Source: a virus | DNA length: 34,599 nt | Reading direction: 5' to 3' (one strand) | IMG/VR virus record: IMGVR_UViG_3300042564_002201 | Coordinates: 1 to 34,599 of that record | Shown: positions 1 through 34,599 of the stretch, in pieces | Layout: the number at the start of each line of letters is the position of its first letter | How positions within the stretch are numbered: position 1 is the first letter of the stretch | Position numbers and translations under genes: made by a program | Notes under the pieces: generated by a model | Told to the model about the DNA's origin: nothing | What the model saw: only the letters and a program-made list of their open reading frames with translations | The model's database searches: none

Positions 1-215
1 GTCAAAATGAAACAACGACGAGTTCCTTGAAATATTGGTATTTATTAATAGAGTAAGTTTATTAATCTTTATTGTGGCGAGACCCTAACGGGTAGGATAC
101 AACGAAAGCCAACAAAATACTAGTTGCAACTATAGAATCGAATCATCTTTTATAGTTTAGATACTAGGGCAAATTTTCGGATAAGGTTTTAATCAAATAC
201 TGCTTTATTAATAAA
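1..215 (+). other. non-coding structured leader
   Basis: No credible reading frame lies here. Possible folding is visible on the + strand: ACCC at 82-85 can pair with GGGT at 90-93, enclosed by TGGC (75-78) with GCCA (108-111). Farther on, AACTATA (128-134) pairs with TATAGTT (151-157) inside a CTAG/CTAG pair (120-123 with 164-167). I see no exact TAnnTTTG promoter box in it, so transcription may start before the window. If the hammerhead at 216-272 cuts, this stretch would be part of the released upstream RNA. No known RNA family was recognised. Confidence 0.4.
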
Positions 216-272
216 TAAGTGTCTATAGGTGCGTTACCTATACTGATGAGTCGCAGAACGACGAAACACTTA
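216..272 (+). ncRNA. type III hammerhead self-cleaving ribozyme
   Basis: All parts of the hammerhead consensus are present in order. Stem III is TAAGTG (216-221) with CACTTA (267-272), 6 bp, open at the ends, which makes it type III. The cleavage triplet is GTC (221-223), with U222 pairing A266, so cutting is expected after C223. Stem I is TATAGGT (224-230) with ACCTATA (236-242), 7 bp, loop GCGTT. The core CTGATGA is at 243-249. Stem II is GTCG (250-253) with CGAC (259-262), loop CAGAA. GAAA is at 263-266. No core base is missing. It lies 12 bases before the ATG at 285, so it would process the 5' end of the first small-gene transcript. Cleavage itself is inferred from the consensus. Confidence 0.93.
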
Positions 273-284
273 AACATTTTTATT

Positions 285-503
285 ATGTTATTAACTCAAT
301 CTTATAGAAAATATAAATTTGAAAATACTACAACGTATTTATTTAAAAACAATACCAATGATATCAGTATGTTAGAGATATCAAAACAAAAATCGGGATA
401 TGAAGTTGTTTACAATAGCGAATATCAAAATTTTTACAGAAGTATCAACGGCTTAAAAGATATGAATGCCGTAAAAAAGGAAATAGAAACTTTTAATTTT
501 TAA
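285..503 (+). CDS. small hypothetical protein behind the hammerhead
   Basis: A 72-aa protein of unknown function, with no membrane segment or metal-binding motif. A longer frame from a GTG at 219 exists, but its first 22 codons would be the hammerhead ribozyme itself (216-272), so the ATG at 285 is the more credible start. The A/T-rich stretch before it (273-284) has no Shine-Dalgarno sequence, which is common in Bacteroidota. It is the first gene of a tightly spaced + strand series, and the next ATG follows two bases after its stop. The C-terminal half (a short KSGYEVVYN segment and a predicted helix) looks like a small mixed alpha/beta fold. Confidence 0.6.
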   Translation: MLLTQSYRKYKFENTTTYLFKNNTNDISMLEISKQKSGYEVVYNSEYQNFYRSINGLKDMNAVKKEIETFNF

Positions 504-505
504 CT

Positions 506-619
506 ATGAAACAAAAAATCAAGGTTATAGCGCTACTAGTTGTGGCGCTATATGTATTAGCTAGAGTAGAGAAACATTGTGAAACTAAAAACGAGCATTA
601 TGTCGAGCAATCTAAATAG
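506..619 (+). CDS. 37-aa single-span membrane protein
   Basis: ATG at 506, TAG at 617-619, 37 residues. Residues 5-20 form one hydrophobic run (IKVIALLVVALYVLAR) after a basic start (MKQK), so a single membrane span with a short polar tail is likely. It starts two bases after the preceding stop and its end overlaps the next gene by 20 bases, which supports translation as part of the series. Inside it, ATAGCGC (527-533) and GCGCTAT (545-551) form a 7-bp inverted repeat that could also act as an RNA hairpin. A role in host takeover or lysis cannot be told from sequence. Confidence 0.5.
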   Translation: MKQKIKVIALLVVALYVLARVEKHCETKNEHYVEQSK

Positions 620-872
620 AAGACGCATTGCGCTTATGGTGTCGGGTATTCCGACGTTGGAAGACTTTATTAATAAGAAGTTAGGATCTAAAAAATTAGA
701 ATATATGAATACTATCTATTGTGATATTTGCGACCAAGCAAGTATAGAAACGGAACAAGAAATAACAGAGGAAACTTTTTATTGTTGCACAATGTGTAGA
801 GATAACAATAAAGAACGAGAAATTAAAAATAATAATTTCAACAAAGAAAAAGTAATTGATTATAAAAACTAA
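600..872 (+). CDS. small zinc-ribbon-like protein
   Basis: A 90-aa protein from ATG 600; a GTG at 579 would add seven residues but lies deeper inside the upstream gene. Two cysteine pairs, C41-x2-C44 and C62/C63 with C66, are spaced as in a treble-clef or zinc-ribbon knuckle. The N-terminus is basic (NLNRRRIAL) and the C-terminus is highly charged (K/N/E-rich). Function is unknown; a nucleic-acid or protein-binding role is the usual guess for such phage zinc ribbons, but nothing here proves it. Confidence 0.6.
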   Translation: MSSNLNRRRIALMVSGIPTLEDFINKKLGSKKLEYMNTIYCDICDQASIETEQEITEETFYCCTMCRDNNKEREIKNNNFNKEKVIDYKN

Positions 873-878
873 TACAGA

Positions 879-1220
879 ATGAAAGCACTACAAATTAATT
901 TAGGGTTAAACAACAACCCAATGACAGCGGAAGAGGTAATTAACTACTTCGCTACACTAACGGAGTATAGGCTAATGGCCCACTACATTAAGGACAAGGA
1001 ATTCAATGGTAGTGTTGAGCCTACATTCGTAGCTATGCTAGAATATAAATACGCTAGACAAAGTAAGGTATTAACTGACGCTGAAAATTGGTGCAACTTG
1101 TTTACACAGGAGAGCATAGCTATTAGCACCGACTTTATGGAAGTACTTGCCTTTAATGTTAATTACAAGGGAGACGCATACAAATTTAATAGTAACCTAT
1201 TTGAATACATAAAATTATGA
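879..1220 (+). CDS. hypothetical phage protein
   Basis: 113 aa, starting at ATG 879, 6 bases after the previous stop and overlapping the next gene by four bases (ATGA at 1217-1220). This implies translational coupling. The N-terminus (MKALQINLGLNNNPMTAEEVINYFATL) suggests a beta strand followed by helices. I do not recognise a functional family; it looks like an accessory early protein of Bacteroidota phages. No signal peptide, membrane span or cysteine cluster. Confidence 0.7.
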   Translation: MKALQINLGLNNNPMTAEEVINYFATLTEYRLMAHYIKDKEFNGSVEPTFVAMLEYKYARQSKVLTDAENWCNLFTQESIAISTDFMEVLAFNVNYKGDAYKFNSNLFEYIKL

Positions 1221-1468
1221 GAGCAACACAAGTTAAAGATTATATAGTTAACACACTAGGGCAAACGCCGAGACACAATTGCAGTGCCTTGGCAAAGGCC
1301 ATAACAAAAGCAAGTAAGAGGTTTAATCAAAATCAATTTGATATGATGTACCTATTGCTAGAGAATTCACCAATAGATAACTACACGCATAGCTATGGAT
1401 TCCATACCGCCTATGGTAGAGAACTTATAAACACAATGCAAGACTATTATTATAAATTTAATAACTAA
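1217..1468 (+). CDS. hypothetical phage protein
   Basis: 83 aa, coupled to the previous gene through ATGA. The N-terminus is basic and helix-rich (VKDYIVNTL, ALAKAITKASKRF) and the C-terminus is rich in Tyr and Asn. No motif that I recognise. The next ATG follows after 4 bases. Function unknown. Confidence 0.65.
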   Translation: MRATQVKDYIVNTLGQTPRHNCSALAKAITKASKRFNQNQFDMMYLLLENSPIDNYTHSYGFHTAYGRELINTMQDYYYKFNN

Positions 1469-1472
1469 TATT

Positions 1473-1688
1473 ATGAACGAAATAGAAAAAGCAAAAAAGG
1501 TTTTGAAAGATGCAGGATATCAAGTAGTAAACCTATGGCACATAGACGACGTAAAACAAAACTATGATTGCACTGATGAAGAGGCAATGCAAGTTTTAAT
1601 TGAGGCCTTGGATAACGAGGCAACGATAGAGCAAATTTTTTATGCGATTGATTTTCAAGCGGAAGAACTAGAATTAACTAAAATATAA
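1473..1688 (+). CDS. small acidic conserved-type phage protein
   Basis: 71 aa, acidic and helical. It has the pattern AxKVLKDAGYQVVNLWHIDDV, then a CTDEEAMQVL helix and an NEATIEQIFYAIDF helix. I associate this type of small protein with Bacteroidota phages and plasmids, where it has no assigned function; that association is from memory and was not checked. Start at ATG 1473, four bases after the preceding stop. Confidence 0.7.
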   Translation: MNEIEKAKKVLKDAGYQVVNLWHIDDVKQNYDCTDEEAMQVLIEALDNEATIEQIFYAIDFQAEELELTKI

Positions 1689-1693
1689 ATATT

Positions 1694-2254
1694 ATGGGAA
1701 GTGTAATTGATTATATAGATTGTCCTAACTGCAAACAAGAGGCATTTAGCGACTTCTACTACAGAACGGGTGAGCAATATGTTAATTGTGCATACTGCGG
1801 TTATCATTACTCAGTATCTATAAAGAGAGACGAAAACGGAAATATGATAAAGCTAGATGAAAGCAAGGAACTAGCTGTTGATAATGTAGTCAGAGAAGAA
1901 TTTATTATTGACAAGCCATACGGATCTTTCAGGATAAAGAATCAAGGCTCTGTAGGTGAGCATAGTGGATCGTTAAAGGATAAGGAAGAGTACGATAGCT
2001 TTGTATCCGATATAGTATCGCTTAGAAATCAAGAGAACACAATAGAGAGTTGTGTTATATCTAGACTAGTAGACGGGAGTATAGTAAAGGAAGTATTGGT
2101 AGGTGATATCTACTACTTCGATGATTGGGTAAACGAGATGCTTAATCATTCAGACTACAGCGAATCAGAACTACTGGACTTTGAAGAATACTACCAAAAC
2201 CTATTAACATTTGAAGAAAACTCAGATAACTTTGAAAAACAATTAAACAATTAA
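1694..2254 (+). CDS. zinc-ribbon N-terminal hypothetical protein
   Basis: 186 aa. The N-terminus carries a clear zinc ribbon, C10-x2-C13 and C32-x2-C35 (CPNC ... CAYC), followed by an acidic region. Around residues 118-145 are short beta segments and an aromatic patch (GDIYYFDDWV), and the last 40 residues are very acidic with many E, N and Y. The ribbon suggests binding to nucleic acid or protein; the acidic tail is unusual for a DNA binder and may instead contact a host protein. Function not recognised. Confidence 0.7.
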   Translation: MGSVIDYIDCPNCKQEAFSDFYYRTGEQYVNCAYCGYHYSVSIKRDENGNMIKLDESKELAVDNVVREEFIIDKPYGSFRIKNQGSVGEHSGSLKDKEEYDSFVSDIVSLRNQENTIESCVISRLVDGSIVKEVLVGDIYYFDDWVNEMLNHSDYSESELLDFEEYYQNLLTFEENSDNFEKQLNN

Positions 2255-2258
2255 CATT

Positions 2259-2441
2259 ATGAGACCAAGAATTAACCCAAATAGAGTAAATGTATCCAAA
2301 GTAGTAGAACACCTAGAAAGAAAGAGAAAGGCGTACTCAGAGGCTATAAACGACCTTATGGACCAAGAGAGCATACCATACGGAAAAGCGAAGGAACTTC
2401 TTAATAGAAGATTAATCGAGAAAGTAGTGTTTAGATTCTAA
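2259..2441 (+). CDS. small basic hypothetical protein
   Basis: 60 aa, strongly basic, with two probable helices (VSKVVEHLERKRKAYSEAINDLM and YGKAKELLNRRLIEKVV). The ATG lies 4 bases after the previous stop. Charge and helix pattern are compatible with nucleic-acid binding, but no defined HTH or other motif is visible. Confidence 0.6.
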   Translation: MRPRINPNRVNVSKVVEHLERKRKAYSEAINDLMDQESIPYGKAKELLNRRLIEKVVFRF

Positions 2442-2447
2442 GGAATT

Positions 2448-2606
2448 ATGGTATTTATAAATACAATAGACAGCGAGTTTTGGCAGATGATAGTTTTTGA
2501 CACAAGCACAAATGTTTGGTCAGAACTTCTCTGCCTAGACTTTAGTAGCCTTGTACTTCAAGCTAGGTTGCTACATAATGTAGAGGTACTACATTATTTA
2601 AATTAA
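2448..2606 (+). CDS. 52-aa hypothetical protein
   Basis: ATG 2448 to TAA 2604-2606, 52 residues, beginning six bases after the previous stop. Composition is hydrophobic and aromatic (FWQMIVFDTS, VWSELLCLDFSSLVLQARLLHN) without a clear single membrane span. It fills the gap between two other small genes in the series and its spacing is like theirs, which is the main reason for calling it. Confidence 0.45.
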   Translation: MVFINTIDSEFWQMIVFDTSTNVWSELLCLDFSSLVLQARLLHNVEVLHYLN

Positions 2607-2641
2607 TGAGAGTGACTAACAATTTTAAAAACAAATAAGAT

Positions 2642-2857
2642 ATGAAACAAACAGCAGTAGAATGGTTAGAAGAAGAAATGAGTAAAACATATATATTTAA
2701 TCAAGATGATTTTGATATGTTTAAAAAAGCCAAGGAAATGGAAAAGCAACAGATTATTGATGCACACGGAAACCAAACTAAAAAATCAGGAGGTGTTTCA
2801 AATTACACTTATATTTTAACAGGAAAAGAATACTACAACGAAACATTTAATAAATAA
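2642..2857 (+). CDS. small conserved-type phage protein (TAVEWLEEE)
   Basis: 71 aa. The start TAVEWLEEE, a middle FKKAKEMEKQQIIDAHGNQ helix and a YYNETF C-terminus form a pattern I associate with small proteins common in Bacteroidota phages; that is recall and was not checked. No function is known to me. The gene is preceded by an A-rich stretch and a 35-base gap, the longest in this part of the series. Confidence 0.7.
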   Translation: MKQTAVEWLEEEMSKTYIFNQDDFDMFKKAKEMEKQQIIDAHGNQTKKSGGVSNYTYILTGKEYYNETFNK

Positions 2858-2860
2858 GAT

Positions 2861-2971
2861 ATGGAAGAGTATAGTGACTGTTGTGGTGCAGAGAGACACC
2901 ACATATGGAGTGATTTGTGTTCATCTTGCTTAGAGCATTGTGATTTTGAAGACGAAAGCGATGAAAGTTAG
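2861..2971 (+). CDS. 36-aa cysteine/histidine-rich mini zinc protein
   Basis: ATG 2861, TAG 2969-2971. Cysteines at 7 and 8, histidines at 13 and 14, and cysteines at 20, 23 and 27 (CC, HH, CSSC, C) could hold one zinc ion; the tail is acidic (DFEDESDES). The start follows the previous stop by three bases and the end overlaps the next gene by 11 bases. Comparable small Cys-rich proteins occur in many Bacteroidota phages, usually unannotated because of length. Confidence 0.55.
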   Translation: MEEYSDCCGAERHHIWSDLCSSCLEHCDFEDESDES

Positions 2972-3149
2972 GTGTACGTCAGTCATAACAAATAGTTTAA
3001 TTAGAAAGGCTATAACTAGAGATAAGTGGTATAGCGTACTATGGAGTAACCAATACGGATTTACATTCATAAACGATAAAGGAGACCTATCTCTAGGTCG
3101 ATTTAAAAATTGTAGTTTAATAAATAATAATTGGGAGGTAAAAATATGA
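2961..3149 (+). CDS. small beta-rich hypothetical protein
   Basis: 62 aa from ATG 2961; a GTG at 2940 would add seven residues inside the upstream gene and is less likely. The pattern is an alternating beta barrel-like sequence (VRCTSVIT, KWYSVLW, YGFTFINDKGDLSLGRF), as in small SH3-like folds found in Bacteroidota phages. Its last bases contain the Shine-Dalgarno of the next gene, with which it overlaps by four bases. Confidence 0.6.
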   Translation: MKVRCTSVITNSLIRKAITRDKWYSVLWSNQYGFTFINDKGDLSLGRFKNCSLINNNWEVKI

Positions 3150-3346
3150 GTTTAAATTTTAAAGAATTAAGTAGAATGGATCAAGTTAAAGCAATAAATG
3201 AAACAATATCACAACACGATGAATCTTTCTTGGCGTATCTTATAGCGTCAAACGAAATGGATTTATTTTCGTGGTTTAGCTTTCATTTATCTGAAGACGG
3301 ATCTGATTATTGGATTGACAAAATAAAATCAAAAAAAGATGAATAA
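3146..3346 (+). CDS. hypothetical protein with a strong Shine-Dalgarno
   Basis: 66 aa, starting at ATG 3146; the TTG at 3131 is rejected because GGGAGG (3132-3137) sits at the right distance before ATG 3146 and would be coding otherwise. A good SD is unusual in this window. The protein is acidic and helical (DQVKAINETISQHDESFLAYLIASNEMDLFSWFSFH). Function unknown. It overlaps the next gene by eight bases. Confidence 0.65.
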   Translation: MSLNFKELSRMDQVKAINETISQHDESFLAYLIASNEMDLFSWFSFHLSEDGSDYWIDKIKSKKDE

Positions 3347-3710
3347 AAATAGATTTACATTATTTGAGGTTGCATCTATACTTAGAAAGCAACACCTAAA
3401 CAAACTTAATTACAAGGAGTTTAATAAGTTTACTGATGATGATTTTGACGGAGTTGAGTACGTCAAAGTACACGGAACAACAAGACCAAAGGACTATGTT
3501 AATGCAGACAGCAGAACATATAAGGTAATCAAGGCACTTTCGCCTAGCGGTGAAGAAGTTAAGTATAACGGAATTGCAGACATATGCGATGCATTAGATA
3601 TAAAGGCCAAGAACTATTGGAGAAAGTTTGCCGAGAAGAAAGGATATACAATTATTAGTGTTGAAGAATTTTTTAAAGAAAACAATGTGAATTATGAAGG
3701 GAATATTTAA
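3339..3710 (+). CDS. hypothetical protein
   Basis: 123 aa, starting at ATG 3339, overlapping its neighbours on both sides. A middle part has short beta segments (GVEYVKVHGTTRP, TYKVIKALSPSGEEVKYNG) followed by a helical GIADICDALDIKAKNYWRKFAEKKGYTIIS segment that could be a small HTH-like or NUMOD-like DNA-contact module. This is only a resemblance. No catalytic motif of a homing nuclease is present. Confidence 0.6.
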   Translation: MNKNRFTLFEVASILRKQHLNKLNYKEFNKFTDDDFDGVEYVKVHGTTRPKDYVNADSRTYKVIKALSPSGEEVKYNGIADICDALDIKAKNYWRKFAEKKGYTIISVEEFFKENNVNYEGNI

Positions 3711-3888
3711 TTACAGATTTCAGGAAGTAGAGGTTGAGTACGAGGTTGTTTACGACAATGATCCAGAGTACAACCCAGAGATAGTAGTTCAGTCAGTATT
3801 TTACAACGGAACTGACATAACAATGATTATGAATCAGACGGATGAGCTAGAGTTAAAAGAGGAAATGTATGATATGTTATTTAATTAA
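3694..3888 (+). CDS. small acidic beta-rich protein
   Basis: 64 aa, acidic, with beta strands (YRFQEVEVEYEVVYDND, EIVVQSVFYNGTDIT) and a C-terminal helix. The ATG lies within the end of the upstream gene (17-base overlap). No family with known function recognised. Confidence 0.6.
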   Translation: MKGIFNYRFQEVEVEYEVVYDNDPEYNPEIVVQSVFYNGTDITMIMNQTDELELKEEMYDMLFN

Positions 3889-3891
3889 TCT

Positions 3892-4059
3892 ATGAATAAA
3901 CCACAAATTATCGCAGAGCTACAAGAAATTATGGATCTTGCAGAGCAGACTGAAAACATATACTTATACAATAAAACCAAGAGAATCATTGATTCATTAA
4001 AAGAAAGTTGGAGTAGAGATGATTGGTATTACCAAGAAATTCAAAAAAACCTGCAATAA
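3892..4059 (+). CDS. 55-aa helical hypothetical protein
   Basis: ATG 3892 to TAA 4057-4059, 55 residues: almost entirely helical (IIAELQEIMDLAEQTENIYLYN, then KRIIDSLKESW). It starts three bases after the previous stop and is the last gene before a new promoter at 4064-4093. Function unknown. Confidence 0.5.
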   Translation: MNKPQIIAELQEIMDLAEQTENIYLYNKTKRIIDSLKESWSRDDWYYQEIQKNLQ

Positions 4060-4063
4060 ATTA

Positions 4064-4093
4064 TTGTATATTAAATAATAAATAGTATATTTG
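4064..4093 (+). promoter_or_regulatory. Bacteroidota-type promoter
   Basis: TTG at 4064-4066 and TATATTTG at 4086-4093, separated by 19 bases, fit the Bacteroidota sigma-A consensus (TTG, 19-21 bases, TAnnTTTG). Transcription would start near 4098-4100, giving a leader of roughly 60 bases before the SSB-like gene. Confidence 0.75.
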
Positions 4094-4157
4094 TAATCTA
4101 AAGTTGAATAGCCGACAGCAACAAAACAAGGTAGGCAAAACAATTAAATTATATTTT

Positions 4158-4457
4158 ATGGCTCAATTATTAGCAGTTAGTATCGACCTAACAAAAATTG
4201 ACAAATCTCAAATCGTTGAGGGAAAAAATGGTGGTAAGTATGTTAACGTTACTTTATCAGTTAACGACACCGAAGATCAGTACGGAAACAATGTATCTCT
4301 TTGGCAAAGCCAATCTAAAGAAGAAAGAGAGGCTAAGGCTAATCGAAACTTCTTAGGTAATGGTAAGAAACTTTGGAGTGATGACAAAGTTCAACAAGCA
4401 GAGTTAAGCAAGAAAGCTACTAAGAAACAAGAAGAAGCTAACGACCTTCCTTGGTAA
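4158..4457 (+). CDS. SSB-like single-stranded DNA-binding protein
   Basis: 99 aa from ATG 4158 (a TTG at 4104 would place 18 residues in the promoter-proximal leader and is rejected). The N-terminal 65 residues alternate as in an OB-type beta fold (KYVNVTLSVNDTEDQYGNNVSLWQ), then comes a lysine- and alanine-rich linker and an acidic tip ending in DLPW. A short acidic tail with a terminal aromatic is the hallmark by which SSBs recruit partners. It lies directly in front of the ERF annealing protein and flap exonuclease, as ssDNA-binding proteins often do in recombination modules. It is shorter than cellular SSB, so the identification is by architecture and context. Confidence 0.6.
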   Translation: MAQLLAVSIDLTKIDKSQIVEGKNGGKYVNVTLSVNDTEDQYGNNVSLWQSQSKEEREAKANRNFLGNGKKLWSDDKVQQAELSKKATKKQEEANDLPW

Positions 4458-4485
4458 AAAAGCTTTTCATTAAAAACACAACTAC

Positions 4486-4513
4486 AAGGGCTATCATATA
4501 GGTAGCCCTTTTT
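4486..4513 (+). terminator. intrinsic terminator-like hairpin
   Basis: AAGGGCTA (4486-4493) pairs with TAGCCCTT (4503-4510), loop of nine bases, and TTTTT runs through 4509-4513. It would end or reduce transcripts from the promoter at 4086 after the SSB-like gene, so ERF may be read only by read-through. Confidence 0.75.
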
Positions 4514-4527
4514 AATCAAATCAAATT

Positions 4528-5142
4528 ATGGCAACAACAAAAAAAGAAAGTACGATGAATTTATTTCAAAAATTATTAGAGATTCAAAAAAGAGTGGTAG
4601 GACTTGGTAAGGATTCAAAATCATTTGGATACCAATATGTATCAGGATCAAAAGTATTAGAGCATATCAAACCACTTATGAATGAATACGGAATTATCCT
4701 TAAGCAAGAGGTTTTAGAGATCGAGAATAGTAGACAAGACTATACAACAAAGAATGGTCTTAAGTCAGAGATACTTACAAAAGCAACTATGCGATTCACT
4801 TGGATAGATTGTGAGACTGGTGAGAAAGATGAGAATTATTTCGCTGCGAATGGTCAGAATGATTGGGAGAAAGGTCTTGGCTCGGCATTAACATATGCAG
4901 AGAGATACTTCCTACTTAAGTACTTCCACATTAGTACTGACGAGGACGATATTGACAATCCAAATCGTAAGCCAGAGCCTGTATCAAAACCTACTGCTAC
5001 TGATTCAAGTCAAGCTAGTAAGCCTACAATCTCTGATATGAATGCTGTTAAGAAGGCATTAGAGTCAAACAGAGAGGCTACAATCAAGATGCTAGAGAAG
5101 TATGAAGTTACACCTCAACAAAAGAAAGAGTTAGGTATATGA
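4528..5142 (+). CDS. erf: ERF-family single-strand annealing recombinase
   Basis: 204 aa. ERF proteins anneal complementary single strands and act in phage genome recombination and circularisation. Here the N-terminal helix (FQKLLEIQKRVVGL), SFGYQYVSGSKVLEHIKPLMNEYG (residues 32-54), and the conserved GLGSALTYAERYFLLKYFHI (117-135) followed by acidic DEDDID are the usual ERF signature. The C-terminal 60 residues are a Ser/Thr/Lys-rich linker plus a small helical end. The next gene begins inside its stop (ATGA, 5139-5142), coupling it to the exonuclease. ERF plus exonuclease plus SSB is a standard recombination set. Confidence 0.9.
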   Translation: MATTKKESTMNLFQKLLEIQKRVVGLGKDSKSFGYQYVSGSKVLEHIKPLMNEYGIILKQEVLEIENSRQDYTTKNGLKSEILTKATMRFTWIDCETGEKDENYFAANGQNDWEKGLGSALTYAERYFLLKYFHISTDEDDIDNPNRKPEPVSKPTATDSSQASKPTISDMNAVKKALESNREATIKMLEKYEVTPQQKKELGI

Positions 5143-5855
5143 ATAAAATAATCCTTGTAGATGCTGACTCCCTATGCTACATAGGGGGTTCTTGCGATGA
5201 GGTAGATCAGGCGTATGATAAAGTAGACCAAGCTATATCAAACATAATATCAACCTCTTCGGCTAGTCACTATATGATATTCGCTGAAAGACCTAACAAT
5301 AATCTATTTAGAAAAAAGATTGTAAGTAGTTACAAGATTGGACGTGTCAATAAAGAACTTCCAAAGTTCTATAGAGAGATAAAAGAATATCTTATTGGAT
5401 CTTGGAATGCTTACGGAATTCAAGGGTATGAGAGTGATGATGTGATTATATCTACTTGGAGAAAGTTATCAGATGAATATCCATTTACTGAAATACTTGT
5501 AGCTGGAATGGATAAGGATTTAAAGCAATATCCAATAACATTGTTTGATACATACTACAGAAGATTCGGAGAAATATCTAAGATAAGCGAAGAAGATGCA
5601 AACTACAATTTATGGTTGCAAGTTATTATGGGTGATTCTACGGACTCAATTAGCGGAATCAAAGGCAAAGGTATAAAGTACGCAGAAAGTGTCTTAAAAG
5701 GCTCTAAAAATTACTTTATAACGACTTGTAGATCATATAAAGAAGTTTATGGTAGTAGATGGCAGAAAAACCTTATAAAGAATTATGTTCAAGTAAGGCT
5801 TTTAGATAATTTAAGTGTAAGTATCGATTTAACTATGGTTGATTTCACTAATTAA
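5139..5855 (+). CDS. 5'-3' exonuclease / flap endonuclease (PIN-like)
   Basis: 238 aa, similar in size and motif order to phage flap nucleases and the DNA polymerase I 5'-nuclease domain. Metal-binding acids are visible: D8 and D10 (VDADSL), E98-x-D100-D101 (ESDD), D125 and D127 (GMDKDLKQ), and D166/D169 in GDSTDSISG. The last leads into a helix-hairpin-helix-like GIKGKG (173-178) that binds the DNA behind the cut. It would remove RNA primers or flaps and supply ends for ERF annealing. No DNA polymerase domain is fused. A motif-complete enzyme, so activity is likely. Confidence 0.9.
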   Translation: MNKIILVDADSLCYIGGSCDEVDQAYDKVDQAISNIISTSSASHYMIFAERPNNNLFRKKIVSSYKIGRVNKELPKFYREIKEYLIGSWNAYGIQGYESDDVIISTWRKLSDEYPFTEILVAGMDKDLKQYPITLFDTYYRRFGEISKISEEDANYNLWLQVIMGDSTDSISGIKGKGIKYAESVLKGSKNYFITTCRSYKEVYGSRWQKNLIKNYVQVRLLDNLSVSIDLTMVDFTN

Positions 5856-5862
5856 TAAAAAA

Positions 5863-6075
5863 ATGTTCAGATCAAAGAAAACAATTAAGTCAGAGTTAAT
5901 ATTTGATTCTGATCTTAATACTATAGAAGTTATAACAAAATTGAAAGAGCAATTTGAAAATTTTAAAGAAAAGTCTGTTGATATTGAAGACAACGTATAT
6001 TATAAACACGGACTTCCATTTAAATATAAAATTGTTTTTTATCACGATTTATTTTTAGAAACAATAAAAATATAA
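5863..6075 (+). CDS. small hypothetical protein
   Basis: 70 aa from ATG 5863; the TTG at 5839 lies inside the exonuclease gene and is a poorer start. The sequence is basic at the N-terminus (MFRSKKTIKSELIF), then mixed alpha/beta with a hydrophobic C-terminus (FKYKIVFYHDLFLETIKI). No recognised motif. Confidence 0.6.
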   Translation: MFRSKKTIKSELIFDSDLNTIEVITKLKEQFENFKEKSVDIEDNVYYKHGLPFKYKIVFYHDLFLETIKI

Positions 6076-6101
6076 AACATTAGGTAAGTAAAAAAAATGG
6101 T

Positions 6102-6422
6102 ATGGCAAAAAATAAAATAGAGAAGTTCTTTCCTAAAGAAGACGAAATAGCAATGGTAGGCGTGATCAATAAAGAAGTTAAGATTGCTTTTTCAGTAGAG
6201 AAAGCTGACTACGGATACTACGTAGTTCGTTACGAACTGAATGATGATCTGGAAGGATTGAAAAATACCATTAGGTACAAGAGGATTGATTTAAAAGAAA
6301 AAGATACCAAGAGAAACAGATTGGTATTCACAAACCAAGAAGATGCCGAGAGAGAGGCTATATCTTCATACAAAGAATTGTTTAATTATATACAAAGCAA
6401 AAATGGTAACAGCACAAATTAA
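6102..6422 (+). CDS. hypothetical protein
   Basis: 106 aa. Beta-rich first two thirds (AMVGVINKEVKIAFSVEKADYGYYVVRYEL) and a C-terminal helix that starts at an NQEDAEREAISSYKELF segment. Not recognised. The next gene's ATG lies 20 bases before its end. Confidence 0.6.
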   Translation: MAKNKIEKFFPKEDEIAMVGVINKEVKIAFSVEKADYGYYVVRYELNDDLEGLKNTIRYKRIDLKEKDTKRNRLVFTNQEDAEREAISSYKELFNYIQSKNGNSTN

Positions 6423-6660
6423 GAATAAAATTGTAAGTAATGTTAGAACATTATTTAACACAATTACTGTAGCAAAGAAAAAAGAATCAGTATCAGAGGA
6501 TGTTAATTCACTTATGTTTGTAGTGATGAACGGAAAGACAACAGATGAAAGTATTGTCATTAAGAAAATGTTTGACGCTGTATTCGAAAGAGAATTAAAT
6601 AAGAGAATGGAAGAGGCTAACAATGAATTGATTTCAATTAACAAATTTTTAAACAGATAA
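6403..6660 (+). CDS. helical hypothetical protein
   Basis: 85 aa from ATG 6403 (MVTAQIKNKIVSNV). A start at 6343 would overlap the upstream gene by 80 bases and is less likely. The protein is helical and basic at the N-terminus, with a charged C-terminal helix (FERELNKRMEEANNELISINKF). No recognised function. Confidence 0.6.
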   Translation: MVTAQIKNKIVSNVRTLFNTITVAKKKESVSEDVNSLMFVVMNGKTTDESIVIKKMFDAVFERELNKRMEEANNELISINKFLNR

Positions 6661-6664
6661 TTAT

Positions 6665-6919
6665 ATGCACCTAGACGAAGTAATAAAGGAAATATTGGTT
6701 AATGAGGCAAAAGTTTTAAAACCAAGAGAAGTTATTGAAGACACAATCGTATCATCGGTTATGTTTCAGTTAGCTCAGAGAAGTATGGTTGGACAAAAGA
6801 AGTACGGAACAACGCTTGACGAAAATAATCAGGACGACTTCCTAGAACACTTAAAGCAAGAGTTGTTAGACGCTGTATTATACATTGAAAAATTAAAAAG
6901 AATTAGAGATGCAAGATAA
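6665..6919 (+). CDS. small all-alpha protein, possible NTP-pyrophosphatase-like
   Basis: 84 aa, wholly helical. The segment QRSMVGQKKYGTTLDENNQ, followed by DFLEHLKQELLDAVLYIEKLKRI, resembles a class of phage proteins thought to be related to all-alpha NTP pyrophosphatases (MazG-like), with an E..D pair in the last helix as a possible metal site. The full ExxE...D pattern is not visible, so the function may be lost or different. The next gene begins 11 bases before its end. Confidence 0.5.
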   Translation: MHLDEVIKEILVNEAKVLKPREVIEDTIVSSVMFQLAQRSMVGQKKYGTTLDENNQDDFLEHLKQELLDAVLYIEKLKRIRDAR

Positions 6920-7142
6920 AACATTACAAAGAATTATATTTGAATTATCAGAATGTAAAAACAATAGAGAGTTTTCTAAGGCAATTAGAAGAACAGAAGG
7001 ATATACTTCTAATATGACAAGATCGGATGTCAATATAAGCATAGAGCTAGGTATTGATATAATGCAAAGACTAGGAATTGATGATAGTGAAATAAAAGAG
7101 GTTATTGTAAATTATATTAACGATAATTTCTTTATTAATTAA
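6909..7142 (+). CDS. small helical hypothetical protein
   Basis: 77 aa, starting at ATG 6909 inside the end of the previous gene. Helical with an N-terminal RIIFELSECKNNREFSKAIRRTEG segment. Last gene before the 0.8-kb RNA cassette. Function unknown. Confidence 0.6.
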   Translation: MQDKTLQRIIFELSECKNNREFSKAIRRTEGYTSNMTRSDVNISIELGIDIMQRLGIDDSEIKEVIVNYINDNFFIN

Positions 7143-7152
7143 AATAAATTAC

Positions 7153-7160
7153 TATATTTG
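7153..7160 (+). promoter_or_regulatory. promoter -7 box of the RNA cassette
   Basis: TATATTTG matches TAnnTTTG exactly and is identical to the box at 4086-4093. No good TTG is seen 19-21 bases upstream. Start of transcription would be near 7164-7168, just where the folded RNA sequence begins (CTCAC at 7166). Confidence 0.6.
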
Positions 7161-7165
7161 CATAT

Positions 7166-7242
7166 CTCACAATCAAGATTTCGAGTTATAGGTGCTTGTC
7201 GCTGTCGGTATTCGGCAGTATCTGGAACAAGCTAAGCGTGAG
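7166..7242 (+). ncRNA. structured RNA element next to the promoter
   Basis: CTCAC (7166-7170) can pair with GTGAG (7238-7242). Inside, GCTTGT (7194-7199) pairs with ACAAGC (7227-7232), and within that CTGTCG (7202-7207) pairs with CGGCAG (7213-7218) with a five-base loop. The nested arrangement and lack of any frame suggest a folded RNA of about 77 nt. No known family recognised. Confidence 0.4.
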
Positions 7243-7260
7243 TTCGTCAGGCCTAAATAT

Positions 7261-7378
7261 AGTCAGGTGGCGGAATGGTAGACGCACGGAGGGCAAAGAA
7301 TTTTGTACACATCTGCGGTGAAAGAGGATATTGCCTGTTGAACTTTCACAATTACAGGTTCGATTCCTGTCCTGACTA
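7261..7378 (+). tRNA. tRNA-Leu-like gene with an oversized, non-canonical centre
   Basis: The ends are those of a proper tRNA: acceptor AGTCAGG (7261-7267) with CCTGACT (7371-7377), discriminator A7378, T arm ACAGG-TTCGATT-CCTGT (7354-7370). The D arm TGGCGGAATGGTAGACGC (7268-7285) is of the Leu type. The total is 118 nt, against about 85-90 for a type II tRNA. From 7286 to 7353 I cannot place a normal 5-bp/7-nt anticodon arm: GGGCA (7290-7294) can pair with TGCCT (7332-7336) but encloses 37 nt, and GTGAAAG (7318-7324) can pair with CTTTCAC (7343-7349). No CCA is encoded. It may hold an insertion or intron, be decayed, or be a tRNA mimic. Confidence 0.5.
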
Positions 7379-7381
7379 CAA

Positions 7382-7463
7382 AATCTATAAGATGTTATTG
7401 TCTCTAGTCTAGAATAGATTCAATGATACGATTCGTAGCTCCAAGGGTAGTGGCTTATAGATT
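7382..7463 (+). ncRNA. 82-nt RNA element closed by a 10-bp stem
   Basis: AATCTATAAG (7382-7391) and CTTATAGATT (7454-7463) are perfect reverse complements. Inside, TTATTG pairs with CAATGA (one wobble) and TACG-ATT-CGTA forms a small hairpin. The element begins four bases after the tRNA-like gene. Its length is that of a tRNA, but it has no TTCGA T-loop. Family unknown. Confidence 0.45.
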
Positions 7464-7470
7464 ACCTGGA

Positions 7471-7543
7471 GATAAAGAAAGCTGAAGGGGTACAGCAGTC
7501 AGCATAGCTGAAAGGGTTGCAGGTTCGAATCCTGCCTTTATTG
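7471..7543 (+). tRNA. tRNA-like sequence with a degenerate anticodon arm
   Basis: Canonical 73-nt length. Acceptor GATAAAG (7471-7477) with CTTTATT (7536-7542, first pair G-U), D arm with GCT/AGC stem (7481-7483 with 7494-7496) and GGGG loop, and a perfect T arm GCAGG-TTCGAAT-CCTGC (7519-7535). At the anticodon position only TCA/TGA pair. The seven-base loop would be GCATAGC, without U33. An alternative hairpin CAGC-ATA-GCTG (7500-7510) has no anticodon. So decoding ability is doubtful: pseudo-tRNA, mimic, or a divergent tRNA. Confidence 0.4.
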
Positions 7544-7680
7544 CAGCAGTTGCTTGATGTCAAATATGTACAGCAACAGACATTGGAGAGATTTGGCCTC
7601 TCACGAATGTTAAGTCCTATCGGGCAGAATAGGGGATGAGTACTTATGAGTGTATGTGATTTTACCAACCTCCAACCTCA
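7544..7680 (+). other. non-coding spacer with several hairpins
   Basis: No credible gene. GTTGCT (7549-7554) pairs with AGCAAC (7572-7577). ACATT (7580-7584) with AATGT (7606-7610) encloses GAGAG-ATTTGGC-CTCTC (7586-7602), a 5-bp stem with a seven-base loop. CCTAT pairs with ATAGG near 7616-7633. The folding resembles tRNA arms but no T arm follows. Function unknown. Confidence 0.3.
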
Positions 7681-7686
7681 TCAAAC

Positions 7687-7760
7687 GTCCGCATAGCTCA
7701 ATTGGTTAGAGCATCTGACTCATAATCAGAAGGTCGTAGGTTCGATTCCTACTGCGGACA
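7687..7760 (+). tRNA. tRNA with CAT anticodon (elongator Met or Ile-lysidine type)
   Basis: A fully canonical 74-nt tRNA: acceptor GTCCGCA (7687-7693) with TGCGGAC (7753-7759), D stem GCTC/GAGC, anticodon stem TCTGA/TCAGA (7714-7718, 7726-7730) with loop CTCATAA and anticodon CAT at 7721-7723. The variable loop is AGGTC and the T arm is GTAGG-TTCGATT-CCTAC (7736-7752). The G1-C72 pair excludes the initiator type. Met versus Ile(CAU) cannot be settled by eye. CCA is not encoded and must be added by the host. Confidence 0.95.
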
Positions 7761-7767
7761 CTCAGTA

Positions 7768-7848
7768 ATTAGCGAATGAAAAAGAATCCTTACAAACCTT
7801 GTAAAGTTGGCCGCACTATTGATTGTATCGCTATTGGTATTCGCTAAT
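7768..7848 (+). ncRNA. 81-nt RNA element closed by a 10-bp stem
   Basis: ATTAGCGAAT (7768-7777) and ATTCGCTAAT (7839-7848) are perfect reverse complements. The size and closing stem are nearly the same as those of the element at 7382-7463, though the sequence is different. It begins eight bases after the tRNA. No T loop, and no reading frame of note. Confidence 0.45.
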
Positions 7849-7915
7849 GATGTATTCATAATGACCGATAAAATAGTGTATAGGTGACTCCTATGAAAGT
7901 ATAGGAATGTGTGAT

Positions 7916-7946
7916 AGGGTGTTACTTTTATAAGTAGCGCCTTTTT
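7916..7946 (+). terminator. strong intrinsic terminator of the RNA cassette
   Basis: AGGGTGTTACTT (7916-7927) pairs along 12 positions (with three G-U pairs) to AAGTAGCGCCTT (7932-7943), loop TTAT, and the U tract covers 7942-7946. It ends the transcript that begins near the promoter at 7153-7160. Confidence 0.85.
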
Positions 7947-7991
7947 CACACTTTATTTTCAAGTTATCTTTAATTGAATAAATATATTTAG

Positions 7992-7999
7992 TATCTTTG
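7992..7999 (+). promoter_or_regulatory. promoter -7 box before the short RNA and replication block
   Basis: TATCTTTG matches TAnnTTTG. A TTG at 7974-7976 is 15 bases upstream, shorter than the usual 19-21. Transcription would start near 8004-8008 and run into the structured RNA 8014-8107. Confidence 0.65.
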
Positions 8000-8013
8000 C
8001 GGTGTTATTAAGG

Positions 8014-8107
8014 TGAGAGCTAATAACTACATACTGAAAAATTAATAAATAATCCTAACTGGATCAGCGGCTCTCAATCAATCCTCGCTATCTTGTTGGG
8101 ATTTTTT
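8014..8107 (+). ncRNA. short structured RNA with terminator; small RNA or attenuator
   Basis: TGAGAGC (8014-8020) pairs with GCTCTCA (8070-8076), enclosing the hairpin ATCC-TAACT-GGAT (8052-8064). Just after it AATCCT (8080-8085) pairs with GGGATT (8098-8103) followed by TTTT (8104-8107), a terminator shape. AATCCT occurs twice (8051-8056 and 8080-8085), so GGAT (8061-8064) could instead pair with the second copy and break the terminator. It is either an independent small RNA or a leader controlling the gene at 8156. No known class recognised. Confidence 0.5.
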
Positions 8108-8155
8108 GTTTTAAATAATTAAATAGTTTATCGGTGTCTTAAAACCGTTATTATT

Positions 8156-8386
8156 ATGGCAAAATTTGAATTAAAATTTTTGGATGCAGATTGCAATGAT
8201 GTCTACATTAGTTCTAATGCTTACTTTGGTGAGGATTCAAGTAGAATATGGATTGAAATAGGTTCTATTAGTGATAGCGATCAAAAACATTTTATTTTAT
8301 TGGATAAAAGTACTGCTATAAAACTTGCTAAAACACTTCGTACTGAAATCAATAAAATTACAGAAAGTGAGGTGTCTAATGGCTAA
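8156..8386 (+). CDS. small hypothetical protein
   Basis: 76 aa. Beta strands (KFELKFLDADCNDVYIS, RIWIEIGSI, HFILLDKSTAIKLAKTL) followed by a helix. Unrecognised family. It sits behind the promoter at 7992 and overlaps the next gene by eight bases. Confidence 0.65.
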   Translation: MAKFELKFLDADCNDVYISSNAYFGEDSSRIWIEIGSISDSDQKHFILLDKSTAIKLAKTLRTEINKITESEVSNG

Positions 8387-9284
8387 AGGTAAAAATTCAT
8401 TTGTATTATATTCAGATAACAAATCCATCATTGATTTAATGACCAATGAACAGGCTGGGCTTCTTTTAAAGACACTATTTTCTTACGTGAATGATGAAGA
8501 TCCTATTATAGATAATTCTATTGCTATAGTTTTTGAAATGATTAAATTGCAATTAAAACGTGATTTAGTAAAATGGGAGCAAACAAAAGAAGGTCGTTCT
8601 ATAGCTGGTAAGGCTTCTGCTGAAGCTAAAAGATTATCTAAATTAAATCAACAAACTTCAACAAATTCAACAAATGTTGATTTTGTACAACAAACTTCAA
8701 CAAATTCAACTGTAAGTGTAACTGATAGTGTAAGTGTAACTGATAGTGTAATAAATAATAATTCTATTATGGTTTCTTCAAAACCAAATAAAAAGATTCT
8801 TTTATCCGAAGTTGATATTAATACCCTTAGTGAACAAGACCAAGTATATTTTAAAATAGCAATTGGTTTTAGAGATTTATTTGTAAATAATAAAATTGCT
8901 TTAGGTGTTAATGATTTCAAAGACCAAGAGAATGCAACTTATAAAGGTTATGTAGATCCAATAAGATTGGCTTTTACACAAGATAAAAAAACAGAGGAAG
9001 ATTTCAGAAAAGTGTATGCTTTTTTAAAGAATGATGAATTTTGGATGAAGAATATAATGTCTACAAACACGTTAAGAGATAAAATGTCAAAATTACTTGT
9101 GAAAGCATCTTCTATACCAGTCAAAAAACAAATACTACCATCAGACTTTTGGGTAAGAGAATTAAGTGATGAGCAAAAGAAATTACTAAGCGACAAAGAC
9201 CTAAATACTTGGGAAAGACAGAAGACAGCAAGACTTATGGAGGGCGGTAGAATGTTACCTATAAAAATAGAATATGAAAAATAA
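8379..9284 (+). CDS. DUF6291-like replication-associated protein with internal DNA repeats
   Basis: 301 aa from ATG 8379, preceded by a GAGGT Shine-Dalgarno; a start at 8325 would overlap the upstream gene by 62 bases. The N-terminal 90 residues (NSFVLYSDNKSIIDLMTNEQAGLLLKTLF ... RSIAGKASAEAKRLS) match the DUF6291 pattern I know from Bacteroidota phage proteins. A repetitive linker (QQTSTNST ... VSVTDSVSVTDS) lies at about residues 92-126, then a C-terminal helical domain. The usual context for this type is just before the helicase or primase, as here, so a replisome-organiser role is inferred. The linker DNA contains direct repeats (see 8649-8750). Confidence 0.7.
   Translation: MAKGKNSFVLYSDNKSIIDLMTNEQAGLLLKTLFSYVNDEDPIIDNSIAIVFEMIKLQLKRDLVKWEQTKEGRSIAGKASAEAKRLSKLNQQTSTNSTNVDFVQQTSTNSTVSVTDSVSVTDSVINNNSIMVSSKPNKKILLSEVDINTLSEQDQVYFKIAIGFRDLFVNNKIALGVNDFKDQENATYKGYVDPIRLAFTQDKKTEEDFRKVYAFLKNDEFWMKNIMSTNTLRDKMSKLLVKASSIPVKKQILPSDFWVRELSDEQKKLLSDKDLNTWERQKTARLMEGGRMLPIKIEYEK
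8649..8710 (+). repeat. two 23-bp direct repeats, 39 bp period, in the replication gene
   Basis: An identical 23-bp word occurs at 8649-8671 and 8688-8710. It starts CAACAAACTTC and ends ATTCAAC. It encodes the repeated QTSTNST part of the linker. Direct DNA repeats inside an initiator gene recall lambdoid iterons. Confidence 0.9.
8715..8750 (+). repeat. 18-bp tandem repeat, two copies
   Basis: AGTGTAACTGATAGTGTA occurs exactly twice in tandem at 8715-8732 and 8733-8750. It encodes the repeated SVTDSV residues. Together with the 23-bp pair it makes a repeat cluster of about 100 bp. Confidence 0.92.
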
Positions 9285-11148
9285 ATATATGAAAGATACA
9301 AATGTTGCTGTTTTTAATAACATAAACGACACATCAGAACCTAGATATGTTAGCGTATTTAAGATACTAGATTCAATCAAGGATGGAAGTTTTAAGTCTA
9401 AGGTTGAGTCAATCAGAAACGAGAATGACAAAGGTCTACAGAGTAGATTGAAGTCTTCACTTGTATCTATCCTATTTTCCTCTTCTAAGCAAGAAGGAAT
9501 TGAGAGCGGTAGAAATGGAAAAGTATCTTGGAGAACGGACAAAGGATTGGTAGAGCATAGTGGACTTATGTGTTTAGACCTTGATAAGTTTGACAACGAG
9601 TTCGAGATGATGATGGTAAAGACAAGCCTTACTCAAGATAAGTATGTATTCTCTGTATTTGTTTCTCCTTCTGGAGAAGGGTTAAAGGTATTGGTAAAGA
9701 TTCCAAAGAAAATAGAAAACCACAGAAAATACTTTTACGGACTAAAGGAACACTTTAATTCACCAAACTTTGATGATTCTTGTGTAAATGAGGCTAGAGT
9801 TTGTTATGTGTCTTTTGATGAAGATATATATATCAATGAAGATTCATTGGTATTCGATAAGATGGTTGAGCAAAAAGCTCCGTCAGTAGAGGTTAAAGAA
9901 GTTACGATTCAAGTAAAGGTTGATAACGATAGAGTTATCGACGGTCTTTACAAGTGGTGGTCAGAGAGATATGGATTGGTTGAAGGTGAGAGAAACAGAA
10001 ACACCTACATACTAGCTATGGCATTCAATGAATTTGGAATACCAGAGTTGACAGCCAAATCATTTATGTCTCAATTCGCTCACCAAGACTTTGATACACA
10101 GGAGATTAATTCTTGCATAGAGAGTGCTTACAATAAGACACACTTATTCGGAACAAAATCGTTCACTGATGAGGAGAAGATTATGCAAGACTACTCACCT
10201 AATGATGTAGTTAAGAAGGTAGATATATCAGTTAACTTCGATAACATATACAAGGCTTCATTTGTAGACGTTACAAAGAAAATTGAATACCCTCCAGTAG
10301 CTATATCTGTTGGATCACATCAGATGGGTAGCAAGTCTTTCCCAATTCCATTTGGAACGTACGGAAACTTTAGCTGTATAGTTGGCGCATCTAAAAGTAA
10401 GAAGACCTTCTTAAAATCATTGATTACAGCATCATATATCGGAGGCAAGACATCTAACTTCACCTCTTCAATTAGAAGTCACAGAGATAGAGAATGTTTT
10501 GTAATTGATTTAGATACTGAGCAGTCAAGCTGGCACGCCCAGAATGTATTTAAGAGAGTTACAAGATTAGTTGGTGTTGATAACTATGAATTCTACAAAC
10601 CATTTGCATTGAGACCATACGACCCTAAAGAGAGACTTCAGTTTATCGAGTGGTTGATATACGAAAGTGAGATGAAGGATAATATCGGATTTGTAGCTAT
10701 TGATGGTCTTGCCGATTTAGTTAACGACTTTAACGATTTAAAGGAGAGTCAGGCTGTAATTCAGAAGGTTATGAAGTGGACGGATGATAAGCAGTTTCAC
10801 TTAACTACAATCTTACACTCTAACTTTGGAACAACCAAGGCAGTAGGACACATTGGTTCTTCTATGCTCAAGAAGGCAGAGACAGTCTGTCAAGTAACGA
10901 ATGAGGGAGAATGTGTTAAGGCACACTTTAGTCACACTAGAGGGTTTCCTATATCCGACTTTTACTACTCAGTAAATGATGATGGTCTACCATACTTGCT
11001 TAATGAGAATGCCGAGCCTATAATTAGAAAGGTTGTGAAAGAAACTGATGAGAGTGACAAATTTGAGAGCGACAATTCAATTCCAACAGCTAGTCCTAAC
11101 GAGGCATTTGGACCAATAAAAGATATTAACGATGAAATACCATTTTAA
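9274..11148 (+). CDS. VirE-type primase fused to RecA-like helicase
   Basis: 624 aa. The N-terminal part has the archaeo-eukaryotic primase-like core: D102-x-D104 (CLDLDKF), SPSGEGLKV (131-139) and a following RVCYVSFDEDIYIN segment, as in VirE/BT4734-type domains of Bacteroidota. A helical linker resembling PriCT covers about 220-290. The C-terminal part is a RecA-fold ATPase: P-loop GASKSKKT (371-378), acids D412/D414 (VIDLDTE), Walker B VAIDG with D477, and LHSN (514-517) as sensor. It is likely to prime and unwind phage DNA. The ATG at 9274 overlaps the previous gene by 11 bases; the ATG at 9289 is an alternative start. The Walker A has a double Lys and is of the RepA/DnaB kind. Confidence 0.85.
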   Translation: MKNKYMKDTNVAVFNNINDTSEPRYVSVFKILDSIKDGSFKSKVESIRNENDKGLQSRLKSSLVSILFSSSKQEGIESGRNGKVSWRTDKGLVEHSGLMCLDLDKFDNEFEMMMVKTSLTQDKYVFSVFVSPSGEGLKVLVKIPKKIENHRKYFYGLKEHFNSPNFDDSCVNEARVCYVSFDEDIYINEDSLVFDKMVEQKAPSVEVKEVTIQVKVDNDRVIDGLYKWWSERYGLVEGERNRNTYILAMAFNEFGIPELTAKSFMSQFAHQDFDTQEINSCIESAYNKTHLFGTKSFTDEEKIMQDYSPNDVVKKVDISVNFDNIYKASFVDVTKKIEYPPVAISVGSHQMGSKSFPIPFGTYGNFSCIVGASKSKKTFLKSLITASYIGGKTSNFTSSIRSHRDRECFVIDLDTEQSSWHAQNVFKRVTRLVGVDNYEFYKPFALRPYDPKERLQFIEWLIYESEMKDNIGFVAIDGLADLVNDFNDLKESQAVIQKVMKWTDDKQFHLTTILHSNFGTTKAVGHIGSSMLKKAETVCQVTNEGECVKAHFSHTRGFPISDFYYSVNDDGLPYLLNENAEPIIRKVVKETDESDKFESDNSIPTASPNEAFGPIKDINDEIPF

Positions 11149-11151
11149 GAT

Positions 11152-11520
11152 ATGGAAGAAGAATTATACACACTACAAGACCTATCCAATGTATTAAGGA
11201 TAGGTCCTAGAGCTGTAGCATATAGAATGAAGGCTTTAGGATTAGATAAAGACGGGAAAAAAGGTAAAATTGTTTACTTAGATAGAGAAGAGTACGATGC
11301 TGTTGTTGGATTCTCTAAAAAAGAAGGTTTAAAAAATTACAATTCTGCTTTTTATTCTAGAAAAAAAATATATATAATAGAATATTTCCTTAGAAATAAA
11401 AACAATTCTGCAATAAATATTGCTAATCAATTTAATCTAACAGAACACTTTGTAAATAGAGTTCTAAACGAGTACTTTGAAAATAATTGTGAAATATTGG
11501 TTAGAAGTAATGAAATTTAA
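11152..11520 (+). CDS. HTH DNA-binding protein
   Basis: 122 aa. The N-terminus LYTLQDLSNVLRIGPRAVAYRMKALGL is a MerR/excisionase-like helix-turn-helix with a wing-like GKIVYLDREEYDAVVGF. A second HTH-like stretch is near residues 85-110 (SAINIANQFNLTEHFVNRVLNEYF). A regulator or replication accessory protein; no catalytic domain. Four bases separate it from the helicase gene. Confidence 0.65.
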   Translation: MEEELYTLQDLSNVLRIGPRAVAYRMKALGLDKDGKKGKIVYLDREEYDAVVGFSKKEGLKNYNSAFYSRKKIYIIEYFLRNKNNSAINIANQFNLTEHFVNRVLNEYFENNCEILVRSNEI

Positions 11521-11546
11521 TTAGATTTGTAAAAAAAAGAATTATT

Positions 11547-12224
11547 ATGAGAATTTTGCATATATCCGATACCCATACGTATCACGACTTACTAAAGATA
11601 CCATCTGGTATAGATATGATTATACATTCTGGAGATTGTAGCAACCCAAGAGACCCATATAATAATGAGTCTGAGGTTAGATATTTCATTGATTGGTATA
11701 AAGAAATTCCTGTGAAACACAAGATATACGTAGCTGGAAACCACGATACGAGTATTGAGAAAGGGCTAGTTACTAAAGATGATTTCAAAAATGCTGGAAT
11801 TATATATCTTGAAAATGAATCAGTAGTAATAGATGGCATAAAGATATTTGGCTCACCACACACACCAAACTTTGGTAATTGGGCATTTATGAAGGAAAGA
11901 AATAAGTTAGAGAGGTTTTGGAGATTAGCTATTGATGAAGATGTAAATATAGTTGTAACTCACGGACCTCCAAAGGGCATCCTAGATAAATCGTACGATA
12001 GAGAAAATAATCTTGAGTGCTGTGGCGATAAGTCTTTATTGAATAGAATATTAGAAGTACAACCAACCTATTCATTGTTTGGACATATACATAACTGCAA
12101 GGATATTGTAAATGCTGGTATTCAAAAGCTAAGTGTTTGTAATACATTTTTTAGCAATGGTTCTGTAGTTACAGATGGAAGATTTGGGAAGTTGAGTAGT
12201 AATGGAAATTTAATAACAATATAG
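11547..12224 (+). CDS. metallophosphoesterase (calcineurin-like)
   Basis: 225 aa, a complete calcineurin-like phosphoesterase. Metal ligands are visible: D8-x-H10 (SDTH), D30 in GDC, G64-N65-H66-D67, H139 (THGPP) and GH180-x-H182 (FGHIHN). No signal peptide, so it acts in the cytoplasm. Phage enzymes of this fold remove phosphates or cut cyclic nucleotides or nucleic-acid ends; the substrate cannot be read from sequence. A larger enzyme of the same fold is encoded at 14400. Confidence 0.93.
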   Translation: MRILHISDTHTYHDLLKIPSGIDMIIHSGDCSNPRDPYNNESEVRYFIDWYKEIPVKHKIYVAGNHDTSIEKGLVTKDDFKNAGIIYLENESVVIDGIKIFGSPHTPNFGNWAFMKERNKLERFWRLAIDEDVNIVVTHGPPKGILDKSYDRENNLECCGDKSLLNRILEVQPTYSLFGHIHNCKDIVNAGIQKLSVCNTFFSNGSVVTDGRFGKLSSNGNLITI

Positions 12225-12225
12225 T

Positions 12226-12744
12226 ATGAGTACAAAATTTGTAATAAATAGAAAAGTTATGAAACCAATACATAAATTCAACAACGGGCAGGGAGCTACT
12301 TTATGTCATCAATGTAATTGTATTGCTTCATTAGGGCATACAGAAGATTTATATTGTAACGAGTGTAATAAACATACAGAATTAGATGAAAAAGGAAATC
12401 CTCTTACTTATTGGGGAGGATTAAAAGAACCTAAACAAGAAAGTTGTTGTACTCCTATTGGACAAATTAAAAGATACTACGTATTAATGGAGTATGAACC
12501 GTCTTGGATGTGGACAATAACGCATACATCTGATGGTGATGAGTTAGATTGGAGTATTGTAAATTATAACTTAAAAGAGGTTTCTCCGAGGGTAGAAATT
12601 GCAGAAGAGGATATTGCAAAAGAACAAGAAAAAATGTATAGTGAGGAAGATATGAGAAAAGCTTTTAAATCATCTTCACTTACAAATATGTTAGATGTGT
12701 ATGAGTCATTTGAAGAATTTATTGAACAATTTAAAAAGAAATAA
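12226..12744 (+). CDS. zinc-ribbon hypothetical protein
   Basis: 172 aa, with a classic pair of zinc knuckles C27-x2-C30 and C44-x2-C47 (LCHQCNC, YCNEC), then a middle region (YYVLMEYEPSWMWTITH) and an acidic helical C-terminus. Starts one base after the previous stop. No known function. Confidence 0.65.
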   Translation: MSTKFVINRKVMKPIHKFNNGQGATLCHQCNCIASLGHTEDLYCNECNKHTELDEKGNPLTYWGGLKEPKQESCCTPIGQIKRYYVLMEYEPSWMWTITHTSDGDELDWSIVNYNLKEVSPRVEIAEEDIAKEQEKMYSEEDMRKAFKSSSLTNMLDVYESFEEFIEQFKKK

Positions 12745-12747
12745 GAT

Positions 12748-13017
12748 ATGACAGTACAAGAAAGATGTGAAAAATACAACCAAGAAGCTATAGACATTTT
12801 GTTTGAGGCTTCTGAATTAGAACAAAAATTTAAAGGATTTGTTAGTATAGTTGAAAACAAAAAAAATATGAAAGAGTTATTAAAATTACAAGATCAGTTG
12901 ATTAAAGAACAATCTGAGCTTATAGAAAAATTAGAAAAATCAGCATATTTAAATATAGCTGGAGGTTTTACGTTAGGGCTTTTAGTTTCATTAATATTTT
13001 ATATACTATCAATATGA
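12748..13017 (+). CDS. coiled coil plus C-terminal membrane anchor
   Basis: 89 aa. Residues 4-70 are charged and heptad-like (coiled coil), and residues 69-88 are hydrophobic (LNIAGGFTLGLLVSLIFYIL). This gives a soluble coil tethered by one membrane segment. Membrane proteins of this shape in phages include spanin-like and holin-like accessory proteins, but no lysis enzyme is in the window. Overlaps the next ATG by four bases. Confidence 0.6.
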   Translation: MTVQERCEKYNQEAIDILFEASELEQKFKGFVSIVENKKNMKELLKLQDQLIKEQSELIEKLEKSAYLNIAGGFTLGLLVSLIFYILSI

Positions 13018-13184
13018 GTTGTACATCACACCAAGTAGAACTAGAAAGACTACACAAAGAATTAGAAGAGGTAAAAAAAGAAATGGAGTTTTATTATTTA
13101 CAGGGATACAATAACGAAAAAGTAAATAGAGAATACCATAGATTATTATCTGAGATTAACGGAACAAAACTAAGTAGATTCTAA
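13014..13184 (+). CDS. 56-aa helical protein
   Basis: ATG 13014 (ATGA overlap with the previous stop), TAA 13182-13184. It is almost one long charged helix (ELERLHKELEEVKKEMEFYYL). Coupled to the membrane-anchored coil upstream, it could pair with that coil as a complex, which is only a guess. Function unknown. Confidence 0.5.
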   Translation: MSCTSHQVELERLHKELEEVKKEMEFYYLQGYNNEKVNREYHRLLSEINGTKLSRF

Positions 13185-13195
13185 AAAATTAAAGT

Positions 13196-13690
13196 ATGCA
13201 AACAATAAATTTCTTAAAGAATAAAGAAGGTAGGTATATCAACTTTAAAGATATGCAAAAGGTTTACTATGTGGATAGCTTCATAAACGCAACACCAGTA
13301 CCAAACATTAAAGATGCAATCAAACTAGCAGAGCATTTTAAATTAGAGGTAAAAAGCGTTGATATTGAATTGTTCAAGTCTGAATACTCAAAAATAGTAT
13401 CAAAAATCCTGATAATAGGAGAGCTTTTGTACAGAGAATTGAACAGGTACAATGATGATATGCCAGTAATACCTAAGTTAAACAAGCATACAAGAAATGC
13501 TGTTCGCAATGCATCAGATAAGCTAAAAGAATTTCACAAGCTTTCAGAGAACATAATAAAAACAGGACAAGACGAATTGTTTTTTGATGCTTCAGGAGAC
13601 TTTGAAGAGCTAATTAATTGTATGGTAGACGGTTTGGATAGTGGTTCAATAAAAGATTTAGTTAAAAAACTTAAGAAAAAGACTAAATAA
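13196..13690 (+). CDS. hypothetical protein
   Basis: 164 aa, mostly helical. The N-terminal half has mixed beta (TINFLKNKEGRYINFKDMQKVYYVDSF) and the C-terminal half has long helices (VRNASDKLKEFHKLSENII). No recognised motif. Last gene before the promoter at 13706. Confidence 0.6.
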   Translation: MQTINFLKNKEGRYINFKDMQKVYYVDSFINATPVPNIKDAIKLAEHFKLEVKSVDIELFKSEYSKIVSKILIIGELLYRELNRYNDDMPVIPKLNKHTRNAVRNASDKLKEFHKLSENIIKTGQDELFFDASGDFEELINCMVDGLDSGSIKDLVKKLKKKTK

Positions 13691-13705
13691 TATATTTTTT
13701 TTATA

Positions 13706-13713
13706 TAACTTTG
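13706..13713 (+). promoter_or_regulatory. possible promoter -7 box
   Basis: TAACTTTG matches TAnnTTTG, 20 bases before the ATG at 13734, within a T/A-rich stretch. No clear TTG upstream. The gap of 43 bases between genes is the largest nearby. Confidence 0.5.
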
Positions 13714-13733
13714 ACCTAAAATAGTAAAATATT

Positions 13734-14180
13734 ATGGCAAAGTACGATAGAAGATTAATAAAATCAAAGAAGATTACCATAGATGGTATAGAATTCGCAT
13801 CTCGTTTAGAGGGTACGATGTATAAACTTCTAAAGGATAATAACATAAAATTTAAATACGAGTCAGAGAGCTACACACTTTCTGACTCTTTCCTTTTTAA
13901 TAATAATTACCACGCTAGATTGGCTTCTGGTAAGGGAGAGTATTGTAATAGAGGGTTTAAAAAAGTTAATGCTATTACCTATAAGCCTGACTTTGTCATA
14001 AGGCATAATGATTACTATGCTATAGTCGAAACAAAGGGTCTTCCAACAGAATCATACAATATGCGTATGAAGCTATTTAAGGCCTCTTTAAACAGACAAA
14101 ACATAAAATGTGATATATATGTACCACAAACAAATGCTGAGTGCTTAGAAACGATTAATCTAATATTAAAGAAAATATGA
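13734..14180 (+). CDS. PD-(D/E)XK nuclease-like (DUF1064-type)
   Basis: 148 aa. The PD-(D/E)XK signature is complete: E26 after a basic N-terminus, K84-P85-D86 (YKPDFVI), and E99-x-K101 (VETKG). In shape and motif order it resembles phage nucleases of the DUF1064/resolvase type. It would cut DNA, possibly branched or phage-packaging intermediates; the exact substrate is inferred, not shown. The next gene overlaps its stop by four bases. Confidence 0.75.
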   Translation: MAKYDRRLIKSKKITIDGIEFASRLEGTMYKLLKDNNIKFKYESESYTLSDSFLFNNNYHARLASGKGEYCNRGFKKVNAITYKPDFVIRHNDYYAIVETKGLPTESYNMRMKLFKASLNRQNIKCDIYVPQTNAECLETINLILKKI

Positions 14181-14413
14181 AACCAAACGAAACACATCCA
14201 AAACACCAAGTAAACAGAGCTTTACTTGAAAGTGAAAGAGTAGTTCTTATAAATAGAACTATGAAAAAAATCAATCAAGCTACAGACTTCCTTTATGAAA
14301 GCTTAATGGATAAGGAGAGAGCATATACTTTCTCTGCAATATCTAAGCTAGAATCATATTGCGAAGAAATTAAAAACGATTTTGATAAATTCCTAAAAGA
14401 TGGAGAAAAGTAA
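14177..14413 (+). CDS. small helical hypothetical protein
   Basis: 78 aa, helical, with a mid segment KINQATDFLYESLMDKERAYTFSAI and an acidic C-terminus. Sits between the nuclease and the large phosphoesterase, overlapping both. Function unknown. Confidence 0.6.
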   Translation: MKPNETHPKHQVNRALLESERVVLINRTMKKINQATDFLYESLMDKERAYTFSAISKLESYCEEIKNDFDKFLKDGEK

Positions 14414-15986
14414 AAAGAAACAGCTACTGAATAGAATTAGTGAGTTGTACGGAGTTAGTAATAATATAACTCAATCCTGTATAGTTGCCTGTAAGGAAAA
14501 CGATATAGAGTATAATGATAACCTAAGAAGAGCTTTCTCTAAAAGGCTAAAGGCTTTAGGTATCTCTGAGGAGAAGAACCCAGAATTATCTCCAGAGTTT
14601 GAGATGGCAAAGAAAAAGGAGTTTGATAGATCTAAGAAAAGATTTATCATATCTTGGGCGCAATCTGAAACAGATGTATTTAAGCCATTCATTAAAAACA
14701 TAGAGGCGTACGCAAGTTACATCAATGCCGAAATATTAATTGTTGCTGGTAGATATAAAAATCCTGTATCTTTAAAGGATAGTCAGTCTCTATCAGATAA
14801 CGAGAAGTATAACAAAGAGATGTACTGGGATAAGTCGATAGCTGGTTACTTAGATGCCAACAGACACAATATCCACAAGCACTTAGTTATTGCATCCGAT
14901 GTAAAGATTCAACCAACAGCAGAGACACCATTATCTGGACTCAATTCTTTAACAGGTCTTGAGAGTTGTATATTTGGACACCCACGTGTACACTTTGATT
15001 CCCTTCCTGTCTTGGATGGATACCCAAACAAAATCCTTATGACTACTGGTGCTGTTACAATACCAAACTACACTGACACAAAAAGTGGAAAGAAGGGTGA
15101 GTTTCATCATTCGTATGGATTTGTAGTTGCAGAACTAGATGGTGATAACTTCCACGTTAGACAGGTTACTGCTTCTGATGATGGATCATTCTATGATTTG
15201 GATGTCTTAGTCGACAATTCAATAATCGTAGAGGACCAGGTAGCAGAGGTTATGATATTTGGTGATGTGCATATTGGAGACCACGATGAAGAAGCCTTAT
15301 CATTATCTATAGATATAGCTAAGAAATTGAATGTTAATCACGTTGTACTTCACGATATATTTAACGGTAAGTCTATATCACCACACGATAGCAAAAGTCC
15401 ATTTGAACTTCTAAGAAAGGAACAAGAAGGACTTGATGATTTAGTTAGTGAGATGTCAGAGGTGATTGATTTCTTCGAGCAAAACTCAGATATTGACTTT
15501 ATAGTTGTAAGATCCAACCACGATATTTGGTTAGACAGATGGCTTAATGATACCGACTGGAGAAAATCAAATAATAAGATGACATACCTTAAGTTAGCAT
15601 CAGAGATGGCTAGTGACACAGAAGGTAAAGGTGCTTTAAATGTTATCCTCAGAATCAATAACGTAGAGAATGCTTATTGTTTGGATTTGGATGAGAGCTT
15701 CAATGTCAATGGATTCGAGTTAGGTATACACGGACATCAGGGAGCTGGTGGCAGTAGAGGTTCTATGATTCAATTCAAGAACTTAAATACCAAGAATGTA
15801 ACTGGTCACTCTCACGTTCCAAGAAGAATGAATGGTGCGTTATCTGTTGGTACGCTAACTAAGCTTAGACTAGGGTATAACAAAGGCTTGAGTGCTTGGA
15901 TGCAATCAAATGTTATTATACACCAAAACGGTAAAGCACAGCACTTAAATATAATTAACGGAAAAGTAACAACTTTATGGAAATAA
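14400..15986 (+). CDS. large metallophosphoesterase, T5 A1-like architecture
   Basis: 528 aa. The metallophosphoesterase core is in the second half: D289-x-H291 (FGDVHIGDH), N373-H374-D375 (RSNHD), H444-x-H446 (IHGHQG) and GH470-x-H472 (TGHSH). The N-terminal 280 residues are not a known catalytic fold to me but contain conserved-looking stretches (KRFIISWAQSETD, FGHPRVHF). An N-terminal extension plus this core, about 530 aa long, is like phage T5 A1 and its relatives, which are tied to host DNA breakdown and DNA transfer. The link is by architecture and is an inference. The start overlaps the previous gene by 14 bases. Confidence 0.8.
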   Translation: MEKSKKKQLLNRISELYGVSNNITQSCIVACKENDIEYNDNLRRAFSKRLKALGISEEKNPELSPEFEMAKKKEFDRSKKRFIISWAQSETDVFKPFIKNIEAYASYINAEILIVAGRYKNPVSLKDSQSLSDNEKYNKEMYWDKSIAGYLDANRHNIHKHLVIASDVKIQPTAETPLSGLNSLTGLESCIFGHPRVHFDSLPVLDGYPNKILMTTGAVTIPNYTDTKSGKKGEFHHSYGFVVAELDGDNFHVRQVTASDDGSFYDLDVLVDNSIIVEDQVAEVMIFGDVHIGDHDEEALSLSIDIAKKLNVNHVVLHDIFNGKSISPHDSKSPFELLRKEQEGLDDLVSEMSEVIDFFEQNSDIDFIVVRSNHDIWLDRWLNDTDWRKSNNKMTYLKLASEMASDTEGKGALNVILRINNVENAYCLDLDESFNVNGFELGIHGHQGAGGSRGSMIQFKNLNTKNVTGHSHVPRRMNGALSVGTLTKLRLGYNKGLSAWMQSNVIIHQNGKAQHLNIINGKVTTLWK

Positions 15987-16360
15987 AAGATGCAATTAAA
16001 ATGGTTTCGGAGTTTATGGTCGCTTGCGATCAAGAGGTTAAAAGTGGAGCTTCTAATGTTGAAGATAAGACTTCATCTTTAAGATACCACCTTATGTCTG
16101 AAGAGAATAGAGAGTATTTAGTAGCTTGCCTTCAAAATAACAAAGTAGAGATACTAGATGCTTTGATTGATATGGCTTATGTGTTGTTTGGAACTGTTGC
16201 CTCTCACGGTATGACTGATGAGTTTATGAAAGGATTCAGTTTGGTTCACAGAAACAATATGACTAAAATTCAAAAAAATGGTAAAGTATTAAAAAACCCA
16301 GAAGGTAAAATACTAAAACCAGATGGATATGTTTCAGTAGACTTAAGTTCATTACTATAA
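15977..16360 (+). CDS. MazG/HisE-like NTP pyrophosphatase
   Basis: 127 aa, all-alpha. The helix pattern SEENREYLVACLQNN ... VEILDALIDMAYVLFGTVASHGM (residues 41-79) has E43/E46 and D61/D65 as likely metal ligands. It is followed by FSLVHRNNMTKI, then KNPEGKILKPDGYVSVDL, the typical tail of phage NTP-PPase family members. It would hydrolyse nucleotide triphosphates to monophosphates, cleaning or tuning the dNTP pool. Overlaps the A1-like gene by ten bases. It is the last + strand gene. Confidence 0.88.
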   Translation: MEIKDAIKMVSEFMVACDQEVKSGASNVEDKTSSLRYHLMSEENREYLVACLQNNKVEILDALIDMAYVLFGTVASHGMTDEFMKGFSLVHRNNMTKIQKNGKVLKNPEGKILKPDGYVSVDLSSLL

Positions 16361-16364
16361 AAAA

Positions 16365-16386
16365 AGGAGGGGTTAATTCCCCTCCT
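16365..16386. terminator. bidirectional terminator between convergent blocks
   Basis: AGGAGGGG (16365-16372), loop TTAATT, CCCCTCCT (16379-16386): a perfect 8-bp stem. An A tract lies on its left and TTTTTT on its right, so it can stop transcription from both sides. It lies in the 32 bases between the left block's last stop and the right block's last stop. Confidence 0.95.
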
Positions 16387-16392
16387 AATTTT

Positions 16393-19300
16393 TTACTCTA
16401 TAGACCTTCCGTTTATCTTAAGGTCTTTTTTATTCATATAACTTGGAAGTTTTGATTTAACTTCTGTTGAATCTATTCCAGGTAATACTCTAGATTTGTA
16501 TGCTCCTCTTTCTTTAGCGTCAGATTCAATACCCTCTTTGTCTGTTACCTCTCTTATTATATCAACTTTATTCTTTGCTATATCTTTAATGATATTCTCT
16601 TTGAATTTACCATTTGTTTTTTGATATATCTCGTCATTCTTCATTTTAGAGTTGATCTTATTAAAGTCATTCAATCCTAATGTTCCAATTGTCTTGATGT
16701 ATCTAAGCATTGATACAGTTGATGCGTCGGCATTATCTTTCTTAAGTAAGTCTTTAAGAGCTGGATTTAAAACCTGTATAGCCTCTTTAACAACCCCTTG
16801 AGATTTGTCAGATAATCCAGTTTTTACAATTGGTTGGAATATCATATCCTTATACAAATCATAACCCCTATCTCCTCTTCTAGATTGAATAATCATTTTA
16901 TTAGCTCCTTCAGCAAGATAGTTATAACCTCCTTTTACTATGTTGTTAGATCTAGGGAACATTAATCCCATAAGTAGCTTAGCTCCCTCCTCTACAATAA
17001 TATCTGAAGCAGAACTATTTCTGTGATCAGAAAGTAATAAGGCTGTTTCATTTACTATCATTCTATCGATTTGAGAATTCGCACTTCTTAACGCTCTCTT
17101 ATCTAAGAATCCTATTTTAGACATATGGTTTTCTAAGTCTAATATATATCCATCAACCTCTTCTCTTGTGAATAATTTAGATCCCTCATTAGAATGCATA
17201 ATTGCAAATGCTCTTATTATCTCTTCATCTGTCTTAGGGAATCCTTTTTTGATTTCGTCAAAGAACATAGTTATATCGCTCTTAAATAATTTCTCTTTAG
17301 AAGAATTCAATTCATTAGCCTTTAATCTAACTGCATTATCAAATAGGTCTCTGTTTATATATTTATAGTATGTGTCGTAAGCATTTTTGAAATCCTTATT
17401 AGATAATAACTCATCTCTTAACTCGTTATACTTCTTGAAGTCTTCAACGCTTAATTCAACTTGGTTCCCATCTCTATCTTTTTGTATTGGGAAATCAAGG
17501 AATAGATTATTCATTTTCTTTATGAATTTATCGTCTTCTGCTAATCTGTCAAATGATTCAACAAGCTTATCTTCATCATCATCATCGCCTTTAAATAAAG
17601 ACCATATAAGTCCAGATAATGCGTTAACGGTTGCAGTATACATTCCAATTCTAACAGCGCCTCCTAAAGCTTTTCTAGCCTCTCTAGGATCTCTATTTTC
17701 TACAAATGTATTTATAGCTGTTGTCATAGAAGTATTAGCTCCAATTGTAAATCCTCCTAAGAAATACTTAGCTCTATTAACTAACGCAGATAATGGGTTT
17801 CTACTATTTTTCTTTCCAGCAGTAACTTCCATAATTCCAATTTGTTTTTCAAATGGATTTGTACTACCAAATAAATCAGCAGATTCTCTATTTGCCTTGT
17901 TAGATGCTTTTGCTATAGCGTCTTTATTATCTTTAAGATATTTTTTATCTCCTCTAGCAATTTTTTCTACACTAACTTCTTCTCCTGTCTCACTTAAGAA
18001 TGCATCTCTGAATATACTATTCCAAGCAATACCATATGGCTTAACATCTGATATACTTATTAATCCTTCGTTTATTCCAGAAAGTTTTTCATCTATAGGA
18101 TCTATAGCTTTTGCTTTTGCTCTTGTAAATATATTAGATAAAGGAAGTCCTTTTGTCAATACACTTTTATTTATCCCTTTGTTTAAGAACTCAGTTCTTT
18201 CCGTGCTTGAACTTTTAGCCGATATCATTTTATTGATATCTGATGCTTCAGCATTTTTATAGAACTTTCTCAATAATTCAGACTCACTTTCCCCAGCCTC
18301 TTTTATTCCTTTGATATCCTTAACTATTTTATTACCACTAGTTAATAATTTTGGATTTAAAGAAGCTAATTGAACTAAGTTTCCAGTGAAATCGACACTT
18401 CTACTTATAACACTTCCAAGCATAACTTGATAAAACGTTCTATCAATTGCATTGAATATACTATCTGTTAAGTCATTAGATACAAATGAAGATCCGTTTA
18501 TAATCAAATCAAATTCAGACTGAAGCGCTTTTTGTATTCCGTTTAAGAATAGCTCGCTATCTCTATCTTTATTAGACACAGCGTCATTTATAGCTTCCTG
18601 TAATCCATTTGATATACCAAGATACTCACTTCTTAAGTTGAATTGAACAGCGGTGTTCTTTATACTTGAAAATACAGTTGTAAATGGATTCATATCTATA
18701 GGATGAGCTTTACCACTCTTCTCCTCTAAGTTTCCAGACTTAGTTGATACAGTTCCTCCAATACCAAATCTCGCTTGCATATTAGTAAGATCCGTCTCTG
18801 TTTGAGATTTCAAGCTATTTGACACTGGAAAATATTCAGATATCATAGGTGCTGCATTAGCATTTTGAAATAAGTTAGCCTCGTAAGCAGACATTTGGTT
18901 TTCCTCAAGTACAATTCTTATTGCATTTGCAGCAGCCGCCTCTTCTGGAGTTAACTCAACAACATTGTTATTTGATTTTATTTTGCTTACAAAATCCTCT
19001 ACAACCTTTAAAGCTTTTTTATTCTCTCTAATTTTAGAGTTTGGATCGCTTATTGTTTTTTCAAAATACTCAATAGCATCTACATCAGATGTTGTTCCTT
19101 GATTATTTTTAGCCATCATATCGATTAAGTGATATGTGATCTTCATATAAGATTCTTGAGGATTCTTAGATTTCTTATCTATTAATCTCTTGGCGTTTAA
19201 TAATGCTTCTTCAGCCTTAGCTTCCGTAGAAGCAAGGTTTGACATACCTTTACCAAGCACAGACATAATACCGTCAAAAATCGGAGTATTTCCATATATT

Positions 19301-22300
19301 TTTAATGCTGCATCTATCGCTGATAATCTAAACATCTTTATTCTCTTATCTAAAAGCTCTGCATTTAAATCACCATTCTTTATACCTCTAATAGTTGTAA
19401 TTGGATTTCCTAAAATCTCTCTTACCTTTAATGCGGCTCTACCAACTTTTGTAGAGTAAAGACCTCCTTTGCCAGCCTTAGCAACAGTGTCTAAGAATAA
19501 TTTTTTAGCCTTACTTTTTACAGTATATCTATATAGGTCCTCAGCATACGTTGGTATTACATCGTTCTCTACCATAGAAGTCATAGCATTTATTGCATTT
19601 GAAAGCATTGTGTCTGGCATAGCATCAACATCACTCTCATCAAGAGATACTAGGGTTGATAATATTTTCCACTCAAGACTACCTTTCTCTGCAATAGATT
19701 GTTCAAATACATCCTTCATAAATGGTATGAATGATTTTATCTGATTCTTCTTCTTCAATACCTCAGCTGCCTTCTTAGCTCTTCTATTTTCGTCTGCCTC
19801 CTCTTTTTCAGCAACATCTTCCTTCTCGTAGAAGTCTGATTTGTTTTTATCTACAAATGATTTTTCGCTTTCAGATAAACCCTGGTTTGAATCTATCTTA
19901 CCTTGTATTTCATTAACCTTATCTGTATGTTTTTTATAAGGAGCCGCTATACTATCGTATAAATCATTGTAAGATTTTAAATCAGTATCAGATAAAGCGT
20001 CTTTTCTTTCAGCTAAATTACTAATATAGTCAGTGTAAAGACCAAAGTCTGAATCATTAAGTACTTTTTTAAGTGTTGATGGGTCTAGCAATGCAAAATT
20101 AACTATTTTAGAGGCCATAACTTTAGCTCTATCTCCTCTATCAGCTAACTTGCCAACTTTACCAGACATAACGTTTTTAAATGCCTTCTTCTTATCTGAT
20201 TTAGCTTTGTTTACATCTCTATTTGTGTAAAGATTGTCTAGTATATCATTAACCTCTCCTAATTTTTCTTCAAAGTTTTGATCTGTTACATCTTGTACTT
20301 TAGATGCTATAGATGTTATAGCTCTTTTACCAATATCTCCAGAATTTAAATCTTTTACAGCTACCCTGATAAACGTGTTTACCTTATCTTTAAGATCATT
20401 TATTACCTTGTTTCTATCTTTCTCAATTTTCAAAGCTTCCTTAGCAGAAGAGAATACTTCTTGAATTTCTTTTTTAGCATCAGATAATTCGATTTTAAGA
20501 TCTTTTATCTGGTCTATTTTTTCTTGTATCTTTACTTTTTGCTTTTCTAGTTTCTCCTTTTGCTCTATATTTTTAACCGTAGTTAATGCAGAGACTACAT
20601 CTTTAAATTGCTTGTTTAAGTCAGATAATTCCTCTTTTACTAGTTTAGTTTTATCTTTTTGAGCTTGAGTTTCAACTTTTTGTGTAGCAACACCTACTCC
20701 AAATGCTTTGTTTATTCTTTTTTGCTCTGTGGCTTTAGGTTTTATTCCAACTACTTTTTTAATTTGGTCAGATAGTTTCTTCTTTCCTCCTTCTTTTGAA
20801 AACTTAACACCTATTCCTTTTATTTCTTTTGATGTTATCTCTTTACCTCCAAGCAATGAAGATAAAGCCCCATCCAAGAATTGGTTTAAATTTAAATTTT
20901 GCAATTCAGTGGCAGACATCTTGTCAAAAGACTTAAAGTTTGCTTTAACATAGTTAAATACCGCATTAAGCCAGTTTTTAAATTTTGATTTTACACTAGC
21001 CTCTATAATTGTTTCTCCTTTGTTTGCAATTAATTCAGCCATAGCCTCATCTCTAGCTAACTCATTATCTCCAAATTGTGCTATCTTATCGTTAAGTATG
21101 CTTGTGCCTTCAAGTAAGCTATATCCTTTGTTAAGTAATACTGGATTATTTTCTTTTAAGAATCCTGTCCATATATGCGAGTACTCGTGCATAGCTGTAT
21201 TTGAATTAGCTACCTCAGGATTTAAAAATACTTTACCGTCTTTTGTAAAACCATAAACAACATCACCATCTTTAACAAATCTCTTAACATTAGGGTTTTC
21301 AAGCTCCTTTAAGAATTCCTCTTGAGTGTCTACTACAGTAACTGATGGGAATGCAAGTTTTAACTTACCAAGAAGTTTCTGAAGTTCAGTCATCTTTGTA
21401 GCTATCTTTGCACCTCTAAATGCTTTTATTCCAGCTACAGCACCACCAGCAGCAACAGACTGTCTAACAGCTGTTTCAGGCGAAGTAGGAACTCCTGCTT
21501 TGTTTTCTTTTTGTAAGTAAATTGATTTACTATACATTTCTGGGAATACGTCAGCAGCGTGAACAGGACTTTCTAAAACTCCTATCAACTGCCCTTTTAC
21601 TCCAAACGGATAGTTTTGATGATCAACTTTTGTAACACTTGGATTTAAAACGTCAACCCCTACAACTGATACTATGTGACTATCTGGAATAGACGCTGTA
21701 GCTGGTTCAGATATTAAATTATTTATAGTTTGTAAGTGAACATACTTGTAGTCATCTTTATTTTCTCCAACTAATGCGCTACCAGCGTTACTTTTCGGTT
21801 TTCCAGGAGTAGTCTTAGCTCCTAACTTAACATCTCCAGTAAACACAAATCTTGTAATATCAGGTCTTTTAGATATACCTAATTCTTTTATGTTATCTAA
21901 AACCTCGTCTATTGTATTTTGTTTTTCTACGAAATCAATAACATCTTGATCTATATCTTTAGCAGATTTTAAGTCTTTTAATAAACCATTTTTAGCTGCA
22001 ATTCTTTTAGCCTTACTAAATCTTTTCTTAAATGTATCTGAAGCAAATCTAAATAAAGCCTCATTACTCTTTATTGATGTTTGACCCATTTTAATTACAG
22101 CCATAGGAACGTGTCCATTAGGTATTTTACCTTCACTCCATAATCTATCAAAAAGATCTTTGTTTTTAGAGTATACCTCTGTAGCTCTTTGAAGCATATT
22201 ATTTGCCTCAGCTTCAGTAGTATTTGCCCAGGCATTACCTTCATTTCCTTCGGTCATATTAAAACCAATACCACCTTTTACATCTATAGTATTACCTGTA

Positions 22301-25300
22301 AATGGATTTTTAATTTCACCAGACGTTAATTGATCAGATATTGTAAATATAAATGGAACACCGTCTAATTCTGAGATGTCTTTTATGGTCTTAACTTTAT
22401 CGTTAAACCTTTCAGTTAAGCTACCAACGTTTGTTTTCTCTTTAGTGGTTAGATTAGATGGTATATCAAATTTAGCAATTTCTTCTGGCATAGAGTTCAT
22501 ATCTTCTGTTATCAAATCAACAGTAGATCCGTCTACTTCTATTTTTGATTTTTGAAACTTAGGAGCCTGATCGGATATAAGCTTATCTCTGTAAGCTATC
22601 ATATCATCGTATCCAGTATCTTTATCATTAAATGTTTTCTCCTCTATGTTTAATTCTCCTTTTGGATCGTAAACCATAGCAACAACATCTGGAGTTCCGT
22701 GTTTTTCTTTATTCCATCCAGGAGGAGCATAATCCTCATTAAATGGAGTTTTAGATACAACTCTAAATCCAGCTTTTTCGTATTGATTTGTTAGGTATCC
22801 ATCAAAATTATCAAGCTTAATTCCTCCAGCTTCAACAGCTTTCTTAAGTAATTCTTGAGCTACACCTTTAGCTTTTGATTCTGGTTTTTTGAATACACCA
22901 ACTATATCACCATCTGGTTTAACAGCAGCTGCTCCATCTTCAGTATCTATTATAGCGCTTTTAGACGCATCCTCAACAGTTACTGGACTAACGGACCAAT
23001 ATGTATCTGGGTCAGACGCTTTTGTGGATTCTAATTTACTTACGTAGTTATTTATTTTTTCTTCACTTTGTTCGGCAACGACTTCTTGTTTGGCGTTTCC
23101 TTGCTCCACTTCTTGCAATCCCATTTTGGATTGTTCTGGCTGTAACAAGCCTTCATCTGTGCTTTGCTTTTGAATGGCATCTTCTTGAGTTTTAATATTG
23201 TTTAATAAAGGTTTTAGTAGTTTATCATACTTAGCATAAATTTCTTTAGCTTTAGTGTTATCTGATTCTGCTATCTTATTTGCGTCTACTTTCCCTGCTG
23301 TAATAAAGTTGTCAGGATTTTCTACGTTATCCTTTAATTCTTTAACCTCTTCAGATCTAAGTTTACTTACTTCTTCTTGCAACTGCACGACATTTTCTTG
23401 CTGTGCTGCACTAGTGGTTTGCTCTGCATTGATCCCTGTAGGTTTTTCTTCTGCGTTGGTTTGCCTTGTGACTTCTTCATTTGTCTGTTGTGTTTTTTGA
23501 TTATATAATTCTTTAGCTTTCTTATTTATTAAGTCAGATGATATATTTATATCTTCTTCTTTAATACCACTATCTAAAGCCTCTTTTTTTAATATTGAAG
23601 CAGCCTCTATTTTTAATTTAGTCTGCTCATTCTCTTCCTGTGTTTTTTGATCACTATATAATTGTTTTACTTCATTTCTTTTTGCCTCTATCTTTTTGTC
23701 TATATCTGGATGAAAAGCCTTATCTAAACTTTGTTTTTGAGATTCTAATTTTGAAATTTCATCCAATCCTCTTGCTACATCTAAAACTATCTCAGAAGAA
23801 GTGTCTTTTGGAATTTTATTCTTATTTTGAGAATAAACTCTTAAATCTTCTTTAGATTTATTGTATTCGTCTTGAGTAATTGCATTAGCCTGAAGTAATT
23901 CTCCTAATCTTTTATTTGATAAATCTACATTATTTGAAGCTGTATCTAAATTAGATAGGTAATCTTTTTTAGAGAATATATTAGACCCCATTCTAATCAT
24001 AACAGGAATACCTCCAGCTACAAATGTAGAAGGAATCATACTTATAAGTTCATCTCCAGTCATTTCTTCCTGAACTATCTCTTTACCAGCTTTTTCATTT
24101 ATAGATCTATTTACACCATATATTGTAGATCCTTGCTGTATAATCTCTTGAGTTGTCTCTTTAGTACCCTCTTTACCAAATTCCATAAGCTTAGACATTC
24201 CTTTATCCATAGCTGCTAAATACCCCTTTCTTCCGTTTTTAGCATAAGCCTCTATAGATTCAGATATAGTTTTATTTTTAATGGAATTAAATGTTGCTTT
24301 TGTTTGAGGAGATATTCCAGATGTTAAAAGATATAGTCCAGCCATCTTCATAGCGGCATCATTGGCTAATTCTTTTGCTTCCTTATCTGGTATTCCAGCA
24401 TTTTTAGCTGCCGAAAGAGTTGATTCTAACCCATCAGAATACCCCATAAATGTTTGAGCGGCCCCAGAAGCTGCCATCTCTTTTGATAATGGTATGTTTT
24501 TTAGCATTGAAAGGCCTTCTTTTGTAAGACCTCTACCCATTAAAGAGGATGCTCCTGAAAATCCTCTTGTTACTAAAACTTGAAGTCCAAGATCGGCAAC
24601 TACATTTGTTGTTTGTATTGTAGAACCAGACCAAGAAAACATATAATCATCTTTACCTTTCTTTGATTGATCTATTAAAGAATCATAGGCATCTTTGTCA
24701 AATAAATCTGTAACTCTCTTCTTTATTTCATAGTCATATATATTTCCCTGTGAGTCAACAAGGTATTCATTTCCACCAAAAGATACTTTTTTACCACTAA
24801 CATAACTTACGTTTCTATCCTGTGGATTTAAAAACGCAGCCTCTTCTGCTTTATATCTTAGTTTTTTAGATATTCCTTCAAAACCAATTAAATCATAAAC
24901 TGTAGATGATACTTCATTAACTCTTTTAAATATAGTGTTGTCTAATCCTTTCAGTATATTTCTACCTGTCTGCCAGCTAAAAAACTCACCTTTATTTTCT
25001 TTGTATTCTTTATATTCTTGAGCTTCTTTCTTCTTTTTTTCTGATGTAGCTTTATAGTATGCTGGAAAATTACCTTGAATGTATGAATCAAAAAGATTTT
25101 GATCTATTGACTTTTTCTCTACGTTTTTTTCAATTTCCTCTATGGTAGCATTTGGATTTTTTTTAAGATATAGTGCTGAGTTTTTATCGAAATCTCTTTG
25201 AACTCTATCTTCTAAGTATAGTTTAAAATAATCAACTAATTTCTTTTCTTTTAAAAGTTCTTCGTTGTATTCAGAGTTTGAAGCTGCACTATCTTTAGTA

Positions 25301-26316
25301 TAGAAACCAGACTTGGCTTCTTCTTTAAAGTCATATAAGTATCCATTTTTCCTTAAGAAACCATCGAAATCAACTTCATTAACTATAGGATTGTCACCGT
25401 ATAATTCTTTAATTTCTGAATCTCCATCTTTAATTTTTGAATAGTAAGCATATGGATTTTCTAAATCAAGGTCTCTAGATTTAATAAAATTATCGTAATT
25501 TATTTTAAAAGATTTACTTGATTCTTTTGCTTTCTCTATCGGGTTTTTAGATTGTTGTGCAATCTGCTCCTCAAAGCTTTTGGCTCTTAAGAAATCGCTA
25601 ACACCACCGTCTCCAGTAGATAATTCTAAATCCACAGCTCCAGCTTTTATTAATTCAGATGTAGGAGGAGCTATTCCTTGTTCTTGCTTTTTCTTTATAT
25701 CTTCGTTAATTCCAGTCTGTTTTATAAGCTGAATGTCGGCATTTCTTTTTTGTATGTCACCTACTATTTCTTGAGCATCTTTACTTTTAGGAATCGATAT
25801 AACGTTACCACTTAGATCTTTTTTTACAGAACCGTCAAGCTCCATTTTTAAAGAGCTTCTATCTATGTCTTTTAAGAAAGGAAGTTCACCTTCTTTTTTC
25901 TTTGAAGATACAATCTTCTTTTTTGGCTTCTCTTTGTCTTTTGCGTTTTTATCAGAAACAAGACTCTCTTGAAATGTACTTACTGTATCGCCAAATACAG
26001 AACTACTTGCTCCAACAGAAGATGCCGAAGCCCCAGTTTGAACTGGTTTTCCGCCAACCGATAAAGTACTTTTTTTCTTTGGTGGTTCTTGAGAATCCGA
26101 TTGAGCTACGTCTAAAGTAGTAGTCGTATCTAGATTTTTTTTTTCAACCTCAGCTTCAGAAACAGCTTTCCCTGGATCGTATTTATTTAAAAAAGATTTA
26201 TTAAAATCATTATTATTTGAAAATTCATCCTTTATATATTCTAATCTTTCAGGAGTTAATTCTTGACCGTAGTCAGAATACATTTTTTCAACTAATTTAA
26301 TATCTAATTTTGACAT
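16393..26316 (-). CDS. 3307-aa polyvalent internal virion protein (T7 gp16-like position)
   Basis: Largest gene here. Residues 1-130 lead into a low-complexity S/K/Q-rich linker. Residues 860-1090 and 1885-1985 are predicted coiled coils. Residues 1106-1215 resemble a GNAT-type domain of phage polyvalent proteins (GVAQELLKKAVEAGG, then a NQYEKAGFRVV turn and a PPGWNKE loop). A zinc metalloprotease motif HEYSH is at 1710-1714, with EAMAE (1757-1761) as likely third ligand. Residues 2640-2930 have a helical block with hydrophobic stretches (FLGGFTIGAN near 2855, VNALSGLIWSLF near 2900) and an acidic run near 2915, recalling large polyvalent protein domains. It follows a 183-aa and a 436-aa protein, so it takes the place of T7 gp16, an ejected protein. 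No lysozyme or transglycosylase motif was recognised. Confidence 0.75.
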   Translation of the reverse strand: MSKLDIKLVEKMYSDYGQELTPERLEYIKDEFSNNNDFNKSFLNKYDPGKAVSEAEVEKKNLDTTTTLDVAQSDSQEPPKKKSTLSVGGKPVQTGASASSVGASSSVFGDTVSTFQESLVSDKNAKDKEKPKKKIVSSKKKEGELPFLKDIDRSSLKMELDGSVKKDLSGNVISIPKSKDAQEIVGDIQKRNADIQLIKQTGINEDIKKKQEQGIAPPTSELIKAGAVDLELSTGDGGVSDFLRAKSFEEQIAQQSKNPIEKAKESSKSFKINYDNFIKSRDLDLENPYAYYSKIKDGDSEIKELYGDNPIVNEVDFDGFLRKNGYLYDFKEEAKSGFYTKDSAASNSEYNEELLKEKKLVDYFKLYLEDRVQRDFDKNSALYLKKNPNATIEEIEKNVEKKSIDQNLFDSYIQGNFPAYYKATSEKKKKEAQEYKEYKENKGEFFSWQTGRNILKGLDNTIFKRVNEVSSTVYDLIGFEGISKKLRYKAEEAAFLNPQDRNVSYVSGKKVSFGGNEYLVDSQGNIYDYEIKKRVTDLFDKDAYDSLIDQSKKGKDDYMFSWSGSTIQTTNVVADLGLQVLVTRGFSGASSLMGRGLTKEGLSMLKNIPLSKEMAASGAAQTFMGYSDGLESTLSAAKNAGIPDKEAKELANDAAMKMAGLYLLTSGISPQTKATFNSIKNKTISESIEAYAKNGRKGYLAAMDKGMSKLMEFGKEGTKETTQEIIQQGSTIYGVNRSINEKAGKEIVQEEMTGDELISMIPSTFVAGGIPVMIRMGSNIFSKKDYLSNLDTASNNVDLSNKRLGELLQANAITQDEYNKSKEDLRVYSQNKNKIPKDTSSEIVLDVARGLDEISKLESQKQSLDKAFHPDIDKKIEAKRNEVKQLYSDQKTQEENEQTKLKIEAASILKKEALDSGIKEEDINISSDLINKKAKELYNQKTQQTNEEVTRQTNAEEKPTGINAEQTTSAAQQENVVQLQEEVSKLRSEEVKELKDNVENPDNFITAGKVDANKIAESDNTKAKEIYAKYDKLLKPLLNNIKTQEDAIQKQSTDEGLLQPEQSKMGLQEVEQGNAKQEVVAEQSEEKINNYVSKLESTKASDPDTYWSVSPVTVEDASKSAIIDTEDGAAAVKPDGDIVGVFKKPESKAKGVAQELLKKAVEAGGIKLDNFDGYLTNQYEKAGFRVVSKTPFNEDYAPPGWNKEKHGTPDVVAMVYDPKGELNIEEKTFNDKDTGYDDMIAYRDKLISDQAPKFQKSKIEVDGSTVDLITEDMNSMPEEIAKFDIPSNLTTKEKTNVGSLTERFNDKVKTIKDISELDGVPFIFTISDQLTSGEIKNPFTGNTIDVKGGIGFNMTEGNEGNAWANTTEAEANNMLQRATEVYSKNKDLFDRLWSEGKIPNGHVPMAVIKMGQTSIKSNEALFRFASDTFKKRFSKAKRIAAKNGLLKDLKSAKDIDQDVIDFVEKQNTIDEVLDNIKELGISKRPDITRFVFTGDVKLGAKTTPGKPKSNAGSALVGENKDDYKYVHLQTINNLISEPATASIPDSHIVSVVGVDVLNPSVTKVDHQNYPFGVKGQLIGVLESPVHAADVFPEMYSKSIYLQKENKAGVPTSPETAVRQSVAAGGAVAGIKAFRGAKIATKMTELQKLLGKLKLAFPSVTVVDTQEEFLKELENPNVKRFVKDGDVVYGFTKDGKVFLNPEVANSNTAMHEYSHIWTGFLKENNPVLLNKGYSLLEGTSILNDKIAQFGDNELARDEAMAELIANKGETIIEASVKSKFKNWLNAVFNYVKANFKSFDKMSATELQNLNLNQFLDGALSSLLGGKEITSKEIKGIGVKFSKEGGKKKLSDQIKKVVGIKPKATEQKRINKAFGVGVATQKVETQAQKDKTKLVKEELSDLNKQFKDVVSALTTVKNIEQKEKLEKQKVKIQEKIDQIKDLKIELSDAKKEIQEVFSSAKEALKIEKDRNKVINDLKDKVNTFIRVAVKDLNSGDIGKRAITSIASKVQDVTDQNFEEKLGEVNDILDNLYTNRDVNKAKSDKKKAFKNVMSGKVGKLADRGDRAKVMASKIVNFALLDPSTLKKVLNDSDFGLYTDYISNLAERKDALSDTDLKSYNDLYDSIAAPYKKHTDKVNEIQGKIDSNQGLSESEKSFVDKNKSDFYEKEDVAEKEEADENRRAKKAAEVLKKKNQIKSFIPFMKDVFEQSIAEKGSLEWKILSTLVSLDESDVDAMPDTMLSNAINAMTSMVENDVIPTYAEDLYRYTVKSKAKKLFLDTVAKAGKGGLYSTKVGRAALKVREILGNPITTIRGIKNGDLNAELLDKRIKMFRLSAIDAALKIYGNTPIFDGIMSVLGKGMSNLASTEAKAEEALLNAKRLIDKKSKNPQESYMKITYHLIDMMAKNNQGTTSDVDAIEYFEKTISDPNSKIRENKKALKVVEDFVSKIKSNNNVVELTPEEAAAANAIRIVLEENQMSAYEANLFQNANAAPMISEYFPVSNSLKSQTETDLTNMQARFGIGGTVSTKSGNLEEKSGKAHPIDMNPFTTVFSSIKNTAVQFNLRSEYLGISNGLQEAINDAVSNKDRDSELFLNGIQKALQSEFDLIINGSSFVSNDLTDSIFNAIDRTFYQVMLGSVISRSVDFTGNLVQLASLNPKLLTSGNKIVKDIKGIKEAGESESELLRKFYKNAEASDINKMISAKSSSTERTEFLNKGINKSVLTKGLPLSNIFTRAKAKAIDPIDEKLSGINEGLISISDVKPYGIAWNSIFRDAFLSETGEEVSVEKIARGDKKYLKDNKDAIAKASNKANRESADLFGSTNPFEKQIGIMEVTAGKKNSRNPLSALVNRAKYFLGGFTIGANTSMTTAINTFVENRDPREARKALGGAVRIGMYTATVNALSGLIWSLFKGDDDDEDKLVESFDRLAEDDKFIKKMNNLFLDFPIQKDRDGNQVELSVEDFKKYNELRDELLSNKDFKNAYDTYYKYINRDLFDNAVRLKANELNSSKEKLFKSDITMFFDEIKKGFPKTDEEIIRAFAIMHSNEGSKLFTREEVDGYILDLENHMSKIGFLDKRALRSANSQIDRMIVNETALLLSDHRNSSASDIIVEEGAKLLMGLMFPRSNNIVKGGYNYLAEGANKMIIQSRRGDRGYDLYKDMIFQPIVKTGLSDKSQGVVKEAIQVLNPALKDLLKKDNADASTVSMLRYIKTIGTLGLNDFNKINSKMKNDEIYQKTNGKFKENIIKDIAKNKVDIIREVTDKEGIESDAKERGAYKSRVLPGIDSTEVKSKLPSYMNKKDLKINGRSIE

Positions 26317-26341
26317 ATGTCTTTATTTAATTTTATTATTT

Positions 26342-27652
26342 TTATAAGAAAAGCTCGTTTTTAAAATCTTCGATTGTTTGTAAGTTTTTACCAAAAGCAG
26401 AGTTATATGTAGCCTTGAATTTATCGAATTCATCTGAATTTTGCTTAAACCACTTGGTTGTTTTATTTGATTCTGATATTCCAGCAGATGTTCCTTCTCC
26501 TGTTAGGCTTTCTTTTCCAGAAGCAGAATACAATATTCCAATATAAAGTTGTCCATTTCCTGGATTATATAAAACCCTATCCATAGGCATACCTCCAACA
26601 GTAAGTGTTTTTCCACTTGAATTACTTATGGTTACTGTTTTAGCTCCAGTTAATGGTTCGCTAGCAGCTCCTTCTGGTTTAATACTTTCAGGCAAATATA
26701 AAGCTGGCGGCCCTGGTTTGATTGCATCTTTACCTCCAGATCCACCTCTTCCGCTTTTTTTATCTATAGATATATTTACCTCTTCAGCATAAGCATCTTT
26801 GAAGTTTTTTTCAAAATACGCTTTGGCAGCATCTTTCTCTTCTTTTGTATATGCATTAGCTCTTGTTTCAAACTTATCAATAGTAGTTCCAAAATGAGCC
26901 ATAGCTCTATCGTCTTTTGTCAAGTCTTCAGCTCTCTTTGATATTCTACCAAGAACCCTAGGGTTATTCAATAGATCGATAGTTTCAATAGTGCCTGTTT
27001 TTCCAGACGATGCTATTTCTTTTTCAATTTCATCCAACTTAAATGTACTTGCAAATAGCTTTGCCTCTTTTGTTGGTTCGTATACATAAGGAAGTCTTAT
27101 TTTATTTAAGTATTGAGCTACAGTTATCTCTTTCTCTAAAACTTCTTTTTTCTCTGGGTCAGCATAAATCGTATATCTAATATCTCCATTGCCTTTATCT
27201 ACAATATCAACATTAGCTGAGTTAAGATTTGTAATCAAATCCTTTGCTCTACTTACATAAGTAGGGTCATATTTGCTTTCATTATCAAATATCTCCTTCA
27301 ATGTTGCATTAGCTTGTTTTACAGCATTTCCTTCTGTAGACAAGTCATCTATCAATAGCTTAGCCTCATTTAGTTTACCTTCTTTTTTTAACTGAGCAAA
27401 TCTGTCTCTTTTTTGAGCTAATATTTCAAATCTCTTTACATTAAAAGCATCTATATTAAGGGTTTCCTGATCACCTAAAGAAAGCTTATCTAATCTATCC
27501 TGCTTTTCTTTATCTGCTTTTGCCTTAGCAGCCTTAGCAGCCTTATCTTCAGCATCCATCTTGTCAAATTGGTCTTTAACCATTTTACCAAAATCTGGGC
27601 CTTGAATTGGTTGCACTTGAGCGTATGTTCCTACTTTACCTACTACTGCCAT
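26342..27652 (-). CDS. putative internal virion protein (T7 gp15-like position)
   Basis: 436 aa. The N-terminus starts with VGKVGTYAQVQPIQGPDFGK, then an Ala/Lys-rich coiled coil (residues 24-55), helical regions to about 280 and a Gly-rich segment (GRGGSGG) before a beta-rich C-terminus. Neither a signal peptide nor a catalytic motif is visible. It sits between the 183-aa and 3307-aa genes, the place of T7 gp15, a component of the ejected core. The identification is positional. Confidence 0.55.
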   Translation of the reverse strand: MAVVGKVGTYAQVQPIQGPDFGKMVKDQFDKMDAEDKAAKAAKAKADKEKQDRLDKLSLGDQETLNIDAFNVKRFEILAQKRDRFAQLKKEGKLNEAKLLIDDLSTEGNAVKQANATLKEIFDNESKYDPTYVSRAKDLITNLNSANVDIVDKGNGDIRYTIYADPEKKEVLEKEITVAQYLNKIRLPYVYEPTKEAKLFASTFKLDEIEKEIASSGKTGTIETIDLLNNPRVLGRISKRAEDLTKDDRAMAHFGTTIDKFETRANAYTKEEKDAAKAYFEKNFKDAYAEEVNISIDKKSGRGGSGGKDAIKPGPPALYLPESIKPEGAASEPLTGAKTVTISNSSGKTLTVGGMPMDRVLYNPGNGQLYIGILYSASGKESLTGEGTSAGISESNKTTKWFKQNSDEFDKFKATYNSAFGKNLQTIEDFKNELFL

Positions 27653-27654
27653 AA

Positions 27655-28206
27655 TTATTCCGTTAAAAGTTCTCCTGTCTCAGGATCGTATTTATTCTTT
27701 TTCTTTCCAAGATATCCCAATCCAGAAATACCTGTTTGAGCTATACCACCAATACCTTGAAACATCATTTGATTTCCAGCATTGTATTGAGATGACAAGC
27801 CAGATATATCTTGTTGCTCTCTTTGCTCTTGCATAGCTCTTATGTTTGATTGATCTTGAGCGAAGAATTGGTCTATTCTTTCTTGCTTTGTATCAAGGTC
27901 CGCAGCTATTTGTCTATTTGTTTGCTGATTTCCAGCCTCTACACGACCTAAACCAGCAATAACACCTCTAGATCCAATAGCCTTTAATGCTTCAGTTTGA
28001 GATGCTGACATTCTTTGAGCTTCTTCTCTTAACAAATCAGAACCAAGAGTGGACACCTTCATACCCTCAGCTGAGTTTGTTAGTTCTTGTCTGTCATAAT
28101 TATTTAACGCATTCTTTGCGTCTCTAGCGTTTTGAGCGCCTTTTATTGCCTGATAAGCTGAACCTAAAAGTCCAATTCCAACCATTGCTGCTGTAGCTGC
28201 TGCCAT
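27655..28206 (-). CDS. putative internal virion protein (T7 gp14-like)
   Basis: 183 aa. It opens with a hydrophobic, Ala/Gly-rich segment (residues 2-23, AATAAMVGIGLLGSAYQAI), continues with Gln/Ala-rich helices (ASQTEALKAIGSRG ... QERIDQFFAQDQ), and closes with a Gly/Ile-rich segment (FQGIGGIAQTGISGLGYLG). This is like T7 gp14 (196 aa), which is ejected and inserts into the outer membrane. Two base pairs separate it from the next gene. Confidence 0.65.
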   Translation of the reverse strand: MAAATAAMVGIGLLGSAYQAIKGAQNARDAKNALNNYDRQELTNSAEGMKVSTLGSDLLREEAQRMSASQTEALKAIGSRGVIAGLGRVEAGNQQTNRQIAADLDTKQERIDQFFAQDQSNIRAMQEQREQQDISGLSSQYNAGNQMMFQGIGGIAQTGISGLGYLGKKKNKYDPETGELLTE

Positions 28207-28210
28207 ATTT

Positions 28211-28618
28211 TTATAATATTTTTATTAATTCTGTCGTTCCTTTTGTTCCTTCAATGAAACCTATTTTTTTGTACTTGTTTATTAAATTCTCGTTTTTAAG
28301 AGAAGAAAATATAGCTAAATACCCTAACTCTCTTGCTGAGGAAGAAAGTTCCTCTAATACCTTTAAAATAGCTTCTTCCCTTTCTTCAGAACTTGTTTTC
28401 GGATTTGTTACAATATACTCGATCCAACACATAGCTGAATTTGTTTCATATAAGAATCCAGCTGCTAAATCTTTACCATTATGTGAAGCAATTAAACCAT
28501 TAAAAGAGCCTTGTTGATACTGTGGTAAAGACGGTATCGAAGGGGCTGGAAATCTCCAAAAACCCCACCAATCCTTTAGTGTCTCGTAGTCAGTATGTTC
28601 TGCAATTCTAATATCCAT
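28211..28618 (-). CDS. GNAT-fold protein (T7 gp13-like position)
   Basis: 135 aa. IRIAEHTDYETLKDWWGFWRFP, then a beta part (GKDLAAGFLYETNSAMCWIEYIVTN), then a helix (EEAILKVLEELSSSARELGY) and KKIGFIEGTKGTTELIKIL fit a small GNAT acetyltransferase fold. T7 gp13 has the same size and fold type and the same place between the nozzle and the internal core genes. The catalytic status is unclear. The acetyl-CoA loop is weak, so a structural role is as likely. A promoter box lies four bases before its ATG. Confidence 0.7.
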   Translation of the reverse strand: MDIRIAEHTDYETLKDWWGFWRFPAPSIPSLPQYQQGSFNGLIASHNGKDLAAGFLYETNSAMCWIEYIVTNPKTSSEEREEAILKVLEELSSSARELGYLAIFSSLKNENLINKYKKIGFIEGTKGTTELIKIL

Positions 28619-28622
28619 ATTG

Positions 28623-28630
28623 CAAAGATA
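28623..28630 (-). promoter_or_regulatory. -7 promoter box immediately before the GNAT-like gene
   Basis: On the - strand TATCTTTG (reverse of 28623-28630) matches TAnnTTTG. Only four bases separate it from the ATG at 28618. A start point 4-6 bases after the box would fall on the ATG itself, giving a leaderless or nearly leaderless mRNA. No TTG at proper spacing is seen. Confidence 0.6.
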
Positions 28631-28636
28631 AAGTAT

Positions 28637-31600
28637 TTATTCAAATGATTTTGATACCTCCGAATTAATTGCGTATATCTCAGATCTTGTTGTGGAGTCT
28701 AATGTTCCACTAATATTCATATAATATCCTAATATTCCAGATGTCTCTATACTTGCTAACTTAGATGACAGTATAAAATCTCCAACAGATAAACCTGCAA
28801 CGGTATTTAATACTATATAATTATCTTCGATAAGAAGTATTGTCCCTATTGGTGAGAGTGACGTATTGTATACGATATCTCCAACACTGATAGTATTTGG
28901 TATATGACTTAAAAATAAATTAATACCAGTTATTTGATTTATTGTTCCAAGACCAGTTACTGATACAGCACTTGTGTCTACAGTATTATTACCTCTTATG
29001 TATGCATAGTAAACACCTTCTTTTTTCTTGAAATCAGCTTGATTTATGTATCCACTTTGTAGATCTGTTGTAGCCTGTATATCCCAAGCATTATCACTCT
29101 CTATTGATATGTTTTTAAATATCTTTCTAGTTGATGGGTCTTGTGATATATTTACCTTAAAGTTACTAGCCGTTCTTGTTCCATAAAACGTATTGTACGA
29201 ACCTCTATTGTGAAGATATACAGCTCCATTTTTAAATGTAATAAACTCATTATTAAGTTTAATCATATAGTCAGGATTGTATGTAACCTTAGTCAAGAAA
29301 CCTTGGTCTTCTTCAGAATATAACCAAGTAACATATTGGTTTCCGTTATACTTAATATTTAATACATAAGTATCATAAAAAGAATCATAACTACCTATAA
29401 TGTTGTTTATGGTATTATCTCTAAATAGCTGCTTGAAATAATCAGTCATTCCTTTTTTAGATATCTCCTCTAAACCATTTGAATCATTTAATCTAAGAAC
29501 GACTCCTCTTTTAGTATCAGTAAAGAATTTATTTGTTCCATAATCAACAAAGCTTTCTGGATGGAAAGATATTCCATAGTCTCCAGCGTAAATAACTTGT
29601 TGCCCTAATACATCTTCTATTCTAGATAAATTTGTTGTTGCGTCAGTATTGTACAATACATCTTTACCATATAAAACTTTACTAACTCTATCCTCTTGAA
29701 TTACAAGTATATCTGTTTGGTCAGATGATAATCTAACAATAGGACCGTACTTCTTCTCTAAGTCATCTTTGTAGTTAGCCAATGAAAGATTAAATTCATT
29801 AAGTCTATTTACGTTTGTACTTTCTTGATATACACCAGAATAAGTTAAATCAGCATATCTATTAACTTGTCTATACACATCTTCACTTACAGCATTTACT
29901 GAATAATCTATATTTAAGAAGCTTGTATTCATTTCATCTCTAACAGATATACTTTCAACACCATTACCAAAGCAATAACAATTAAATAATTCAGTTAATG
30001 AATGATTAGTGAATTGGTATTGACCGTTAGTAATAGTATAAGTTGTTGGAACCTCTACATATATATCAGAATCACTTTCTAATGGAGTCGTTTCAAAAAC
30101 TGGTACCTCAGAAGTTGTTATATAAACATCTGTTTTAGTTCTTATGTAGTTTCCTGAAGAACTTGGGTTTACCAAAGGTTTAAAGCCAACTTTTGTTCTA
30201 CTCAAATCATTAGAACCCCATCTATAGTCTAATTCAGCATCTCCATTTATGTACTCTAAAAATGCTTGTGAAGGAGCGATAACGGCTTCAAACATTTCTC
30301 TGAAGTCTGTGTAATCTTGGGTTATGTAATACTTTTGGTCAATTGAATTTCTAAACTGACTTGCTCCAGCTATTCTATTGCAATAAGAAACAAACCTAAC
30401 AATATTTCCAGCAGAAAAAGATACATCAGTACCATCGGTATATTCAATGTCTTTTGAGTATACGTGGTATGGATTTATATATTTTCCTCTAGTGCCTAAG
30501 TATTCTAAGAAGTCATTATCATTGGTTTCTAAATCAAAGTTTCCATTCTTTATTTTAAAATAAAAACCAGATTCTGAATCAGTTTTAATTTCATCTTTCT
30601 CGTAAAACTTAGCCTCTAATACTTTAACTTTAACAAAGCTATCTAAAGGACCTCTTAAGTCAGCCTTAAGTATTAAATAATCCCCTTCTTTTACTTTGCT
30701 TTTGTTATCTCCAATTAATTTAACATAAGTATGTATATAATCATTATACATAACAGGAGAATATATTACATCATATTTACCTCTGTTATATTTTACTGCA
30801 AACTTGTAGTACTTAGCCCAAGTTGGTGGTGTGCCTATTGTAGTTACTTTTAACACATTTTGAGTGTCAGAGTTTTCAGCTGGTATGTATACTCCATTGT
30901 TTTTCGCATCAATAACCGTAGTCTTTCTACCCTCTTCATCTAAGAAAACCATTCCTATTTCGTAATCCCTTGAAGAGTGCATACTAGTGAACAACGTCAA
31001 TGAAGAGTAATTTACCTTTATGTAATTACATAAGATATAATCTATTTTTGTCAATGTAACTCCAGATGGCTCTTCAACTTCTATTGTTTTGTAAGGCATT
31101 TCAACAGTTACAAACTCTCCTGAATAGTTTGGAGTTATTGTAGCTGGAACAAATGACAATATAGAACTTGATGGTAATTGATTTACTGGGTTGTTTACAA
31201 TAGCAGTAAAGAAGTCTTCAAGAGATTGTGTAAAGTTTGAGTTGTCAATAAGGTCTTGAAAAGACGCATAAGTATTTGTTACAGTATATGTAAATATATA
31301 GTTTTCAGCTAGAGGTGTATTGAACAAGTAAGCTAAATATATATTAAAATCAAAAGAAAATTGACTACCTTGAGTTAATGAAAAATTACTCATATCAATA
31401 TCAAAAACACTTAACGGAACAACGTTACCTTCTTGTGTGTTTGAGTTTATTGTATTTTTCTTTGAAACCAAATAATAATCGTTAGTATCAAATCCTTTTC
31501 TTGAAATATATCCAGAGCTTAATATTACACAATCTATTTGAGCAGTATATAATGCTGGCTCAGAAGACCTAACAACTACATATACTTCACTCGATTCAGA

Positions 31601-33004
31601 TGGGGCTTTATTGGCCTGACCAAAATCTCCTTCATCACTTATGACTCCAGACGGTATTGTAAAAGTCTCTTCAAGAACACCATCTACATACATATCACAA
31701 ATCAACTCAACATCAGAAAAAGTATCCTCTTTCTTTATCAATATTGTTTGAAGAAATGATTTTGTTGTACCAGTTGTATTTGTGAATGTAATTACATTTG
31801 TTGTGTAATTCATAGATATACCAGCTCCTAATGATTCTATAGGCACTTCAGATGATTCTCCCCAAAAATCAACAACATTAGTTGTGTTACTTGCGTATAT
31901 TTTATTTTCTATTTCGTTGTCTTGTATGTCGTATGTATTTACTTGTGAAGACTCAAAGTCAACAGTAAAGTCAATTTTACTATCTATATCTCTTCCTTCA
32001 ATGTAATTACCATATACTAATCTGTTTCCTATTCTTGCTTGTGTATTAGCCGTCAATGGAACATTATCAAAGCTTCTGAAGTATTGCTCTTCAGATATTA
32101 CACTATATACTTTGTATTTATTAAACAAGAAAGACTCTGAAGCATTATTTCCCCATCCTTCATCTTGTTTATTTAGTTTTATTATTGAGTATACATTATT
32201 GCTATTCGATAATTTAAAAACCAACTCTATATCTTTAACGCTTCTGTGTCCAGTATTAAATGATATATCAAATGCTTTTGAATTATTTTGCATAGCTGTA
32301 TTTGTACTCGTCAAAAGGTCTACCTCAAAGTTTCCTGGAGTAAATACATATGGACTCCAAGATGAAAATGCAGAATAATGACCATCATCATATCTATATC
32401 TATATGCAAAAGATAAAAACTTATCAGCTATAAAACTCATAAAGTCATCATTTGATATTTGAGTTTGAGCAACAGATGGAGCGAATATAGGAGATGGTTT
32501 CATAACAGAAATTTCTACTTCATCAAATCCATTTATAGCATATGTCTTAGCTCTTTCAATTCCAACTATTCTAGGCGGATTAAATCCATCTGTCCAAGCT
32601 ATTAACGAATCTCCCTCAACACCAACAAATATATCTATGTGTGATATTCTGTGGTTTAAACTAAAATTCAAAACACCAGTTGTAGCAGTTGACTGAAGAA
32701 CCCTCTCTACTGTATTATTAGATAAGTTGTATTGATATACGTAGTCGTATGTATTTGAGTGTGCAAAAAAGAATACTCTTTCATTGCTATCATCGGCAAT
32801 ACTTCCTATTACTACAGCGCCAGCATCGTTTAATGTTGAAACTAATGTGTTTCCAAATACATTTTTACCGACACCCATACCGCTAGAATCTTCAGATGTA
32901 ACCATAAAATTGGTTGCATCGGTCATCTGGCCATTAGGAGTTAGTCTTTCGTCTAAATCTTTATTGATTGTGGCCTTTAGGAAATTATTTTGAATTTTGG
33001 TCAT
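28637..33004 (-). CDS. tail nozzle / stabilisation-like protein (T7 gp12-like position)
   Basis: 1455 aa, nearly all beta. The N-terminus ATINKDLDERLTPNGQM and TDATNFMV (residues 10-34) resembles the opening of nozzle proteins, which say the protein should be laid on the portal complex. The middle has many beta repeats. The C-terminus has KIFKNISIES and FKKKEGVYYAYIRG (about residues 1290-1340), as in crAss-like stabilisation proteins. It would form the distal tail tube or nozzle. Its place between the tubular-type gene and the GNAT-like gene fits T7 gp12 (794 aa), but it is much longer. Confidence 0.7.
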   Translation of the reverse strand: MTKIQNNFLKATINKDLDERLTPNGQMTDATNFMVTSEDSSGMGVGKNVFGNTLVSTLNDAGAVVIGSIADDSNERVFFFAHSNTYDYVYQYNLSNNTVERVLQSTATTGVLNFSLNHRISHIDIFVGVEGDSLIAWTDGFNPPRIVGIERAKTYAINGFDEVEISVMKPSPIFAPSVAQTQISNDDFMSFIADKFLSFAYRYRYDDGHYSAFSSWSPYVFTPGNFEVDLLTSTNTAMQNNSKAFDISFNTGHRSVKDIELVFKLSNSNNVYSIIKLNKQDEGWGNNASESFLFNKYKVYSVISEEQYFRSFDNVPLTANTQARIGNRLVYGNYIEGRDIDSKIDFTVDFESSQVNTYDIQDNEIENKIYASNTTNVVDFWGESSEVPIESLGAGISMNYTTNVITFTNTTGTTKSFLQTILIKKEDTFSDVELICDMYVDGVLEETFTIPSGVISDEGDFGQANKAPSESSEVYVVVRSSEPALYTAQIDCVILSSGYISRKGFDTNDYYLVSKKNTINSNTQEGNVVPLSVFDIDMSNFSLTQGSQFSFDFNIYLAYLFNTPLAENYIFTYTVTNTYASFQDLIDNSNFTQSLEDFFTAIVNNPVNQLPSSSILSFVPATITPNYSGEFVTVEMPYKTIEVEEPSGVTLTKIDYILCNYIKVNYSSLTLFTSMHSSRDYEIGMVFLDEEGRKTTVIDAKNNGVYIPAENSDTQNVLKVTTIGTPPTWAKYYKFAVKYNRGKYDVIYSPVMYNDYIHTYVKLIGDNKSKVKEGDYLILKADLRGPLDSFVKVKVLEAKFYEKDEIKTDSESGFYFKIKNGNFDLETNDNDFLEYLGTRGKYINPYHVYSKDIEYTDGTDVSFSAGNIVRFVSYCNRIAGASQFRNSIDQKYYITQDYTDFREMFEAVIAPSQAFLEYINGDAELDYRWGSNDLSRTKVGFKPLVNPSSSGNYIRTKTDVYITTSEVPVFETTPLESDSDIYVEVPTTYTITNGQYQFTNHSLTELFNCYCFGNGVESISVRDEMNTSFLNIDYSVNAVSEDVYRQVNRYADLTYSGVYQESTNVNRLNEFNLSLANYKDDLEKKYGPIVRLSSDQTDILVIQEDRVSKVLYGKDVLYNTDATTNLSRIEDVLGQQVIYAGDYGISFHPESFVDYGTNKFFTDTKRGVVLRLNDSNGLEEISKKGMTDYFKQLFRDNTINNIIGSYDSFYDTYVLNIKYNGNQYVTWLYSEEDQGFLTKVTYNPDYMIKLNNEFITFKNGAVYLHNRGSYNTFYGTRTASNFKVNISQDPSTRKIFKNISIESDNAWDIQATTDLQSGYINQADFKKKEGVYYAYIRGNNTVDTSAVSVTGLGTINQITGINLFLSHIPNTISVGDIVYNTSLSPIGTILLIEDNYIVLNTVAGLSVGDFILSSKLASIETSGILGYYMNISGTLDSTTRSEIYAINSEVSKSFE

Positions 33005-33018
33005 TTAATATTTCTTTT

Positions 33019-33879
33019 TTATTTCAACCATTTATTTCTTCCATTAAGAAGTATAAGTAACTCATTACCTCTTAATTCCATCATTCTTATATTAGCGTTC
33101 TGTAGATCTCTATAGTAGTCTTTCTTGGCTCTATTAATGATGTATTCCTGAACACCATATTTATTGTTTAATATAGCGTATTTAACATAGCTGTATAAAG
33201 CTTGCTCTGCTAACTTATGAATCATAACATCGTCTCCGTTGTTATATTCTAATCCATCAGAAATATATTCCAGTACGATTACATTGCCACCAACATTTGA
33301 AGAGAATGCCATAACACCTCTTCTCTTATCGATATTGAAATAACCATTACCATTCAAATCTGGATTTAATCCAAAGTTTGCGCTATTTATCTCTGTATTC
33401 ATCGGAGCAGACACTGTAGATATGCTTCTAGATGTATATCTCTTAAAAGTTTCCGTTTCGTTAGCCTCTAAAGGATATCCGTTTTGGTCAAATAATATAT
33501 TATATTCGTGATCTTGCAGGTAAGCAGTTCCTATCAATGTTCTAGAGTCTTTTGACAATGGTCTTAACAATCCATCTTGTCCAACAACAGATACTCTTAC
33601 GTATGATACAAAATCGTGAGGTAATGTTAAAAGCAATGAATCACTTAGTTCTAACTCAACAACCTTAACCTCTTTTAGTGTATCGTAATTAAATTCTTGT
33701 ATACCTCTCTTGAAGTGCTGAAGTACATTATATCTCTTTACGTTAGATAATAGTCTATCATCACCTATTTGTTCTAACATAAAATTATTAACTAATTGAG
33801 ATAAAGATATGTATTGATAGCTTCCCCAATTCTCTTCGTTTTGATAATAATCTATTGGTGGTAAAATTTGATGTGGCAT
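33019..33879 (-). CDS. tail tubular-like protein (T7 gp11/P22 gp4-like)
   Basis: 286 aa. A helical N-terminus (YISLSQLVNNFMLEQ, NVLQHFKRGIQEFNYD), a beta part (LELSDSLLLTLPHDFVSYVRVSVV) and a C-terminal helical segment (LAEQALYSYVKYAILNNKYG) give the architecture of adaptor/tail tubular proteins in crAss-like and T7-like phages. It would sit between portal and nozzle. No enzymatic motif. The identification is by pattern and by gene order. Confidence 0.65.
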   Translation of the reverse strand: MPHQILPPIDYYQNEENWGSYQYISLSQLVNNFMLEQIGDDRLLSNVKRYNVLQHFKRGIQEFNYDTLKEVKVVELELSDSLLLTLPHDFVSYVRVSVVGQDGLLRPLSKDSRTLIGTAYLQDHEYNILFDQNGYPLEANETETFKRYTSRSISTVSAPMNTEINSANFGLNPDLNGNGYFNIDKRRGVMAFSSNVGGNVIVLEYISDGLEYNNGDDVMIHKLAEQALYSYVKYAILNNKYGVQEYIINRAKKDYYRDLQNANIRMMELRGNELLILLNGRNKWLK

Positions 33880-33893
33880 CTATATATCTTTTA

Positions 33894-34599
33894 TTATAAT
33901 TGTTCGTTATTGGTGTTTGCTGTTTCCATAGCTTGACTTATTTGAACTACATCAGCCTCTCTTATTTCAATACCACAGTATCCTAATATCTTTATAACTA
34001 GGTCGCTAAAGAACTGAACTGGTAACTCAAAGTTTTGATAGTCACTTGCCGCTGGATTAAATAATGGATTTCCTGACACACTTTGATAAGTCCATTTAGG
34101 CGCTTTTGGTTTTCTTATGTAAGTTCCAATTATTTTAGCTGTAGTGCTTTCTGGAAATACTCTATATTTTCCTTCAATACCAAAGTATACTGGATATTCG
34201 TCTGTAGGTAATGTTAAGTTGTTATTAACCAATCTGTTAATTTCAAGCTTACTTATCTCCTCAATCTCTCTTCTATTTGTAAATAAGTCGTCTCCAAAAT
34301 ATCTTTCAAGCTTTATTCCTTTATAGAAATCAGTTACCGTATATTGATATATAGGAGTATTAGGTATTATTGTAACACCAGCCTCTTTTACAAACACGTC
34401 AAAAGCTTCTCTAATGTGTTTTGGTATATCGGAGAATTCAGAATTATACATTCTGCTATTTTGTTTTACAATGGATCTTGAGTACTTGTGAAACATTTCT
34501 TCAAATATAGCCATCTGAGCTAATTCAGAATACAAGTTAAACTCCAAAGGACTAACATACCCTCTGTTATCCTTGTTTAATATAGCTAATACAGTCGTG
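33894..34599 (-). CDS. structural protein, 5' end outside the window
   Basis: The frame runs from the stop at 33894 past a TTG at 34547 and stays open to the window edge. Upstream codons read TTVLAILNKDNRGYVSP followed by the residues after the TTG. The segment NKDNRGYVSPLEFNLYSELAQ is like the N-terminal region of a structural protein seen in crAss-like and other Bacteroidota podoviruses, and would be cut if translation started at the TTG. So the true start lies beyond 34599. The remainder is helical, with a beta part (YFGIEGKYRVFPESTTAKIIGTYI). Probably a head-tail or ring protein. Confidence 0.65.
   Translation of the reverse strand, partial: TTVLAILNKDNRGYVSPLEFNLYSELAQMAIFEEMFHKYSRSIVKQNSRMYNSEFSDIPKHIREAFDVFVKEAGVTIIPNTPIYQYTVTDFYKGIKLERYFGDDLFTNRREIEEISKLEINRLVNNNLTLPTDEYPVYFGIEGKYRVFPESTTAKIIGTYIRKPKAPKWTYQSVSGNPLFNPAASDYQNFELPVQFFSDLVIKILGYCGIEIREADVVQISQAMETANTNNEQL

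Follow-up and report, generated by a model that had tools for sequence, protein, structure and literature searches.

What is made from a stretch of phage DNA that runs for about 0.8 kb from a promoter to a terminator, holds no gene and carries several tRNA-shaped units of which only one is a normal tRNA? The locus lies in a linear 34.6-kb IMG/VR virus contig (IMGVR_UViG_3300042564_002201), all 34,599 nucleotides of which are called the window here. The left part of this contig has about 73% DNA identity to the genus Elemovirus, which comprises Flavobacterium phages.

The predicted transcription unit

The interval 7143-7960 is flanked by the stop of a 77-aa ORF (7142) and by the next promoter and contains no ORFs except two short frames on the minus strand, which confirms the gene-free cassette of about 0.8 kb proposed in a sequence-only reading of the window. 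The untranslated unit proper (7153-7948) begins with a promoter of the Bacteroidota type, ends with an intrinsic terminator and sits before a second promoter and the replication genes. Elemovirus has a shorter version in the same place, as marked by the homologous small ORF and replication protein, where only tRNA-Met or tRNA-Ala and hypothetical proteins are annotated. In all relatives of the cassette locus that were read, TAnnTTTG is found at the same position. The elements follow one another in this order (window coordinates, strand, identity, basis):

7153..7160, +, promoter -7 element TATATTTG of the Bacteroidota type TAnnTTTG (sequence; position kept in relatives)
7187..7261, +, element A, three-way junction RNA, 5' module (conservation, covariation)
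7261..7380, +, Leu-type tRNA-like (acceptor AGTCAGG/CCTGACT, A73, Leu D-arm, canonical T-arm)
7382..7463, +, element E, closed by a perfect 10-bp inverted repeat, AATCTATAAG/CTTATAGATT (no other support)
7471..7545, +, second tRNA-like with a 5-bp anticodon stem, an AUA triloop and G73 (Rfam tRNA 33.9 bits; fold)
7544..7683, +, element D, 3' module directly behind the discriminator base (14 loci; covariation)
7687..7760, +, normal tRNA, anticodon CAU, Met or Ile2 (ARAGORN; Rfam 79.6 bits)
7769..7905, +, element B, five-helix pseudoknot RNA (covariation, covariance model)
~7916..7948, +, intrinsic terminator, 12-bp stem and T-run (fold z -5.0)

Among the relatives used for comparison, the L-numbered loci come from metagenomic contigs, many of which are related to one another. 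Structures were first read by eye from few sequences and then counted, so that the paired percentages given below lean towards these structures, a bias that slid and shuffled controls lessen but do not remove. Minimum free energies are ordinary for most elements (z of -1.6 for A, 0.06 for D, 0.25 for B and -0.2 for the Leu-like); since the z-scores of the whole cassette and of its single elements are mostly non-significant, they were not used as proof. It is covariation in homologues that places A, B and D beyond chance, free energy alone being insufficient for most elements. Conservation with compensatory changes, the test named in the sequence-only reading, was thus found for these three; for element E there is no homologue to compare. 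The Rfam check proposed there also gave a divided answer: the tRNA-CAU and the tRNA-like at 7471-7543 were matched, but A, B and D fall into no Rfam 15 family at the gathering score, either in the cassette stretch or in relatives. They are structured RNA families new relative to Rfam 15; the cassette kind itself is already known, and unsolved.

tRNA and tRNA-like units

The normal tRNA with a CAT anticodon stands as first read, ARAGORN and Rfam agreeing on 7687-7760, and it alone in the cassette passes the anticodon-arm test described below, as the claim of a single normal tRNA implied. Neither Rfam nor ARAGORN finds a tmRNA in the window. The Leu-like tRNA with an oversized centre was likewise correctly recognised: the unit at 7261-7380 combines a Leu D-arm and A73 with an altered anticodon and variable region, which can form an H-type pseudoknot (GGGCAA..GTGAAAG..TTGCCT..CTTTCAC) whose score is matched or beaten by 6 of 300 shuffles. 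The unit described as a degenerate tRNA-like reaches 33.9 bits with the Rfam tRNA model at 7471-7543, above the gathering score of 29; its AUA triloop of 3 nt means that it has no anticodon loop. This triloop tRNA-like was found only in this phage.

To place these units in a wider sample, 31 tRNA-shaped genes were collected via the modules described below or via neighbouring ORFs, not via anticodons. The T-loop is canonical in 31/31 of these module-anchored genes and in all three window units, which have acceptor, D and T arms. In contrast, a permissive test for an anticodon arm of 5 bp and 7 nt is passed by 6/31 only, against 27/32 annotated T4 and T5 tRNAs (Fisher p 2e-7, a value that is optimistic because several of the 31 genes are close homologues). 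Two of the six passes (L159a and L261) are probably due to chance similarity within long inserts. The arm is absent from the window units 7261-7380 and 7471-7545.

What replaces it varies: a triloop in the window unit 7471-7545, tetraloops (L252, L254, L258), a UACUG pentaloop (L166, L167, L172) or a large conserved loop (L172, L175, L245). In six tRNA-likes (window, L168, L005/L254, L261, L162 and L257) an H-type pseudoknot joins the arm to the variable region, the observed score being reached by 2-13 of 300 shuffles. The same reading was dropped for L150, L159a, L162a, L172 and T5 RNA1, where the shuffle test did not support it. Two different tRNA bodies, those of L005 and L254, share an identical insert of about 73 nt, and a 29-nt D-loop hairpin is identical in the tRNA-likes of L005, L166, L167, L175 and L263. 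The latter hairpin also occurs outside any clear tRNA in L265, L266 and L267. A Leu-type D-arm with A73 is shared by the window Leu-like and several relatives, and Elemovirus has an Ala-like member. Since both odd tRNA-likes of the window lack a usable anticodon loop, replacement of cleaved host tRNAs, one of the roles suggested in the sequence-only reading, is unlikely for either of them.

Modules at the 5' side

Two of the element boundaries drawn in the sequence-only reading, those of the first element and of an 81-nt element (see element B), proved wrong. The first had been closed at 7166-7242 by a CTCAC/GTGAG stem that relatives do not have; the real closing stem is TATAGG/CCTA, which delimits element A as 7187-7261. 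Element A is 81-84% identical in Elemovirus, L005, L017 and L022, and its 19 pairs are kept at 100% in five sequences, three of them with compensatory change. In Elemovirus it begins about 4 nt after TTTG and should therefore form the 5' end of the transcript. A short pattern taken from the A hairpin gave scattered matches in genome contigs; among those listed, the ones compared with A had only short similarity to it, and the matches were taken as chance.

Element C, a 47-nt 5' module absent from the window, was found in 19 stretches of viral contigs, among them L005 (3521-3567), L022, L150, L151, L159 and L162. It precedes tRNAs, tRNA-likes, a tmRNA or a large ncRNA; in tRNA-bearing loci it ends 0-3 nt before the tRNA or tRNA-like, and in several loci of related phages it lies directly behind TAnnTTTG. 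On inspection, a hammerhead-like reading of C was rejected. The 5' modules are not restricted to tRNAs, because A occurs once between protein genes with no tRNA behind it (L017, 6258-6330) and C stands before a large ncRNA in some phages. The large untranslated RNA behind C is conserved in L150, L151, L153 and L158.

Modules at the 3' side

What had been taken for a hairpin spacer (7544-7683) is in fact a strongly conserved structured RNA, element D, the core pattern of which matched 15 stretches of viral contigs (contigs of up to about 114 kb). In 14/14 loci that were read, all picked by their D sequence, the first base of D immediately follows N73, whether this belongs to a tRNA, a tRNA-like or a tmRNA. 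If there is a tRNA downstream, about 3 nt separate it from the end of D, so that in seven loci, the window among them, D fills the space between neighbouring tRNA units but for a few nucleotides; elsewhere it is followed by a terminator, not a tRNA. Across 13 distinct sequences, pairing in its five helices is 97.7%, and four of the helices show changes on both sides; the alignment has over 80 invariant columns. A pseudoknot between loop 1 and helix 2 was rejected since it shows no covariation. An exact 23-nt match to D in a 'Listeria phage' record was rejected, since it lies at an apparent ribosome-binding site before a response-regulator gene.

The 81-nt stem-closed element of the sequence-only reading turned out to be one helix of a larger pseudoknotted RNA of about 137 nt, element B (7769-7905). 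In an alignment of 13 distinct sequences, made with MAFFT and no use of structure, helices P3 and P4 are 92-100% paired through changes on both sides, and hairpin P2 is 91% paired; 105 cells are changed on both sides, compared with 45.5 in shuffles. P1 is misaligned by MAFFT, and its strands were scored against their own partners (mean 19.9), against partners from other sequences (11.2) and against shuffled letters (11.7), 3/13 sequences being individually weak. B is a pseudoknot, as P3 and P4 have their 3' strands downstream of the 3' strand of P1. P5 is a 3' hairpin with a GGARAGA-type loop conserved in relatives and compensated changes in its stem. The covariance model R1 built for B matched 16/87 sources at E below 1e-16, but most of these had been among the sequences used to train it. 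B stands behind a tRNA, tRNA-like or tmRNA in every locus read; it begins roughly 8-17 nt after the tRNA end, and is thus less exactly placed than D. In Elemovirus it ends in a hairpin that serves as terminator. The B model had no match in 397 genomes of one family, nor the D pattern in 395 genomes of one phylum, both sets being without positive control, and these searches thus give no evidence for chromosomal or prophage copies.

Of the stem-closed 82-nt element, E, the perfect 10-bp closing repeat is the part that holds. No homologue was found in the relatives searched, E being known only from this phage, and its free energy (z 0.14, folded as 7386-7469) is no better than that of shuffles.

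Relation to known RNAs

The records of T4 and T5 list stable and tRNA-like RNAs of unassigned function within tRNA clusters, and untranslated structured or tRNA-like RNAs inside a phage tRNA transcription unit are likewise what the cassette contains. By analogy of kind, not homology, T5 RNA1, RNA2 and RNA3 and T4 rnaC and rnaD are the same unsolved kind as the cassette. In T5, stable RNAs lie between phage tRNAs (RNA1, RNA2, RNA3; RNAI, RNAIII, RNAIV, RNA2H, RNAX), and RNA1 is, like the window Leu-like, a Leu-type tRNA-like with an oversized centre. In T4, species 1 and 2 (rnaC and rnaD) are stable RNAs of 139 and 119 nt beside the tRNAs, and rnaC ends in a T-arm. T5 RNA1, T5 RNA2 and T4 rnaC also fail the anticodon-arm test. 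However, T5 RNA1 has no significant pseudoknot, T5 infects another host group and its RNAs are likened to the cassette by kind; similarly, the minimum free energy structures of rnaC and rnaD differ from D and B, the likeness again being one of kind. These T4 and T5 RNAs have been annotated without explanation, and the same kind is now seen in phages of another bacterial phylum.

Theta ribozymes, which are HDV-like, sit at the 3' ends of tRNAs in phages mostly of Bacteroidota (PMC10879173). In position alone, D coincides exactly with their 3' junction in 14/14 loci. However, D and B are about 140 nt long, lack the nested double pseudoknot of HDV and have another helix order. No HDV-family Rfam match was obtained, the limit being E 5 for the window stretch and E 1 for relatives; D and B bear no likeness to any ribozyme in Rfam, and an HDV-like fold for D and B was ruled out by Rfam and by helix order.

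tmRNA joins a tRNA acceptor/T domain without an anticodon arm to pseudoknots. The tmRNA genes of related phages have the same D or B modules behind them, but the tRNA-likes differ from tmRNA in that no tag reading frame was seen, the D-arm is kept and the length is about 60-180 nt. Phage tmRNA genes were noted in contigs with C, D or B (L150 at 2992-3317, L151, L255, L259-L262; L159, L162, L253), and some tmRNA-bearing contigs contain group I introns.

Proposed function and alternatives

Across the relatives, the acceptor and T arms, the module junctions and the covarying helices persist, and it is the anticodon arm that is replaced. These comparisons indicate that tRNA-shaped bodies are maintained without their usual decoding arm and that the modules stand in fixed register with tRNA ends. 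The cassette may well be a phage operon for stable RNAs of the sort known from the tRNA clusters of T4 and T5, made up of non-decoding tRNA-likes and of modules that mature or protect ends. A single transcript would start at about 7165 and end at about 7948, and host RNase P and 3'-end processing would cut out the three tRNA-shaped units; the predicted release of several stable RNAs from one precursor, already suggested in the sequence-only reading, is well supported by the anatomy, the homologous loci and the T4/T5 precedents. The CAU unit would be a working tRNA. In the two others, the acceptor, D and T arms are kept and the decoding arm is replaced; unable to decode, they would have to act as stable non-decoding RNAs. 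The modules (A flush with a 5' unit end, D flush with a 3' end, B about 8-17 nt behind a 3' end) would most likely act in cis, maturing or protecting these ends by self-cleavage or by blocking nucleases, a role for which theta ribozymes at tRNAs of other Bacteroidota phages may serve as precedent. A wider proposal, put forward tentatively, is that D, perhaps with B at 3' ends and A and C at 5' ends, represents new self-cleaving or nuclease-blocking RNA classes that finish tRNA, tRNA-like and tmRNA ends without host enzymes, and that pseudoknotted anticodon-less tRNA-likes form a widespread non-decoding class that also explains T5 RNA1 and T4 species 1.

The modules could themselves be the products. 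The tRNA-likes would then be nothing but cutting signals, and A, D and B, perhaps also E, trans-acting small RNAs given exact ends by RNase P and RNase Z. These two enzymes recognise the acceptor/T domain, the very part that the tRNA-likes keep, and both the tight fit of D between tRNA units and the high sequence conservation of D and A speak for such a role. Nevertheless, we find it unlikely, given that D elsewhere precedes a terminator instead of a tRNA, that the final hairpin of B is itself the terminator in Elemovirus, and that the anticodon regions of the tRNA-likes carry pseudoknots or conserved modules of their own, beyond the needs of a cutting signal. This explanation and a stable-RNA operon differ in which RNA should accumulate.

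Two further explanations concern the tRNA-likes themselves. They might be chargeable by Leu and Ala synthetases that ignore the anticodon and, unable to decode, divert a host enzyme or a defence that targets tRNAs. The Leu-type D-arm with A73 and the Ala-like member in Elemovirus are what one would expect of such decoys, and the anticodon is dispensable for E. coli LeuRS (PMC9976931). However, A73 is not universal, the second tRNA-like having G73; RNAs without an anticodon cannot bait anticodon nucleases; no defence partner is known; and A, B and D are left unexplained, all of which makes this idea rather improbable. We give still less credence to the view that phage tRNA genes are simply decaying among neutral structured spacers. 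The set does differ from phage to phage, element E and the triloop tRNA-like having been found in this one alone, and the RNAs of this kind in T4 and T5 have no known function. Yet T-loops remain canonical throughout the sample, acceptor and T stems are kept amid many different sequences, and damage is confined to the anticodon or D-loop region, where structured inserts recur, two of them (about 73 and 29 nt) in identical form in different bodies or contigs. If the cassette is a stable-RNA operon with end-maturing or end-protecting modules, cleavage or end protection is expected exactly past the discriminator base, and aminoacylation should occur without decoding; Elemovirus isolates on Flavobacterium sp. 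BAL314 make these predictions open to test in culture.

Neighbouring observations

Behind the cassette, a second Bacteroidota-type promoter (TATCTTTG) starts an RNA of about 110 nt (7992-8110), a hairpin loop of which base-pairs with a strand further downstream, within the stem of the terminator. Covariation was seen across 14 sequences of Flavobacterium phages and contigs, and the RNA, standing before the replication genes, looks like a leader or attenuator. A type III hammerhead ribozyme is located at 216-272 (Rfam 49.6 bits, gathering score 48.5). The gene at 14400-15986 encodes a phage 'DNA transfer protein' (phrog_1745, E 2.5e-143) and is annotated as A1-like in Elemovirus; A1 is the name of a protein of T5, the phage whose tRNA cluster holds RNAs of the same kind as the cassette. 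Finally, IMGVR_UViG_3300046002_004363 (99.6 kb) carries two copies of the cassette region (L005 and L012) about 63 kb apart and is perhaps two joined genomes.
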